NCBI RefSeq assembly: GCF_024171735.1
Contig: NZ_JAMTCH010000004.1
Span: forward strand, 62,001-126,000
Source: Prauserella alba
GTDB lineage: Bacteria > Actinomycetota > Actinomycetes > Mycobacteriales > Pseudonocardiaceae
Direction: 5' to 3'
Length of the DNA stretch: 64,000 bases
Part shown: piece by piece, positions 1-64,000 of the stretch
Numbering within the stretch: the stretch's first letter is position 1
How the letters are laid out: each line of letters begins with the position of its first letter
Program-made: the position numbers and the translations under genes
Notes under the pieces: model-generated
Told to the model about the DNA's origin: nothing
Database searches by the model: none
What the model saw: only the letters and a program-made list of their open reading frames with translations

Positions 1-755
1 ACGCCGGCGAGACCCTGTCGCTTCTCGACGATCGTGCGCGTCGTCGTGGTCAGATCACGCATCGCGGCGAGGAAATCGGGGGCCGCCTCGTGGTAGACGT
101 CCGCCACGTCGGCCACCGCCGTGATGTCGTGCGACAGATCGGGCAACGACGGGTTGAGGTCCTTCAGGTACTCCGACAGCCCCACGAGCGTGTCGCCGAA
201 CTTCTCGCCGCGCCCCTCCAGCGCGTCGGAGACCGACGACAGCGTCCCGGCGAGCTTCTGGGGCTGCACCGACTGGAGCAGCGGGAGCACATTGGACAGC
301 ACTTCCTCCAGTTCGACGGCGGAGCGACTGCGATCCTGGGTGATCACGTCGCCGGCCGCGAGCGCCGCCACCTCGCCGGAGGCCGCCGGCCGCTCCGGCG
401 GCTGCAGCGCCACGTAACGCTCGCCGAACAGGGTCTTGGGCAGCAGCCGCGCCGACACGTCCGCGGGCACGGCCTCGATCCGGTCCCGCTCGATCGCCAG
501 CTCCAGGACGGCCTTCTCGCCGTCGGTGGTCACCGAGCGCACCTCGCCCACGCGCATCCCGCGGATCTTCACGTCGGCGCCCGTGCGCAGCTGGTTGCCC
601 GCGGTCGTGGCCTCGAGCCGCACGGGGACGGCGTCGGAGAACGCCTTGTTGTAGATCGCGATCGTCGTGGCGATGAACAGGGCCGCCACGACGAGGAAGA
701 TCAGCCCGAGCAGTTGCAGCCCGAGCCGGTGCAGCACAGCCTTCCGCGGGTTCAT
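1..755 (-). CDS. mce4A: Mce-family protein, Mce4A-like (3' end outside window)
   Basis: The reading frame starts at ATG 755 and is still open at base 1, so about 251 N-terminal residues are seen. Residues about 12-35 form an N-terminal membrane anchor, followed by the MCE beta-barrel domain with the segment VKIRGMRVGEV and later LFGERYVALQPP. The region after about residue 150 is helical, as in mycobacterial Mce proteins. The ATG overlaps the TGA of the upstream permease gene (ATGA), showing tight translational coupling. Mce proteins form the substrate-binding tunnel of ABC-type lipid importers in the cell envelope. Its assignment to the Mce4 (sterol) system rests on the KstR operators, hsd4A, fadE26, fadE27 and fadD17 next to it, not on the Mce sequence alone. 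It is the first mce gene after the two permeases, the position of mceA. Confidence 0.9.
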   Translation of the reverse strand, partial: MNPRKAVLHRLGLQLLGLIFLVVAALFIATTIAIYNKAFSDAVPVRLEATTAGNQLRTGADVKIRGMRVGEVRSVTTDGEKAVLELAIERDRIEAVPADVSARLLPKTLFGERYVALQPPERPAASGEVAALAAGDVITQDRSRSAVELEEVLSNVLPLLQSVQPQKLAGTLSSVSDALEGRGEKFGDTLVGLSEYLKDLNPSLPDLSHDITAVADVADVYHEAAPDFLAAMRDLTTTTRTIVEKRQGLAG

Positions 756-1642
756 CCGGACAACCTCACCGTCGTCGTCGCACCCCAGATCGCGAGGCTG
801 AGGAAGAAGTCCAGCACCGCGACCAGCACGATCGAGGTCCGTACCGCCCTGCCCACGGCCACGCCCACCCCGGCGGGCCCGCCGCGCGCGTAGTAGCCGT
901 AGAAGCAGTGCGACATGATCACGATCGTGCTGAAGATGATCACCTTGAGGAACGACCACAGCACGTCCTCCGGCGGGAGGAACAGGTGGAAGTAGTGGTC
1001 GTAGGTGCCCGCGGACTGCCCGTACATCCAGATCGTCACCTGACGGGAGGCCAGATACGACGACAGCAGGCCCACCGCGTACAGCGGGATCACCGCCACG
1101 ACACCGGCGATCACCCTGGTCGTGACCAGGTAGGGCAGGCTCGGGATGCCCATGACCTCCATGGCGTCGATCTCCTCGGAGATCCGCATCGCGCCGAGCT
1201 GGGCGGTGAACCCGCAGCCGACGGTGGACGACAGGGCCAGTCCCGCGGCGAGCGGCGCCACCTCACGGGTGTTGAAGTAGGCGGAGATGAAGCCCGTGAG
1301 CGCGGCCGTGCCGAGCTGTTCGAGCGCCGCATAACCCTGAATGCCGACGATGAGGCCCGTGAACAGGGTCATGCCGATCATCACGCCGAGGGTGCCGCCG
1401 ATGACGGCCAGTCCCCCGGTGCCGAAGCAGACCTCGGTGAGCAGCCGCAGGGTCTCCTTGCTGTAGCGCCGGACCGTGCGCGGCACCCAGGCGAGCACCT
1501 TGAGGTAGAACAGCAACTGCTGGCCGAGCCCCTCGAACATCGCACCCGGCCGCGCGATGGCCTCCAGCACGCGCGCGTCGGAACGCGGGCCGCGCTGCGG
1601 CTGCGGGGCGGATCCGGTGTCTCGGTCCTGGGTCGCGGTCAT
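752..1642 (-). CDS. yrbE4B: YrbE-type permease, second of pair (YrbE4B)
   Basis: A 296-residue integral membrane protein of the MlaE/YrbE family, the permease half of an Mce lipid importer. It carries the family signature EEIDAMEVMGIPSLPYLVTT near the middle, with about five or six hydrophobic segments. The first 35 residues are a hydrophilic extension. It starts at ATG 1642, only 4 bases after the stop of the other permease, and its TGA overlaps the mce start. The two YrbE proteins are expected to form a heterodimer that works with an Mkl-type ATPase encoded elsewhere. Substrate (sterol) is inferred from the locus. Confidence 0.9.
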   Translation of the reverse strand: MTATQDRDTGSAPQPQRGPRSDARVLEAIARPGAMFEGLGQQLLFYLKVLAWVPRTVRRYSKETLRLLTEVCFGTGGLAVIGGTLGVMIGMTLFTGLIVGIQGYAALEQLGTAALTGFISAYFNTREVAPLAAGLALSSTVGCGFTAQLGAMRISEEIDAMEVMGIPSLPYLVTTRVIAGVVAVIPLYAVGLLSSYLASRQVTIWMYGQSAGTYDHYFHLFLPPEDVLWSFLKVIIFSTIVIMSHCFYGYYARGGPAGVGVAVGRAVRTSIVLVAVLDFFLSLAIWGATTTVRLSG

Positions 1643-1646
1643 GGCG

Positions 1647-2435
1647 TCACAGCGCCTTCGGTGGGACGAGTTGCAGGTACACGGCGGTCAGCACGACGTT
1701 GATGAGGAACAACAGCAGGAACGTGATCACGACCGCCTGGTTCACGGCGTCACCGACACCCTTCGGTCCGCCGGACGGGTTGAGTCCACGGAACGCGGCC
1801 ACCACCCCGGCGAAGAACCCGTAGATCACGGCTTTGATCTCGCTGATCCACAGATCGGGCAGCTGGGCGAGCGCGTTGAAACTCGCCAGGTACGCGCCGG
1901 GGGTGCCACCCTGCATGACGACGTTGAAGAAGTAGCCGCCGAGCACGCCGACGACGCTGACGAGGCCGTTGAGCAGCACCGACACGACGATCGCCGCAAG
2001 CACCCTCGGCACGATGAGGCGTTGGATCGGGTTGACCCCGAGCACCTCCATCGCGTCGATCTCCTCGCGGATCTTGCGGGCGCCGATGTCCGCGCAGACG
2101 GCGCTGCCGCCCGCTCCCGCGACGAGCAGCGCCGTGATGAGCGGACTCGCCTGCTGCACGATCGCGAGTGCGCTGGCCGCACCGGTGAAGGATTGCGCCC
2201 CGATCTGCTGGGTCAGCGACCCGAGCTGCAACGCGATCACCGCGCCGAACGGAATCGCGACCAGCGCCGTGGGCAGGATCGTGACACTGGCGAAGAACCA
2301 GCACTGCTGAATCCACTCCCGCCATTGGAACGGCCGCCGCGGGATGGCGACGAGCACCTGCCACGACAGCGTCGTGAGCCGGCCGACCTGTGCGAACGCG
2401 GCGGTGCCCGGGAGCGAACCCGTCCGTGCGGTCAT
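1647..2435 (-). CDS. yrbE4A: YrbE-type permease, first of pair (YrbE4A)
   Basis: A 262-residue MlaE/YrbE-family permease. The conserved segment REEIDAMEVLGVNPIQRLIV lies in the middle of the protein and parallels the segment in the downstream paralogue. Hydrophobic helices fill the rest. The start ATG at 2435 is backed by a strong AGGAGG at 2440-2445, four bases upstream. It is separated from the upstream SDR gene by 46 bases, so it is probably cotranscribed with the oxidoreductase genes from the KstR-type promoter near 6.9 kb. In mycobacteria yrbE4A directly follows hsd4A; here two extra genes lie between them. Confidence 0.9.
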   Translation of the reverse strand: MTARTGSLPGTAAFAQVGRLTTLSWQVLVAIPRRPFQWREWIQQCWFFASVTILPTALVAIPFGAVIALQLGSLTQQIGAQSFTGAASALAIVQQASPLITALLVAGAGGSAVCADIGARKIREEIDAMEVLGVNPIQRLIVPRVLAAIVVSVLLNGLVSVVGVLGGYFFNVVMQGGTPGAYLASFNALAQLPDLWISEIKAVIYGFFAGVVAAFRGLNPSGGPKGVGDAVNQAVVITFLLLFLINVVLTAVYLQLVPPKAL

Positions 2436-2481
2436 GACACCTCCTGCACCGGCTGTCGACTGCTGTCTCCCGGCCCTTTCC

Positions 2482-3279
2482 TCAGGGCTTCAGCGCGTGG
2501 GTCGCGGTCGCACCTCCGTCGGCGACGAACTCGGCCCCCGTGCTGTACGAACTGTCGTCACTGGCGAGGAAGGCGACGAGACCGGCGATCTCCTCGGGTC
2601 TGCCGACCCGGCCGAGAGCGACCTTTCCGCCCACCGGGGAGAGGTCGGTGTCCTCACCGGTGAACCTGCGGACCATGGCGGTGTCGATCATGCCCGGGTG
2701 CACCGAGTTGACGCGAATCCCCTTGCCGCCGAGTTCCAGGGCCGCCACCTTCGTCATGCCGCGGATCGCGAACTTCGTCGCCGTGTACGCCGCGACGTAC
2801 GGCATTCCGGCCAGCCCTTCGACCGAGGACAGGTTGATGATCGAACCGCCGCCCGCCGACGTCATGGGTGCGACGACCGCACGCATGCCGAGGAACGTAC
2901 CGACCTGGTTGACGCGCAGCAGCCGTTCGTAGTCGGCCAGGGACGTGTGTTCCAGCTCCGAGAAGTGCAACAGCCCCGCGTTGTTGACCAGCACGTTCGG
3001 TGGGCCGAATTCCTCGGTCACCCGCTCGATCGCCGAGTTCCAGTCCTCTTCGGACCCGACGTCGAGCCGCTGGTAGGCGGCCGCACCGTCGCGTTCGGCG
3101 CACAGCCGGGCCGCGACCTCCTTGCCGTCGGTGTCCTCGACGTCGGTGACCAGCACACGCGCGCCTTCCGCGACCAGTCTGCGCGCGAACGCCGCTCCCT
3201 GACCGCCCGCGGCCCCGGTGATCAGCGCGATCCTGCCGTCGAGCCGCGATCCGTGCGCGGCGGTGTTCGGTGTCGTCAT
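2482..3279 (-). CDS. SDR-family oxidoreductase, 3-alpha/20-beta-hydroxysteroid dehydrogenase-like
   Basis: A 265-residue classical short-chain dehydrogenase. It has the NAD(P)-binding TGAAGGQG motif near residue 21, NNAG, a catalytic Ser in NLSSVEGLAG, and the YTATK active site. The C-terminal ASDDSSYSTGAEFVADGG resembles the mycobacterial Rv2002 type of 3-alpha/20-beta-hydroxysteroid dehydrogenase. The likely substrate is a steroid or its hydroxyacyl-CoA, but the chemistry is not proven by sequence. ATG 3279 is chosen; GTG 3291, which overlaps the preceding stop, is an alternative. A much longer open frame continues upstream but is antisense-like noise over the aldehyde dehydrogenase gene. 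Confidence 0.87.
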   Translation of the reverse strand: MTTPNTAAHGSRLDGRIALITGAAGGQGAAFARRLVAEGARVLVTDVEDTDGKEVAARLCAERDGAAAYQRLDVGSEEDWNSAIERVTEEFGPPNVLVNNAGLLHFSELEHTSLADYERLLRVNQVGTFLGMRAVVAPMTSAGGGSIINLSSVEGLAGMPYVAAYTATKFAIRGMTKVAALELGGKGIRVNSVHPGMIDTAMVRRFTGEDTDLSPVGGKVALGRVGRPEEIAGLVAFLASDDSSYSTGAEFVADGGATATHALKP

Positions 3280-3287
3280 CGCCCCGC

Positions 3288-4802
3288 TCACATCATCTCG
3301 TCGCCGAGCGGCATCAGTACGGTCTTGAGCTCGGTGAAGGACTCGATCGACGACTTGCCGCCCTCCCGGCCCAGCCCCGACTGCTTGAATCCGCCGAACG
3401 GCAGGTGGGGTTCGATCTGGAAGCCGTTGACGCACACGGTGCCCGCGCGCACCTTGCGGGCCATGCGGAACGAGCGCTGGGCGTTCGCGCTGAACACGCT
3501 GGCGCCGAGGCCGTACTCCGTGTCGTTGGCCATCGCGACGGCCTCGTCCTCGTCGTCGAACGGGATCACGGCCAGCACCGGGCCGAAGACCTCCTCCTGT
3601 GCCAACCTCGACGAGTTGTCGACGTCGGCGAAGATCGTCGGCGCGACGAAGTTGCCGCCCGCGTAGTCCCCGTCGAGGCGCTCCCCTCCGGTCACGAGCC
3701 GGGCGCCGTCGGCCTTGCCCTGCTCGATGTAGCCGAGCACGCGCTCGAGCTGCTTGCCGTTGATCAGCGGCGCGGACATCACGGCCGGGTCGAACGGGTC
3801 GCCGTAACTCACCATGCCCGCCATGCCCTGCGCCGCGGCGATGAACTCGTCGTAGACGCCGCGGTGCACGAGCGCACGCGTGTTGGCCACGCAGGCCTGG
3901 CCGGACAGGCCCAGGGTCACGGCACCGATCGTCGTGGCCGCGGCGAGACCGACGTCGGCGGCATCGTCGAACACGATGGCGGGGCTCTTGCCCCCGAGTT
4001 CCAGCGACACGCGCTTCATCGTCGACGCCGAGGCCTCGACGATCCGGCCGCCGACCCCGCGTGATCCGGTGAAGCTGACCTTGTCGACGTCGGGGTGCGT
4101 GATGAGGCGTTCGCCGGTCGGGTCGCCCGGGCCGGTGACGACGTTGAGCACCCCGGCAGGCACGCCCGCCTGTTCCAGCAGTTCCACCATCCGCAGCACC
4201 GTGAACGTGCAGTACTCGGACGGCTTGAGCACCACGGTGCAGCCGGTCGCGAGCGCCGGCGCGACCTTCTGCGCGAACAGCAGGAACGGCGCGTTCCACG
4301 GGAGGATCGCCGCGACCACACCGATCGGCTCGCGGAACGTCATCGCCAGGTGGTCCCCGCCCTGGTACGGCGTGAGCGTCTCGCCGCCGAGCTTGTCGAC
4401 CCAGCCGGCGTGGTGGTCGAACACGTCCGCGGCGACCTCGACGGATACGGCGTAGACGCCCGCCCCGAATCCGACGGGCACGGAGTTGTCCAGGGCCTGC
4501 AGTCCGCGCAGCTCCTCGGCGTGCTCGCGCAGCAGTGCACCGCAGCGGTGGAGCACGGCGATGCGTTCCTGCGCGCGGGTGTTCGACCATTCGCCGGAGT
4601 CGAACCGGCTGCGGGCCGCGGCGACTGCGGCGTCCACATCGGAGGCCGACGCGACGGCGAGTTCACCGATGTCCTCGCCGGTGGCGGGGTGCCGGTGCGT
4701 CCAGGTGGCGCCGCCGGTGGCGCCTCCCCATTCGCCGTCGATGTAGAGCAGACCCGGTTTGAGTCCCACCGTTTCGCGGTGCGGTTGCATGGTCAGCGTC
4801 AT
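3288..4802 (-). CDS. NAD-dependent aldehyde dehydrogenase
   Basis: A 504-residue aldehyde dehydrogenase of usual family length. It has the PWNAPF and KPSEYCTFT cofactor-binding segments, the general base Glu268 in LELGGKSPA and the nucleophile Cys304 in GQACVANTR. It oxidises an aldehyde to a carboxylic acid with NAD(P)+. The start ATG 4802 overlaps the stop of hsd4A (ATGA), so translation is coupled. In this locus an attractive role is oxidation of a sterol side-chain aldehyde (C26/C27) produced by the nearby alcohol dehydrogenase, giving the acid used by FadD17. That role is inference from position. Confidence 0.9.
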   Translation of the reverse strand: MTLTMQPHRETVGLKPGLLYIDGEWGGATGGATWTHRHPATGEDIGELAVASASDVDAAVAAARSRFDSGEWSNTRAQERIAVLHRCGALLREHAEELRGLQALDNSVPVGFGAGVYAVSVEVAADVFDHHAGWVDKLGGETLTPYQGGDHLAMTFREPIGVVAAILPWNAPFLLFAQKVAPALATGCTVVLKPSEYCTFTVLRMVELLEQAGVPAGVLNVVTGPGDPTGERLITHPDVDKVSFTGSRGVGGRIVEASASTMKRVSLELGGKSPAIVFDDAADVGLAAATTIGAVTLGLSGQACVANTRALVHRGVYDEFIAAAQGMAGMVSYGDPFDPAVMSAPLINGKQLERVLGYIEQGKADGARLVTGGERLDGDYAGGNFVAPTIFADVDNSSRLAQEEVFGPVLAVIPFDDEDEAVAMANDTEYGLGASVFSANAQRSFRMARKVRAGTVCVNGFQIEPHLPFGGFKQSGLGREGGKSSIESFTELKTVLMPLGDEMM

Positions 4803-5740
4803 GGGTGCGTCTCCTGTCCCGGTTGTCCCAGTTCCAGCACGTCGGTCGCGGAGAACATGCGTGCGGGGTCGCGGTCGTCGAAGTAGCCGCCGATGCGCTC
4901 GGCGAGCTCGCCGACGGTCCAGGCCTCGCCGCCGGTGACGAAGTCCTGTTCGATCGACGGCGGAGTCAGCAGCGCCACGTGTCCGCCGTGCACGACGAAC
5001 ACCTGGCCGTTGATGTGGCCGGCACCCGGTGAGCCGAGGTAGGCCACGAACGGGGCGACGTGGTCGGTCGACAACGGATCGTCGCCGTCGGGCGCTTCGG
5101 CACCGAAGGTGCCGGCAGTCATCGCGGTGCGCGCACGCGGGCAGATCGCGTTGGCGCGCACGCCGTACCGGGCGCCCGCCCGCGCGGTCGACACCGTCAG
5201 TGCCGTGATGCCCGCTTTCGCCGCGCCGTAGTTCGCCTGCCCGGCGGGACCGGACAGGAACGCCTCGGACGCGGTGTTGACGATCCGGCCGTACACCGGT
5301 CCGCCGTCGGTTTTGGACACTCCGCGCCAGTGCTGCAACGCGCCGCGGCACAACAGGAAGTGCCCGCGCAGATGCACCCGGACGACGGTGTCCCAGTCGT
5401 CGTCGGTGAGGTTGAACAGCATCTTGTCCCGCACCAGGCCCGCGTTGTTCACCACGAGGTGCAGTCCACCGAAGTGTTCGGTCGCCGCGCCGAGCAGCGC
5501 ATCGGCCGTGACGCGGTCACCGACGTCGCCGGGCACGGCCAGCGCCTTGCCGCCCACGTCCTCGACGGCGGCCACCGTGGCCCGGGCGGCCTCGTCGGCG
5601 ACGTCGTTGACGACCACCGCGGCGCCCTGCCGGCCCAGTTCGAGCGCTTCGGCCCTGCCGAGCCCGGCACCCGCGCCGGTGACGATCGCGACCCGGCCGT
5701 CGAGCACGGTTCCGGCCGGGCCACCTGCCGGGGCCGTCAC
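4799..5740 (-). CDS. hsd4A: Hsd4A-type 17-beta-hydroxysteroid / hydroxyacyl-CoA dehydrogenase (SDR)
   Basis: A 313-residue SDR with TGAGAGLG near residue 22, NNAG, the segment DKMLFNLTDDDWD, and the active site EAFLSGPAGQANYGAAKAG. The NAICPRARTAMT block and the extended C-terminus ending in a FSATDVLEL motif match the mycobacterial Rv3502c (Hsd4A) family as I remember it. Members act on 17-beta-hydroxysteroids and on 3-hydroxyacyl-CoA intermediates of sterol side-chain degradation. It starts at GTG 5740, which overlaps the TGA of the alcohol dehydrogenase gene. In mycobacteria this gene lies immediately before yrbE4A; here ALDH and another SDR intervene. Confidence 0.85.
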   Translation of the reverse strand: MTAPAGGPAGTVLDGRVAIVTGAGAGLGRAEALELGRQGAAVVVNDVADEAARATVAAVEDVGGKALAVPGDVGDRVTADALLGAATEHFGGLHLVVNNAGLVRDKMLFNLTDDDWDTVVRVHLRGHFLLCRGALQHWRGVSKTDGGPVYGRIVNTASEAFLSGPAGQANYGAAKAGITALTVSTARAGARYGVRANAICPRARTAMTAGTFGAEAPDGDDPLSTDHVAPFVAYLGSPGAGHINGQVFVVHGGHVALLTPPSIEQDFVTGGEAWTVGELAERIGGYFDDRDPARMFSATDVLELGQPGQETHP

Positions 5741-6825
5741 TCGAAGGTCACCACCTGGCGGATCACGTCGCCGCTGCCGTCGCGCAGCGTGTCCAGTCCG
5801 GCGTTGAGGTCGTCGAAGGCGATGCGGCGGCTGATCATGCCGTCGAGGTCGAGCATGCCCGCGCGCCAGAACCGCAGCATGGCGGCCGTGTCCCGCTCGA
5901 CGTGCGCGGACCCGTAGAGCGAGCCGAGGATCTTCTTGTCGTGCAGGAACAGCTCCTGCGCACTGAACTCGACCATCGCGTCGGCCTTGCCCGCGCCCAC
6001 CACGACGACGGCGCCGCCGCGGCGCACGTGGTCCCATCCGGCACGGATCGTCGCCGGAGCGCCGACGACGTCGAAGGCGTGGTCGAACCCCTGGGAGGCC
6101 GTCAGCTGGTGCTTGGTCTCCTCCACCTGATCCGGCGTCACCGCGTGGGTCGCACCGAACCGCTTGGCGACGTCGTGCTTGGCCGTGACCGGGTCGACGG
6201 CGACGATCGTGGTGGCTCCGGCGATGCGCAAGCCCTGGATGACCGAAATGCCCACGCCACCACAGCCGTACACGATCGCGGTCGAGCCCGGCTCGACCTT
6301 CGCGGTGTTGAGTACCGCCCCGACACCGGTGAGCACGCCGCACGCGATGAGTGCCGCGGTCTCGAACGGTACGTCGGCATCGACCTTCACGGCCGCGGGC
6401 GCCGGTACGACCAGCTCCTCGGCGAACGTGCCGAGTCCGGAGAAACCGAACAGCTGCTGGTCACCGATCCGGAACCGCGCCGTGGTGAAGGCTTCGACGA
6501 CATGTACCGCGCACAGGTTCAGTTCCCCGCGTACGCAGTCCGGGCAGTGCCCGCACGGCGGGACGAACGACATCGTGACGTGGTCACCGGGTTGCAGATG
6601 GTCCACGCCCTCGCCGACGGCGAGAACCTCGCCCGCGCCCTCGTGCCCGACGACACCCGGCGCCATCGCGGGCAGTGTTCCGGTCATTGCGGACAGATCA
6701 CTGTGACAGATACCCGAGGCACGCACACGTACGCGCACCTCGCCCGGGCCCGGTCCGGCGACCGTCACGTCGTCGCGCAGGTCGAGTTTGTCGTTCCCGA
6801 TCTCGTGCAGAACGGCCGCTCTCAC
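5737..6825 (-). CDS. Zinc-dependent alcohol dehydrogenase (MDR superfamily)
   Basis: A 362-residue medium-chain dehydrogenase. The catalytic zinc ligands sit in the ASGICHSDL and GHEGAGEV segments, and four cysteines for the structural zinc are in CGHCPDCVRGELNLC. The nucleotide-binding segment is YGCGGVGISVIQG. The start is set at GTG 6825 because AGGAGG lies six bases upstream; a longer frame from GTG 6888 would add 21 residues but lacks a comparable ribosome-binding site. It is the first gene of the leftward operon, 88 bases from a KstR-type operator. It probably oxidises an alcohol to an aldehyde; a sterol side-chain alcohol is the contextual guess. Confidence 0.88.
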   Translation of the reverse strand: MRAAVLHEIGNDKLDLRDDVTVAGPGPGEVRVRVRASGICHSDLSAMTGTLPAMAPGVVGHEGAGEVLAVGEGVDHLQPGDHVTMSFVPPCGHCPDCVRGELNLCAVHVVEAFTTARFRIGDQQLFGFSGLGTFAEELVVPAPAAVKVDADVPFETAALIACGVLTGVGAVLNTAKVEPGSTAIVYGCGGVGISVIQGLRIAGATTIVAVDPVTAKHDVAKRFGATHAVTPDQVEETKHQLTASQGFDHAFDVVGAPATIRAGWDHVRRGGAVVVVGAGKADAMVEFSAQELFLHDKKILGSLYGSAHVERDTAAMLRFWRAGMLDLDGMISRRIAFDDLNAGLDTLRDGSGDVIRQVVTFE

Positions 6826-6831
6826 GTACTG

Positions 6832-6837
6832 CCTCCT
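6832..6837 (-). promoter_or_regulatory. Ribosome-binding site fixing the alcohol dehydrogenase start
   Basis: On the minus strand this reads AGGAGG, with six bases to GTG 6825. It decides the start of the alcohol dehydrogenase against the longer upstream GTG frame. Confidence 0.8.
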
Positions 6838-6912
6838 CGTTGAAGCCTGCTCGGTGGGCGACGCGGCCGATGGTGTGTGCTGGCTCACCGCGGCTCACAT
6901 CGCGACCGACAA

Positions 6913-6926
6913 TAGAATTTGTTCTC
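6913..6926. promoter_or_regulatory. KstR-type operator, leftward (mce4) side, imperfect
   Basis: The site reads TAGAATTTGTTCTC, close to the KstR palindrome TAGAACNNGTTCTA with two differences. One half (GAGAAC on the minus strand) is well preserved. It lies 88 bases upstream of the alcohol dehydrogenase start. KstR is the TetR-family repressor of cholesterol catabolism in mycolata and relatives, released by sterol-derived CoA esters. The AT-rich box stands out strongly in this GC-rich DNA. Confidence 0.75.
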
Positions 6927-7047
6927 ATTCTCCGCAAGGGTGGGTTCCGCGGGTCGTCACCGACGCCATGCGCGGCGTGTTGAACCACTGAGCGGGAACG
7001 ATGCCGCAGAAGCGACGAGTCGACATGATCGACCCTGGTCCGCTAAA

Positions 7048-7061
7048 TAGAACCTGTTCTA
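7048..7061. promoter_or_regulatory. KstR-type operator, rightward (fadE26) side, perfect palindrome
   Basis: The site reads TAGAACCTGTTCTA, a perfect 14-base inverted repeat that matches the KstR consensus. It is 118 bases upstream of fadE26 and 135 bases from the imperfect site, centre to centre. Between them the two sites can control both divergent transcripts. The rest of the 354-base intergenic region shows no other recognisable feature. Confidence 0.85.
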
Positions 7062-7179
7062 CACTTGGCGTCGACAGGGTCCGCCGCTGTGGCCGGGCCG
7101 GGTCGACGGCGACGCGACCCGACCGGCAGGCGCCACGGTCAGGTCCCTCACTACGTCCAACGGCCCACAGGAGGATCGG

Positions 7180-8442
7180 ATGCGGATCGCGTACACACCG
7201 GAGCACGACCGGCTCCGTGACGAGCTCCGCGCGTACTTCGCGACGCTCATGACGCCGGAACGGCGCGCCGGGCTCCGCACGGGCGGCGACGTCGTCCATC
7301 CTCCCGCCAATGAGGGCGTAGCCGGCGGGAATGGGGGTCCCCCCGCCAATGAGGGCGTAGCCGGCGGGGGAGAGTACGGCGACGGCGTCGCGTACAAGGA
7401 GATCGTGCGACAGCTGGGCGAGGACGGCTGGCTGGCGCTCGGCTGGCCGGAGGAGTACGGCGGGCAGGCGCGGTCGATGCTCGACCAGCTGATCTTCACC
7501 GACGAAGCGGCGATCGCGGGCGTCCCGGTGCCGTTCCTGACGATCAACACGATCGGCCCGACCATCATGCGGTACGGCACTCCTGAGCAGAAGGAGTACT
7601 TCCTGCCGCGCATCGCGAGCGGGCGCCTCCACTTCGCGATCGGTTACTCCGAGCCCGACGCGGGCACCGACCTCGCCGCGCTGCGGACCCGCGCGGTGCG
7701 GGACGGCGACGAGTACGTCGTCAACGGCCAGAAGATGTGGACCAGTCTCATCGAGTACGCCGACTACGTGTGGCTCGCCGCGCGCACCGACCCTGACGCC
7801 AAGCGTCACAAGGGGATCAGCGTGCTGGCCGTGCCGACGTCGGCCGAGGGCTTCTCGTGGACGAAGGTCCACACCGTCGCCGGTCCCGGCACGAGCGCGA
7901 CGTACTACTCGGACGTGCGCGTACCCGTTTCCTCCCGGATCGCCGAGGAGAACGCGGGCTGGCCACTGATCACCAACCAGCTCAACCACGAACGCGTCGC
8001 GCTCACGTCGGCCGCTCCGCTGCGGGCGGCGCTCGACGAGGTCGTCACGTGGGCACGGGAGACCAAGCGGCCCGACGGGAGCCGAGTGATCGACGAGGCG
8101 TGGGTGCGGGCACACCTGGCGCGCGTGCACGCCCACGCCGACTACCTCAAACTGCGCAACTGGAAGATCGCCTCGACGGCCGACACCGGTGGGGTCGCGC
8201 CCGCCGACGCATCTGCGACGAAGGTGTTCGGCACGGAGCTGGCCACCGACGCCTACCGGCTGCTGCTCGAGGTACTGGGCGCGGGCGGGCTGGTCCGCGA
8301 GGGCAGTCCGGGTGCGGTGCTGCAGGGACGTATCGAACGCGCGCACCGCTCGGCACTGATCCTCACGTTCGGCGGCGGCACCAACGAGATCCAGCGGGAC
8401 ATCATCGGAGCGACCGCGCTCGGCCTTCCCGTGACCCGCTGA
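7180..8442 (+). CDS. fadE26: Acyl-CoA dehydrogenase FadE26 (ChsE4-like) with a repeat insertion
   Basis: A 420-residue acyl-CoA dehydrogenase. The N-terminus (RIAYTPEHDRLRDELRAYFATLMTPERR) and the segment WPEEYGGQARSMLDQLIFTDEAAIAG follow the FadE26/ChsE4 subfamily, which pairs with FadE27 in a heterotetramer that desaturates C26 sterol-CoA esters. FAD-binding segments include YSEPDAGTDLAALRTRA and GQKMWTS, and the C-terminal GGGTNEIQRDIIG is present. AGGAGG at 7169-7174 fixes the ATG. Residues about 41-64 hold two copies of a PPANEGVAGG peptide encoded by the tandem hairpin element at 7303-7370; in my recollection family members go directly from the TPERR helix to the GEYG segment. The insertion sits in an N-terminal loop and keeps the frame. 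Confidence 0.9.
   Translation: MRIAYTPEHDRLRDELRAYFATLMTPERRAGLRTGGDVVHPPANEGVAGGNGGPPANEGVAGGGEYGDGVAYKEIVRQLGEDGWLALGWPEEYGGQARSMLDQLIFTDEAAIAGVPVPFLTINTIGPTIMRYGTPEQKEYFLPRIASGRLHFAIGYSEPDAGTDLAALRTRAVRDGDEYVVNGQKMWTSLIEYADYVWLAARTDPDAKRHKGISVLAVPTSAEGFSWTKVHTVAGPGTSATYYSDVRVPVSSRIAEENAGWPLITNQLNHERVALTSAAPLRAALDEVVTWARETKRPDGSRVIDEAWVRAHLARVHAHADYLKLRNWKIASTADTGGVAPADASATKVFGTELATDAYRLLLEVLGAGGLVREGSPGAVLQGRIERAHRSALILTFGGGTNEIQRDIIGATALGLPVTR
7303..7370 (+). repeat. Tandem in-frame hairpin element, two copies
   Basis: Two copies, 39 bases apart, share the core AATGAGGGCGTAGCC. In the second copy (7333-7370) the core is a 15-base loop flanked by an 8-bp stem, CCCCCGCC at 7340-7347 and GGCGGGGG at 7363-7370, and preceded by GGGGGTCCCCC. 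The first copy (7303-7329) keeps a shorter stem. The open frame reads NEGVAGG; the other two forward frames contain TGA or TAG inside the core. A third copy is in valS. Confidence 0.9.
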
Positions 8443-8520
8443 CGAGCGCCACTACGGAACAACTTCCCCTCACACAGCCGGTTCTCACGGCTGCCTGTCG
8501 GACCGAGCGAGGAGACGTCG

Positions 8521-9630
8521 ATGGATTTCACCTACACCGAGGCGCAGCGCGACCTCGCGGAGCTGACCCGCAGGATCGCCGGGGACCACCCGCCGACGGC
8601 ACCGCACGGGACCGGCGGGTTCGACCGCGAGCTGTGGCGGGCGCTGGCCACCGCCGGCGTGCTGGACGCGGCACTGCCGTCGACGGTCGGGGGTGGGGGC
8701 TTCGGCGTACTGGAACAGTGCGCGATCGGGCACGAACTGGGACGAACCGTCGCGGCCGTGCCGTACGTGCCCACGATCGCTCCCGCGGCGTCGGTGCTGG
8801 CCGAGTTCGGCGGCGGCGAACTGCTGGAACGCTGGCTCGTGCCCGCCGTGCGGGGCCGGGCGGTGGTGAGCGCAGCCGTGCCCGACGACGGCGCTCCCAC
8901 GGGGTTCGCCCTGGACCCGGTGGGCGGGTTGAGCGGTGAGGCACAGGCCGTGCCGTACGGGGCGTTCGCCGACGGCGTGCTGGTCCAGGCGGCCATGGCC
9001 GACGGCGACGTGCTCGTGTTGGTCGCCGCCGATTCTCCCGGTCTGGATCTCCGACGCCAGCGCGTGGTCGACCACGCCGACGCCGCGTTCGTCCGCGCGC
9101 AGGGCGTCCGGCCGCAGGCGGTGCTGCCCACCGCATCGGTGCCGTTCCTGCGGCGGCGCCTCACGCTCGGCGGATGTGCGCGCCAGCTCGGCGTCGTCGA
9201 ACGCGCACTGGAGCTCACGGCGGGCTACGCGGGCGAGCGCCACCAGTTCGGCACGCCGATCGGCGGCTTCCAGGCGGTGCGGCACCGGCTGGCCGACGGT
9301 TACGTCGACGTCGACGCCGTGCGACTCACGCTCTGGCAGGCGGGGTGGCTGCTCGCCTCGGCCGACGAGCCACCCGGCTCCGGAACCGGCGGCGGCGACG
9401 GCGGGAGCGACCAGCGTGACACCGACGTCGACGTCGCGATCGCCACCGCGAAGTACTGGGCGGCCGAGGCCGGCCACCGGGTGGCGCACACCGCCGTGCA
9501 CGTCCACGGCGGTGTCGGTATCGACGTCGAACACGACGTGCACCGGTACTTCGTGGCGGCGAAACGGGCCGAGTTCACCGGGGGCGGCGCGACGGCGCAG
9601 CTTCACCGACTCGGGGAGCTGCTGGCATGA
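8521..9630 (+). CDS. fadE27: Acyl-CoA dehydrogenase FadE27 (ChsE5-like)
   Basis: A 369-residue acyl-CoA dehydrogenase, the expected partner of FadE26. It begins MDFTYTEAQRDLAELTRRI and has the GERHQFGTPIGGFQAVRHRLAD motif and HVHGGVGIDVEHDVHRYF near the C-terminus. In the mycobacterial ChsE4-ChsE5 complex one subunit carries the catalytic base and the other helps to bind FAD and substrate. A glycine-rich run (GSGTGGGDGGSD, about residues 285-297) looks like a loop. GAGGAG lies just before the ATG, and its stop overlaps the fadD17 start (ATGA). The gap from fadE26 is 78 bases. Confidence 0.87.
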   Translation: MDFTYTEAQRDLAELTRRIAGDHPPTAPHGTGGFDRELWRALATAGVLDAALPSTVGGGGFGVLEQCAIGHELGRTVAAVPYVPTIAPAASVLAEFGGGELLERWLVPAVRGRAVVSAAVPDDGAPTGFALDPVGGLSGEAQAVPYGAFADGVLVQAAMADGDVLVLVAADSPGLDLRRQRVVDHADAAFVRAQGVRPQAVLPTASVPFLRRRLTLGGCARQLGVVERALELTAGYAGERHQFGTPIGGFQAVRHRLADGYVDVDAVRLTLWQAGWLLASADEPPGSGTGGGDGGSDQRDTDVDVAIATAKYWAAEAGHRVAHTAVHVHGGVGIDVEHDVHRYFVAAKRAEFTGGGATAQLHRLGELLA

Positions 9631-11246
9631 CGGCGGCGCCGACCGTGGCCGAGCTACTACTCGCGCGGGCCGGGCGCCGGGATCCGGGCCTGAAGACCCA
9701 CGACGGCACGTGGACCTGGGACGAGGTCGTCGCCGCGTCCGCCGCCCGCGGGGCCGCCGTACGGGAGCTACTGCGTACCCGGCCCGGCGACGGCCCGCCG
9801 CATGTCGGGATCCTCGCCGACAACTCTCCCGAGTTCGCGTTCCTGCTCGGCGGATGCGCGCTGTCGGGTTCGGTCCTCGTGGGGCTGAACCCGACGCGGC
9901 GTGGTCCCGCGCTGGCGCGGGACGTTCGGGTGTCGGACTGCCGTGTGGTGCTCACGCAGACCTCGTACCGGCCACTGCTCGACGTCGACCCCGGGGTCGA
10001 CGTACTCGATCTCGACGGTCCGGAATGGACGCGCCTGGTCTCGGCCCATGCGGGAGCACCGGCCGAACCGGCTGCCGCGAGCCCGGACGACCTGCTGATG
10101 CTGATCTTCACCTCCGGCACGAGCGGCGACCCGAAGCCCGTACGCTGCACCCACGGGAAGATCGCCTTTCCCGGACGGATGCTGGCCGACCGGTTCGGAC
10201 TGTCCACCACGGACACGGCCTACGTCGCGATGCCGATGTTCCATTCGAACGCGGTCATGGCCGGCTGGGCGGTCGGCCTCGCCGCGGGCGCGGCCGTCGC
10301 GCTCCGCGACCGCTTCTCCGCGAGCGGATTCCTGTCCGACGTCCGCCGGTTCGGCGCCACCTACGCCGACTACGTCGGCACTCCGCTCTCCTACGTGCTC
10401 GCCACTCCGCCCCGGCCCGACGACGCCGACAACCCGCTCCGCATCGTCTACGGCAACGAAGGCGCCGAGGCCGACCTCGTCGCGTTCGCGGAGCGATTCG
10501 GCTGCCGGGTCGTCGACGCCTACGGCTCGACGGAGGGCGGCATCGGTTTCGCGAGGACGCCCGACACGCCGCCCGGCTCGTTGGGCAGGCTCGGCGACGG
10601 CGTGCACATTCTCGACCCCGACACCGGCGAGCCCTGCGAGGCCGCCGAGTTCGGCCCGGACGGACAGCTCCGCAACGCCGACGCCGCCATCGGCGAGCTC
10701 GTCAACGTGTCGGGCGCAGGCTGGTTCGCGGGCTACTACAACGACCCCGCGGCCGACGCCGATCGCATCCGGGACGGCCGGTACCACACGGGCGATCTGG
10801 CCTACGCCGATGCCGACGGTTTCGTCTACTTCGCCGGACGCACGGCCGACTGGGTGCGCGTCGACGGCGAGAACCTGGGCACGGCACCGATCGAACGCGT
10901 CCTCGTGCGCCACCCCGCGATCGCGGAAACCGCGGTGTACGCCGTCCCGGGACGGGTGGGCGACGACGTCATGGCAGCGATCGTCCCGGCCGGCCGGGCG
11001 GCGCCCGATCCGGACGAGTTCGCGCGGTTCCTCGACCGGCAGGACGACCTCGGCCCGAAACAACGCCCACGGTACGTCCGCGTGACCGCCGAGTTGCCGC
11101 GAACGGCGACGTTCAAGGTGGTCAAGCGGCGACTCGCCGCCGACGGCACCGCGTGCGGTGACACCGTGTGGGAACGCACCGGCGCCACCTACCGGCCGCT
11201 TGCCGAGCCCGACCGGCACGCACCGGTCAGCCGGCAGGCGCGTTGA
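9627..11246 (+). CDS. fadD17: Acyl-CoA synthetase FadD17-like (ANL superfamily)
   Basis: A 539-residue ATP-dependent acyl-CoA ligase. It has the phosphate-binding loop LIFTSGTSGDPKPVRCTHGK near residue 155, the DAYGSTEGG adenine-binding segment, the hinge YFAGRTADWVRVDGEN, and a catalytic Lys in the C-terminal TFKVVKRRL. Together with fadE26 and fadE27 it reproduces the mycobacterial fadE26-fadE27-fadD17 order, where FadD17 activates steroid side-chain acids as CoA esters. Its 3' end overlaps the converging acetyltransferase gene by 20 bases. The exact side-chain length used cannot be read from the sequence. Confidence 0.88.
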   Translation: MTAAPTVAELLLARAGRRDPGLKTHDGTWTWDEVVAASAARGAAVRELLRTRPGDGPPHVGILADNSPEFAFLLGGCALSGSVLVGLNPTRRGPALARDVRVSDCRVVLTQTSYRPLLDVDPGVDVLDLDGPEWTRLVSAHAGAPAEPAAASPDDLLMLIFTSGTSGDPKPVRCTHGKIAFPGRMLADRFGLSTTDTAYVAMPMFHSNAVMAGWAVGLAAGAAVALRDRFSASGFLSDVRRFGATYADYVGTPLSYVLATPPRPDDADNPLRIVYGNEGAEADLVAFAERFGCRVVDAYGSTEGGIGFARTPDTPPGSLGRLGDGVHILDPDTGEPCEAAEFGPDGQLRNADAAIGELVNVSGAGWFAGYYNDPAADADRIRDGRYHTGDLAYADADGFVYFAGRTADWVRVDGENLGTAPIERVLVRHPAIAETAVYAVPGRVGDDVMAAIVPAGRAAPDPDEFARFLDRQDDLGPKQRPRYVRVTAELPRTATFKVVKRRLAADGTACGDTVWERTGATYRPLAEPDRHAPVSRQAR

Positions 11247-14200
11247 GCTGGCGCAGCCGCCGGGGTCCGGTGTCCGGACGGGACGGCGGGGAACCGAGGA
11301 CGATCCGCGCGTTGGTGACGAACGCACCCTCCGGCGAGGCGAGAATCGGGTCGAGGACCAGCGAACGCACCTCCGGGTTGTCCTCCCCCAGCGCCGCGAC
11401 CCGCAGCATGAGGTCCTGGAGCGCGTCGAGGTCGGCGGGTTCGTCACCACGGTAACCCATGAGCAGCGGCGCGGTCCGGGGTTCCCGCACCAGCGTCGCC
11501 GCGTCCACATCGGTCAGCGGAACCGCCCGGAACGCACGGTCGCCGAGCAGCGTGCTGACCACTCCGGACAGTCCGAACGAGACGAGAGTGCCGAACGACG
11601 GGTCGTCCTGCAGGCCGATGACGCACGAGATCCCCTTCGGTGCCATCCGCTGCACGTAGATCTCGGCCATGCCCGAGGTGTCGCGCAGATCGCGGTAACT
11701 CGTGCGCACGGAGTCGTCCGAGGTGAGATCGAGCCGCACCCCGGCGAGGTCCGGCCTGCCCCGCAGGGTGTCGTCGTAGGCCTTCAGCGTCACCGGGTAG
11801 CCGAGCTCGGCCGCAACCGCGGCGGCCTCGTCCTCACCGGTGACCACCCGGAACGGCACGACGTCGATGCCGTAGCACTCGAGCAGCCGCACCAGCTCCG
11901 CGTCGGCCAGCCGGACGTCGCGGTCGCCGGAGCGCTGCCCCGCAGGGTGTGCGGCCGCCGACGCGTCCGGCGGCTGTACACCCACGCCGTCCGTGCCGGC
12001 GGCACCGTCCTTTCCGGCACCGCCGTCCTTTTCGGCTGCGCTGTGGTTTCCGGCTGCGCTGTGGTTTCCGGCTGCGCTGTGGTCCGCGGTCGGGTGCCTG
12101 GCCTCCGGCGGCAACCATTCCCGCACGAATCCCTGCGCCCGTTCCGGATGCAGCCCGTCGGGCCGCACGACCGATCCCTGGGGTCGCGCGCGCCACTCGG
12201 CGTACCTGATGACCCTGGCGAGCGCGTTCACCGCCCGCTCGGGGCTGGGGTAACTCGGTATCGAACCGACCACCGGCTGGCCCTGCTCGCCGAGGGTCGC
12301 CAGCTCGGCAGGCACACCTTCGACGGCGAGGAACGTGGACACGATCGGTTTGTCCGCCGCCTCCCTCGCCTGCACCGTCTCGCGCAACGCGCGTGCGTAC
12401 GCCGTGCCGGGGATCGACACGGGCGGGGCGAACACGGCGACCAGCGCATCCACGTGCGGCGAGTCGAGCGCCTCGCCGACCGCCCCTGCGAACTCCTCCG
12501 GCGAAGCCTGCGGCCCGATGTCGACGGGGTCGATGCCGAGCTCGAGCCCGTTCGCCCTCGCGGTGTCCGCCGCGAGCAGGCCGATCGCACTCGAGTTGCC
12601 CACGATCCCCACCCGCGACCCGGCGGGCAACGGCTGGTGTGCCAGCACCAGCGCCGTGTCGAACAACTGGGCCAGCGAGTCCACGCGCACGACCCCGGCC
12701 TGTTCGAACAGGGCCTGCACGCTCGATTCGTCGATCTCGGTCGACGTCGCCGCGAGCTGCGGCCGGACGGCGTGTCTGCCCGATTTCACCGCGACGATCG
12801 GCTTGGTGCGCGCGAGCCGCCTCGCGAGACGCGCGAACTTGCGCGGGTTGCCGAACGACTCCAGGTACAGCAGCACGACGTCGGTGTTCGGGTCGGTCTC
12901 CCAGTACTGCAGCAGATCGTTGCCGGACACGTCGGCGCGGTTCCCCGCCGAGACGAACGTCGACAACCCGAGCCCGCGCGCCTCTGCGTCGGCGAGGATC
13001 GCCGTGCCCAGCGAACCCGACTGGCAGAAGAAGCCCGTGCGGCCGGCTTTCGGCAGTTGCGGTGCGAGCGTCGCGTTGAGCCGCACCCGCCGGTCGGTGT
13101 TGAGCACACCGAGCGCGTTCGGACCGACGACCCGCATCCCGTGCGCCCGCGCTTCACCGACGAGCTGCAGCTCCGCGTGCGCACCGTGCGGGCCCGCCTC
13201 GGCGAACCCCGCCGAGACGATGACGAGCGTCTTCACACCCTTCTCCAGCGCGCCGTCGAGCACCGCCTCGACCTGGTCGGCGGGCACGGCGACCACCGCG
13301 AGATCGACCGGGTCGGGGATGTCCAGCACCGACCGGTAGGCCCGCACCCCGCGCACCGAGGCGTGCTCGGCGTTGACCGGGTAGACCGGCCCTGAGAAGT
13401 CGGCGCCCAGCAGGTTCGTCAGCACCGCGTAGCCGATCTTCGTCGGATCGGTCGAGGCTCCGATGACGGCCACCGACCGCGGGTGCAGCAGGTTGTGCAC
13501 GCTGCGCGCCTCCGCGGCCTGTTCACGGGCACGCGCCACCTCGAGCGAATCCTCGGTGGGGTCGATGTCGAACTCCAGGTGCACGACGCCTTCCTCGAAG
13601 GCACGGCTCACCTGGTAGCCCGCGTCCCGGAACACGCGCACCATCGCCGAGTTCTCGGCGAGGACCTCGGCCACGAACCGGCGCAGCCCCGACTCGCGCG
13701 CCGCCGCGGCGAGGTGCTCCAGCAGGATCGACCCCAGGCCACGGCCCTGGTGGGCGTCGTCCACGACGAACGCCACCTCCGCGGAGTCGCCGTCGAGCCC
13801 CTCGTAGCGCCCGACCGCCACGGCGTCGTCGCCGAGCAGCGCGATGAACGCCACGCGACTGCGGTGATCGACCGTGGTGAACCGCTTGAGATCACGCGCC
13901 GGGATCCGCGGATAGGCCCCGAAGTAGCGCAGGTACCGCGTGCGTTCGGACAATCTGCTGTGCAGCGCGACGACCAGATCGGCATCGCTCGGCACGATGG
14001 GGCGCATGTGCACGGTGCCGCCGTCGGAGAGCACGACGTCGGCCTCCCACTCGTGGGGATAGTCGAACGGGTCCGGCTCCCCGTCCTCGCCCGGCTCCCT
14101 CTTCTCGCCCGCATCGGCGCCGGTGTCCGTACCGGCTGCGGTCTCCGTACCGGCGTCGGTGTCCGTCGCGCCGGCGGTGTCGGTACCGCTCCCGGCCCCC

Positions 14201-14259
14201 GGTCCGCCCGAGGCGGGCGCCGGCTCGGGCGGACCGGAGGAATGCTGCTGGTCGGTCAT
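11227..14259 (-). CDS. Pat-type protein acetyltransferase: GNAT fused to NDP-forming acyl-CoA synthetase
   Basis: A 1010-residue fusion. After an acidic Thr/Asp/Gly/Ala-rich tail (residues 1-50), a GNAT domain occupies about 60-210 (DDAHQGRGLGSILLEHLAAAA is the acetyl-CoA loop). A CoA-binding domain (VAVIGASTDPTKIGYAVL), a succinyl-CoA-ligase-like domain and a C-terminal ATP-grasp-like domain follow. Such proteins acetylate the active-site lysine of acetyl-CoA synthetase and others. Here the GNAT is N-terminal, opposite to enterobacterial Pat. The linker before the ATP-grasp part (about residues 725-755) is expanded by an 18-bp repeat. It follows acuC by 6 bases, pairing a writer with an eraser of lysine acetylation. 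Confidence 0.87.
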   Translation of the reverse strand: MTDQQHSSGPPEPAPASGGPGAGSGTDTAGATDTDAGTETAAGTDTGADAGEKREPGEDGEPDPFDYPHEWEADVVLSDGGTVHMRPIVPSDADLVVALHSRLSERTRYLRYFGAYPRIPARDLKRFTTVDHRSRVAFIALLGDDAVAVGRYEGLDGDSAEVAFVVDDAHQGRGLGSILLEHLAAAARESGLRRFVAEVLAENSAMVRVFRDAGYQVSRAFEEGVVHLEFDIDPTEDSLEVARAREQAAEARSVHNLLHPRSVAVIGASTDPTKIGYAVLTNLLGADFSGPVYPVNAEHASVRGVRAYRSVLDIPDPVDLAVVAVPADQVEAVLDGALEKGVKTLVIVSAGFAEAGPHGAHAELQLVGEARAHGMRVVGPNALGVLNTDRRVRLNATLAPQLPKAGRTGFFCQSGSLGTAILADAEARGLGLSTFVSAGNRADVSGNDLLQYWETDPNTDVVLLYLESFGNPRKFARLARRLARTKPIVAVKSGRHAVRPQLAATSTEIDESSVQALFEQAGVVRVDSLAQLFDTALVLAHQPLPAGSRVGIVGNSSAIGLLAADTARANGLELGIDPVDIGPQASPEEFAGAVGEALDSPHVDALVAVFAPPVSIPGTAYARALRETVQAREAADKPIVSTFLAVEGVPAELATLGEQGQPVVGSIPSYPSPERAVNALARVIRYAEWRARPQGSVVRPDGLHPERAQGFVREWLPPEARHPTADHSAAGNHSAAGNHSAAEKDGGAGKDGAAGTDGVGVQPPDASAAAHPAGQRSGDRDVRLADAELVRLLECYGIDVVPFRVVTGEDEAAAVAAELGYPVTLKAYDDTLRGRPDLAGVRLDLTSDDSVRTSYRDLRDTSGMAEIYVQRMAPKGISCVIGLQDDPSFGTLVSFGLSGVVSTLLGDRAFRAVPLTDVDAATLVREPRTAPLLMGYRGDEPADLDALQDLMLRVAALGEDNPEVRSLVLDPILASPEGAFVTNARIVLGSPPSRPDTGPRRLRQLNAPAG
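12033..12082 (-). repeat. 18-bp tandem repeat inside the Pat linker
   Basis: Two exact 18-base units (12033-12050 and 12051-12068, CGGCTGCGCTGTGGTTTC on the plus strand) and a 14-base partial third. They encode repeated AGNHSA in the linker of the acetyltransferase, so copy changes keep the frame. Confidence 0.9.
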
Positions 14260-14265
14260 AGCGGT

Positions 14266-15438
14266 TCAGTCCCTCGGATCGTCCGGATCCAGTCCGTGCA
14301 GCGGGAACACGGCCCGGCGGGTGTCACGGATCGCCGCGTCCACGGCATCGTCGAGGCCGTCACCCCACGGTGAGTACCCGGCGTCGGCCCCGTCGGACAT
14401 GGTCGGCGGCACCTCGGCCGACGGCGCCATCCCGCGGACCAGTTCCGTCCACTCCGCGGGTACCGGGGCATCCGGCGTGACGTCGTGGTCGAGCACCGTG
14501 GCGATCAGGTGCGTCCAGGACCGGGGCACGACCCGCATCAGCTGATAACCGCCGCCGCCGACGGCGAGCCAGCGGCCCTCCGCCCAGCGCTCGGCCAGCG
14601 CACGCAGCTCCCGGTAGATCGTCCGGTGCCCGTCGACGGTGAGCGACAGGTCCGCGAGCGGATCCTCCCGGTGCGAGTCGACACCGCACTGCGTGACCAG
14701 GATCTGCGGGCGGAACGCCTCGAGCAGGGACGGCACCACGGCGTGGAACGCGCGCAGCCACCCGGCGTCCCCGGTGTTCGGCGGGAGCGGCACGTTGACG
14801 GCTCCGCCCTCGCCGTCGCCGATCCCGATCTCGCCCGAGTACCCGGTGCCGGGGAACAGCGTGAACGGATGCTGATGCAGCGACACGGTCAACACGCGCG
14901 GATCACCCACGAACGCCGCCTGCACCCCGTCGCCGTGGTGCACGTCCGTGTCGACGTACGCGATGCGGTCGTAACCCTGTTCGAGCAGCCACGAGATAGC
15001 GACGGAACAGTCGTTGTAGATGCAGAACCCCGCGGCACGGTCGTGCATGGCGTGGTGGTGCCCGCCCGCGATGCTCACCGCGCGCTGCGCCCTCCCCTCG
15101 GCGATGCACCGGGCGCCCAGCAGCGTGGAGCCGACGACGAGGGAGGCGGCGTCGTGCATGTCGGTGAAGACCGGGTTGTCCTCGGTCCCGAGCCCGTGGC
15201 CGACGTCCCAGCCGGCCATCGGGGCCTGCTGCACCGCCTCGAGGTACTCGGCCGAGTGCGCACGGTAGAGCTCCTTGGCTCCCGCGGGCTCGGGACTCAG
15301 CAGCGGCACGTCGTCGAGCACGCCGAGCGCCGTCGCGAGCCGCATCGTCAGGTGCAGCCGCACCGGGTTGAACGGATGCTGCTCACCCATGTCGTAGGCC
15401 AGCAGCGCGGAGTCCCAGACGACGGCGGAGGGAGACAT
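14266..15438 (-). CDS. acuC: AcuC-type lysine deacetylase (histone deacetylase family)
   Basis: A 390-residue zinc deacetylase of the class I HDAC fold. The catalytic features are the His pair in SIAGGHHHAMHDRAAGFC, the metal-binding Asp and His in YVDTDVHHGDGVQAAF, and CGVDSHREDPLADLSLT. AcuC removes acetyl groups from proteins, classically acetyl-CoA synthetase. ATG 15438 is the start that preserves the family N-terminus (VVWDSALLAYDMGEQHPFNP); a longer frame upstream runs antisense to the rhodanese. The short gap to the downstream acetyltransferase indicates an operon controlling reversible acetylation. Confidence 0.9.
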   Translation of the reverse strand: MSPSAVVWDSALLAYDMGEQHPFNPVRLHLTMRLATALGVLDDVPLLSPEPAGAKELYRAHSAEYLEAVQQAPMAGWDVGHGLGTEDNPVFTDMHDAASLVVGSTLLGARCIAEGRAQRAVSIAGGHHHAMHDRAAGFCIYNDCSVAISWLLEQGYDRIAYVDTDVHHGDGVQAAFVGDPRVLTVSLHQHPFTLFPGTGYSGEIGIGDGEGGAVNVPLPPNTGDAGWLRAFHAVVPSLLEAFRPQILVTQCGVDSHREDPLADLSLTVDGHRTIYRELRALAERWAEGRWLAVGGGGYQLMRVVPRSWTHLIATVLDHDVTPDAPVPAEWTELVRGMAPSAEVPPTMSDGADAGYSPWGDGLDDAVDAAIRDTRRAVFPLHGLDPDDPRD

Positions 15439-15481
15439 GCCCAGAGCGTAGCTGCCACCGGCGACGAGTCGAGGGTGAAGA

Positions 15482-16519
15482 TCAGCCCGGCTCGTCGCCC
15501 GTCGCGGCGGGCCGCTCCGGATCCGCCGACCAGTTCGACCACGAGCCCGCGTACAGCGCAGCCGGGCGCTCGACGCCCGCGTGTTCGAGGGCGAGCACGA
15601 CCGAACTGGCGGTGATGCCCGATCCGCAGTAGGCACCGACGCCGATCGCTGCACCACCGGCAGCCCCCGGATCCCCGGGAACCGGCGTATCGGTGGTCGC
15701 GGCGCTTGGTTCCTCGGTGCCGCTTGGCGTCTCGGTGCCGCTTGGTGTCCCGGTGCCGGTGCTCCCGGTGCCGGTGCGCTCGGTGTCCGGGTCCACGCCG
15801 CCGATGCGCACGCCGAGCCGCGCGAAGTGTTCCCGCAGCCGGTCGGGGCTGCGCCAGTGCCCGTCGGCCTCGACGTGGTCCGCGAACGGGGCGTTGCGCG
15901 CACCCGGGATGTGCCCACCGCGCGGGTCCACCGGCTCGTGTGCGCCGGTGTACCGCTCGTGGGCTCGCGCGTCGAGGAGGACACCGTCCCGGGCAAGCGC
16001 GGCCGCGCCGTCGGCGTCGAGCACGGGCAGGTGGCCGGGTTCGACGGTCACGTCACCCGAGGTCGGGGCCGGGACCTCGGCGGTCACGGGCCTGCCCTCG
16101 GCCTGCCAGGCCGCGAACCCGCCGTCGAGCACGGCCACGCGGTCGTGGCCCGCCCAGCGCAGCAGCCACCACGCCCGGGAGGCGACGGACGAATCGGCGT
16201 CGTCGTAGGCGACGACCGGCCGGTCACCGCGCACTCCGGCGGCCCGCAGCACGCGCTGCAGGTCACCGGGCGCCGGCAGCGGGTGACGACCGGCCTCACC
16301 CGGTGCACCGGCGAGTTCGGTGTCGACGTCGACGAACACGGCTCCTGGCAGGTGGCCGGCCGTGTACGATTCCGCCCCCGGCGGTCCGAGCAGCCGCCAG
16401 CGCACGTCGAGCACCACCGGACGGTCGGCGTCCGGACCGTCGAGCGCCGCGGCCAGCTCGGCGGTGCTCACGACCGGGCCGAACGACGTGGACTGCGACT
16501 CGGGCATGGTTTCGGGCAT
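15482..16519 (-). CDS. Two-domain sulfurtransferase (rhodanese/SseA family)
   Basis: A 345-residue tandem rhodanese. The N-terminal structural domain has VVLDVRWRLLGPPG and GHLPGAVFVD; the C-terminal domain holds the catalytic loop YCGSGITAS with the active Cys and HIPGARNAPF. It transfers sulfane sulfur from thiosulfate or 3-mercaptopyruvate to thiols or cyanide. About 45 extra residues rich in Thr, Gly, Ser, Glu and Pro are inserted just before the catalytic loop, encoded partly by an 18-bp repeat. ATG 16519 has AAGGA nine bases upstream; ATG 16507 is an alternative. Confidence 0.88.
   Translation of the reverse strand: MPETMPESQSTSFGPVVSTAELAAALDGPDADRPVVLDVRWRLLGPPGAESYTAGHLPGAVFVDVDTELAGAPGEAGRHPLPAPGDLQRVLRAAGVRGDRPVVAYDDADSSVASRAWWLLRWAGHDRVAVLDGGFAAWQAEGRPVTAEVPAPTSGDVTVEPGHLPVLDADGAAALARDGVLLDARAHERYTGAHEPVDPRGGHIPGARNAPFADHVEADGHWRSPDRLREHFARLGVRIGGVDPDTERTGTGSTGTGTPSGTETPSGTEEPSAATTDTPVPGDPGAAGGAAIGVGAYCGSGITASSVVLALEHAGVERPAALYAGSWSNWSADPERPAATGDEPG
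15713..15748 (-). repeat. 18-bp repeat inside the sulfurtransferase
   Basis: Two units, 15713-15730 and 15731-15748 (CTCGGTGCCGCTTGGCGT and one variant with a single change), followed by degenerate copies to about 15785. They encode GTETPS-like hexapeptides in a loop preceding the catalytic cysteine. Confidence 0.85.
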
Positions 16520-16703
16520 CGGTGACGTTCCTTACCTAGGGAGGCGGAGCGATGCGGCCACTCTCCGCCGCTGCCGATCCGCCTCCTCGACGGAGACGGG
16601 TCAGTGATTACCACACCACCCGCGCGGGATCGCGGCGCGTGACGGCCGACCGCTTCGTCGGGGGCGAGGACTACCATGAGTTCGGCGAACAAAGGGGACA
16701 GGC

Positions 16704-17392
16704 GTGAACGATCTCATCGACACCACAGAGATGTACTTGCGCACCATCTTCGAGCTCGAAGAGGAAGGTGTCACCCCGCTGCGCGCACGGATCGCGGAGC
16801 GGCTGGAGCAGAGCGGCCCGACGGTGAGCCAGACGGTCGCTCGCATGGAACGGGACGGTCTCGTCGTCGTGGCAGACGACAGGCACCTGCAGCTGACGGA
16901 GCACGGACGCGAGCTCGCGATCGCCGTGATGCGCAAGCACCGCCTGGCGGAGCGGTTGCTCGTCGACGTGATCGGCCTGGAGTGGGAACACGTCCACAGC
17001 GAGGCGTGCCGCTGGGAGCACGTGATGAGCGAAGCCGTGGAGCGCAAGCTCGTCACACTGCTGAACCAGCCCACCACCTCGCCGTACGGCAACCCGATCC
17101 CGGGCCTGGACAAGCTCGGTGACGGCGGCGAACCCGCCCCGCCCGCCGAGGCCGACCTCGTGCGGCTCGACGACGTGGCACGTTCCGGTGGCGGCAAGGT
17201 GGAGATCCGCCGCATCGCCGAGCACGTGCAGAGCGACGAGACGCTCATGGCGCAGCTCAAAGCGGTGGGCATCGTGCCGGGCAGGACGGTCCACGTCGGC
17301 AAGAACGCGGGCACCTCCGTCGAGGTGTCGGACGACGCGGCCTCGGGCACGGTGAACACGAACGTACTGCACGCCGTTCTGGCTCAGACCCG

Positions 17393-17396
<4 letters not shown>
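16704..17396 (+). CDS. ideR: Iron-dependent repressor IdeR/DtxR
   Basis: A 230-residue DtxR-family regulator: winged helix (residues 1-73, [15 protein letters not shown]), metal-binding and dimerisation domain (74-140), and a C-terminal SH3-like domain. All metal ligands are present: His79, Glu83 and His98 for site 1; Met10, Cys102, Glu105 and His106 for site 2. With Fe2+ bound it represses siderophore and uptake genes and controls iron storage. The start is GTG 16704 with AAAGGGGA upstream. Its stop overlaps the galK start (GTGA). Linkage of dtxR to galE is also known in corynebacteria. Confidence 0.96.
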
Positions 17397-18625
<1,229 letters not shown>

Positions 18626-18672
18626 CGACCGCACCGCCGCACCAGTCCCTCCGCAGCGGCACGGCACGGCAT

Positions 18673-18698
18673 CACCACGGCACAGCACCACGGCACAG
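18673..18698. repeat. 13-bp direct repeat in the galK-galE spacer
   Basis: CACCACGGCACAG occurs twice back to back (18673-18685, 18686-18698) with degenerate copies over about 18656-18765. It fills most of the 196-base spacer between galK and galE; no promoter was recognised there. Confidence 0.75.
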
Positions 18699-18821
18699 CG
18701 ACCACGGCATAGAGCGACACCACGCCGTAACGACCCGGCGGCACAGCATCACCACGCCGCAACGGCGCTGGGGTGCGAGCCGCCCGCCCACCGTTCCCAC
18801 CCGATCAGGAAGGCCCGGAAC

Positions 18822-19826
18822 ATGCCCACCGAACCGGCCCCGTCCCGCAGTCCGATGAAACTGGTCGTCACCGGCGGTGCCGGGTACGTCGGCAGCGTGT
18901 GCGCCGCCCGGCTCGTCGAGGCCGGGCACGATGTCACCGTCGTCGACGACCTGTCCACGGGCCATGCCGACGCGGTTCCTGACGGAGTCCGCTTCATCCA
19001 GGGCGACGCGGCCGATGTCGCGCAGACGCTGCTGAGCCAGGGATTCGACGGCGTGCTGCACTTCGCGGCGAAGTCGCTCGTCGGTGAGTCGATGCAGGAC
19101 CCGGGCCTCTACTGGCGGGGCAATGTGCTCACCTCCCTCCGGTTGCTCGACGCGATGCGGACGCACAACACGCCCCGGCTCGTGTTCTCCTCGACGGCCG
19201 CCACCTACGGCGAGCCGGACGTCAGTCCGATCCCGGAGACGGCCCCGACCGGGCCCACGAACACCTACGGTGCGACGAAGCTGGCCATCGACTATGCGAT
19301 CACCAGCTACGCCCGCGCCCACGGACTCGCGGCGACCAGCCTCCGCTACTTCAACGTGGCCGGCGCCCACGGCGCGTTCGGTGAACGCCACGCCACCGAG
19401 ACACACCTGATCCCGATCGTGCTGCAGGTCGCCACCGGCGACCGCGAACAGGTGCAGATCTTCGGCGAGGACTACCCGACCGCCGACGGCACCGCGGTCC
19501 GCGACTACATCCACGTCACCGACCTCGCGGATGCGCACCTGCTCGCACTCGCACACGCCCGCGAAGGCCGGCACGAGATCTACAACCTCGGCAACGGCAC
19601 CGGCTTCTCCGTGCGCGAGGTGATCGACACCTGCCGCGCGGTCACGGGACACGACATCCCGGCAGCCGTGGCGCCGCGGCGCGACGGTGACCCGGCAGTG
19701 CTCGTGGCTTCGTCCGAGAAAGCACGTGCGGACCTGGGCTGGAAGCCGGTGCACACGGACCTGCACGGCATCGTGACCGACGCATGGCGGTTCACGCAGG
19801 ACCGCCGTTCCGCGGATCGCCGGTGA
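18822..19826 (+). CDS. galE: UDP-glucose 4-epimerase
   Basis: A 334-residue extended SDR. After a short leader, the NAD-binding motif is [10 protein letters not shown], followed by FHA-type [12 protein letters not shown], the catalytic Ser in FSSTAATYG, and Tyr and Lys in [12 protein letters not shown]. It interconverts UDP-glucose and UDP-galactose for the Leloir pathway and cell-wall arabinogalactan. GGAAGG lies before ATG 18822; ATG 18855 (MKLVVTGG) would also give a complete enzyme. The 3' end overlaps the converging DUF4192 gene by 35 bases. Confidence 0.93.
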
Positions 19827-20946
19827 CCTGCTGCCCGGCGCCTCCCGGACCACGGGCTGCGCGGGGCACGCCGGACCCGTCGGCACGCAGCACCAGCGGC
19901 CTTCCCCGGTTCTGCGCCAGACCGGCGAGGGTCTCGGGTGGCACGGCGCGTGCCAGCGCCTGGTCGAGAAGTCGAGCCAGCGTATGCCCCGGATGCGCAT
20001 CGAGTGCCTTCGCCACGGCGACACCGGCCAGCGGACCGTCGCCGCGAAGGTAAGCCGTGTAGGCGAGCAGTGCCGCGGCTTCCGCCCGTTCCGGGGCCGG
20101 AGCGCCGCGCACCAGCACGGTCCATAGGCGCTCCGCTGCCACCGCGAGGTCGCTACGCGGTGGCCAGCACACCCCGAATGCCGCGTCCCGCAGCTCATGG
20201 TGTGTCAGGGCACGGGACAGTGCCACGACCTCCCGATCGGACAACACCGGATCGATGCCACCGTCCACACCGTTCCGGAACCGCGCGAGTACGTCGCCGA
20301 CAAGCGCATAGGCGCCCTCGAGCTCCTCGTCCCTTGCCGTCGCACGCGTCTTGTCGCGGGAAGCCGCCAGGTCCAGCAACGCCGCACGGCGCGCAAGTAC
20401 CTCGTCCCCGTCCGAATCCAGCGCGTGTTCCATCGCCTCCCGGCTGCCGTAGGTCAGTTGCCCCGCGTGCGTCGTCACCGCCGCCATGGTCGAGGCCGTC
20501 GGATCGGGCAGCTCGCCGCCACACTGCTCGTCCCGGTAGCAACACCACCGGGCCCCGAGGCGGATCTCCGGTGTCCACAGTGCGTGGTCGATCGGTACGC
20601 CGAGATCGGTCATCACCACGGCGAGCGCCTGCAGGACGTCCCGATGCGCAGGCCCGTCGTCCGGCGGGTCACCGCCGACGAGAACGACGGTCACGGCAAC
20701 GGCATCCGACAGCGGAACGCGCAGCGGCGACGCCAGCTCCGGAACCGCCGTCACATCCGGGATGTCCGTGCGCATGACGTGGCCGATGGTATGGGCCTCC
20801 GTACCGTCCGGTGTGTGCGTGAGCAGCACCAGCGAATCCGCGGGCGTGAACCCGAGCAGGTACGGAAGCGAGGCCAGGAGTTGTTCGGGCCGGCGCAGGT
20901 CGACCCGCGTGCCGAGATCGGGGCGGGTCGTCGATGAAGTGGTCAT
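19792..20946 (-). CDS. DUF4192 family protein
   Basis: A 384-residue soluble protein of the actinobacterial DUF4192 family, recognised from its N-terminus ([25 protein letters not shown]). The first 170 residues are a mixed alpha/beta domain, and the C-terminal part is helical and ends in short repeats like those that count tetratricopeptide-type helices ([37 protein letters not shown]). Function is unknown. It uses ATG 20946, 47 residues into a longer open frame. It converges on galE and is not obviously in an operon. Confidence 0.8.
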
Positions 20947-21192
20947 GTCTCCACGATGCAGCGGCGCGAGAGCAGCGGGTGGCAGCGCGGGAAATCTGTG
21001 GACACGCTCGTACGACGTGGACAACTCGCGGCCGGAGCGGTGCCGGAACGCGGAACTGTCGGTGGCGGGCGCTAGGATGCCGCGCCCACCACCGACAACC
21101 GCTCCCATCGCGGGCCGAGCGGGTCCGGACACCGGCCCGGTCCCGGTCGCCGGCCCCGAAGACCGGCCGGCCAGGGACCCACCGCGCAGTGC

Positions 21193-21222
21193 TCCAGATT
21201 GGCCTGGTCCAGATTGGCCTGG
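21193..21222. repeat. 15-bp tandem repeat between DUF4192 and peptidase genes
   Basis: TCCAGATTGGCCTGG occurs twice back to back (21193-21207, 21208-21222), followed by a partial TCCACATCGG. The 323-base gap 20947-21269 otherwise holds nothing I can name; it includes the upstream region of the DUF4192 gene and the downstream region of the peptidase gene. Confidence 0.8.
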
Positions 21223-21269
21223 TCCACATCGGATTATCCCACGTCGACCCACCGAACATCGGCCTCGGG

Positions 21270-23036
21270 CTACCGCACAGTGTCGGCTCCGCCGACGACC
21301 GGCACGGTGACCGAGGAGTGCTTCACCCCCACAGCGATGCCGGCGCCCGGCTGTGGCCGCAGCGTGAAGTCGTGGTCGCTGGAGAGCAGCACGAACTCGA
21401 GACGATGCCCCGCGTCGACCACGTAGTCCTGCGGCTGCAGGTCGAACGACATGCGGTACCACTGCCCCGGCCGCACCGGCCGGGTCGTTGCGCGGTCGTG
21501 CCGGTTCTGCGGGTCGGCCCAGCCACGCGTGATGACGTGCGACCCACCGTCCGGAGCGCGATCGACGAGCACACCGGTCACGTTCGCGGCAGGCCGGTCG
21601 AACGAGACGCGCAGGTCCACCGACGGCGTTCCGCTCAACCGCACCGGGTCCGCAACGGCTTCGGTGGTGTAACGCAACCGGTGCGGCGACGTGTCCGCAT
21701 CCACGAGCCGTTCAACCTTCTTCGATGCGTCGTCGGTCAGTGACTCGGTGACCGGCCGTCCGCGCTTCGCACCGTCGGTCGACAGTCCGCCGACACGGTC
21801 ACCGCCCGGGCGGAGGTGCAGTCGCGCGTCCTCGGCACCGACGGCGGGCCAGTCCGCCTCGTCGTGCCACGACTCGTCCTCGCGCTGGATCGTGGCGCGC
21901 GGTTCCGAGTCGACACCGTTGTCGACGCCGTAGAGGTAGTGCGAGAACCAGCGGTTCAGCGTCCGCAGCCATGCCTCCTTGCGCACACCGTACGGATCGG
22001 TGTGCCCGGACTGGTGCAGCCAGATCTTCCGCTCGACACGGTGGTCGGCCAGTGCCTCGTACCAGCGCGCGGTCTGGCTGAGCGTCACGTTCCAGTCTGA
22101 GAGTCCGTGCACCGCCAGCACCGACGCCCGCACGTCACCCGCATCGTCCAGATAGGACCGACGCTGCCAGAAATCGCTGTCGTCACCCGTGATCCGGTCC
22201 TGCCGTCGTGCGAGCTCGTCGATCACGGGCCGGCAGATCTCACTGTCGTCCCGGGTGTAGACGTACTCGGCGAGCACGTCGGCGTCCTCACCCTGGAACC
22301 CGCCGGGCGCGACGACCGCACCGTTCTCACGGTAGTAGTCGTACCACTCGGAGATGGCCGCGATCGGCACGATCGTCTCGAGACCCTCGACCCCGGTACT
22401 CGCCACGGCGTTGGGCAGCGTCCCGTTGTAGGACACGCCCATCATCGCCGTCTTCCCCGTGGTCCAGTCCGCCTGCACGGACGCACCACCCGCGGTGCGC
22501 GCAGCCGCACGGCCGTTGAGCCAGTCCACGACCGAGCGCGCACCGATCGTCTCGTTCTCACCCCCGGTGGTCGGGCAGCCCGTCGACGCGCCGGTGCCGA
22601 GCGATTCGGCGTACACCACGGCGAACCCGCGTGAGAGCAGGTAGTCCTCGTACCGGGACGTCATCTCCGCGCGCGGCACGTACAGTTCCACGTCGACGTC
22701 GTGATTCTGCACGTCGTTGCCGCCCGAGAAGTAGGGACTCGCGGTGTAGACCACCGGCACCTTCAGGCCGCGCTCGGTCTCGGCGGGACGCACCACGCGG
22801 ACGTGCATCTCGTCGTCGGCGCCGTCGCGGTCGCTGTCCACCGGGGCGCGTACCCACAGGTTTTCCCGCACGACATCAGCGGGATCGAACACCGGCTGCG
22901 CCTCGCCGCCCTGGAACACGGGCCGTTGCGGCGATCCCGCGGGCTCGGCGGCTGCAGCAGGCGCGAACGACGGCAGCGCGATGACCGCTGCCAGCAACGG
23001 CGCGAAACGTCTGGCTCTCCCTCTGGCTCTCAACAC
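21270..23036 (-). CDS. Secreted S15/CocE-type Xaa-Pro dipeptidyl-peptidase
   Basis: A 588-residue exported alpha/beta hydrolase. Residues 1-30 form a signal peptide (basic start, hydrophobic core, AAAAEPAG cleavage region). The catalytic Ser202 is in GVSYNGTLPN, the acid lies in HGLSDWNVTLSQ, and the base is in HQSGHTDPYG. The C-terminal beta-rich domain (from about 400) is the PepX non-catalytic domain. Members release X-Pro dipeptides or hydrolyse other esters and amides, so substrate is uncertain. The start is GTG 23036 with GAGG upstream. It is divergent from the serine hydrolase gene. Confidence 0.85.
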   Translation of the reverse strand: MLRARGRARRFAPLLAAVIALPSFAPAAAAEPAGSPQRPVFQGGEAQPVFDPADVVRENLWVRAPVDSDRDGADDEMHVRVVRPAETERGLKVPVVYTASPYFSGGNDVQNHDVDVELYVPRAEMTSRYEDYLLSRGFAVVYAESLGTGASTGCPTTGGENETIGARSVVDWLNGRAAARTAGGASVQADWTTGKTAMMGVSYNGTLPNAVASTGVEGLETIVPIAAISEWYDYYRENGAVVAPGGFQGEDADVLAEYVYTRDDSEICRPVIDELARRQDRITGDDSDFWQRRSYLDDAGDVRASVLAVHGLSDWNVTLSQTARWYEALADHRVERKIWLHQSGHTDPYGVRKEAWLRTLNRWFSHYLYGVDNGVDSEPRATIQREDESWHDEADWPAVGAEDARLHLRPGGDRVGGLSTDGAKRGRPVTESLTDDASKKVERLVDADTSPHRLRYTTEAVADPVRLSGTPSVDLRVSFDRPAANVTGVLVDRAPDGGSHVITRGWADPQNRHDRATTRPVRPGQWYRMSFDLQPQDYVVDAGHRLEFVLLSSDHDFTLRPQPGAGIAVGVKHSSVTVPVVGGADTVR

Positions 23037-23241
23037 GAAACACCTCGATCGGCTCGTCGGGCAGGGACGGTGCGCGCGCTGCGCGCACAGAAGCGGCCCG
23101 ACCCTTCCGCCGATCCATCGGACTGTCAAGATCGCGCGAATTACGTTCGCCGGCGGGGAATCACCGTCACTGGCGCGGCGCCCGACTACCGCAGCACCGC
23201 CGCGCGCGGCGAAACCCGCCGCGGCATGGTCGGATGGAGAC

Positions 23242-24150
23242 ATGGGACATCGCGTCGTCGCGGCAGGTGTCGTCGCCGGTGCGGTACTGGCTGCCGGCGT
23301 CACCCTCACCGCGGGCGGGGTCTCGGAGGATCCCGCCGAGGACACCCGCCGTTCCGTGATCGCGGCCGCCCCCGGACGCAGCGGTGAGCGCACCGCACTC
23401 GAACCTCCGGCCACCGCGCAGGGCCGCGAGCAGGCTGCCACCGCCGTCGTCGACGCGGTCGGTGCGGTCGTGCCCGGTTCGAAGGTGGGGCTGGCCGTCT
23501 ACGACCGACGCACCCACGCGATGGTCGTCGGGGCCGGCCCCGACCAGCCCTTCTACACCGCCTCCGTCGTCAAACTGCTGATCGCCATCGACGTCCTGCG
23601 CGCCCACGACTGGCGCATGCCCGGCGGAGACACCGGCTCCGACCTGGCGGCGATGCTCTCAGCCAGCGACGACGGCGCCGCGACGCGGCTGTGGGACGAG
23701 TTCGGCGGCTCCGCCATCATCGGCCGCACCGCAGAGCTCGTTGGACTGGACGCCACATCACCACCGGATGAGCCGGGCGAGTGGGAACTCACCCGCATGA
23801 GCCCCCGTGACATCGTGCGCACCTACACCTACCTGCAGCAGGACCTGCCCCGACCTGCCCGTAACGCGGTGCTCGGCACGCTCGCACACTTCGACGCGAC
23901 CGCCGCCGACGGCTTCGACCAACGGTTCGGCCTGCCGACGGCGTTCGGCGACGCGACGGTGGCGGTGAAACAGGGCTGGATGCCGGTCGGCGACGACGTG
24001 GTGCTGAACACGACCGGTGTCGTCGGTGAGGACGGGCGATTCGTCGTCGCCCTGCCCGTCGTGCTGCCCGGTGACACCGATTTCGCCACGGCCCGGGACG
24101 CACTGACCGAAGGAGCACGCGCCCTGGCCCGCGCCCTCGGCCGCGACTGA
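23242..24150 (+). CDS. Exported beta-lactamase-fold serine hydrolase
   Basis: A 302-residue protein with an N-terminal signal or anchor (residues 1-28, RVVAAGVVAGAVLAAGVTLTAGG). The class A beta-lactamase-like domain has SxxK as Ser108-Val-Val-Lys111, a SDD element (SASDDGAATRLWD) in place of the usual SDN, and KQG (VAVKQGWMP) in place of KTG. It is probably a cell-wall or ester hydrolase and not a resistance enzyme; substrate is unknown. ATG 23242 follows GGAG. The prolyl oligopeptidase gene begins 29 bases downstream. Confidence 0.8.
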   Translation: MGHRVVAAGVVAGAVLAAGVTLTAGGVSEDPAEDTRRSVIAAAPGRSGERTALEPPATAQGREQAATAVVDAVGAVVPGSKVGLAVYDRRTHAMVVGAGPDQPFYTASVVKLLIAIDVLRAHDWRMPGGDTGSDLAAMLSASDDGAATRLWDEFGGSAIIGRTAELVGLDATSPPDEPGEWELTRMSPRDIVRTYTYLQQDLPRPARNAVLGTLAHFDATAADGFDQRFGLPTAFGDATVAVKQGWMPVGDDVVLNTTGVVGEDGRFVVALPVVLPGDTDFATARDALTEGARALARALGRD

Positions 24151-24179
24151 CTCGCCACGCCTGCTGGCAGACTGTGCGC

Positions 24180-26213
24180 ATGACCGACGCGCCCGACCCC
24201 GCCGCGACTCCCGACGATCCGCACCTCTGGCTCGAGGACGTCACCGGCCGGCGTGCCCTCGACTGGGTTCGCGCCCGCAACGAGGAGACGACGGCCGCCT
24301 ACACCGACCGGCCTCGCTTCGCAGCCCTGCAACAGGAACTGCGCGAGGCCCTCGACGCCGACGACCGCATTCCGTACGTCGTGCGACGGGGTGCGTTCCT
24401 CTACAACTTCTGGCGCGACGCGCAGCACCCGCGCGGGCTGTGGCGCCGCACGACGCTCGACGAGTACCGCACGGCCGACCCGCGGTGGGACGTACTCATC
24501 GACGTCGACGCGCTCGCCGAGACCGAAGGCGAGAACTGGGTGTGGCAGGGCGCCACAGTGCTCCGGCCGTCGCTGGACCGCTGCCTCGTGGAACTCTCCC
24601 GCGGCGGCGCCGATGCGGCGGTGGTGCGTGAATTCGACCTGCAGCGCCGGGAGTTCGTCACCGACGGATTCCAGCTGCCCGAGGCGAAGAGCTCCGTCAG
24701 CTGGATCGACGCCGACACGATCTACGTCGGCACGGACTTCGGCGATGACTCGCTCACCACGTCGGGTTACCCGCGGGTGGTGAAACGCTGGCGGCGCGGC
24801 ACTCCCCTCGCCGACGCCGAAACCGTCTTCGAGGGCAAACCCGAGGACGTCGCCGTACGCGGGTTCCACGACGCGACGGAAGGCTGGGAGCGCGACCTGG
24901 TCCGCCGGACGATCGAGTTCTACCGCAGCGAACTCCACCTGCACACCGAGGACGGGCTCGTACGGATCGACGTGCCCGACGACGCCGTCGCGTCGCTGCA
25001 CCGGGAATGGCTGCTGGTCCGCACCCGCTCCCCGTGGGGCGACCACCCCGCCGGATCGCTCCTGGCCGCCCGCCTCGACGCGTTCCTCGCCGGCGACACC
25101 ACGATGACGGCCCTGTTCACCCCGGACGCCCACACGTCGCTCGACTACTACGTCTGGACCCGCAACCACCTCGTGGTCGGCACCCTCCACGACGTGAAGA
25201 CGCGCCTGCGCGTACTCACTCCCGAGGCGCACGGCTGGCGCGACGAACCGCTCACCGGTGTTCCCGACGTCGGGACCGTCGACCTGGTCGACACCGAACC
25301 GGACGTCGACGACGAGATCATGCTCGAGGTCGCCGGCTTCACCCAGCCGTCCTCCCTCCTGCACGGCGTTGTCGGAGGCGAGTACGAGACGCTCAAGCAC
25401 GCACCGGCACGGTTCGACGCCACCGGGCTCACCACCGAGCAGTTCTTCGCCACATCAGACGACGGCACCGAAATTCCGTACTTCGTGGTCCGCAAGCCGG
25501 GCGCCGAGCCAGGGCCGACGCTACTCGGAGGATACGGCGGCTTCGAGGTCTCGCAGACGCCGTACTACAGCTCCGTCATCGGTCGCGGCTGGCTCGCCCG
25601 GGGCGGAACCTACGTGCTTGCCAACATCCGCGGCGGCGGCGAATACGGTCCGGACTGGCACAACCAGGCCGTCAAGGAGCATCGACACCGCGTCTACGAG
25701 GATTTCGCCGCCGTGGCACGGGACCTGACCGAGCGCGGCATCACCACGCGCGACCGGCTCGGCATCCAGGGCGGGAGCAACGGCGGGCTGCTCATGGGTG
25801 TGATGCTCACGCGGTACCCGGAGCTGTTCGGCGCGATCGTCTGCCAGGTGCCGCTGCTCGACATGCGTCGCTACCACCTGCTGCTGGCGGGTGCCTCGTG
25901 GATGGCCGAGTACGGCGACCCCGACGAGCCCGCACAGTGGGAGCACATCCGTACCTACTCGCCGTACCAGAACGTCCGGAGTGGACACACCTATCCACCA
26001 CTGCTGATGCTGACGTCCACACGGGACGATCGAGTACACCCGGGACACGCCCGCAAGATGGTGGCACGATTGCTCGAATCGGGCTATGCGCCGGAGAACG
26101 TCCGTTACTACGAGAACATCGAAGGCGGCCACGGCGGCGCGGCCGACAACGCACAGTTGGCGTTCAAGACCGCGCTGGCCTACGAGTTCCTGTGGGAACG
26201 ACTCGGCGACTGA
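24180..26213 (+). CDS. Prolyl oligopeptidase family S9A peptidase
   Basis: A 677-residue serine peptidase with an N-terminal beta-propeller (about 70-400) and a C-terminal alpha/beta hydrolase domain. The triad is Ser533 in GGSNGGLLMG, Asp617 in TRDDRVHPGHARKM and His651 in EGGHGG. It cleaves short peptides after proline-like residues and has no signal peptide. ATG 24180 is preferred over GTG 24174. It lies just after the serine hydrolase gene and is followed immediately by a strong hairpin terminator. Confidence 0.92.
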   Translation: MTDAPDPAATPDDPHLWLEDVTGRRALDWVRARNEETTAAYTDRPRFAALQQELREALDADDRIPYVVRRGAFLYNFWRDAQHPRGLWRRTTLDEYRTADPRWDVLIDVDALAETEGENWVWQGATVLRPSLDRCLVELSRGGADAAVVREFDLQRREFVTDGFQLPEAKSSVSWIDADTIYVGTDFGDDSLTTSGYPRVVKRWRRGTPLADAETVFEGKPEDVAVRGFHDATEGWERDLVRRTIEFYRSELHLHTEDGLVRIDVPDDAVASLHREWLLVRTRSPWGDHPAGSLLAARLDAFLAGDTTMTALFTPDAHTSLDYYVWTRNHLVVGTLHDVKTRLRVLTPEAHGWRDEPLTGVPDVGTVDLVDTEPDVDDEIMLEVAGFTQPSSLLHGVVGGEYETLKHAPARFDATGLTTEQFFATSDDGTEIPYFVVRKPGAEPGPTLLGGYGGFEVSQTPYYSSVIGRGWLARGGTYVLANIRGGGEYGPDWHNQAVKEHRHRVYEDFAAVARDLTERGITTRDRLGIQGGSNGGLLMGVMLTRYPELFGAIVCQVPLLDMRRYHLLLAGASWMAEYGDPDEPAQWEHIRTYSPYQNVRSGHTYPPLLMLTSTRDDRVHPGHARKMVARLLESGYAPENVRYYENIEGGHGGAADNAQLAFKTALAYEFLWERLGD

Positions 26214-26220
26214 CCCGAGA

Positions 26221-26249
26221 CCGCGGCGCGGCACCGAACCGCGCCGCGG
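26221..26249 (+). terminator. Hairpin terminator after the prolyl oligopeptidase gene
   Basis: A perfect 11-bp stem, CCGCGGCGCGG at 26221-26231 and its complement at 26239-26249, with a 7-base loop. It starts 8 bases after the stop codon. There is no T-run, as is common in actinobacteria. Confidence 0.8.
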
Positions 26250-26340
26250 TGGGCGTGGGCAGTACGGCGATCCGGGTGGCACGGCGTCATCGGATCACAT
26301 CACGGGCGGCCCCTCAGCCCGTCCGTGTCCCGGCGTGGCG

Positions 26341-26916
26341 TCAGGCGGAGAACTCCCCGTCGAGTTCCTGGGCGCGCTCCTGCAGCTCGAGGGCGATGGG
26401 CTCGGCTTCGTCGTACCGGTCCGGATAGGCCGATCGCTGCACGGACTGGGCGACCTGTCCCGCGGTGAAGTCCGGATTCGCCGCATCGATCTCGATCGCA
26501 CCGGCCGTGCCGTCCGACGGATTGCCGTGGAGGAAGTCGTACGTCGCGAGCTCCGGATCGCCGGCGTTGACCCAGCCGAAGTCGGGTCGCTGCTGGAACA
26601 CACCGATCGACGACGCGTGTCCGCAGTCGAGATCGTTGGCGTGCGATTCCACCCACGCCGCCTCGTAGGTGGCCAGCCGCACCTTCTCGCTGGCCTCCTC
26701 CGCGTCGAGGACGTTCTCGATGGTGACGAGAACGTCGTCGTCGGCGTCCGAGGGAACTTCACAGTTGATCCCCACGGGAGCCTCGGCCGCCGGAATGTGA
26801 CCACCCGGCCGCAGCAGCGCGTCGGAGTCCTCGTCCGCCGCCGCGGGTGCCGCCAGTCCCACCGTCAGTGCCGACAGGGCGAGGCCGGTCAGTAATCCTG
26901 TTCTCAGCTTGGTCAT
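26341..26916 (-). CDS. Small secreted lysozyme/transglycosylase-like protein
   Basis: A 191-residue protein with a clear signal peptide (residues 1-27, ending LAAPAAADE). The mature part has ATYEAAWVESHANDLDCG followed by SSIGVFQQRPDFGWVN, a pattern found in actinobacterial secreted proteins distantly related to transglycosylases, where the Glu after the helix would be catalytic. Two cysteines could form a disulfide. Target is presumably peptidoglycan, but this is a weak inference. The gene stands alone, converging on the prolyl oligopeptidase gene. Confidence 0.7.
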   Translation of the reverse strand: MTKLRTGLLTGLALSALTVGLAAPAAADEDSDALLRPGGHIPAAEAPVGINCEVPSDADDDVLVTIENVLDAEEASEKVRLATYEAAWVESHANDLDCGHASSIGVFQQRPDFGWVNAGDPELATYDFLHGNPSDGTAGAIEIDAANPDFTAGQVAQSVQRSAYPDRYDEAEPIALELQERAQELDGEFSA

Positions 26917-27166
26917 GCCGTCCCTTCCATAGGTGGTCGTCCTACGAGCAGGTGAAGTGACGTACTCCGGCGCTCCACCGGGCGACCACTCCGCGGAGTC
27001 GGCACACCCGGTACAGCGACCGCGTTCACGCTAGGGCACCCACAGGTAGGCACCTACGGCCGAAAGTTCCTTACACAGTGAACTGGACAGCAGCGAATAT
27101 CGCACAACGACCGATATCGGGCACGACACGCGTGGGTGACACCACCTCGTGGTGGTCCGGTGCACG

Positions 27167-27209
27167 AGGGAGAGGGCCGGGGATCGTCGTGATCTCCGGC
27201 CCTCTCCCT
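27167..27209 (-). terminator. Hairpin terminator downstream of nrdJ
   Basis: A perfect 14-bp stem (27167-27180 with 27196-27209, AGGGAGAGGGCCGG and its complement) around a 15-base loop, 57 bases beyond the nrdJ stop. The rest of the 349-base gap 26917-27265 shows only short palindromes such as CCGATATCGG near 27112, and the upstream region of the secreted protein gene. Confidence 0.8.
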
Positions 27210-27265
27210 TGGTGGCGCCGTCCGGCCATCGCCCGCTCATCGGGGACCGGGCGTCACCCCTCCGA

Positions 27266-30124
27266 TCAACTGCAGCCCGACGTGGCGCCACAGCCCTCGC
27301 AGGCGTAGCACGAACCTGCGGGACGCATCTTGGTCCCGCAGGTCATGCACAGCGGGGCGTCCGCGGCCTTGCCGAGCTGCAGCTCGACCAGCTCCGTCGT
27401 CGTGTGCGCCTCGTCCTCGGAGCCGGCTTCCTCTCCGGCGGGCTGTTCGGCCACCCGTGTTCCGCCGAAGTCCACCGTGCTGCGCAGCGTCTCCAGGTCG
27501 ACGCCGTCACCCTCGGAACTGCTTCCGCTGTAGTCGGCCTCGACCTGGGCTGCGCGCTCGTCCGCGGTGAAGATGCCGAGCTGGGCCCGCTTCTCGTACG
27601 GCAGGTAGTCGAGCGCGAGCCTGCGGAACAGGTAGTCGAGCACGCTCGTGGCCATCCGCACGTCCGGGTCGTCGGTCATGCCCGCGGGCTCGAAGCGCAG
27701 GTTCTGGAACTTCTGCACGTAGAACTCGAGCGGGATGCCGTACTGCAGCCCCACGGAGATCGACATCGAGAAGGCGTCCATCACACCCGCGAGCGTCGAG
27801 CCCTGCTTACCGAGCTTGACGAAGATCTCGCCGAGCCCGTCGTCCGGGTACGAACCGGCCGTCAGGTACCCCTCGGCACCGGCGACGGTGAACGACACGG
27901 TCTGGCTCGGGCGCTTCTTCGGCAGGCGCTTGCGCACCGGGCGGTACTCGACGACCTTCTCCGGCTCCGCCTCGCCCTTCTCCTGCTTGCCCGTCGACAG
28001 CGGCTGGCCGACCTTGCAGTTGTCGCGGTAGATCGCCAGGGCCTTCAGTCCGAGCTTCCAGCCCTCGAAGTAGATCTCCGCAACCTCGTCGACCGTGGCC
28101 GATTCCGGCATGTTGACGGTCTTCGAGATCGCGCCCGAGATGAACGGCTGCACCGCGGCCATCATCCGCACGTGCCCCATCGGCGCGATGGAGCGTTCGC
28201 CGACCGCGCAGTCGAACACCTCGTAGTGCTCACTCCGCAGGCCCGGGGCGTCGATGACGTGGCCGTGCTGGGCGATGTAGTCGACGATCGCCTCGACCTG
28301 CTCCTCCTGGTACCCGAGGGCACGGAGCGCGCGCGGCACGGCGTTGTTGACGATCTGCATCGACCCGCCGCCCACGAGCTTCTTGAACTTCACCAGCGAG
28401 AAGTCCGGCTCGATGCCCGTGGTGTCGCAGTCCATCATGAACCCGATCGTGCCCGTGGGCGCGAGCACGCTCGCCTGGGCGTTGCGCCAGCCGGAGCGCT
28501 CGCCGATCTCGATGCCGCGCTTCCACTCGTCGGTGGCGAGAGCCCGCACGTTCGCGTCGTTGCGGTGCAGCGTCCGCACGAGCTCGTTCGCGGCCGCGTG
28601 CTTGCGCATGACCCGCTGGTGGCCTTCGGCGTTACGGGCATAGCCCTCGTACGGGCCGACCACACCGGCCATCTCGGCCGACCGGCGGTAGGACACCGCG
28701 CTCATCAGCGACGTGATCGACGCGGCGAGCGCACGACCGCCGTCCGAGTCGTAGGCGTGACCGGTCGCCATGAGCAGCGCGCCCAGGTTGGCGTAACCGA
28801 TACCCAACTGGCGGAACTTCCGCGTGGTGTCACCGATCGCCTCGGTCGGGAAGTCGGCGAAGCAGATCGAGATGTCCATCGCGGTGATGACCAGCTCGAC
28901 CGCCTTCGCGAACAGCTGCGCGTCGAAGGACCCGTCGTCGGACAGGAACTTGAGCAGGTTCAGCGACGCCAGGTTGCAGCTCGAGTTGTCGAGGTGCATG
29001 TACTCAGAGCACGGGTTGGACGCGGTGATCCGGCCCGACTCCGGGCACGTGTGCCAGTCGTTGATCGTGTCGTCGTACTGCAGCCCGGGGTCCGCACACT
29101 CCCAGGCGGCCTGCGCCATCTTGCGGAACAGCGGCTTCGCATCGGTCTGGTCGATGACCTCACCGGTGGTGCGGGCGCGCAGGCCGAACTTGTCGTCCGA
29201 CTCCACGGCGCGCATGAACTCGTCGGACACCCGCACCGAGTTGTTCGCGTTCTGGTACTGCACCGACGCGATGTCGGTGCCGCCCAGATCCATGTCGAAC
29301 CCGCCGTCGCGGAGCACCCGGATCTTGTGCTCCTCCTTGGCCTTGGTCTCGATGAATTCGTCGATGTCGGGGTGGTCGACGTCGAGTACCACCATCTTCG
29401 CCGCACGGCGGGTGGCCCCACCGGACTTGATCGTGCCCGCCGAGGCGTCGGCGCCGCGCATGAACGACACCGGGCCCGATGCCGTGCCGCCGGACGAGAG
29501 GAGTTCCTTCGAGGAACGGATCCGCGAGAGGTTCAGACCGGCACCGGAGCCGCCCTTGAAGATCCGGCCCTCTTCCTTGTACCAGTCGAGGATCGACTCC
29601 ATCGTGTCGTCGACCGAGAGGATGAAACACGCCGAGACCTGCTGCTTCGACGTGGTGCCCACGTTGAACCAGACCGGCGAGTTGAAGCTGAACACCTGGT
29701 GGAGCAGCATCCAGGTGAGTTCGTGATCGAAGATCTCGGCGTCGGCGGGCGAGGCGAAGTAGCCGTGTTCGGTGCCCGAGGCGACGTAGGTCTTCACGAC
29801 GCGGTCGATCAGCTGCTTGAGACTGCTCTCCCGCTCCGGGCTGCCGACGGCGCCCCGGAAGTACTTGCTGGTGACGATGTTCGTGGCGTTGATCGACCAG
29901 GCCTCGGGGAACTCGACACCCCGCTGTTCGAAGTTCACCGTCCCGTCGCGCCAGTTGGTCATGACGACGTCACGCTTCTCCCACGCGACCTCGTCGTACG
30001 GGTGCACCCCCTCGGTCGTGAACACACGCTGGACCCGCAGGCCCTTCCGTGTGCCACCGCCGCCACCGGACCGCTTCTTCGACGTCTTCGAGGCCTCGGC
30101 GCCGGCTCCGACCGTTTCTGTCAT
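27266..30124 (-). CDS. nrdJ: Adenosylcobalamin-dependent ribonucleotide reductase (class II)
   Basis: A 952-residue class II reductase that makes deoxyribonucleotides using coenzyme B12. Conserved parts include SACFILSVDDTMESILDW, FKGGSGAGLNLSRIR, the active-site NPCSEYMHLDNSSCNLASLN and PTGTIGFMMDCDTTGIEPD. The C-terminus has a cysteine-rich tail (CMTCGTKM...CYACEGC) likely to re-reduce the active-site disulfide. ATG 30124 has GGGAG upstream. It follows nrdR by 80 bases, the usual actinobacterial nrdRJ order. No B12 riboswitch was found upstream. Confidence 0.95.
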   Translation of the reverse strand: MTETVGAGAEASKTSKKRSGGGGGTRKGLRVQRVFTTEGVHPYDEVAWEKRDVVMTNWRDGTVNFEQRGVEFPEAWSINATNIVTSKYFRGAVGSPERESSLKQLIDRVVKTYVASGTEHGYFASPADAEIFDHELTWMLLHQVFSFNSPVWFNVGTTSKQQVSACFILSVDDTMESILDWYKEEGRIFKGGSGAGLNLSRIRSSKELLSSGGTASGPVSFMRGADASAGTIKSGGATRRAAKMVVLDVDHPDIDEFIETKAKEEHKIRVLRDGGFDMDLGGTDIASVQYQNANNSVRVSDEFMRAVESDDKFGLRARTTGEVIDQTDAKPLFRKMAQAAWECADPGLQYDDTINDWHTCPESGRITASNPCSEYMHLDNSSCNLASLNLLKFLSDDGSFDAQLFAKAVELVITAMDISICFADFPTEAIGDTTRKFRQLGIGYANLGALLMATGHAYDSDGGRALAASITSLMSAVSYRRSAEMAGVVGPYEGYARNAEGHQRVMRKHAAANELVRTLHRNDANVRALATDEWKRGIEIGERSGWRNAQASVLAPTGTIGFMMDCDTTGIEPDFSLVKFKKLVGGGSMQIVNNAVPRALRALGYQEEQVEAIVDYIAQHGHVIDAPGLRSEHYEVFDCAVGERSIAPMGHVRMMAAVQPFISGAISKTVNMPESATVDEVAEIYFEGWKLGLKALAIYRDNCKVGQPLSTGKQEKGEAEPEKVVEYRPVRKRLPKKRPSQTVSFTVAGAEGYLTAGSYPDDGLGEIFVKLGKQGSTLAGVMDAFSMSISVGLQYGIPLEFYVQKFQNLRFEPAGMTDDPDVRMATSVLDYLFRRLALDYLPYEKRAQLGIFTADERAAQVEADYSGSSSEGDGVDLETLRSTVDFGGTRVAEQPAGEEAGSEDEAHTTTELVELQLGKAADAPLCMTCGTKMRPAGSCYACEGCGATSGCS

Positions 30125-30204
30125 GACTCCCACTCCCGCGATTGGCACCAAGCGGCGACGCCGGGCGTCGTCCGCATTTACTCCCGCTGTCGACCGAGAA
30201 GCTC

Positions 30205-30666
30205 TCAGTCGACCGAATCCGCAATCGCCTGACGAAGGTCCGTGATCTCCTTCTCGAAGTCTTCGATGGAGGAGAAAGCGCGGTAAACACTGGCGAACCG
30301 CAGATACGCCACAGCGTCCAGCTCCCGCAGCGGACCGAGGATGGCCAGGCCGACCTCGTGACTCGGGATCTCCGCCACGCCGGCGGCCCTGATCGACTCC
30401 TCGACCCGCTGCGCGAGCTGCTGCAGCGCGTCGTCGTCGACCGGGCGCCCCTGGCAGGCCCGATGCACGCCCCGGATGACCTTGTCCCTGCTGAACTGTT
30501 CCGTCACCCCGGAGCGTTTGACGACGGCGAGCACCATCGACTCCGAGGTCGTGAACCGGCGACCGCACTTCGAGCACGAACGCCGACGCCGGATCGCCTG
30601 CCCTTCATCCACCTCACGAGAATCGACGACGCGGGAATCGGCATGCCTGCAGAACGGACACCGCAT
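30205..30666 (-). CDS. nrdR: Transcriptional repressor NrdR
   Basis: A 153-residue regulator of ribonucleotide reductase genes. It has an N-terminal zinc ribbon (Cys3, Cys6, Cys31, Cys34) that binds DNA and an ATP-cone (about 49-139) that senses ATP and dATP. High dATP promotes repression through paired NrdR boxes. GGGGAGG precedes ATG 30666. It probably regulates its own operon with nrdJ through the box-like sequence at 30962-30977. Confidence 0.95.
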
Positions 30667-30847
30667 GACCGAACCACCTCCCCATCACAGGCGCCGGCGC
30701 ACCGTGCGCCGCGACCGTCGCCGGGTCATGTCACGCGACACCGGCTGCCGGCGTGCCCTGACGCACCGCCGACGACTCTCGAGTGCCCCGCCGGCCTCCG
30801 GAACCCGATGACGTGACACGTCGTGAAGGCTCGGCGAGAACTGTCGT

Positions 30848-30868
30848 TCACCAGGGCGATCCTGGTGA
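30848..30868. other. Short hairpin in the nrdRJ leader
   Basis: An 8-bp stem, TCACCAGG and CCTGGTGA, with a 5-base loop GCGAT. It lies between the DnaA-box array and nrdR, inside the predicted transcribed leader. Function is unknown. Confidence 0.5.
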
Positions 30869-30874
30869 TCAATC

Positions 30875-30947
30875 TGTGGATACCCGGTGGGCGAAGGCCG
30901 ACGAGCTGTGGATAACCCTGTCCGAGTTTACCCCAATTTGTGGACCA
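30875..30947 (-). promoter_or_regulatory. Phased array of three DnaA-box-like sites upstream of nrdRJ
   Basis: Three boxes occur in the same orientation at exactly 32-bp steps: TGTGGATAC (30875), TGTGGATAA (30907) and TGTGGACCA (30939). The second equals the classic DnaA box TTATCCACA on the minus strand, and the third is one base off the actinobacterial TTGTCCACA. A fourth TGTGG falls at 30971. DnaA control of reductase genes is known for E. coli nrdAB; here it is inferred. Confidence 0.6.
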
Positions 30948-30961
30948 ACTACAGCCGTGTA

Positions 30962-30977
30962 ACTACTAGATGTGGGG
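30962..30977. promoter_or_regulatory. Candidate NrdR box
   Basis: ACTACTAGATGTGGGG contains CTAGATGTGG, which agrees with the NrdR core CwAtATaTwG at 7 of 10 positions. It would overlap the start of transcription from the predicted promoter, a sensible place for repression. A second box, usual for NrdR, was not clear. Confidence 0.4.
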
Positions 30978-30981
30978 GTTG

Positions 30982-31011
30982 ACTTTAGGAGTGCACCCAC
31001 CCGATGCGCAA
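30982..31011 (-). promoter_or_regulatory. Predicted promoter for nrdR-nrdJ
   Basis: On the minus strand TTGCGC (31011-31006) and TAAAGT (30987-30982) are separated by 18 bases. Transcription would begin near 30975, inside the NrdR-like box. The rest of 30667-31118, 452 bases without a gene, holds the array, the hairpin and the perfect palindrome GACGTGACACGTC at 30810-30822. Confidence 0.4.
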
Positions 31012-31118
31012 GCTGACACAGCCATCGGAGGGGTGATCACCGACATAGCTCACCGCCATGGGGGAGCTGATCCGGGCGACGTCCCAGGGCAACCGACAGG
31101 AAGGCCGGATTCCGGTCG

Positions 31119-31766
31119 TCACGACCCGACGGGCACGACCAACGGAGTACCCGCCGACACCGCACCCCCGGCCAGATCGTTGAGTTCCTCGATCCGTGTC
31201 ACGACGGCCGCCGGATCCGCCCCGGGCACAGCGGACTCCGCGACGTCCCACAGCGACTCACCCGCGCCCACGGACACCACAGTCGTCTCCGCGGGCACCT
31301 CGGCGGCACCGGAGCCGCCGAGCCCGGCGAGCGTGTTGGCGATCAACCCGGACGCCACGACGAAGGAGAACACACCGACCGCCACGGCGATCAACAGCCA
31401 CCCCCGTGTTGTGATCCGCGTCCGCGCACACGCCCGCACCGGAACACGCGCACGTGGCCGGACCGGACCCGGCCTCGTCGGCGGGCGACGCGGGTCCGCG
31501 GGTACGACACGGACCCAATGAGCCGTTCGCGGGTCGCGAACGGCCTCACCGGCCGACTCGGGCGCGGCCGCCACTCCCCACGCGTCACGTCCACCGCCGG
31601 CACCGCCGAACACGCCGCGCCCGGGTCGCCCGGTCCGGTCCGCGCCGGCACCCGGCGCGACGCCCTTGAACCCCGAGCCCCCACCCGGCCCACCGGATCG
31701 GTCCGGCCTGCTATACCTCGCATGCCCGTGCTCCAGCGGCTGCTCCCGCTGCAGTACGATCGACAT
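31119..31766 (-). CDS. LysM-domain membrane protein next to lexA (ChiZ/DivS/YneA position)
   Basis: A 215-residue protein: a disordered Gly/Arg-rich cytoplasmic part (1-115), one transmembrane helix (about 122-145, GWLLIAVAVGVFSFVVASGLIA) and an external LysM domain (VSVGAGESLWDVAESAVPGA, ending PLVVPVGS). LysM binds peptidoglycan. Its place opposite lexA under an SOS box matches mycobacterial Rv2719c/ChiZ, corynebacterial DivS and Bacillus YneA, which arrest division after DNA damage. ATG 31766 is chosen because AGGAGG lies five bases upstream. Confidence 0.82.
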   Translation of the reverse strand: MSIVLQREQPLEHGHARYSRPDRSGGPGGGSGFKGVAPGAGADRTGRPGRGVFGGAGGGRDAWGVAAAPESAGEAVRDPRTAHWVRVVPADPRRPPTRPGPVRPRARVPVRACARTRITTRGWLLIAVAVGVFSFVVASGLIANTLAGLGGSGAAEVPAETTVVSVGAGESLWDVAESAVPGADPAAVVTRIEELNDLAGGAVSAGTPLVVPVGS

Positions 31767-31771
31767 GGCCA

Positions 31772-31777
31772 CCTCCT
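31772..31777 (-). promoter_or_regulatory. Ribosome-binding site fixing the LysM gene start
   Basis: AGGAGG on the minus strand, five bases before ATG 31766. It excludes the upstream in-frame ATG at 31784. Confidence 0.8.
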
Positions 31778-31792
31778 CGAACATCCGATCGA

Positions 31793-31808
31793 TCGAACGC
31801 CTGTACGA
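31793..31808. promoter_or_regulatory. SOS box for the LysM gene
   Basis: TCGAACGCCTGTACGA matches the actinobacterial LexA site TCGAACnnnnGTTCGA with one change in the right half. It is 26 bases upstream of the LysM gene start. Confidence 0.8.
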
Positions 31809-31856
31809 TGTCTACCACCCGGGTCCGACAAAATCGAGACCCACACGGCGTGTCCC

Positions 31857-31872
31857 TCGAACAGATGTTTGA
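31857..31872. promoter_or_regulatory. SOS box for lexA
   Basis: TCGAACAGATGTTTGA matches the LexA consensus with one change. It lies 169 bases upstream of lexA and 64 bases from the other box, so LexA can repress both divergent genes. Confidence 0.8.
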
Positions 31873-32041
31873 GATTCGCAGCCGGGCAGGCTAGCGTCGG
31901 AGGTGTACGGCGCGCCATCCGGCCATCACGGCCTGTCGTGGCCCGCCGAACACGACCGAGCACACGACGACCCGCGGCTGCCGCACGGCACCGCGATCAC
32001 CGGGCAGCCGTACCCGCTGTCCGCGACTGGGAGGCGACACG

Positions 32042-32746
32042 GTGGCACGCAAGACGCACGACGAGACCGGCGGAAAGCGCGGTCCCGGCAGCACTGTCCA
32101 CGACCTGCCGGAGGTCACCGAAGAAGGCCTCACCCCACGACAGCAGCGCGTGCTGGCCGTGATCCGGTGGTGGGTGGATCGCTACGGCTACCCGCCGAGC
32201 GTGCGCGAGATCGGCGAGGCCGTCGGTCTCACGTCGACCTCGTCGGTACACCACCAACTCGGAGCGCTGCAGCGGAAGGGCTACCTACGGCGGGACCCCA
32301 ACCGCCCTCGCGCGGTAGGCATGCTGACCACCGAGTCGATCTCGAAGCTGAACCCCTCCGAAGACCGGCCGACCCCCGCGTTCGTACCGATCCTGGGCCG
32401 CATCGCCGCAGGCGGTCCGGTCCTGGCTGAGCAGGCGGTCGAGGACGTCTTCCCGCTGCCGAAGGACCTGGTCGGCGAGGGGAATCTGTTCCTGCTGAGC
32501 GTCACCGGTGACTCGATGGTCGACGCGGCCATCACCGATGGCGACTGGGTCGTCGTCCGCCAGCAGGAGGACGCGGAGAACGGCGAGATCGTCGCGGCGA
32601 TGATCGACGGTGAGGCGACCGTCAAGACGTTCAAGCGCAAGGACGACCACATCTGGCTGTTGCCGCACAACGAGGCGTACGAACCGATTCCCGGGGACGA
32701 CGCGCAGATTCTCGGCAAGGTCGTGGCGGTGCTGCGCCGGCTGTGA
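32042..32746 (+). CDS. lexA: SOS repressor LexA
   Basis: A 234-residue repressor with an N-terminal winged helix (about 27-95, [21 protein letters not shown]) and a C-terminal S24 peptidase domain. The self-cleavage site is Ala123-Gly124 in RIAAGGPVL; catalytic Ser158 (GDSMVDAAI) and Lys195 (ATVKTFKR) are present. RecA filaments trigger cleavage after DNA damage. The start is GTG 32042 with GGGAGG upstream. Two SOS boxes lie in the divergent region. Confidence 0.96.
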
Positions 32747-32774
32747 GGCTCGCCCCGCGCGCCGCGGACGGACG

Positions 32775-34001
32775 TCACGGCCTGCGGCGACGGATGACCA
32801 CGAGGGCCGCCCCGAGCAGTCCGATCACAGCTGCACCCGCACCCACCGGTACGACGGGAAACCCGGACCCGTCGTCGTCCCGCCGGGCATCGCCAGCGGG
32901 CGCTCGGTCCGCCTGCCGGCCGTCGTCCGGCCCGGTCGGCCGCCCGTGGCCCTGCGCACCATCCCCCGCTGCTCCGCCATCCGCCGACGTATCGCTCCCG
33001 GCCCCATCGTGCTCCGAACCGGCCTCTCCCGGACCAGCGACGAGAGAGGCGGCATCGGGCACGATGCGAACCGGATTGCCCACGCCTTCGCTCACGGACA
33101 CGAGCGTACCGTCGGGTTGGAAGGCGATGGCCTCGCCCTGAGGTTCACCAGGCAGCGGGACGCGCACCGGTTCCCGTTCGAGCGCGGCCACGATGTCCCC
33201 GTCGGGAGCCGGATACAGGTATGCGTCGGTGTAGGTGCGCAGTGCGACGACCCGTCCGTCGTGGCTGGTCGCGCCACCGGTGATGAGCCACGTTCCGGCA
33301 GTGCCCACGGGGCCTCCGGGAGTCGTTGTCGGTGAGACGGTGACGGTGCCGACCTGTTCCAGCGGCGTCGGCCCCGGACTTCGCAGCGCCCCGGCCGGTC
33401 GATACACGCCCGACGTCCCCGTCGCGGATTTCGTGACGATGTACGGCGCGCCTTCCCGGTCTATGAGTACCGCCTCGGCATCGCGCGCGCCGTCGGGGTA
33501 CGTGAGCCGGTAGAGCGTCGACCCTTCTCCCGGACGCAGTGCGTGCAACGCGACGGTGTCTCGGGCCGAGCGGTTGTCGCCGATGTCGGCGAGCCAGAAC
33601 GTGCCGTCCGCTGACCTGGCGAGGTCCTCGACGTCGTACGGGTCGGCGGGATCGGTGATCACGTCGGTGACGGCGCAGTGCCGGTCGAGCGCGTAGATAC
33701 GCAGAGCCGCACCCCCGTCGTTGACCGCATACCACCGGCCGTCGCCGGCTACCAGTCCCGATGCCTCGCCCAGGGCGTGGTCGTCGATGCGGCACACCGC
33801 TTCAGGATCGGGCGGGCTGTTGCCGGTACGCTGTGCCTCCGCCACCGGTACGGCCGGCGGAAGGCCCAACACCGCGGCCGCACACGGGACGGCGGCCACG
33901 AGCGCGGCGATCCTTCGTCCCGCGCACCTGCGCCCCGTGGCGGTGCGCTCCCCTGAGCAACGGGGCCTGGTCGCAGAAAGCGCTGCTGAACGTGTGGTCA
34001 C
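32775..34001 (-). CDS. Secreted, membrane-anchored beta-propeller-like protein
   Basis: A 408-residue protein of unknown function. Residues 1-55 form a long signal peptide with the hydrophobic core IAALVAAVPCAAAVLGL. The middle (about 65-320) has repeated strand-rich units with motifs such as GDGRWYAVNDGG, DGTFWLADIGDNRSARD and YVVTKSATG-like segments, consistent with a propeller. A Gly/Asp-rich spacer (320-375) leads to a C-terminal helix (GAGAAVIGLLGAALVVI) and a basic RRRRP tail, so it stays anchored outside the cell. GTG 34001 is the apparent start; it is uncertain. Confidence 0.7.
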   Translation of the reverse strand: MTTRSAALSATRPRCSGERTATGRRCAGRRIAALVAAVPCAAAVLGLPPAVPVAEAQRTGNSPPDPEAVCRIDDHALGEASGLVAGDGRWYAVNDGGAALRIYALDRHCAVTDVITDPADPYDVEDLARSADGTFWLADIGDNRSARDTVALHALRPGEGSTLYRLTYPDGARDAEAVLIDREGAPYIVTKSATGTSGVYRPAGALRSPGPTPLEQVGTVTVSPTTTPGGPVGTAGTWLITGGATSHDGRVVALRTYTDAYLYPAPDGDIVAALEREPVRVPLPGEPQGEAIAFQPDGTLVSVSEGVGNPVRIVPDAASLVAGPGEAGSEHDGAGSDTSADGGAAGDGAQGHGRPTGPDDGRQADRAPAGDARRDDDGSGFPVVPVGAGAAVIGLLGAALVVIRRRRP

Positions 34002-34022
34002 TGTCCCAGGGGTACGCGGTCG

Positions 34023-35540
34023 TCAGCCTGCCGCTTCGTCGACCGCGTTCGCCTCGCCCGGTTCAGCGGCGTTGCCAGCCACGATGCGGTACGGATCGAG
34101 CGCACCGGCGAGGTCCGCGTGGACCCGCGCGCACAGCCGGGTGCCATCGGCGGTGTGGTCCTCGGTCAGCACCTCGCCTTCCGCGTGCGTACGCGCGACG
34201 AGCTCACCCCTCGCGTACGGCACGAGCACGTCGACCAGTGTCTCGGGCCGGGGCAACCGGTCCGCGATCGCGGCGACCAGCTTCTCCATACCCTCCTGCG
34301 TGCGAGCCGAGACGACGTGCGCATCCGGCAGCAGGTGCCGCAGCCGCGCCAGCGACACCGCGTCGGCGGCGTCGGCCTTGTTGATGACGATCAGCTCCGG
34401 AGGCAGCGACTCGGACCGGTTGCTGCCGATCTCCGCGAGCACGGTCCGGACGGCCTGCACCTGTTCCTCGGGTGCCGGGTCGGAGCCGTCGACGACGTGC
34501 AGCAGGACGTCGGCGTCGGCGGCCTCGTCGAGCGTCGAGCGGAAGGCGTCGACGAGCTGGTGCGGCAGGTGCCGGACGAAGCCGACGGTGTCGGTCAGGG
34601 TGTAGGCCCTGCCGTCCGGGGTGACCGAGCGACGCGTCGTGGGGTCGAGCGTGGCGAACAGTGAGTCCTCGACCAGCACCCCGGCGTCGGTCACCGCGTT
34701 GAGCAGGCTCGACTTGCCCGCGTTGGTGTAGCCGACGATCGCGACGCTCGGCACGTCGTTCGCCATGCGGCGCCCGCGTTTGGTCTCGCGAATCGTGTCC
34801 ATCGCCGAGATCTCGCGTCGCAACTTGGCCATGCGCTTGCTGATGCGCCTGCGGTCGATCTCGAGCTTCGTCTCACCCGGTCCCCGCAGGCCCACACCGC
34901 CGTTGCTGCCCGCACGGCCACCGGCCTGCCGGGACAACGTGTCACCCCAACCGCGCAGTCGCGGAATGAGGTACTGCAGCTGTGCGAGCTCGACCTGCGC
35001 CTTGCCTTCCTTCGACCGCGCGTGCTGGGCGAAGATGTCGAGGATCAGGGCCGTACGGTCGACGACCTTGACGTTGAGCTTGTCCTCGAGCTGGCGGAGC
35101 TGGCCGGGAGAGAGCTCGCCGTCGCAGATGACGGTGTCCGCGCCGGTGGCTGCCACGATGTCGCCGAGTTCGCGGACCTTCCCCGAGCCCACGTACGTCG
35201 CCGGGTCGGGCCGGTTGCGCCGCTGCACCAAGCCTTCGAGCACCGTCGAACCCGCCGTCTCGGCGAGCCTGGCGAGTTCTTCGAGGGAGGCCTCCGACTG
35301 GGCAGCCGTGCCTTCGGTCCACACACCGACGAGCACGACATGCTCGAGCCGCAGCTGCCGGTTCTCGACCTCGGTGATGTCGGACAGTTCGGTGGACAGC
35401 CCGGCGATCCTGCGCAGCGACGCGCGGTCCTCGAGCTCCAGTTCGCCGGTCGACGGTGCGCCGTCGAACACCTCGTCCAGCGATTCGGCGGGCACATCCG
35501 CCTGCGACGTCAGGACGTCGCCGCGATTCCGGTTACTCAC
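34023..35540 (-). CDS. hflX: Ribosome-associated GTPase HflX
   Basis: A 505-residue GTPase. The N-terminal HflX domain has ADTVICDGELSPGQLRQLED and the basic linker GPGETKLEIDRRRI. The G domain has VAIVGYTNAGKSSLLNAV (G1), DTVGFVRHLP (G3) and NKAD (G4). It binds the 50S subunit, splits stalled ribosomes and helps rescue after heat or antibiotic stress. The start is probably GTG 35540 after GGAGG with short spacing; ATG further upstream is less likely. Position near lexA is conserved in mycobacteria. Confidence 0.93.
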   Translation of the reverse strand: MSNRNRGDVLTSQADVPAESLDEVFDGAPSTGELELEDRASLRRIAGLSTELSDITEVENRQLRLEHVVLVGVWTEGTAAQSEASLEELARLAETAGSTVLEGLVQRRNRPDPATYVGSGKVRELGDIVAATGADTVICDGELSPGQLRQLEDKLNVKVVDRTALILDIFAQHARSKEGKAQVELAQLQYLIPRLRGWGDTLSRQAGGRAGSNGGVGLRGPGETKLEIDRRRISKRMAKLRREISAMDTIRETKRGRRMANDVPSVAIVGYTNAGKSSLLNAVTDAGVLVEDSLFATLDPTTRRSVTPDGRAYTLTDTVGFVRHLPHQLVDAFRSTLDEAADADVLLHVVDGSDPAPEEQVQAVRTVLAEIGSNRSESLPPELIVINKADAADAVSLARLRHLLPDAHVVSARTQEGMEKLVAAIADRLPRPETLVDVLVPYARGELVARTHAEGEVLTEDHTADGTRLCARVHADLAGALDPYRIVAGNAAEPGEANAVDEAAG

Positions 35541-35623
35541 AAGCCTCCATGTCGGTTGTCGTCGCCGCATGCACGGCGCCTCAAGGTCCATCGTCCCACG
35601 TTCCGCCGAATTCGCCGACCCGT

Positions 35624-36208
35624 TTACCCGCTCGGGTACAGCGCGAGGTAGATGGCGGTCGCTCCCGGTGTCTCGGCGGTGCCCTCAGGCCGGACACCAG
35701 GCTGGTCACCGTCCCCAGGCCGAGCGCCGCCCTCCGGCCGGGCACCGTCCTCGTCGCCGGCCGCGAACTCGTCGATCAACTCGGCCAGCCGGCCGCGGAA
35801 CTCGTCGAGGCGGCCCTCCGGCAATCGTGCGACCGCCCGCGTCTGGTGCAACTCTGCGGGTTCGAGGTCCGCGATCTCGGTCAGGAACGCCTCCAGCATT
35901 GCGTCTTCCACCGGCGCGTTCCACGGTCCGCTCAGCCGCCAGGACAGGCCGGTCGACCGGTAGGGAATCTCTTTCGCACCACGCACACCTCGGCGTTCCG
36001 CTTCAGCGGTGAGAAAGCCCGCCTCGACGAGTTTGCGCACGTGGTACAGCGTCGTCGCGGGGTCCCGGTCGAGCCGCCGAGCGATCTCCTTGTTGGTCAG
36101 CGCCTCGTGATGGGTCAACCGGATGATGCGCAGGCGTATTCCCGACGCGAGCGCAGTCGCCTCATCCTCGGTCGCCGTCCGTCGCCGCGATCCCATTCGC
36201 ACGAGCAT
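35624..36208 (-). CDS. ArsR-like winged-helix regulator
   Basis: A 194-residue regulator with an N-terminal winged helix (about 18-80: SGIRLRIIRLTHHEALTNKEIARRLDRDPATTLYHVRKLVEAGFLTAE). A ligand-responsive helical part follows, then a low-complexity Gly/Pro/Glu-rich stretch (about 155-182). It is divergent from an MFS exporter, and a perfect inverted repeat lies between them, so it is probably the local repressor of the exporter. ATG 36208 or ATG 36196 may be the start; there is no clear ribosome-binding site. The ligand is unknown. Confidence 0.8.
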   Translation of the reverse strand: MLVRMGSRRRTATEDEATALASGIRLRIIRLTHHEALTNKEIARRLDRDPATTLYHVRKLVEAGFLTAEAERRGVRGAKEIPYRSTGLSWRLSGPWNAPVEDAMLEAFLTEIADLEPAELHQTRAVARLPEGRLDEFRGRLAELIDEFAAGDEDGARPEGGARPGDGDQPGVRPEGTAETPGATAIYLALYPSG

Positions 36209-36255
36209 ACGTGGCCACGGCGCCGCGCCGACCCACTACACCGCTGCTCCGACCC

Positions 36256-36283
36256 GGAGTGATTGACACTTTCCAATCACTCC
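36256..36283. promoter_or_regulatory. Operator-like inverted repeat at the MFS promoter
   Basis: GGAGTGATTG (36256-36265) and CAATCACTCC (36274-36283) are perfect 10-bp arms with an 8-base spacer. The left arm overlaps a TTGACA at 36263-36268. It is the likely binding site of the divergent winged-helix regulator. Confidence 0.75.
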
Positions 36284-36298
36284 GAAACACTCCGGCGG

Positions 36299-37606
36299 AT
36301 GCGAGCGAGATCCCCGTGGCGGCAGCCGGATTTCCGTCGGCTGTGGGCCGGAGCATCGGCGAGTCAGTTCAGCACGTTCGCAGGTGGCGCGGTCCTTCCG
36401 TTGCTCGCAGCCACCGCGCTCGCTGCGTCACCGTGGCAGATGGGCCTGCTGACGGCGGCGGACAAGGCAGCATTCCTGTTCCTCGGCCTGCCCGTCGGAG
36501 CATGGATCGATCGCGCGCGCCGCATGCCACTGATGATCACTGCCAACCTGTTCCGCGGCTGCCTTCTGCTGACCGTCCCGCTCGCGTGGTGGGCGGACGT
36601 GTTGACGATGCCGCAGCTGGTCGTCGTGGCACTGTTGGCCGGAGCCGGCGCACTGGTGTTCGACGTCGCACACCAGTCGTACCTGCCGACGCTCGTCGGC
36701 CGGGACCAGCTCGTTCCGGCCAACACCGGCCTGCAGGCCAGTCACTCCGTCGCCGACGTGACCGGGCGCGGGATCGGCGGAGGCCTCGTGCAGGTGTTCG
36801 GAGCCGCGTACGCCGTGTTGCCCGTCGGGCTCGGATACGTCACCTCGGCAGTCGCACTCGCACGCATCCGCGCCCGCGAGCCCGCACCCGTCTCCAGCGG
36901 CCGCCGTACGATCCGGGCCGACATCGGCGACGGACTGCGATTCGTACTCGGAAGGCGGGACCTGCGCGCCATCACGTCGTACACGGCCGTCGGCAACGTC
37001 GCGTTCGCCGTGCTCACGGCCGTGCAGGTGCTGTATCTGACCCGCACCCTCCAACTCGCGCCTGCACAGGTGGGTGCCGTCCTGGCGACGGGCGGGTGCG
37101 GGGCCGTGAGCGGCGCGCTCGCCGCCGGCACGTGGACACGACTGTTCGGGAGCGTGCGGACGGTGTGGATCGTGCCGCTGCTGACCGCGCCGGCGGCACT
37201 CGTGGTGCCGCTCGCACAGCCGGGCACCGGAGCATGGTTCGTCGGCGCCGCACTCGCGGTCCTCGGCCACGGGATGACGGTGTACAACATCGGCCAGGTG
37301 AGTTACCGGCAGGCGATCTGCCCCGACCGCCTACTCGGCCGCATGAACGCGGGATTCCGCTTCCTGGCATGGGGCACGGTGCCCCTGGGCGCGCTGAGCG
37401 GGGGCGTCCTCGGCGAGACGATCGGGCTTCGTTCGACCGTGTGGGTGTTCGCGGTCGCCACCGTCGGCGCCACGCTGCTGCTCGTGCTGTCGCCGCTCCG
37501 CACCGGCAGGGCGCCGGCGGAGCGGGGCTCGGCGGACGTCGGCGCCGGGCCGACCGGGCAACCGCTTCCCGGAAGTCACCCGGGCCCGGATGCTCACGGG
37601 TCGTGA
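36299..37606 (+). CDS. MFS exporter
   Basis: A 435-residue major facilitator with about 12 hydrophobic segments. It begins RARSPWRQPDFRRLWAGASASQFSTFAGG, typical of multidrug or macrolide exporters in the MFS_3 group, and has the loop WIDRARRMPLM between helices 2 and 3. Start ATG 36299 is chosen to fit the family N-terminus; the longer TTG 36263 frame lies inside the operator. A TTGACA 30 bases upstream suggests the message may be leaderless. Substrate is unknown. Confidence 0.82.
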   Translation: MRARSPWRQPDFRRLWAGASASQFSTFAGGAVLPLLAATALAASPWQMGLLTAADKAAFLFLGLPVGAWIDRARRMPLMITANLFRGCLLLTVPLAWWADVLTMPQLVVVALLAGAGALVFDVAHQSYLPTLVGRDQLVPANTGLQASHSVADVTGRGIGGGLVQVFGAAYAVLPVGLGYVTSAVALARIRAREPAPVSSGRRTIRADIGDGLRFVLGRRDLRAITSYTAVGNVAFAVLTAVQVLYLTRTLQLAPAQVGAVLATGGCGAVSGALAAGTWTRLFGSVRTVWIVPLLTAPAALVVPLAQPGTGAWFVGAALAVLGHGMTVYNIGQVSYRQAICPDRLLGRMNAGFRFLAWGTVPLGALSGGVLGETIGLRSTVWVFAVATVGATLLLVLSPLRTGRAPAERGSADVGAGPTGQPLPGSHPGPDAHGS

Positions 37607-37715
37607 CCACAACATCAGCAGGTCGGGCGACGGTGTCCACACATTCGCCGTCTGGCCAGTGGCGCTCGCCGACGGATAGGACATAACAGACCTGTTCGAC
37701 GGCGATCGGGGACAC

Positions 37716-38717
37716 ATGCGGACACAGCGATCCGGCCACACCGACACCCGACGGCCACCACGTCGCCGACGGCACTCACCGTTCCCCCGGACGGCGTCCA
37801 CGCGCCGAACCCGGCGGCCGGCACGGGTTCCGACCATACTCGGCGCACTGGCCCTCACACTGGCCATGACGATCGCGACCACCCCGTCGGCGTCGGCCGT
37901 TCGGACGCAGCCGCGGTTCGACCACTACGTCGCGCTCGGCGACTCGTACACCTCGGGGCCGTTGATCCCGCTGCCGAAGCCCACCGCGCCGCTCGGCTGC
38001 GCCCGCTCGACGAGCAACTACCCGACCATTCTCGCCGTCAAGGCCCGGGTCGGATCGCTTCGCGACGTGAGTTGCGGCGGGGCGACCACCGACCACATGA
38101 CCGAGCCGCAGCGCACCCCACTCGGCACGAACCCGCCCCAGCTCGACGCCCTGCGCCCCGGCACCGACCTCGTGACACTCGGTATCGGTGGCAACGACGA
38201 GGGCGTCTTCGGCGACATCATCGGCACCTGCCCCACACTCCGCGACGAGAACCCTTCCGGAAGCCCGTGCCGGGAGCACTTCACCGAGGCGGGCACCGAC
38301 ACCCTCGCCGAGGCCGTCGCCCGCACCGGGAAGCGGGCCGGCGCAGTGCTCGACGAGATCGCGGCGCGGTCGCCGCACGCCACGGTGCTCGTCGTGGGAT
38401 ATCCGCGGATCACGCCCGCCCCGGGCAGCGGCGTCACCTGTCCGGACGTCATGCCGCTGGCCGACGGCGACCTGGCGTGGGCCGACGACATCGAGACCGC
38501 ACTGAACGGCGCACTCCGGACAGCGGCCGAGACCCACGGGGCGTCCTTTGTGGACATGTACCCGGCGTCCTACGGTCACGACGCGTGCGCGGGCCTTCAG
38601 GCGTGGGTCCAGGGCAAGGACACCAATCCGCTGGTCGCGATGTCGTACCACCCGAACGCCGCCGGCATGTACGGCATCGCCACCGAGATCCGGCGGACCC
38701 TGAACACCACGTCCTGA
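37716..38717 (+). CDS. Secreted SGNH/GDSL lipase-esterase
   Basis: A 333-residue secreted hydrolase. Residues 1-61 are an unusually long, arginine-rich signal peptide ending in SASA. The SGNH blocks are visible: Ser77 in YVALGDSYTSG, Gly in SCGGATTDHM, Asn in GIGGNDEGVF, and His312 in SYHPNAAGM. It resembles the streptomycete lipase family (SCO1725 type), with six cysteines suited to disulfides. It converges on valS with a gap of 3 bases between stops. Confidence 0.9.
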   Translation: MRTQRSGHTDTRRPPRRRRHSPFPRTASTRRTRRPARVPTILGALALTLAMTIATTPSASAVRTQPRFDHYVALGDSYTSGPLIPLPKPTAPLGCARSTSNYPTILAVKARVGSLRDVSCGGATTDHMTEPQRTPLGTNPPQLDALRPGTDLVTLGIGGNDEGVFGDIIGTCPTLRDENPSGSPCREHFTEAGTDTLAEAVARTGKRAGAVLDEIAARSPHATVLVVGYPRITPAPGSGVTCPDVMPLADGDLAWADDIETALNGALRTAAETHGASFVDMYPASYGHDACAGLQAWVQGKDTNPLVAMSYHPNAAGMYGIATEIRRTLNTTS

Positions 38718-38720
38718 CGG

Positions 38721-41405
38721 TCAGGAGGCGGGAAGCGACTCCAGCCGAGCGGTGATGCGCTCGATGTCGGAGGCTGCCGTGTCACGGCGCACCCGGATCT
38801 TGTCGACCACGTCGGCAGGCGCCTTGTCGAGGAAGGCCTGGTTGCCCAGTTTGCCCTCGGTCTGCTTGAGCTCCTTCTCGGCGGCGGCCAGGTCCTTCTC
38901 CAGCCGCTTGCGTTCGGCCGCCACGTCGATCGTGCCCGAGGTGTCGACCTCGACCGTCGCGGTGCCGTCGGCCAGTGCGACCTCGATCGAGGCCGTGGCC
39001 GTGAACTCGTCGCCCGGCTCGGTCAGTTTCGCCAGCGAGCGGACTGCCTCCTCGTGCGCGGAGATGGCCTCGAAACCGGGGCCGGTCACCCGCGTGGCCA
39101 CCTTCTGGCCCGGCTTGAGGCCCTGGTCGGAACGGAACCGGCGCACCTCGGTGACGAGCTTCTGCACGTCGCCGATCCTGCCCTCCGCGGCCGAGTCGGC
39201 CGCGGGGAGCAGTTCGCCCGTCGGCCAGTCGGCCACGACCAGCGACGCTCCCCCTCCCCCACCGGCTACGCCCTCATTGGTGGGGGTACCCCCACCGGTC
39301 AGCGTCGTCCACAGCCGTTCGGTCACGAACGGGACGAACGGGTGCAGCAGCCGCAGCACCGTGTCCAGCGCGTGCCCGAGCACGGCACGGGTGTCGTCGG
39401 CCTTCTCGCCGGAGAGCTGCACCTTGGCCAGTTCGATGTACCAGTCGCACAACTCGCCCCACGTGAAGTGGTAAAGCGTGTTCGTGGCCTTGGCGAACTG
39501 GAACTCCTCGAGCAGTTCGTCCACCTCGGACAGCACCGTGGACAGCCGGCCGAGGATCCAGCGGTCGGCCTCGGTCATGTCCTCGACCGCGGGAAGCGGA
39601 CGCGCGGTGGTCGCACCGTTCATGATCGCGAACCGCGCCGCGTTCCACAGCTTCGTGCAGAAGTTCCGCGAACCGGCGGCCCAGTCCTCGGCCAGAGCCA
39701 TGTCCGTGCCGGGGTTGGCGCCGCGGGCGAGCGTGAACCGCGTGGCGTCGGCGCCGTAGTTGTCCATCCAGTCGATCGGGTCGAGGACGTTGCCCTTCGA
39801 CTTCGACATCTTCTTGCCGTGCTGATCGCGGATCAACCCGTGCAGGTAGATGTGCTGGAACGGCACGGACTGCTCGGCACCGCGTTCACGCATGCCGTGC
39901 AGGCCGAACATCATCATCCGCGCGACCCAGAAGAACAGGATGTCGTAGCCGGTCGACAGCACGGTCGTCGGATAGAACTTCGCCAGATCCGCGGTCTCGT
40001 CCGGCCAGCCCATCGTGGAGAACGGCCACAGGCCTGAGGAGAACCACGTGTCGAGCACGTCGGAGTCCTGGTACCAACCGTCACCCGACGGCGGCTGCTC
40101 GTCCGGGCCGACGCAGACCTTCTCCCCGTTCGGGCCGTACCAGACCGGAATCCGGTGCCCCCACCACAGCTGGCGCGAGATCGTCCAGTCGTGCATGTTG
40201 TCGACCCAGTCGAAGTAGCGCTTGGCCAGCTCCGGAGGGTGGATCTGCACCCGGCCGTCACGCACGGCGTCACTCGCGGCCTCGGCGAGCGGGCCGACCC
40301 TGACCCACCACTGCAGCGACAGCCGCGGCTCGATCACCGTGTCGCAACGCGAGCAGTGACCGACGGCGTGCACGTACGGCCGCTTCTCCGCGACGATCCG
40401 GCCGTCCTCGCGCAGCGCCGCCACGATCGCGGGGCGCGCCTCGAAGCGGTCCGTGCCTTCGAACGGGCCGGACGCGGTGATCACCCCGCGTTCGTCCATG
40501 ATCGACGGCATCGGCAGGTCGTGGCGCCTGCCGATCTCGAAGTCGTTCGGGTCGTGGGCAGGCGTCACCTTGACCGCGCCGGTGCCGAACTCGGGGTCGA
40601 CGTGCTCGTCGGCCACGATCGGGATGCGCCTGCCGGTGAGCGGCAGCTCGACCTCGGTGCCCACCAGGTGCCGGTAGCGCTCGTCGTCGGGGTGCACCGC
40701 GACGGCCGTGTCACCGAGCATCGTCTCCGCACGCGTCGTGGCGACGACGACCGACGCTTCGCCCTCGCCGTAGCGGATGGAGACCAGTTCGCCGTCGTCG
40801 TCGGAGTGGTCGACCTCGATGTCCGAGAGCGCGGTCATGCACCGCGGACACCAGTTGATGATGCGCTCGGCCTGGTAGATCAGCCCCTCGTCGTAGAGGA
40901 GCTTGAACATCGTCTGCACGGCACGCGAGAGGCCGTCGTCCATCGTGAAGCGTTCACGGGACCAGTCGATGCTCTCTCCGAGCCGCTTCATCTGGCCGAG
41001 GATCTTGCCCCCGTACTCGTGCTTCCATTCCCAGACGCGCTCGACGAACTTCTCGCGGCCGAGATCGTGGCGGGAGACGCCTTCCTTCGCCAGCTCCCGC
41101 TCGACGACGTTCTGCGTGGCGATACCGGCGTGGTCCATGCCGGGCAGCCACAGCACCTCGTAGCCCTGCATCCGCCTGCGCCTGCTCATGGCATCCATGA
41201 GTGTGTGGTTCAGGGCGTGGCCCATGTGCAGACTGCCGGTGACGTTCGGCGGCGGCAGTACGATGGAGAACGGCGGCTTGTCAGACGACGCGTCGGCGGT
41301 GAAGTAGCCCGCGTCTACCCAGCGCTGGTACAGGGCGGCCTCTTCGTCGGCCGGGTTCCATGCGGTGGGAAGGTCCGTGTGCTGCTGGTTCGCGTTCTCC
41401 GTCAC
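38721..41405 (-). CDS. valS: Valyl-tRNA synthetase with an in-frame repeat insertion
   Basis: An 894-residue class Ia synthetase that charges tRNA-Val. HIGH is present as HMGH in [14 protein letters not shown], and KMSKS as [13 protein letters not shown]. The CP1 editing domain (about 190-330), anticodon-binding domain and C-terminal coiled coil ([22 protein letters not shown]) are complete. About residues 703-720 hold a glycine-rich insert with the peptide NEGVAGG, coded by the same hairpin element as in fadE26, in a loop of the anticodon-binding domain. Mycobacterial ValS as I remember it is slightly shorter. Confidence 0.95.
39251..39298 (-). repeat. In-frame hairpin element, valS copy
   Basis: The plus strand has arms CCCCCACC (39256-39263) and GGTGGGGG (39279-39286) around the 15-base loop GGCTACGCCCTCATT, the exact complement of the fadE26 loop. 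Next to it, 39279-39296 is a perfect 18-bp palindrome. Compared with fadE26, one stem pair changes from G:C to A:T on both sides. It is read in the same frame (NEGVAGG). Confidence 0.9.
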
Positions 41406-41474
41406 AGCCGGTAAGTCTACGAACCCGGTTCCGGCGGCTCACCACCGGCGTGGCCTCGTCGGCGGAGGGACCGC

Positions 41475-42152
41475 TTACGCGGTGGTGGTGGCGGCGACCG
41501 CGCCCGCCATCACGGCGACCATCACGGCCGCCGTCACCTCGTCGATGGCCTTGCGCACCGCGTCACTGCCCCAATTGCCCTCGGCGACCTGCTCGGCCCG
41601 CTTCCCCGTCCGGTCGGGATCATCGGTCGGGAACGCGTGCCGGACCGACTTGGTGGCGACGAGCAACGCGATCACCGCGGCGGTGCGCTCGTCCGGTTCG
41701 GCACCGTCGACGAGCACCCGGTGCAGCTCGGCGCGGAGCCGCTCCTCGTGCCGGGAGTCGGCCGCGGGCCAGCGCGTGACGGGGAACAACTTGAGCACCT
41801 TCCTGCTCTCCCGTTTCAGCACGCCGCGATCGGCGAGGCCGGACAACAGCCGGTCGACGGGGCCGTCCTTCGCCAGCCGGTTGACGGCGTCCTTCGGCTT
41901 CGCGCCCTCCTGCTCGGCGAGCGCCTCGAGCGCCCCGTCCAGCTCGGCCTCACCCACGCGCGTGGCGTCCCGCACCACGACGCGACCCGCCTCGCCCTCG
42001 TCCGCCTCACCCGTGATGTCGACCCTGCCGAGCAGGGTCAGTTCGAGCAGGAGCGCACCGGCCACCGCCTGATCGAGGTTGTGGACGCCCGAGACGGGTG
42101 TGCCCTCGGTGTCGTCGAACGCCAGGAGCAGTAGGTCCTCCGCGATGAGCAT
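41475..42152 (-). CDS. GPP34 (Golgi phosphoprotein 3-like) family protein
   Basis: A 225-residue protein with the GPP34 start LIAEDLLLLAFDDTEGTP and the segment ALLLELTLLGRVDI, followed by the helical core (DRLLSGLADRGVLKRE). Eukaryotic relatives bind PI4P on Golgi membranes; the role of bacterial members is unknown. The C-terminal 25 residues are Ala/Val-rich and could touch the membrane. It lies 69 bases after valS and 56 bases from the carboxypeptidase gene. Confidence 0.85.
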   Translation of the reverse strand: MLIAEDLLLLAFDDTEGTPVSGVHNLDQAVAGALLLELTLLGRVDITGEADEGEAGRVVVRDATRVGEAELDGALEALAEQEGAKPKDAVNRLAKDGPVDRLLSGLADRGVLKRESRKVLKLFPVTRWPAADSRHEERLRAELHRVLVDGAEPDERTAAVIALLVATKSVRHAFPTDDPDRTGKRAEQVAEGNWGSDAVRKAIDEVTAAVMVAVMAGAVAATTTA

Positions 42153-42208
42153 GGCCGCACCCTAGCCGCGGCGGCGGGCGGCCACCACCGGTTCACGCGG
42201 CTCGCCCG

Positions 42209-44746
42209 CTACGAGCCCGTCCAGAACACCGCGTCGGCGACCTGCGCGTACAGGCCCTTCGGGTGGTCGCGGAACATCGGCTCGGTGCCGAACAGCACCG
42301 CCCGCGTGCCCCCTGCCGACACCCCGGAGACGACGGACGCCTCACCGGCCGCCTCGGCGGGGCCGTGACCGTCATCGCTCGGCAGCCAGTGCCCCGCGAC
42401 GAGCGGATCACGGGCGTAGCGCTGCTCGGCGGTCACCGACTCGCCGAGGCCGGTGAACCAGACCGGCGAGTAGACGAACGAATGCGCGGGTGCGCGGTCG
42501 AGCACGCCGCCCTCGCCGTCGGTCACCGACACGACGCCGTTGGCGTCCGCCCTGCCCTCGACCGCGGTGGCCGGTAGCAGCCCGGCGGCCTCGTTGAACG
42601 CGGCGCCGCCCGCACCGCGGGTCACGACCCCGCCGTCGTCGAGGAACGCCCGCAACCGCCGCTTCGCCTCGGCCGTCAACGCGTCGTAGTCGAGTCCGGT
42701 GGAGACCAGCAGCGCGCCGACACCGTCGAAGTCGAACCCGTCGTTGAGGGCCGCGGTCGAGATCGGACGGACGTCGAACCCGAGTCCGCGCAGCACGGCT
42801 AGTTCGTCGGCCGACACCGCGGCGGCGATCACCGGCGCTGCCAGCGGAGTTCCGGTCGCGTCCTTGCCCGCCCTGGTGAAGACGACGCCGAACCGATCGG
42901 CCGCCCTCGCCGCCTCACTGCGCGCCGATGCGGGGACGACGAGCCCGCCGTCGTCGCCACGGGTCACCTCGACGCCCTGATCGAGCAGGTACGTCACGGC
43001 CTGCACGTCGGCACCGTCGGTGAGCGCGAGTTCGAGGTCCGCGTTCGGCGAGCGCGGGAGCGACCCCGTCGGCCCTGCCGCCGCCACCGGCGTGGTGCGC
43101 ACCGCGGGCGCCTCGTCGGCGGAGACGTCGACCGTGGCGCCCCACAGCAGTCCGAGACTCCAGCCGGAGATGTCGTACATCCGCGGGACGTCCCCCGAGA
43201 TGTCCTGGCCGGCCGAGAGCATGGCGTTCGCCAGGCCGCGCTTGGGCTGATGCAGGTCGACCACGTACGAGCCCTTCGGATAACGCTGCCCGCCTACGTG
43301 GAACGTGTGCTCGGCACGCGAGACGCGCACGTCGTGCGCGACCAGGTGGTCGACGAGCCGCGCCGCCGCGGGCGCCGACCGCTGGCCGACGCCGGCCGGG
43401 ATGACGTAGGCGCGCGGGAACTCCACCGAGTAGCGGTCCTCCTCCCCGAAACCGGGGACGTAGCCGTCGGGAATCTCGCGCTGTGACTCGCCCGCCCAGC
43501 CACGGCGGAACGTCTCGATCTGATCGTCGATCAGCTCGGTGCGGTGGGTCTCGGCGTAGTCGATCGCCGAGGTGATCGTCGCGTCGGCCACGTCCCGGTT
43601 GACGGCCGATCGGCGCCGCAGCTCCTCGACCGGCAGTTCCTCGTACTCGGCGCGGTTCACCCGGAGCGGCACCTCCACGGTGTGGCCCACCGCGCCGTGG
43701 TAGATCGAGTACATCGGAGTGAAGATCGGCGGCCAGTCGTCCCACTCGCCCGGCTCGAAGTCCCGGAACGGGATGTCCGCCCGCGCGGTCTCGTCGTGGC
43801 CCAGCTTCCCGATGGCGCGTTCCATGCCGAGTGCGTTCTCGTAGGCGTGCTTGATGTACAGGTCGTACTCGTAGTCCCGACCGTGCGGCGGCGTTCCTGG
43901 CTCGATGAGCGTCGTGCCCGTGTAGCCGTGCTCGTCGATCATCACCAACGGCTGGGTCTCGATCAGCACGTCCCGCACCGCGCGGGATTCCGGCTGGGTC
44001 GAGGTGAGGTGGTCACGGTTGACGTCGAATCCCGCGGCGTTCGCACGCGTGCCCGCGACGCGGCCGTCGGGATTGTTGGTGACCGTCAGGTAGATCCGGG
44101 TCGATTCGAGCAGCTCGACGTCGGCCCGCTCGGTGCTGGTGGCGAGCCGTTCGACGACGTCCAGCGCGCCGTCGGTGCCCTCCCACTCGTCACCGTGGAT
44201 GTTGGCGTTGATCCACACCGGGGCCTTGTACTCGCGCGCCAGCCGTTCGTTGCCCGCGGCCGCGACCGGGTCGTCCTCGATCAGCTCGCGCCAGCGCGCC
44301 TGCCGGGCCGTTTCCGCGGGAGTTTCAGGGGCGGTGAGCGTCACGAGGTACAGGTCCCGGCCCTGGGTACTGTGCCCGACGACCTCCGCGGACACGCGAT
44401 CGCTGCGCTGCTGCAGCTCGTTCAGCTGCGGCGCGATGGCGTGATACGGCGTCAGTCCGAGTTTGATCGCCGTGTCGTCGGGGTTCTCCGGGAATTCCCG
44501 CAACCGGGTCTGCCGCGGGTAGCCGGTCTGATCCCCGACCCGGCGGTTCTCGTCCGTTGTCGCGAACCGGGTGGCTGCAGGTGTGGCGCCGCTGCGGGCC
44601 AGGTGTCCGGATTCGCGATGCGCGACACCGCCGGGGCCATCCGGCGCCCCGGACTCCTGCGCACCCGCGGGTGTGGTCAGTACAGGCAGCGTCACCAGGA
44701 CGGCGAGTGCGGCGAGCCCGCGGCGGACGGATCGGGATACGGCCAC
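42209..44746 (-). CDS. Secreted M14 zinc carboxypeptidase
   Basis: An 845-residue secreted peptidase. The signal peptide covers residues 1-29 (ending PAGAQ). The M14 domain has zinc ligands in NIHGDEWEG and MIDEHGYTG, substrate-binding NNPDGR and DVNRDH, and the catalytic Glu in GHTVEVPLR. A large C-terminal region (about 450-845) contains a class I amidotransferase-like fold, with GFDVRPIST and the segment LVSTGLDYDALT. GTG 44746 is preceded by GGAGG. Substrate is unknown. Confidence 0.88.
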   Translation of the reverse strand: MAVSRSVRRGLAALAVLVTLPVLTTPAGAQESGAPDGPGGVAHRESGHLARSGATPAATRFATTDENRRVGDQTGYPRQTRLREFPENPDDTAIKLGLTPYHAIAPQLNELQQRSDRVSAEVVGHSTQGRDLYLVTLTAPETPAETARQARWRELIEDDPVAAAGNERLAREYKAPVWINANIHGDEWEGTDGALDVVERLATSTERADVELLESTRIYLTVTNNPDGRVAGTRANAAGFDVNRDHLTSTQPESRAVRDVLIETQPLVMIDEHGYTGTTLIEPGTPPHGRDYEYDLYIKHAYENALGMERAIGKLGHDETARADIPFRDFEPGEWDDWPPIFTPMYSIYHGAVGHTVEVPLRVNRAEYEELPVEELRRRSAVNRDVADATITSAIDYAETHRTELIDDQIETFRRGWAGESQREIPDGYVPGFGEEDRYSVEFPRAYVIPAGVGQRSAPAAARLVDHLVAHDVRVSRAEHTFHVGGQRYPKGSYVVDLHQPKRGLANAMLSAGQDISGDVPRMYDISGWSLGLLWGATVDVSADEAPAVRTTPVAAAGPTGSLPRSPNADLELALTDGADVQAVTYLLDQGVEVTRGDDGGLVVPASARSEAARAADRFGVVFTRAGKDATGTPLAAPVIAAAVSADELAVLRGLGFDVRPISTAALNDGFDFDGVGALLVSTGLDYDALTAEAKRRLRAFLDDGGVVTRGAGGAAFNEAAGLLPATAVEGRADANGVVSVTDGEGGVLDRAPAHSFVYSPVWFTGLGESVTAEQRYARDPLVAGHWLPSDDGHGPAEAAGEASVVSGVSAGGTRAVLFGTEPMFRDHPKGLYAQVADAVFWTGS

Positions 44747-44893
44747 GAGAACCTCCGGTCGGCAGCTACTCCCCTGTCGGGATCGGCCGCCCAGCCTTTC
44801 GCACCGCTAACGAGTGCCGCAAGACGCGGCGGGTAACGCGGACGTAAAACCACCCGCCCGCTGTAATCCCGCCACCCGGCCGGACACGGCGCG

Positions 44894-45055
44894 TCAACCT
44901 CCGAAGAGCTGCACCAGTTTCCGCGCGAGTTCGACGGCGCCGTAGGCGAACGGCAGCCCGACCCACAGCCACGCCAGCACCAGCAGCCCCCTGCGACCCG
45001 CTGCCGGCCGGCTCACGGCTGCGCCGTCCGTCTCATCGCTGTGCCGTCCGCTCAT
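44894..45055 (-). CDS. Small membrane partner of the OFA-type MFS transporter
   Basis: A 53-residue protein if ATG 45055 is used (40 residues from GTG 45016). It has one membrane helix, [21 protein letters not shown], ending in KLVQLFGG. This matches the 'MFS transporter small subunit' found beside oxalate/formate-type transporters in actinobacteria. It is downstream of the MFS gene. The start cannot be fixed because it lies in a 20-bp tandem repeat and neither start has a normal ribosome-binding site. Confidence 0.75.
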
Positions 45056-45170
45056 CCCTGCGCCACCCCGTTCATCCCTGCGCCGTCCCGTTCGTCACTG
45101 TGCCGTCCCGTTCATCCCTGCGCCGTCCCGTTCGGCGCAGCGCCGTCCCGTTCGGCGCTGCCGCAGCCGG
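45011..45170 (-). repeat. 20-bp tandem repeat between the MFS gene and its small partner
   Basis: Eight 20-base units start at 45011 and every 20 bases after it to 45151. The units at 45071 and 45111 are identical (TTCATCCCTGCGCCGTCCCG) and the rest diverge. The array begins one base from the MFS stop and includes the start region of the small gene. On the coding strand several units contain GGGATGA, giving ATG codons 20 bases apart. Confidence 0.9.
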
Positions 45171-46538
45171 TCATCGCCCCTCCCTCGCGGGATCACCGGC
45201 CGCGGACCCCTCAGACTGGCCGACGCCCGGTTCGTGGAACCGCGGATGCACCGGGCGGACGAACTCGTTCGCCACGAACCCGACGATCAACAGCCCCATC
45301 ATGATCAGCAGGGACATCCCGTACAGGTCCGGACCCTGCTTGCCCGCCGCCTCCTGGCTGTCCGCGATGGCGTTGACGATCAGCGGGCCGAGCACTCCCG
45401 CCGTCGACCACGCCGTGAGCAGCCTGCCGTGGATCGCACCCACCTCGTAGGTGCCGAACAGGTCCTTCAGATAGGCCGGGATCGTGGCGAACCCACCGCC
45501 GTAGAACGACAGGATGAGTGCCGCGCACAGCACGAACACCAGCGTCGAGGAGTTCGTCGTCAACGCGATCGTCAGGTACAGCAGCGCGCCGACGCCGAGA
45601 TACAGCCGGTAGATGTTCTTGCGGCCCACGATGTCCGATGTGGAGGACCACACGAAGCGGCCGAGCATGTTCGTCAGCGACAGCAGTCCGACGAACCCGG
45701 CCGCCGCGGCCGCACTGACCGGCATCGACGTGCCGCTGAAGAACTCGGTGATCATCGGCGAGGCCTTCTCGAGGATGCCGATGCCCGCGGTCACGTTGAG
45801 GCAGAGGACGAGCCACAGCAGCCAGAACTGCGGCGTGCGCACCGCGTTGTTGGCCGATACCGCCACCGGGCGGCCAACGGACTGCTGCACCGGCACACCC
45901 GGCGGGGTCCAGTCCGGCGCCGGCACCCGCACCAGCACGACCCCGAGCCCCATGAAGCCGAAGTAGACGACGCCGTGCACGAACAACGTCGTCGCGATGC
46001 CCCCGCTGCCCGTGCCGAACCATTCCAGCATCTGGGCCGACCACGGCGACGCGATCAGCGCACCGCCGCCGAATCCCATGATCGCGATACCGGTCGCCAT
46101 GCCGGGCCGGTCGGGGAACCACTTGATCAGGGTCGACACCGGCGAGATGTACCCGATGCCGAGACCGACCCCACCGACGACGCCGTAGCCCAGCACGACC
46201 AGCCAGAACTGCTCCGTGGCGACGCCGAGCGCCGAGATCAGGAACCCCGACGAGAAGCACGTCATGGACACGAACATCGCCCAGCGCGGCCCGTTGCGTT
46301 CGACGAGGGTGCCGCCGAACGCCGCCGACAGCCCCAGCATCACGATGGCCAGCTGGAACGGCAGGGCGCTCTGCGTGCCACTCAGCCCCAGGGACCCCTC
46401 GAGGGGCGGCTTGAACACACTCCACGCATAGACCTGTCCGATCGCCAGATGCACGGCCAGCGCCGCGGGCGGGACGAGCCAGCGGCTCCAGTCCGGCGGT
46501 GCTACGGTCCGCGAACGGTCGAGAAAGCCGAGGGCCAC
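45171..46538 (-). CDS. MFS transporter, oxalate/formate antiporter (OFA) family
   Basis: A 455-residue major facilitator with 12 predicted helices. It has the OFA start [30 protein letters not shown] and the loop [27 protein letters not shown] proteins exchange or symport small carboxylates such as oxalate, formate or lactate. GTG 46538 is chosen with GGAGAGG upstream. It is divergent from fdhD, which supports formate as a substrate, and is followed by its small partner. Substrate is inferred. Confidence 0.87.
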
Positions 46539-46646
46539 TCGCTCACCTCTCCTACTCTGGAGGCACGGTGCTCGCATCACCGTAGGCCACCCGGCCGCGA
46601 CGCGGCACCCCCGAACCGCCGAACCACGTCTGGAGTGGACGCACCG

Positions 46647-47474
46647 ATGGGCCGAGTGACGGTACGCAGGCCGGTACGCATGCTCACGCCGAACGGCGAG
46701 CGCACGCGCCCGGACGCGCTGGCAGCCGAGGAACCCCTGGAACTCCGTGTGGCGGGCTCGCCCCTCGCCGTCACCATGCGCACGCCCGGCAACGACGTCG
46801 AACTGGCACACGGGTTCCTGCTGTCCGAAGGCGTCATCGGCGACCGTGAGGACGTGATGACCGCCCGGTACTGCGCGGGAGCCGACGACGACGGCCGCAA
46901 CACCTACAACGTGCTCGACGTCGCCCTCTCCCCCGGCGTTCCCGGCCCCGACCCCGGTGTGGAGCGCAACTTCTACACGACGTCGTCGTGCGGGGTGTGC
47001 GGCAAGGCTGCGCTCGACGCGGTCGCGCTCACCACGCGGTACTCCCCCGCCGAGGCCGATCTCCCCGTCACGCCGGAGATGCTGTCCACGCTGCCCGACG
47101 CGCTGCGCGAGCGGCAGAAGGTCTTCGCGAGTACCGGTGGGCTGCACGCCGCGGCGCTGTTCACCGCCGACGGAACGTTGCTTCACGTGCGCGAGGACGT
47201 CGGCAGGCACAACGCCGTCGACAAGGTCCTCGGGAAAGCACTGCTCGACGGAGCCATCCCTGCCGCCGACCACGGCCTGCTCGTGTCCGGACGCGCTTCG
47301 TTCGAGTTGGTGCAGAAGGCCGCGATGGCGGGTATCCCGCTGCTGGCCGCCGTCTCCGCTCCGTCCTCGTTGGCCGTGGAGCTGGCCGCCGAACAGGGCA
47401 TGACACTCGTCGGCTTCCTGCGAGGAACGAGCATGAACGTCTACACCAGAGGCGATCGCGTTGCCGAGACCTGA
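46647..47474 (+). CDS. fdhD: Formate dehydrogenase accessory sulfurtransferase FdhD
   Basis: A 275-residue FdhD. The catalytic cysteines are Cys115 and Cys118 in SCGVCGK, and the [17 protein letters not shown] and [18 protein letters not shown] motifs are present. It passes sulfur from a desulfurase to the molybdenum cofactor of formate dehydrogenase. ATG 46647 follows GGAG. No formate dehydrogenase gene is in the window. The overlapping esterase gene starts 14 bases before its end. Confidence 0.93.
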
Positions 47475-48327
47475 CCGCCGCTCGGTGGTACTGGGCGGCA
47501 CCGCGGTCCTGGCCACGGCGGGCCTCGCCGCGCTGACGGGGTCGTCGGCGGCGTATCGGTCGGTCGTCGCGACCGCCCCGGACATTCGTTCCGAGTCGGT
47601 GTTCTCGCGGGCCCGCGGGCAGTACGTCGGCCTCGTGCTGATTCTGCCACCCGAGCGCCCCGCGCAGCGGCTGCCGATGGTGGCAGTGCTGCATGCACGT
47701 GGCGGCACGGCGCGCGGGGCCACACCGAACGGCATGGCGCGGTACCTGGCGCAGTCCGTCGCAGCGGGTCGGGTGCCCCCGTTCGGTCTCGTCGCGGTCG
47801 ACGGCGGCCCGTATGCCTACTGGCACGAGTCCGACCCCGGCGACGACCCCATGGCGATGCTGCTCGACGAGCTGCCCGTATGGCTCGCCGCCCGCGGCCT
47901 CGGCGGCGCATCCGGACAGCCGTTCGCGGCGACCGGGACGTCGATGGGCGGCTTCGGCGCGCTCGTGTACACGCGACGGCGCCGGGAACGCGGGAACCCG
48001 CTCGCCGCGACCGGCGTGATCGCACCGGCACTGTTGACCGAGTGGGACGAGATGAGCGAACGCGAGGCGTTCCGCGACCGGCGGGCGTGGGCGGCGCTCG
48101 ACCCGCTGCGGCACCCGGACTCGCTCGGGGACACGCCCCTCGGCGTGTGGTGCGGCACGTCGGATCCGTTCGTGGCCGGGACGCGTCGGCTCGTGCGGCA
48201 TGCCCACCCCGAGGTCGCGGTCTTCCGGGACGGGGGCCACACCGGCGACTTCTACACCTCGGCGGTACCCGGCCTCGTCTCGTTCCTCGGCGAATACGCT
48301 CCCGAGCGGGCCGAATCCCGGACCTGA
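47461..48327 (+). CDS. Exported alpha/beta-hydrolase esterase
   Basis: A 288-residue esterase. The N-terminus [25 protein letters not shown] looks like a Tat signal (twin arginine, then a mild hydrophobic stretch). The nucleophile is Ser in GTSMGGFGA, with Asp in GTSDPFV and His in DGGHTGDFY. It is related to the esterase D/antigen 85-like group; the substrate is unknown. The start is TTG 47461, overlapping fdhD, so it is likely cotranscribed with it. Confidence 0.75.
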
Positions 48328-48331
48328 GCGG

Positions 48332-49270
48332 CTACCGGTCGAACCACACCCGGGTGGCGGTGTGGCCCACGCCGCGATATGTCCGCACGAGATCGGCGAG
48401 CCGGTTCACGAGCAACAGTCCGCGCCCGCCGAGCTGATCGGCGGGCACAGGCACCCGTCCTGCGAACGGGTCGGTGTGACTGCCCGCGTCGTCGACCTGG
48501 CACACGACGGCGCCGGTGACGGCGTCCTGCCACACCCGCAGCGTTCCCGATCCGCCTCCGTGCTGCACGCTGTTCGCGGCGAGCTCGCCGACGACGAGCG
48601 CGACGTCGGGAAGCCGGCCGCCATCCACGCCGTGACACTCCGCGTGCGCCGCGGCGAAGCGCCGTGCCTCGGCGAGCGTGTGCAGGTCGAACCGCAACGT
48701 CGATGCGGACGACGGCACGGGTAGCGGCCGGTTGCAGCCGTCGACCACCGCGTGCGGAGCGTAGGCGTCACTGGCGTGTCTGCCCGTCTCGTCGACCAGC
48801 TCCGGATGGGTCGCCGCGACGTCGTCCAGCACGGCTCGTCCCAGACGGGACGCGTCGTAGGGACAGAGGAACAGCGCCGCGCTGCCGGCGAAGGCCTCGT
48901 TGACGAGGGCCTCGTGTTCGACGGCGGCGGTGCACTCTGCCGCCGAACGCCCCGGCCAGATCGGTTCGCCGACGACTCGTACCCGCCCGTCGTGGCCGTC
49001 GGCGAACGAGCGGAGCACCCCGCTGAGGATCGCTGCCGGATTGCGACCGGCTTCGGCCATGTCGACGAACTCGACGTCGGCGGCGGTGTCGCCGAGGAAC
49101 TCTCCGACCGCCGACAGCTTGTCGGTGGGCAGCGCCAGCGCGACCGGCTCGTCGTTGTGAACACCGTCGACCACGAACGCCGTAATCGTCTTCACGTACG
49201 CGTCCTCGTCGCGGTAAAGAAAAGCCTCGTGGGAAAACTGGCCGGTGACGGACTCGCCCCTCGTGGTCAC
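48332..49270 (-). CDS. MEDS-domain sensor with HATPase (RsbA-type anti-sigma regulator)
   Basis: A 312-residue protein. The N-terminal MEDS domain (about 5-160) starts HEAFLYRDEDAYVKTITAFVVDG and includes FLCPYDASRLG. The C-terminal HATPase (about 190-310) has the N-box GELAANSVQHGGG, G1 VCQVDDAG and GRGLLLVNRL. Such proteins act as serine kinases or anti-sigma factors in stress control. The signal sensed is unknown. Start GTG 49270 is chosen; a longer frame to 49297 is possible. It converges on the esterase gene. Confidence 0.83.
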   Translation of the reverse strand: MTTRGESVTGQFSHEAFLYRDEDAYVKTITAFVVDGVHNDEPVALALPTDKLSAVGEFLGDTAADVEFVDMAEAGRNPAAILSGVLRSFADGHDGRVRVVGEPIWPGRSAAECTAAVEHEALVNEAFAGSAALFLCPYDASRLGRAVLDDVAATHPELVDETGRHASDAYAPHAVVDGCNRPLPVPSSASTLRFDLHTLAEARRFAAAHAECHGVDGGRLPDVALVVGELAANSVQHGGGSGTLRVWQDAVTGAVVCQVDDAGSHTDPFAGRVPVPADQLGGRGLLLVNRLADLVRTYRGVGHTATRVWFDR

Positions 49271-49368
49271 AGCGTGGCGTCCTCTTCGCGTCGGCACACC
49301 CTACCGGCAGAGGTTAGCCACGACACGGGTTCACGAAACCTCCCGGTGGACGGATCGTCGCCCGGCGT

Positions 49369-49737
49369 TCACCAGAGCCGGTTGACCATGCCGAGCAACC
49401 AGAACCCGAGCGCCACCCCGCCGACGACGACCGTCGCCCACGCGAACGCTTGCCGGTCGCCGGCGGCGGTCCGTGCCCGCCACGCGGCGGCCGAGGCCCC
49501 GGCGAACGCCAGCAACGGCAGCAGCGGCCACACCGACATGCGCGTGATCGTCGCGACCACGCACACCACCATGAACACGACCAGGCAGCCTGCGATCGCC
49601 ACCTGCACCCGCGGCTGCCGCAGGCGCAAGGCCGCGACCAGACGTGCCGCCACGTCGTCGGATTCGTTCACCATGTCCCCAGCTGTCCGCTGCAGCGTCG
49701 GCAGCTCCCTCGAGAGCGAGCCGTGCGACGTCCTCAT
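49369..49737 (-). CDS. Small membrane protein downstream of clpX
   Basis: A 122-residue protein with three hydrophobic segments ([57 protein letters not shown]). I do not recognise a family with confidence. It begins 17 bases after the clpX stop if ATG 49737 is used; ATG 49674 (MVNESDD) has a GGGGAC just before it and would give 101 residues. It is probably the last gene of the clpP1-clpP2-clpX operon. Confidence 0.65.
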
Positions 49738-49754
49738 CAGCGGCGCCCGCCCGG

Positions 49755-51050
<1,296 letters not shown>

Positions 51051-51294
51051 GGCCGCTGACCTCGTCCCCTCCGGTGCGTCAGGCGCACCTGACTCGTCTC
51101 CGTGCCGCCTGGTGGACACAGTGAACAGGCGCCACGCGCTGTCTCTTGACGGTACCCGCCGGGCGGGACCGATGGGAGACCGCCGGATCACCCCACTCTC
51201 ACGCGGGGAGCACTCGACGGCCTTCCCGACACCATAGCCCGCCGGACGGGAACCTGTCGGGTGACGACACGCTCCCGCCCAGCGGCGGGCCTGA

Positions 51295-51924
51295 TCAGTT
51301 CGAGCCGGTGCCCTTGCGGTACGGCAGCACCTCGTCGATGATCCCGTACTCCTTGGCCTCCTCGGCCGTCAGGATCTTGTCACGCTCGACGTCCCTGCGG
51401 ACCTCTTCTTCGGTCTTGTCCGTGTGCTGGGCCAGCGTCGTCTCCATGAGCCGGCGGATCCGCTGGATCTCGGCGGCCTGGATCTCCAGGTCGGACACCT
51501 GACCGTAGGTGCCCTCCGTGGCGGGCTGGTGGATCAGCACGCGGGCGTTCGGCAGGGCCATGCGCTTGCCCTTGCTACCGGCCGCGAGCAGCACTGCGGC
51601 GGCCGACGCCGCCTGGCCGAGCACGACGGTCTGAATGTCGGGCCGCACGAACTGCATCGTGTCGTAGATCGCCATCAGCGCGGTGAACGAACCACCGGGC
51701 GAGTTGATGTAGATCGTGATGTCGCGGTCCGGGTCCTCGTGCTCGAGGTGCAGGAGCTGGGCCATCACGTCGTTGGCCGACGCGTCGTCCACCTGCACGC
51801 CGAGCATGATCTGGCGCTCTTCGTAGAGCTTGTTGTACGGGTTCGACTCCTTGATCCCGTAACTGGTGCGCTCCACGTAGGAGGGCATCACGTACCGGGA
51901 CTGAGGAAGCTGGAAGTTGCTCAT
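51295..51924 (-). CDS. clpP2: ATP-dependent Clp protease proteolytic subunit ClpP2
   Basis: A 209-residue serine protease subunit. The triad is Ser107 in GQAASAAAV, His132 in IHQPATEG and Asp182. The N-terminus ([32 protein letters not shown]) is the ClpP2 type of actinobacteria. It assembles with ClpP1 into a mixed 14-mer served by ClpX and ClpC. It starts 25 bases after clpP1, with GAGAAGGAGA before the ATG. Confidence 0.96.
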
Positions 51925-51949
51925 CGGTGGTCTCCTTCTCGGGTCCCGG

Positions 51950-52561
51950 TCAGTTCGAGTTCGAGCCCGGCGCGGGGTTCTCCCGCGTCAGCACCTGATC
52001 GACGAAGCCGTAGTCCAGAGCTTCCTGCGCGGTGAACCAGCGGTCGCGGTCGCCGTCGGCCAGGACCTGCTCGACCGTCTGGCCGGTCTGGTCGGCCGTG
52101 ATACGCGCCAGCTCCTGCTTCCACTTACCGAAGACCTCTGCCTGAATGGCGATGTCCGACGCCGTGCCGCCGACACCGGCCGACGGCTGGTGCATGAGGA
52201 TGCGCGCGTGCTCCAGCGCGTAGCGCTTGCCCGGCGTGCCGGACGACAGGAGGAACTGGCCCATCGAAGCCGCCATGCCCATCGCGTAGGTCGCCACGTC
52301 CGGCTCGATGAGCTGCATCGTGTCGTAGATGGCGAAACCGGCCGTGACCGAACCGCCCGGCGAGTTGATGTAGAAGCGGATGTCGGACTGCGGGTCCTCC
52401 GCCGACAACAGCAACAGCTGCGCCGTGATGCGGTTGGCGACATCGTCGTTGACCTCGGAGCCCAGCACCACGATGCGTTCCTGGAGCAGCCGCTCGTACA
52501 TCGAGTCGGTCAGGTTCAGCCCCGCGGTGCTGGTGCGCCCCTCGGGCATGTGCTGCGTCAC
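51950..52561 (-). CDS. clpP1: ATP-dependent Clp protease proteolytic subunit ClpP1
   Basis: A 203-residue ClpP with Ser99 in [12 protein letters not shown] and His124 in [12 protein letters not shown], and the [21 protein letters not shown] segment near the C-terminus. It is the first gene of the clpP1-clpP2 pair. The start is GTG 52561, or ATG 52549 four codons on; an A-rich stretch with AAGG lies upstream. The promoter must lie in the 108 bases after the tig terminator. Confidence 0.96.
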
Positions 52562-52608
52562 GTCTGCCTGCCTTTTTTCGAAGTCTCAGATCTTGCAACC
52601 GACCCTAA

Positions 52609-52650
52609 CGAACTCGGGCGGCGCAGAAGTCCTGACACCGCCCGAGTTCG
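52609..52650 (-). terminator. Hairpin terminator between tig and clpP1
   Basis: A perfect 13-bp stem, CGAACTCGGGCGG (52609-52621) with 52638-52650, and a 16-base loop. It begins 19 bases after the tig stop and separates tig from clpP1P2. Confidence 0.82.
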
Positions 52651-52669
52651 CTCAGAGCATGAAGGGAAA

Positions 52670-54085
52670 TCACTTGTCCGAGGACGTGTCCTTCTCCTCG
52701 GCCTCGGTGTCCTCCTGTGCGTCGTCCGCACCGGTCGCCGCGTCGTCGGCCTCGGCTTCGCCCTCTTCCTCACCGAACAGCTCGGTCAGGTCGAGCGCCT
52801 CGCCCGACTCGTCGGTCACCGAGGCGCCGCGCACGACGGCGGCCAGCGCCTTGCCACGGCGGACGTCGGCGAAGATCGCACCCAGCTGGCCCGACTGCTG
52901 GGCACGCTGGATGTACTCGTCCGGGCTGACGCCGAAACGCTGGGCCTGGTAGATGATCCGCTCGGTCAGCTCCTGGTCGCCGACCTGGACGTCCTTCTCG
53001 TCGGCGAGCGTGTCGAGGAGCAGCTGCGTGCGCACGGACTTCTCGGCCTCGGTGCGAACCTCGTTCTCCCACTCCTCAGGGTCGCCGCCCTGAGCCTCGA
53101 GGGCCTTCTTGTAGGCCTCCTCGTCGTGGTCGTACTGGTGGATCGCCTCGTGCTTGGCGTTGTCGATCTCGCCCTGCAGCACCTTCTCCGGCACCGGCAC
53201 GTCGACCCGCTCGAGCAGCTGCTCGAGGACCTTGTCACGCGCCTCGACGCCCTGCTGCATGCGCTTGGAACGGCCGAGACGCTCGCGCAGGTCGGCCTTC
53301 AGCTCGTCGATCGTGTCGAACTCGCTGGCCAGCTGGGCGAACTCGTCGTCGGCCTCGGGCAGCTCCCGCACCTTGACGCTGCCGAGCGTGACCGTGACCT
53401 CGGCTTCCTTGCCCGCGTACTCACCGGCGAGGAGGTTCGTGGTGAACGTGGCCGACTCGCCCTCGGACAGACCGACCAACGCGTCGTCGATGCCGTCGAT
53501 GAGCTGCCCCGAACCGATCTCGTACGACAGGCCGGACGTCGAGGCCTCCGAGACCTCCTGGCCGTCGACGGTCGCGGACAGGTCGATCGACGTGAAGTCG
53601 CCGTTGGCGGCGGGCCGGTCGACACCGGTCAGCGTGCCGAACCGGGCGCGAAGGTTGTCGAGCTCCTCACCGACCTCGTCGTCGGTGACCTCCACGTCGG
53701 CCACCGTCACCGACAGGTCGTCCAGATCCGGGATCGTGATCTCGGGACGGACGTCGACCTCGGCGGTGAACTCCAGGACGTTCTTGTCCTCGAGCTTCGT
53801 GACCTCGAACTCGGGCTGGCCGAGCGTGCGGACGTCACCGGTCTGCACGGCCTCCATGTACTTGGCCGGAATGGCCTCGTTGACGACCTCGTCGAGCACG
53901 GGGGCGCGGCCGATCCTGCTCTCGAGGACGGGGGCCGGTGCCTTGCCGGGGCGGAAGCCGGGGATCCGGACCTGCTGAGCGATCTTGCTGTAGGCGCGGT
54001 CGAAGTTCGGTTTGAGCTCGTCGAACGGCACCTCGACATTGATCTTCACGCGCGTCGGGCTCAGCTGCTCGACGGTGCTCTTCAA
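52670..54085 (-). CDS. tig: Trigger factor (ribosome-bound chaperone, PPIase)
   Basis: A 471-residue chaperone. The N-terminal ribosome-binding domain carries the signature FRPGKAP near residue 44, followed by the FKBP-type domain (about 160-240) and a helical C-terminal domain. The last 45 residues are an acidic tail ([19 protein letters not shown]). It starts at TTG 54085, supported by TAGGAG seven bases upstream and by the family start [14 protein letters not shown]. It precedes clpP1, as usual, but a hairpin separates them. Confidence 0.96.
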
Positions 54086-54308
54086 CGTTTTCTCCTAGCC
54101 GGGACAGTGGTATCGGTCGGTATTTCGGACTCATGTCGCACGCGCGGGTCCGCGCCCGTGAGCGCGGCGGCGTGCGTATGGTTCACGGGCCCACCCACGG
54201 GCACCGCAGGTGACGATGGGGGAACCGATGTCCGAGTCTAGGTCAGCGGACCTCCGGAGGCGGGGCCGCCCCTCACGGACCGTACGCGGACCGGCGCGCG
54301 ACAGGCCG

Positions 54309-54770
54309 TCAGTCGGTGGAGCCGGGGCCCGCGTCCGGCCCGTCACCGGTGCCGCCCTTGCGGTTGCCGAACCCGCGGCCGTCGCCCGAGTCCTTGCCGT
54401 TTCCCGAGCCGCCGCCGTTGCCCTTGGCCGAGCGCCCGCCGGACGTGCCGCCCCGCACGGAGCCGTCGTCGGTCGCGTCCCCACCACCGGTGCCGAGTTT
54501 GCGCAGCCACACCCGCCAGATGACGGCTGTCGGCACCCCGGCGGCGATGATCACTCCGAGCGCCACCACCACGGGCGCGCCCGCACCGGCACCGAGGGCG
54601 ATCACGACGCCGCCGACGATGAAGAGAGCGATGAGGCCCGCGACGATCCACAGCGTCCGGGAGGTGCCGGGCCGCAGGGTGGCCAGGCGCTGGGCCAGAC
54701 GTGGGTCGTCCTCGCCCAGGCGGCGTTCGATCTCGGCGAGTTGTCGCCGTTCCTCGTCACGCAGGCCCAT
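54309..54770 (-). CDS. DUF3040 membrane protein
   Basis: A 153-residue protein of the actinobacterial DUF3040 family: the start GLRDEERRQLAEIERRLGEDDPRLA is diagnostic. Two membrane helices follow (TLWIVAGLIALFIVGGVVIALGA and VVVALGVIIAAGVPTAVIW). The C-terminal 55 residues are a Gly/Asp/Asn-rich low-complexity tail. Function is unknown. GGAGG precedes ATG 54770. Confidence 0.85.
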   Translation of the reverse strand: MGLRDEERRQLAEIERRLGEDDPRLAQRLATLRPGTSRTLWIVAGLIALFIVGGVVIALGAGAGAPVVVALGVIIAAGVPTAVIWRVWLRKLGTGGGDATDDGSVRGGTSGGRSAKGNGGGSGNGKDSGDGRGFGNRKGGTGDGPDAGPGSTD

Positions 54771-54822
54771 ACGGCATCACCACCTCCGATTATGGATCAG
54801 CACGACCGCTACGGACAGTCCC

Positions 54823-54836
54823 AATCGATATCGATT
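54823..54836. promoter_or_regulatory. Perfect AT-rich palindrome in a divergent promoter region
   Basis: AATCGATATCGATT is a perfect 14-bp palindrome, 53 bases upstream of the DUF3040 gene. It is strikingly AT-rich for this DNA and is probably an operator; the binding protein is unknown. Confidence 0.5.
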
Positions 54837-54862
54837 TCGATCCCGGTCCCACCCGGGTGTCC

Positions 54863-54896
54863 GCTCCCTGCCCGACAGCCACATCGGGCAGGGAGC
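54863..54896. other. Strong hairpin in the divergent DUF3040/lytS region
   Basis: A perfect 13-bp stem, GCTCCCTGCCCGA (54863-54875) with 54884-54896, and an 8-base loop. It looks like a terminator but no gene ends here on either strand. Together with the palindrome before it and the 13-bp repeats after it, it makes up most of the 357-base gap 54771-55127. Confidence 0.7.
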
Positions 54897-55047
54897 CGCG
54901 ACGGATGCGGCCGCTCACCCGTGCCGCTGCCGACGCAGTCGCCGGGCAGGGCAGCCAGGTGCACGGGCCTTCACGCTCGCCACGCCGGGCCGCTAGATTC
55001 ACAGTAGATCCACGCTGTCGGTGATCCACATCGGTGAGCCGCCCAGG

Positions 55048-55103
55048 ACGTAGGACGCAGTACGACGTAGGACACAGCACGCAGCACGCCACGTAGGACA
55101 CAG
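55048..55103 (+). repeat. 13-bp direct repeats upstream of the lytS-like gene
   Basis: ACGTAGGACGCAG (55048) and two copies of ACGTAGGACACAG (55065, 55091) precede the sensor kinase gene by 25 bases. Spacings are 17 and 26. They may be response-regulator sites or a decayed tandem repeat. Confidence 0.6.
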
Positions 55104-55127
55104 TCGTCGGCGCTACCGGGAGTTCGC

Positions 55128-56210
55128 ATGTCCGTGCCCGCGCAGCACGAGCCCGTCGGCGGGCTCGCCTGGCCGCGCAGGCTGCGCGATCCCGCGGCGA
55201 TCCTCCGGACGGCACGGCACGTCGCCGACGACCTGGTCGACGGACTGAGCGGGCCGCGGGTGCGTTCCGCGGCCCGCGGCATCCGGCGGCTCCTCGCCTC
55301 CGACGGCGTGGCGCTGGCGGACCTGTCCGGGGAACTCACCGTCGCGGGCGCACTCCCCCGTGACGTCGACCTCGCGGCGCTCGTCGACGACGTCCTGCAC
55401 AGCGAACATCGGCGCCGCCGGGCCGAGGTCGTGGCCGAGCCGCTCGTCGTGCACGACGAACTGGCCGGGGTGCTGGTGGTCGCGGGCACCACGCGGATGT
55501 CGGCGCTGCGCGAGGTGAGCGGTGTGCTGGTGGCCGCGTTGGAGCGCGGCAGGCTGGAGGCGTCCGCGGAGGAAGCGGCCGAGGCCGAGCTCAGGGCGTT
55601 GCGGGCCGAGATCTCACCGCACTTCGTCTACAACGCGCTCACCGTCGTGGCCGGGTTGGTGCGCCCCGATCCGGCGCGTTCCCGCGAACTGCTGCTCGAT
55701 TTCGCCGACTACATCCGCTACAGCCTGGCCGGACACGGTGAGTACACGACCGTGGCGGACGAGTTTCACGCGATCGAGACCTACCTGGCGTTGCAGCGTG
55801 CTGTCCTCGGCGACCGGCTGAAGGTGCAGGTCCGCGTCGCACCCGAGGTCCTCGCCGTCGCGATCCCCTACCTCGTGCTGCAGCCACTCGTGGAGAACGC
55901 CGTACGTCACGGCATCGAACGCCGCACCGGGGGTGGGGCCGTGCAGGTGCTGGGCGAGGCGGAAGGATCGGACTGCGTCATCACCGTCGAGGACGACGGC
56001 GCCGGCATGGACCCCCGTGACGCCGAGCGCCTGCTGGCGGCCGGCGGCACCGACACACGGGATACCGGAGGCATGGGACTGGCCAACGTGGACCGGAGAC
56101 TGCGCAACGTGTACGGGCCGTGGTTCGGGCTCGTGGTGGAGACCGCCGAGGGCGAGGGAACCCGCGTCGTGGTGCGGGTGCCGCGGTTCCAGCCGGGGGT
56201 CGTGCCGTGA
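55128..56210 (+). CDS. LytS-type sensor histidine kinase without membrane helices
   Basis: A 360-residue kinase. Residues about 25-140 look like a GAF-like sensor domain, with no transmembrane helix. The phosphoacceptor is His165 in EISPHFVYNALTVVAGL (His_kinase family PF06580), and the HATPase has LVENAVRHGIE, DDGAGMD and GMGLANVDRRL. It should phosphorylate the LytTR regulator encoded next, whose GTG overlaps its stop. The genes after it point to a carboxylate such as acetate or pyruvate as the signal, an inference. Confidence 0.9.
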   Translation: MSVPAQHEPVGGLAWPRRLRDPAAILRTARHVADDLVDGLSGPRVRSAARGIRRLLASDGVALADLSGELTVAGALPRDVDLAALVDDVLHSEHRRRRAEVVAEPLVVHDELAGVLVVAGTTRMSALREVSGVLVAALERGRLEASAEEAAEAELRALRAEISPHFVYNALTVVAGLVRPDPARSRELLLDFADYIRYSLAGHGEYTTVADEFHAIETYLALQRAVLGDRLKVQVRVAPEVLAVAIPYLVLQPLVENAVRHGIERRTGGGAVQVLGEAEGSDCVITVEDDGAGMDPRDAERLLAAGGTDTRDTGGMGLANVDRRLRNVYGPWFGLVVETAEGEGTRVVVRVPRFQPGVVP

Positions 56211-57022
56211 CGGTCCAGGAGAACCCCCAGCCGGTGCCCACCTCGGCGCCCGGGCTTCGCGTGCTGGCCGTCGACGACGTGCCGGCCGCGCTCGACGACC
56301 TCTGCAGCCTGCTACGGGAGGCTCCCGAGGTCGCGTCGGTGACCGCGGCCGCCGATCCGCTCGACGCGCTGCGCTCCATCCGGGGCGGCGAGTACGACGC
56401 CGTGTTCCTCGACATCGCGATGCCGGGGCTCGACGGACTGGAACTGGGTGAGCTGCTGCGTAAGCTCGCCACGCCGCCCGTGATCGTCTTCGTGACGGCC
56501 TACGACGAGCACGCGATCGCGGCGTTCGGCATCGGCGCGATCGACTACCTGCTCAAGCCGGTGCGCGCGGAACGGCTCGCCGATGCGCTCGGCCGGGTCG
56601 CCAGGATGGCGGGAGCCGACGAGCACCCCGCACGGCAGGCGGCGGACGCACCGGTGCCGGACGCGATGGCCGCGCTGCCGGTCGAGGTCGGCGGCAGGAC
56701 CCGGTACGTGCAGCGCAGCGAGGTGCGCTTCGCCGAGGCACACGGCGACTACGTCCGGCTGCACGCGCCGTCGGGCGTACACCTGGTGCGCATGCCGATC
56801 TCGCGGTTGGAGGAGTACTGGGAGGGCGCCGGGTTCGTCCGGACCCACCGCGGGTTCCTCGTCGCGCTGTCGGCGGTGCGGGAACTGCGGAGCGATTCGG
56901 TCGGTGGGGTACTGGCCCACACCGATCTGGGCGATGTGCCGGTCAGCAGGCGGCATGCGCGGCAGCTGCGGGAACGGCTGCTGAAAGCCGCGCAGCAGGG
57001 CGAGTTCGAACGGCCGACATGA
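56207..57022 (+). CDS. LytTR-family response regulator
   Basis: A 271-residue regulator. The receiver domain (about 17-135) has the phosphorylated Asp69 in AVFLDIAMPG and the Lys in DYLLKPVRAERL. The LytTR DNA-binding domain (about 165-265) has RYVQRSEVRFAEAHGDYVRLH and FVRTHRGFLVAL. It starts at GTG 56207 overlapping the kinase stop and overlaps the next small gene (ATGA), so the five-gene run is probably one transcript. Confidence 0.92.
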   Translation: MTVQENPQPVPTSAPGLRVLAVDDVPAALDDLCSLLREAPEVASVTAAADPLDALRSIRGGEYDAVFLDIAMPGLDGLELGELLRKLATPPVIVFVTAYDEHAIAAFGIGAIDYLLKPVRAERLADALGRVARMAGADEHPARQAADAPVPDAMAALPVEVGGRTRYVQRSEVRFAEAHGDYVRLHAPSGVHLVRMPISRLEEYWEGAGFVRTHRGFLVALSAVRELRSDSVGGVLAHTDLGDVPVSRRHARQLRERLLKAAQQGEFERPT

Positions 57023-57456
57023 CCGGTCGCCGTGTCGCCGTCACCAGTCCGCAGACCCGGCTCGCGCACGCCCGCAGGCGTTACCGCGGGCCGTGGCGGC
57101 CGACGACGCTCGATCCGGCGGAGATGCCGCGGGCGATCGCGCTGTACCGGGCAGGCCGCAGCCGTGCGGTGGCCGCGCTCGCGGCGCTCGGGGCGCTGGT
57201 CTTCGGACTGCCGTTCCTGCTGTGGCTGTGGCCCGCGCTGGACGAGGTGCGCGTGGCGGGTGTACCGGTGTCGTGGGCCGCGATCGTGCTGGTGCCGTTC
57301 CCCGCGATGGTCGCCGTGGCGTTCTGGCAGTTGCGCCGCGCCGAGCGGACCGAACGCGACCTGCTGGCCCCGGAGGCGACGGCGGACGCCGATGACGACG
57401 GCAGCGGCGGCCCGGCTGCCGGTGCCGGGAAGACCCCCGGAGAGGGCGCTTCATGA
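57019..57456 (+). CDS. Small two-helix membrane protein, partner of the first symporter
   Basis: A 145-residue protein with two membrane helices (AVAALAALGALVFGLPFLLWLWP and VSWAAIVLVPFPAMVAVAFW). The N-terminus is basic and the C-terminus is an acidic Gly/Ala-rich tail. It has the size, topology and position of a DUF485 protein but I do not recognise the DUF485 sequence. It overlaps both the regulator and the symporter gene by ATGA. Confidence 0.75.
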   Translation: MTGRRVAVTSPQTRLAHARRRYRGPWRPTTLDPAEMPRAIALYRAGRSRAVAALAALGALVFGLPFLLWLWPALDEVRVAGVPVSWAAIVLVPFPAMVAVAFWQLRRAERTERDLLAPEATADADDDGSGGPAAGAGKTPGEGAS

Positions 57457-59237
57457 TCGTCGCCCTCGCGGTCGCGCCGGTCGTGCTGGTGACGATGCTC
57501 ATCGGACTGCGGGGTGTCGCAGCGATGCGCACCACGTCGGACTTCCTCGTCGCCTCCCGCCGCGTGTCGCCGTTGCTGAACTCCGCAGCCGTGTCCGGCG
57601 AGTACCTGTCCGCGGCCTCGTTCCTCGGTGTCGCGGGCCTGGTCGTCAAGGACGGCATCGGCTCGCTCTGGTACCCGGTCGGCTTCACCGCCGGCTACAT
57701 CGCGATGCTCGCACTGGTGGCCGCCCCGATGCGCCGCTCGGGAGCCCTCACCGTGCCGGACTTCGCCGAGGCGCGCCTCGGCTCCGCCGCGCTGCGCCGC
57801 CTCGCCGCGGTGGTCGTCCTCGTGATCGGCGTGCTGTACCTGGTGCCGCAGTTCCGCACGGCCGGGCTCGTGCTCAGTGTCGTCACCGAGACGCCCTACT
57901 GGGTGGGTGTGGTCCTCGCGGGCGGTGTCGTCAGCGCCACGCTCGCGCTCGGCGGCATGCGGGCGGCGACCTACGTCCAGGCGTTCCAGTTCGTGTTCAA
58001 ACTGATGATGTTCATCGTGCCCGCGATGTGGCTGCTCATCCAGGCGGGACCGGAGGTGCGCACCGAGGCGACCCAACCGGCCGAGTTCACCCACTTCCGC
58101 GACGACACGACGGTCACCTTCCGCGTCGGCGCGACGCTGGACGTCCCTCCCGGCGCAACGGTCGTCGACCGCGAGGACGGCCCGCGGACGCTGGAGCCCG
58201 GCGCGTGGGAGGTACCGCCGGGAACGACCGTCACCTTCGCCGACGGCACCCCCGTGCCCGAGGTGCGCGGTGAAGCCGTGCCAGGCGCCGACGGCTGGGA
58301 ACGGCCGCTGCTCGATTTCGACAACGAGGGGTATCCGCTGCTGGGCACGTGGGCCGTGCTGATCGCGACGATGCTCGGCACGATGGGCCTTCCGCACGTG
58401 ATCATGCGGTTCCACACCAGCCCCGACGGCCGTGCGGCCCGCCGTACGGCCGCGTTCACCGTCGCCCTGCTGAGCGTGTTCTACCTGTTCCCCGGCATCT
58501 ACGGCGTGCTCGGCCGCGTACTCGTGCCGCACCTGTACCTGACCGGCGCCACCGACAGTGCCGTCGTCGCCCTGCCAGCCCAGGTCGATGACGGCACCGC
58601 GGGCACGGTGTTCACCGGGCTGCTCACCGCGGGCGCGTTCGCGGCGTTCCTGGCCACGTCACTCGGACTGCTGCTCGTGGTGTCGGGGGCGATCTCCCAC
58701 GACCTCGTGCCCGGCGGGTTGCGGCAGCTGCGCCTGGCGGTCGTCGGCGCGGCGGCGGTGATCGTGCTGCTCGCGCTGCCCGCAGCGGCCTTCGACGCCG
58801 GCACACTCGTCACCTGGGGATTCACGGTCGCGGCGTCGACGTTCTGTCCACTGCTGGTGCTCGGCATCTGGTGGCGGCGCCTCACGGCGGCAGGGGCGAT
58901 CACGGGCGTCGCCGCGGGCCTGGCATCGACGCTCGGCTCGTTCCTGGTCAACGTCGGCGGGCCCGAGCTGCACGGCTGGGTGGCGATCCTGGTCGCCCAA
59001 CCGGCACCGTGGACCGTTCCGCTGGCGTTCCTCACCATGATCGTCGTGTCACGGCTGGGCAGGCCGGCGCCGTGGGCGACCGCCGCGATGCTGCGACTGC
59101 ACCTGCACGAACACCGTCTCTCGCCGTTCGTCTCCCGCACTCAGCACGACGGCGCCGCGCGTGACCTGGGCCACTCGTCGTGGCCCGCACGCCGCTCGTC
59201 GGCCGTTCGTCGCATCACACGCCGGTTGGGCCGCTGA
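57453..59237 (+). CDS. Solute:sodium symporter with a large extra loop
   Basis: A 594-residue SSS-family transporter with about 13 hydrophobic segments. It has SGEYLSAASFLGVAGLVVKDGIG and GTMGLPHVIMRFHTSPDGRAARR, which resemble ActP-type carboxylate carriers. A hydrophilic segment of about 75 residues (about 205-280, strand-forming, rich in Pro, Gly and Asp) is inserted before the helix LGTWAVLIATMLG. The substrate is probably a short carboxylate. It is the paralogue of ActP encoded downstream. Confidence 0.87.
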   Translation: MIVALAVAPVVLVTMLIGLRGVAAMRTTSDFLVASRRVSPLLNSAAVSGEYLSAASFLGVAGLVVKDGIGSLWYPVGFTAGYIAMLALVAAPMRRSGALTVPDFAEARLGSAALRRLAAVVVLVIGVLYLVPQFRTAGLVLSVVTETPYWVGVVLAGGVVSATLALGGMRAATYVQAFQFVFKLMMFIVPAMWLLIQAGPEVRTEATQPAEFTHFRDDTTVTFRVGATLDVPPGATVVDREDGPRTLEPGAWEVPPGTTVTFADGTPVPEVRGEAVPGADGWERPLLDFDNEGYPLLGTWAVLIATMLGTMGLPHVIMRFHTSPDGRAARRTAAFTVALLSVFYLFPGIYGVLGRVLVPHLYLTGATDSAVVALPAQVDDGTAGTVFTGLLTAGAFAAFLATSLGLLLVVSGAISHDLVPGGLRQLRLAVVGAAAVIVLLALPAAAFDAGTLVTWGFTVAASTFCPLLVLGIWWRRLTAAGAITGVAAGLASTLGSFLVNVGGPELHGWVAILVAQPAPWTVPLAFLTMIVVSRLGRPAPWATAAMLRLHLHEHRLSPFVSRTQHDGAARDLGHSSWPARRSSAVRRITRRLGR

Positions 59238-59320
59238 CCGGTTCACCCGGATCCGACCCGCGCTTACGGTGTCGCGCACAGCACACTCCCCGTGCCTTTT
59301 CCGAGGCGTGCACCGTGACA

Positions 59321-59326
59321 AGGAGG
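59321..59326 (+). promoter_or_regulatory. Ribosome-binding site fixing the DUF485 gene start
   Basis: AGGAGG, five bases before GTG 59332. It rules out the longer upstream frame. Confidence 0.85.
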
Positions 59327-59331
59327 TCACC

Positions 59332-59673
59332 GTGAATTCCACCGAGCCTCAGCCACCTGAGGCGGAAACGTGGGCGCGAGTCCACGCGAGCGAGGATTTC
59401 CAGCGGCTGCGCAAACGGCTGCGGAACTTCGTCTTCCCCATGACCGCGCTGTTCCTGGTCTGGTACCTGACCTACGTACTGCTGGCCGACTACGCGCACG
59501 ACTTCATGTCGATCAAGGTCGTGGGCAACATCAACCTCGGCCTGATCCTCGGCCTGCTGCAGTTCGTGTCGACGTTCGTGATCACCGGGCTCTACGTGCG
59601 TTACGCCAACCGCAAGCTGGACCCGATCGCCGAGAGTGTCCGGGACGAGGTCGAAGGTGGTGACAAGCAGTGA
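59332..59673 (+). CDS. DUF485 membrane protein (YjcH-like), ActP partner
   Basis: A 113-residue protein of the DUF485/YjcH family with two membrane helices (FVFPMTALFLVWYLTYVLLADY and GLILGLLQFVSTFVITGLYV). It starts at GTG 59332 and its stop overlaps the actP start (GTGA). In E. coli yjcH precedes actP. Its role is unclear, perhaps stability of the transporter. Confidence 0.92.
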   Translation: MNSTEPQPPEAETWARVHASEDFQRLRKRLRNFVFPMTALFLVWYLTYVLLADYAHDFMSIKVVGNINLGLILGLLQFVSTFVITGLYVRYANRKLDPIAESVRDEVEGGDKQ

Positions 59674-61280
59674 GCACACTCGCTCAGGGCAGCGTCGAGG
59701 GCGGTAACCCGCTGGTCAACATCGGCATCTTCACCCTCTTCGTGATCATCACACTGGTGATCGTCTTCCGCGCGTCGCGGAACACGAAGACCGCGTCCGA
59801 CTACTACGCGGCGGGCCGGTCGTTCTCCGGACCGCAGAACGGCACCGCGATCGCCGGTGACTACCTGTCGGCCGCGTCGTTCCTCGGCATCGCGGGCGCC
59901 ATCGCCGTCTACGGCTACGACGGCTTCCTGTATTCGATCGGCTTCCTCGTCGCCTGGCTGGTGGCGCTGCTGCTCGTCGCGGAACTGCTGCGCAACACGG
60001 GCAAGTTCACGATGGGCGACGTGCTGGCCTTCCGGATGCGGCAGCGTCCGGTGCGCGCGGCCGCCGCCACGTCGACGCTGGCCGTGTCGTTCTTCTACCT
60101 GCTGGCGCAGATGGCCGGTGCGGGCGGCCTGGTGTCGCTGCTGCTCGGTGTCGAGGGCGACCTCGGGCAGAGCATTGTGATCGCGGTCGTCGGCATCGTC
60201 ATGATCATCTACGTGCTGGTCGGCGGCATGAAAGGCACGACCTGGGTGCAGATCATCAAGGCGGGCCTGCTGATCGCCGGTACGGCCGTGATGACCGTGT
60301 GGGTGCTCGGAAAGTACGGCCTGAACCTGTCGGAGCTGCTCGGCTCGGCGTCGCAGGCCGCGGGCGGCGGCGATGCACTGCTGAACCCGGGTGAGAAGTA
60401 CGGCGAGAGCGGGACGACACAGCTCGACTTCCTGTCGCTCGGTATCGCACTGGTCCTCGGTACGGCGGGTCTGCCGCACGTGCTGATGCGCTTCTACACG
60501 GTGCCGACGTCGAAGGAGGCGCGGCGCAGCGTCGTGTGGGCGATCTCGTGGATCGGCCTGTTCTACCTGTTCACGCTCGTGCTGGGCTACGGCGCCGCAG
60601 CTCTGGTCGGCACCGAGACGATCAACAACGCACCGGGTGGCGAGAACGCGGCAGCCCCGCTGCTGGCACTCGAACTCGGCGGGCCGGTGCTGCTCGGCTT
60701 CATCGCGGCCGTGGCGTTCGCGACGATCCTCGCGGTCGTGGCGGGCCTGACGATCACGGCGTCCGCGTCGTTCGCGCACGACGTCTACGCCAACGTGATC
60801 AAGAAGGGCAACGTCGACAGCAAGACCACCGAGGTGAAGGTCGCCCGCATCACCGCGTGCGTCATCGGCGCGGTCGCGATCATCGGCGGCATCCTCGCGA
60901 AGGAACAGAACGTCGCGTTCCTCGTGGCGCTCGCGTTCGCGGTCGCGGCGTCGGCGAACCTGCCGACGATCCTCTACTCGCTGTTCTGGAAGCGGTTCAA
61001 CACCCGCGGCGCGTTGTGGTCGATCTACGGTGGTCTGACGACCACACTCGTGCTGATCGTGTTCTCGCCGGCCGTCTCGGGCAGCGACAGCGCGATGATC
61101 CCGGGTGCGGACTTCGCGTGGTTCCCGCTGTCGAACCCGGGCCTGGTGTCGATTCCGGTGTCGTTCCTGCTCGGCGTCATCGGCACGCTCACCTCGAAGG
61201 AACACCTCGAGGAGAAGCACAAGGAGATGGAGGTCCGCTCGCTCACCGGTGCCGGCGCCGAAAAGGCGACTGTGCACTAG
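59670..61280 (+). CDS. actP: Cation/acetate symporter ActP
   Basis: A 536-residue solute:sodium symporter with 13 helices and the ActP features SDYYAAGRSFSGPQNGTAIAGDYLSAASFLGIAG and AGLPHVLMRFYTVPTSKEARRS. It takes up acetate or a similar carboxylate using a cation gradient. GTG 59670 overlaps the DUF485 stop. It is the last gene of the operon and is followed by a terminator. Confidence 0.93.
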   Translation: MSTLAQGSVEGGNPLVNIGIFTLFVIITLVIVFRASRNTKTASDYYAAGRSFSGPQNGTAIAGDYLSAASFLGIAGAIAVYGYDGFLYSIGFLVAWLVALLLVAELLRNTGKFTMGDVLAFRMRQRPVRAAAATSTLAVSFFYLLAQMAGAGGLVSLLLGVEGDLGQSIVIAVVGIVMIIYVLVGGMKGTTWVQIIKAGLLIAGTAVMTVWVLGKYGLNLSELLGSASQAAGGGDALLNPGEKYGESGTTQLDFLSLGIALVLGTAGLPHVLMRFYTVPTSKEARRSVVWAISWIGLFYLFTLVLGYGAAALVGTETINNAPGGENAAAPLLALELGGPVLLGFIAAVAFATILAVVAGLTITASASFAHDVYANVIKKGNVDSKTTEVKVARITACVIGAVAIIGGILAKEQNVAFLVALAFAVAASANLPTILYSLFWKRFNTRGALWSIYGGLTTTLVLIVFSPAVSGSDSAMIPGADFAWFPLSNPGLVSIPVSFLLGVIGTLTSKEHLEEKHKEMEVRSLTGAGAEKATVH

Positions 61281-61303
61281 CGGGCTGGCCCGCACCGCAG
61301 GAG

Positions 61304-61335
61304 GGGCCGCCCGGCGCGTTTGCACCGGGCGGCCC
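61304..61335 (+). terminator. Hairpin terminator after actP
   Basis: A perfect 11-bp stem, GGGCCGCCCGG (61304-61314) with 61325-61335, and a 10-base loop. It begins 23 bases after the actP stop. Confidence 0.85.
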
Positions 61336-61363
61336 TTCGCGTGGACTGGTCCATACTCGGGGC

Positions 61364-62584
61364 ATGGCCGTTTTCGACGTCACCGAACTCCGATCGCAGT
61401 TCCCCGCTCTCGCAGAGGGCGCCGCCCATTTCGACGGGCCGGGCGGTGCGCAGGTACCTCGGCCGGTCGCCTCGGCGGTGGCCGAGGTGCTCTGCTCAGC
61501 AGTGGCGAACCGCGGCGCCAACACGGCCGCGGAACGGCGCGCCGACGGGATCGTGCTCGATGCGCGCCGCGCCGCTGCCGACCTCGTGGGCGGTGCGCCC
61601 GGCGGGATCGTGTTCGGGCGCAGCATGACGCAGCTGACCTACGACCTCGCGCGCACTCTCGCGAAGGGCTGGGGCCCTGGCGACGAGATCGTCGTGACCA
61701 CGCTGGATCACGACGCGAACATCCGGCCGTGGGTGCAGGCGGCCGAGGCTCGCGGCGCCACGGTCCGGTGGGCGGACTTCGACCCTGCCACCGGCGAACT
61801 CGACGTCACCGCGGTGACCGAACTGCTTTCGGAGCGCACGCGGGCGGTCGCGGTGACCGCCGCGTCCAACCTCCTCGGAACCCGGCCGGACGTTCCCGCC
61901 ATCACCGCCGCGGCCCGCGAGGCGGGCGCGTTGTCCTATGTGGATGGCGTGCATCTCACGCCGCACGCGCTGATCGACGTCGATGCGCTCGGCGCGGACT
62001 TCTACGCGTGTTCGCCGTACAAGTTCTTCGGCCCGCACCTCGGCTTCGTCGCGGCGCGGCCGGAACTGCTGGAGACGCTGACCCCGGACAAGCTCGCTCC
62101 GTCCACGAACGCCGTCCCGGAACGGTTCGAGCTCGGCACGCTGCCGTACGAACTGCTCGCCGGCACGACCGCGGCCGTCGACTTCCTCGCCGGCATCGCG
62201 CAGGCTTCGTCCGCGAGTGCCTCGCGACGAGAGGCACTCGCGGACACGTTCGGCGTCGTGGCCCGGCACGAGGACGCGCTCATGGCGCGGATGGAGGACG
62301 GCCTGGCCGCGACCGGCCGGGTGAGGCTGTACGGCTCTCCGGTGCGGCGGCGGACGCCCACGGTGCTGTTCTCGGTGAACGGCCTCGCCCCGGCTGACGT
62401 CTACGCCCGGTTGGCCGAACGCGGCGTGAACGCCCCCGCAGGCACGTTCTACGCACTGGAATGCTCGCGGCGCCTCGGCCTCGGCGACACGGGCGCGGTC
62501 CGCGCCGGGATCGCCCCGTACACGACCGAATCCGAGGTGGATGCCCTCGTGGCTGCGGTCGAGGACCTCACGGCAGCCGGCTGA
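61364..62584 (+). CDS. Class V aminotransferase / cysteine desulfurase-like protein
   Basis: A 406-residue PLP enzyme of the SufS/NifS-like group. The cofactor-binding Lys220 is in CSPYKFFGPHLGF, with His and Asp in TTLDHDANIRPW and SYVDGVHLTPH. There is no obvious SufS-type catalytic Cys loop; the C-terminal GTFYALECSRRLGLGD supplies one Cys. It resembles the 'cysteine desulfurase-like' family of unknown substrate. ATG 61364 is the start. Confidence 0.85.
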   Translation: MAVFDVTELRSQFPALAEGAAHFDGPGGAQVPRPVASAVAEVLCSAVANRGANTAAERRADGIVLDARRAAADLVGGAPGGIVFGRSMTQLTYDLARTLAKGWGPGDEIVVTTLDHDANIRPWVQAAEARGATVRWADFDPATGELDVTAVTELLSERTRAVAVTAASNLLGTRPDVPAITAAAREAGALSYVDGVHLTPHALIDVDALGADFYACSPYKFFGPHLGFVAARPELLETLTPDKLAPSTNAVPERFELGTLPYELLAGTTAAVDFLAGIAQASSASASRREALADTFGVVARHEDALMARMEDGLAATGRVRLYGSPVRRRTPTVLFSVNGLAPADVYARLAERGVNAPAGTFYALECSRRLGLGDTGAVRAGIAPYTTESEVDALVAAVEDLTAAG

Positions 62585-62712
62585 CCCGCTCGGCGGACCG
62601 GCGCGGCACCCGAAGGTCGCGCCTGTAACGACGGCGGGCCGGAATCCGACGTCAAGGCACATCCATCGGCAAATCGCGGCACCGTCCAGGCCGCGTTCCC
62701 GAAAGGTTCGCC

Positions 62713-63159
62713 ATGCGAAGATCCCTCGCCACAGCTCTGCTCACGGTCGGCATGCTGGCACTCGGCCTCGTCACGGCGCTCCCGGCGGAGGCCGCGGCAC
62801 GGATGCAGATCGCCGCTGTCCAGTACGACTCGCCAGGCACGGATCGAGGCGGCAACAGCAGTCTCAACGCCGAGTGGGTCAAGCTGCGGAACACGTCCCG
62901 GGTGCCCATCAACATCACGAGGTTCCGAGTGCACGACCGCCAAGGACACACGTATCGCTTCCCGCAGACGACCGTGATGCCCGGCAAGGAGATCACGGTG
63001 CACACCGGCCGCGGGAAGAACAACCCGTGGCACCGCTACTGGGGCCGCACCTCGTACGTCTGGAACAACACCGGCGACGGCGCCACGCTGCGCGACACCC
63101 ACGGCCGGTGGCTCGACGGGTGCGGCTGGGGCGATGGCCGCGGCTGGGTCAGGTGCTGA
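62713..63159 (+). CDS. Secreted lamin-tail domain protein
   Basis: A 148-residue secreted protein: a signal peptide (1-28, ALPAEAAA) followed by a lamin-tail-type immunoglobulin fold (NAEWVKLRNTSRVPINITRFRVHD, then VHTGRGKNN and YVWNNTGDGATLRDTHGRWLD). It ends in a Cys/Trp-rich DGCGWGDGRGWVRC. Such domains bind extracellular partners; the function is unknown. It is a lone gene. Confidence 0.85.
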   Translation: MRRSLATALLTVGMLALGLVTALPAEAAARMQIAAVQYDSPGTDRGGNSSLNAEWVKLRNTSRVPINITRFRVHDRQGHTYRFPQTTVMPGKEITVHTGRGKNNPWHRYWGRTSYVWNNTGDGATLRDTHGRWLDGCGWGDGRGWVRC

Positions 63160-63320
63160 ACTCGACCGGCTGACCCGACAGCCCGGCGGGAACGCCGTCG
63201 CGGCGACACGCTCGGCGGATTCGCGCACTGGGCCGGCATCCGCATCTAGCGGTGCCGACCCCGGGCAGGCGATGTCCGGAGCATGGGCAACCCACCTACA
63301 CGCATGGGGCACGGCAACGA

Positions 63321-63369
63321 CGAAACCGCCCCTGACCGACAGTGTTTCTGCAGGTCAGGGGCGGTTTCG
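63321..63369 (-). terminator. Strong hairpin terminator of tRNA-Pro
   Basis: A perfect 17-bp stem (63321-63337 with 63353-63369, CGAAACCGCCCCTGACC and its complement) and a 15-base loop. It lies 6 bases past the 3' end of tRNA-Pro. It could also stop rightward transcription from the lamin-tail gene. Confidence 0.88.
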
Positions 63370-63373
63370 CTAC

Positions 63374-63449
<76 letters not shown>

Positions 63450-63524
63450 TCCACCACGCGGGGTGGTGTGAATACACCATAGCGCTACCGGTAGACTGCC
63501 CACGCAGCCGGTCACCGGCAGCAT

Positions 63525-63595
63525 GCGGGCGTAGCTCAATGGTAGAGCCCCAGTCTTCCAAACTGGTGGTGCGGGTTCGATTCCCGTCGCCCGCT
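63525..63595 (+). tRNA. tRNA-Gly (anticodon TCC)
   Basis: A 71-base cloverleaf. The acceptor GCGGGCG pairs with CGCCCGC, the anticodon stem CCAGT/ACTGG holds the loop CTTCCAA, giving TCC, which reads GGA glycine codons. The T arm has GGTTCGATTCC. CCA is not encoded. Confidence 0.97.
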
Positions 63596-63719
63596 CAGAG
63601 CACGAAACCCAGGTCAGGTGCCCGCAGGGCCCTGGCCTTTCGTGTGCCCGGCGACCATGTGGTCCGGCAACGGACCCGTTACCGCCGGGCCGCGGACCGC
63701 CTCCGACACCGGCGCGTCG

Positions 63720-64000
63720 TCAGAGTGTCCTCGTCATGAAGACGCTGTTCGGGTCCGGCCGGTAGTCGGCGAACGGGTCGCAGTAGGAGAAGCCGAACTT
63801 CTCGTACAGCTTCCGCGCGGGGACGAAGAACTCGTCCGAACCGGTTTCCAGGCTCAGCCGCGACAGTCCCATTCCCCGTGCCTCGGCGAGGATGTGCTTC
63901 AGCAGCCCGGACGCGACACCGCCACGGACGCGGTCGGACGAGGTGCGCATCGACTTCAGCTCGCCGTGTCCGACGTCGAGACGCTTGATCGCGCCGCAGC
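63720..64000 (-). CDS. GNAT-family N-acetyltransferase (5' end outside window)
   Basis: The frame is open from the right edge and ends at 63720; about 92 C-terminal residues are seen. It has GELKSMRTS, the acetyl-CoA loop RVRGGVASGLLKHILAEAR, and the C-terminal LETGSDEFFVPARKLYEKFGF with PFADYRPDPNSVFMTRTL, as in small YjcF/PhnO-like GNAT enzymes. The substrate is unknown. Confidence 0.88.
   Translation of the reverse strand, partial: CGAIKRLDVGHGELKSMRTSSDRVRGGVASGLLKHILAEARGMGLSRLSLETGSDEFFVPARKLYEKFGFSYCDPFADYRPDPNSVFMTRTL

Follow-up and report, generated by a model that had tools for sequence, protein, structure and literature searches.

The Rickettsia palindromic elements (RPEs) described in PMC10969869 lie in frame within unrelated protein genes and encode a conserved peptide, and in-frame palindromic insertions are, by that account, best known from Rickettsia. 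Intragenic REPs are reported in PMC3733652 for several bacteria, tRNA synthetase genes included; the main text of that paper makes no mention of Streptomyces or Actinobacteria. Counts for three Actinomycetota species are given in the RepRanger report (PMC12306157), and passages of PMC8266576 state that recognition of REPs by TnpA depends on the GTAG motif to varying degrees. Here we describe a comparable family in culturable actinomycetes, with a copy in the valS gene of Prauserella alba; no description of it was found in the open-licence literature. Its features suggest, with a probability that we put at roughly 60%, a non-autonomous mobile element, some 40 nt long, that moves as a single-stranded hairpin and acts like the RPEs or the intragenic REPs.

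The window, the whole 64,000-nt stretch of the P. alba genome that was analyzed, contains a copy of this dispersed element within valS. The features at this site are as follows.

38721-41405, minus strand: host gene valS, 894 aa (Pfam tRNA-synt_1 and Anticodon_1)
39254-39296, minus strand: valS element, 43 positions of the covariance model (model R1 match G000:C2:101254-101296:-, 72.2 bits)
39256-39294, minus strand: 39-nt unit TGGGGG...GGGGG, its length being the tandem period and the net gain at three empty sites
39256-39263, minus strand: stem arm, plus-strand reading CCCCCACC; on the coding strand the 3' arm GGTGGGGG
39264-39278, minus strand: 15-nt loop, coding strand AATGAGGGCGTAGCC, with an inner mini-hairpin GGC-GTA-GCC
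39279-39286, minus strand: second stem arm, plus-strand reading GGTGGGGG; on the coding strand CCCCCACC
39279-39296, no strand assigned: 18-bp palindrome GGTGGGGGTACCCCCACC, made up of the element's left G5 end and its C5 arm (family consensus G5-NN-C5)

The coding strand reads GGT GGG GGT ACC CCC ACC AAT GAG GGC GTA GCC GGT GGG GGA. The parts of the element follow each other in the order G5-NN-C5-loop-G5, both ends being G5 in direct orientation, and the consensus of the family is ART-GGGGG-NN-CCCCCRCC-ARTGRG-GGCGTAGCC-GGYGGGGG-AG. The element adds 39 nt, or 13 codons, encoding about SGG[T/A]P[A/T]NEGVAGG. In the valS product, the insert covers about residues 704-717, within the anticodon-binding domain (614-769) assigned by Pfam, a test that covered two genes of the window, valS and the acyl-CoA dehydrogenase gene. 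The arms CCCCCACC (39256-39263) and GGTGGGGG (39279-39286) enclose a 15-nt loop, as the initial annotation had proposed. It had also placed an 18-bp palindrome around GGTACC next to the element; the palindrome exists, but it forms the left end of the element itself. Taken by itself, the valS copy folds no better than shuffles do (z -0.66 as DNA, -0.02 as RNA), and the evidence for the putative hairpin is comparative, not energetic. An Rfam search with six loci gave no match to a described structured RNA up to E 0.1. An AlphaFold2 model of the valS product from seven sequences was poor (mean pLDDT 39.4), and no conclusion was drawn from it.

The 17-mer of the loop, GGCTACGCCCTCATTGG, has three exact matches in the window, at 39264 in valS and at 7307 and 7346 in an acyl-CoA dehydrogenase gene, which agrees with the earlier view of the valS hairpin as a third copy with an unchanged loop. 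There is no other exact occurrence in the 5.6-Mb genome (G000), where three further places have two mismatches. When up to three mismatches are allowed, the window contains four places against 0.24 expected in shuffles. With the covariance model, six units are detected in the genome as a whole. Besides the valS copy, these are a pair in the acyl-CoA dehydrogenase gene and, on a different contig, three units that have diverged. The features of the acyl-CoA dehydrogenase gene are as follows.

7180-8442, plus strand: host gene acyl-CoA dehydrogenase, 420 aa (Pfam)
7303-7329, plus strand: partial unit, in tandem with the full copy, period 39
7330-7372, plus strand: full copy in the acyl-CoA dehydrogenase gene, the fadE26 of the initial annotation (model match G000:C2:69330-69372:+; Pfam)

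The copies in the two genes lie on opposite genomic strands and in the same coding frame, as had been noted, and NEGVAGG is read in both. Rare codons are found in the element, including the single AAT of valS and all three AAT codons of the acyl-CoA dehydrogenase gene. The site in the latter gene is also filled in two other genera (G015 and G112), and it is empty in G001, G002, G133 and four Actinophytocola genomes.

A covariance model built from 14 copies matched 20 of 297 Pseudonocardiaceae genomes, in 6 of 46 genera, at E values up to 0.01; in Streptomyces, at E values up to 0.0001, it matched 17 of 295 genomes. Each carrier genome has 1-11 copies. A scan of genome contigs with a 20-letter pattern gave 70 stretches, 65 of them in actinobacterial records; the five found elsewhere (L163, L168, L185, L196, L201) are probably due to chance, and of these, L168 alone matched the model, with a weak score of 25.5 bits. 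No record in the plasmid and phage collections matched the subtype found in valS. Variants of the Streptomyces type were present in 14 plasmid records; the two of these that were examined are nearly unannotated, and the absence of features there is uninformative on coding.

In Haloechinothrix halophila (L149) and on five contigs of the Streptomyces genome G500 (C5, C9, C16, C27, C35), the contig or locus ends at the element or no more than about 90 bases away from it. Because sequencing gaps caused by the hairpin, or longer repeats, may end contigs at the element, draft genomes may under-count copies. In three further Streptomyces genomes (G561, G614, G692; L310-L316), several copies have a neighbouring copy no more than about 12 kb away, often one that is inversely oriented, as at 1895407- and 1902433+ in G614. 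With 5-7 copies in 8 Mb, this spacing looks closer than chance.

Covariation of the stem rested on a single pair in the set of 14 copies. A larger set of 101 distinct rows was gathered by the loop and the left tag, with the stem left free; L299, plainly a chance match, was left in. Standard pairs occupy 768 of the 808 outer-pair cells (mean 752.6 and maximum 761 in 500 shuffles), and 13 cells are double-changed, compared with a shuffled mean of 3.3 and a maximum of 9; relatedness among the rows, which are not independent, inflates the covariation counts. Nearly all double changes are held by pairs 16-36 (GC 64, GT 29, AT 6, AC 1, GG 1) and 17-35 (CG 88, GC 5, TA 1, others 7). The description of the element as dispersed, with a conserved loop and a covarying stem, is thus borne out. 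The reported exchange of A:T for G:C in the valS stem is real, and it is present in three congeneric valS genes (G000, G003, G004). As these form one clade of the valS gene tree, the exchange is probably a single change shared by descent.

The initial annotation had held that copies breaking the stem at random would speak against its reading, and this is partly the case. Among copies with at most two mismatches to the consensus, 51 of 52 are fully paired, but a pair is broken in 14 of the 18 copies with three or more mismatches; these rows came from a model favouring pairing. The stem is thus mostly broken in diverged copies, and it is not maintained after insertion. From this pattern, the stem seems to be selected at copying and not in place, and the hairpin seems to be conserved as the copied form rather than through a job in valS.

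Independent support for the hairpin comes from sister variants in Streptomyces, which were revealed by a pattern of the constant ends that does not itself require an inner stem. This pattern matched 7 of 198 genomes of the phylum. The variants keep the TGGGGGNNCCCCC and GGGGGAG ends, and their insides differ and are mostly self-complementary. Sister elements of this kind, alike at the ends but not in the inner hairpin, occur in four Streptomyces genomes (G446, G500, G479, G511; L114-L142) in up to 15 copies per genome, and some of the copies in G500 have longer common flanks, as if part of a longer repeat. In a further genus of Pseudonocardiaceae (genome G024), a shorter variant of 32 nt, GGTGGGGGTGCCCCCGCCGTGAGGTGGGGGAG, is present in three copies that resemble each other in the upstream flank (L077, L109, L110). 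Two near-complete units and a third, shortened one stand in a row before GWFHSGD in an acyl-CoA synthetase-like gene of G006 (L026, L091), an array that can be read as a loop growing by tandem addition. In a Streptomyces gene that we take to be FAD-monooxygenase-like, shortened inserts, NGGVAGGGG and SGGVAGGGG, are found where others have the full element (L170, L189), as if sequence had been lost between the left end and the similar start of the loop.

Empty sites exist in sister genomes. Seven congeneric valS genes were compared: the element is present in four (G000, G001, G003, G004) and absent from two, which read LTGGTSLVV (G005) and LTGRKSLVV (G006) at the site. These two do not encode NEGVAGG through other codons; had they done so, this would, according to the initial annotation, have been evidence against its reading. 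The valS gene of G002 has LTGAGSASAEGAGAAESLVV at the site, which seems to be the remnant of a decayed element. The alignment with the ValRS of T. thermophilus (1gax) shows a gap at this position. In the valS gene tree, G006 is placed beside the window's own gene, and G005 next to that pair, so that an early gain would require two losses, or one loss and a regain.

Filled and empty states were also compared in two genes that we take to be tsf and a GMC-oxidoreductase-like gene. In tsf, the empty GAC GGC GGC ACG (G009) corresponds to GAC [AGT ... GGG] GGA GGC ACC (G078); in the oxidoreductase gene, the empty GGC GAC GGC TCG (G109, G009) corresponds to GGC [AAT ... GGG] GGA GGT TCG (G078). The net gain is 39 nt in both genes and in the valS of G003 and G004 relative to G005 and G006, and the window's own valS copy has six extra bases (GGGGGA) after the element. 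The codon adjacent to the insert differs in every filled/empty comparison, so the exact ends of the element are approximate. No target-site duplication was assigned at valS, tsf or the oxidoreductase gene, and none was seen there outside the G5 tracts.

Loss of the element may have left traces. In the gene that we presume to be pgk, G006 has a full element where the window's own genome has TCC AGT GGG GGA GTC. At the same site, the sequence is GGC GGG GGA in G005, GAC GGG GGA in G001 and G003, and GAC GGC GCG in G004; G002 has no such sequence, three Actinophytocola genomes and A. arida have no GGGGGA, and G078 gave no match. Because AGT is rare in valS (four kinds of serine codon were counted, and AGT makes up 2 of the 40), the AGTGGGGGA in pgk of the window's genome looks like the left end of the element after a 33-nt loss between G5 tracts. 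We infer that it is probably the scar of a lost element, the alternative being a G5 target. Scar-like sequences are also seen in the acyl-CoA dehydrogenase gene of G004 (GGG AAC GGG GGA GAG) and in the oxidoreductase gene of G130 (GGC GGG GGA AGC).

Such states are as expected of recombination between G5 tracts. Together with the G5 tract at either end and the tandem arrays of period 39, they are consistent with a spread through replication template switching or gene conversion at GGGGG/GGCGG microhomology, for which no dedicated enzyme would be needed. However, the net gain is an identical 39 nt at three unrelated genes, the same codon is filled in several genera, and the inner stem covaries, which microhomology would not require. 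We therefore consider this explanation rather unlikely compared with a mobile hairpin.

The reading frame at the insertion sites was called from the GC content at codon positions. Sense phase 0 was uncontradicted for 47 of 62 copies from Pseudonocardiaceae and others, a set that includes L168 and a weak Actinokineospora match (L192), and for 21 of 32 Streptomyces copies of the valS type. Five of the latter 32 are antisense in both flanks, one of the five being a different repeat. Of the 24 Streptomyces sister variants, none has sense phase 0 on both sides. A second Streptomyces set has 37 copies, two of which were also in the first; 22 of the 37 are in sense phase 0, 11 are antisense, and two are in another sense phase in both flanks; the remaining copies in these counts are ambiguous, contradictory or at a contig edge. 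With 11 of 37 copies antisense, insertion in the sense direction is no rule. On its sense strand, the valS-type element has stops in the two other frames, and survival of in-frame copies thus explains much of the frame bias. It gives no account of the scarcity of antisense copies in Pseudonocardiaceae. Few Pseudonocardiaceae copies looked intergenic, although intergenic copies should be neutral, and this counts against the reading as a mobile element. In two copies of G001, the frame is broken by one missing C, which is perhaps a sequencing error.

When 136 copies, duplicates between collections included, were clustered by flanking protein, 69 clusters resulted, some of which are units of one tandem array; one nine-member cluster joins unrelated arrays solely via tandem flanks. 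The same sites are filled in different genera. The valS site is filled in the window's genus and Actinophytocola, and the oxidoreductase site in the window's genus, Actinophytocola and A. arida. A loop before Y-V-x-N-G in acyl-CoA dehydrogenase-like genes is filled in four genera. In acyl-CoA synthetase-like genes, a loop before G-W-L-H-T-G-D is filled in three genera, and the window's genus has separate copies there; outside the window, both gene labels are our assumption from the motifs. There are 110 same-site pairs with a flank identity below 0.85, and in 108 of them the elements resemble each other more closely than the flanks do (median identities 0.91 and 0.77); the pairs are not independent, and some loci are present in two collections. 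Copies at different sites have a median element identity of 0.86.

These shared sites, and the frame bias, would also follow if the insertions were old, had been kept by selection acting on either the encoded linker or a hairpin in the mRNA, and were later lost in some lineages; an early gain followed by two losses is as compatible with the valS gene tree as a regain is. This account is nevertheless improbable. The flanks have diverged to 0.77 while same-site elements are at 0.91, near the 0.86 between different sites; rare codons are kept, pairing is lost in diverged copies, and sister species live without the element. As far as the sequences indicate, repeated recent insertion fits better than old shared inheritance, because the elements are more alike than their flanks and keep codons that the host genes otherwise avoid.

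The initial annotation had expected recognition by an enzyme of the REP/RAYT kind. The element is a short hairpin, often imperfect and conserved between copies, as REPs are; it is dispersed and covarying, and intragenic REPs are on record in parts of PMC3733652. High copy number and a mostly extragenic position are further REP traits, in contrast to the 1-11 copies per genome found here and the 47 of 62 copies in sense phase 0 in coding flanks. Instead of the GT[AG]G of REPs, columns 7-10 at the foot of the hairpin read GGNN; a single one of 70 distinct copies has T at column 8. A search with PF01797 (Y1 transposase), for which an E. coli control was positive, gave matches in 5 of 20 carriers (4 of 16 with the valS type, 1 of 4 with sister variants) compared with 3 of 8 non-carriers. 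Scanning the 19 fetched Y1 loci for GGGGGNNCCCCC with up to one mismatch revealed no copy of the element; similar palindromes were present in a single locus. A RAYT as the mover is unsupported, with no Y1 gene beside the element in these loci. According to passages of PMC6006769, PF01797 covers class-2 TnpA only partly, so a divergent Y1 enzyme could have escaped the search. From the PF01797 search and the plasmid and phage collections, neither a moving enzyme nor an autonomous relative emerged, which also weighs against the reading as a mobile element. The REP/RAYT assignment does not hold on these results, and it is very improbable that the element is a genuine REP family that depends on a Y1 (RAYT) transposase for its movement.

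The favoured non-autonomous element would move as a single-stranded hairpin with the stem CCCCCRCC/GGYGGGGG, an asymmetric AATGAG bulge and the inner GGC-GTA-GCC hairpin, presumably through an enzyme acting in trans. Insertion would take place at G-rich positions, where empty relatives have Gly or Asp-Gly codons such as GAC GGC GGC or GGC GAC GGC, with a net addition of 39 nt. Only one of the three sense frames is free of stops, and it encodes a flexible linker of about SGGTPANEGVAGG; with a single such frame in gene-dense genomes, the surviving copies would be mostly in frame. After insertion, a copy would drift under coding constraint only, or disappear. Loss would probably occur via recombination between the two GGGGG tracts, leaving marks such as AGTGGGGGA. 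A broader possibility, which we put forward tentatively, is an undescribed actinomycete superfamily with constant ends (TGGGGGNNCCCCC ... GGGGGAG) and interchangeable inner hairpins, of which one subfamily is a 13-codon linker that is stop-free in one sense frame. It would repeatedly enter the same codons of essential enzymes in separate genera, and leave them with a scar, via a non-RAYT system. Empty sites, fresh copies, decayed copies and probable scars are found within one genus, so that gain and loss are directly testable, and the element shows a route for essential proteins to gain new loops.

Several known systems share part of these properties. Like MITEs, the actinomycete element is short, non-autonomous and dispersed, but it is far shorter, and neither terminal inverted repeats matching a known transposon nor a clear duplication of the target was seen at the sites compared. 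The ends of IS200/IS605 elements would be matched by a bulged hairpin in single-stranded form; in contrast to these, a Y1 gene is present in 5 of 20 carriers and adjoins the element in none of the 19 loci. The REPs of the GTAG and CGTC superfamilies are likewise hairpins of 20-40 nt, some of them within genes. The element differs from them in that it has no GTRG foot, few copies and often a coding position, and no matching Y1 gene was found. The nearest system in behaviour appears to be that of the RPEs, a likeness by description, and we do not call the element a member of the REPs, RPEs or MITEs. In-frame insertion into unrelated genes and a conserved encoded peptide are common to both. RPEs are about 150 bp long, whereas the actinomycete element is a 39-nt unit of high GC content that fills the same sites across genera and has sister variants with other inner hairpins.
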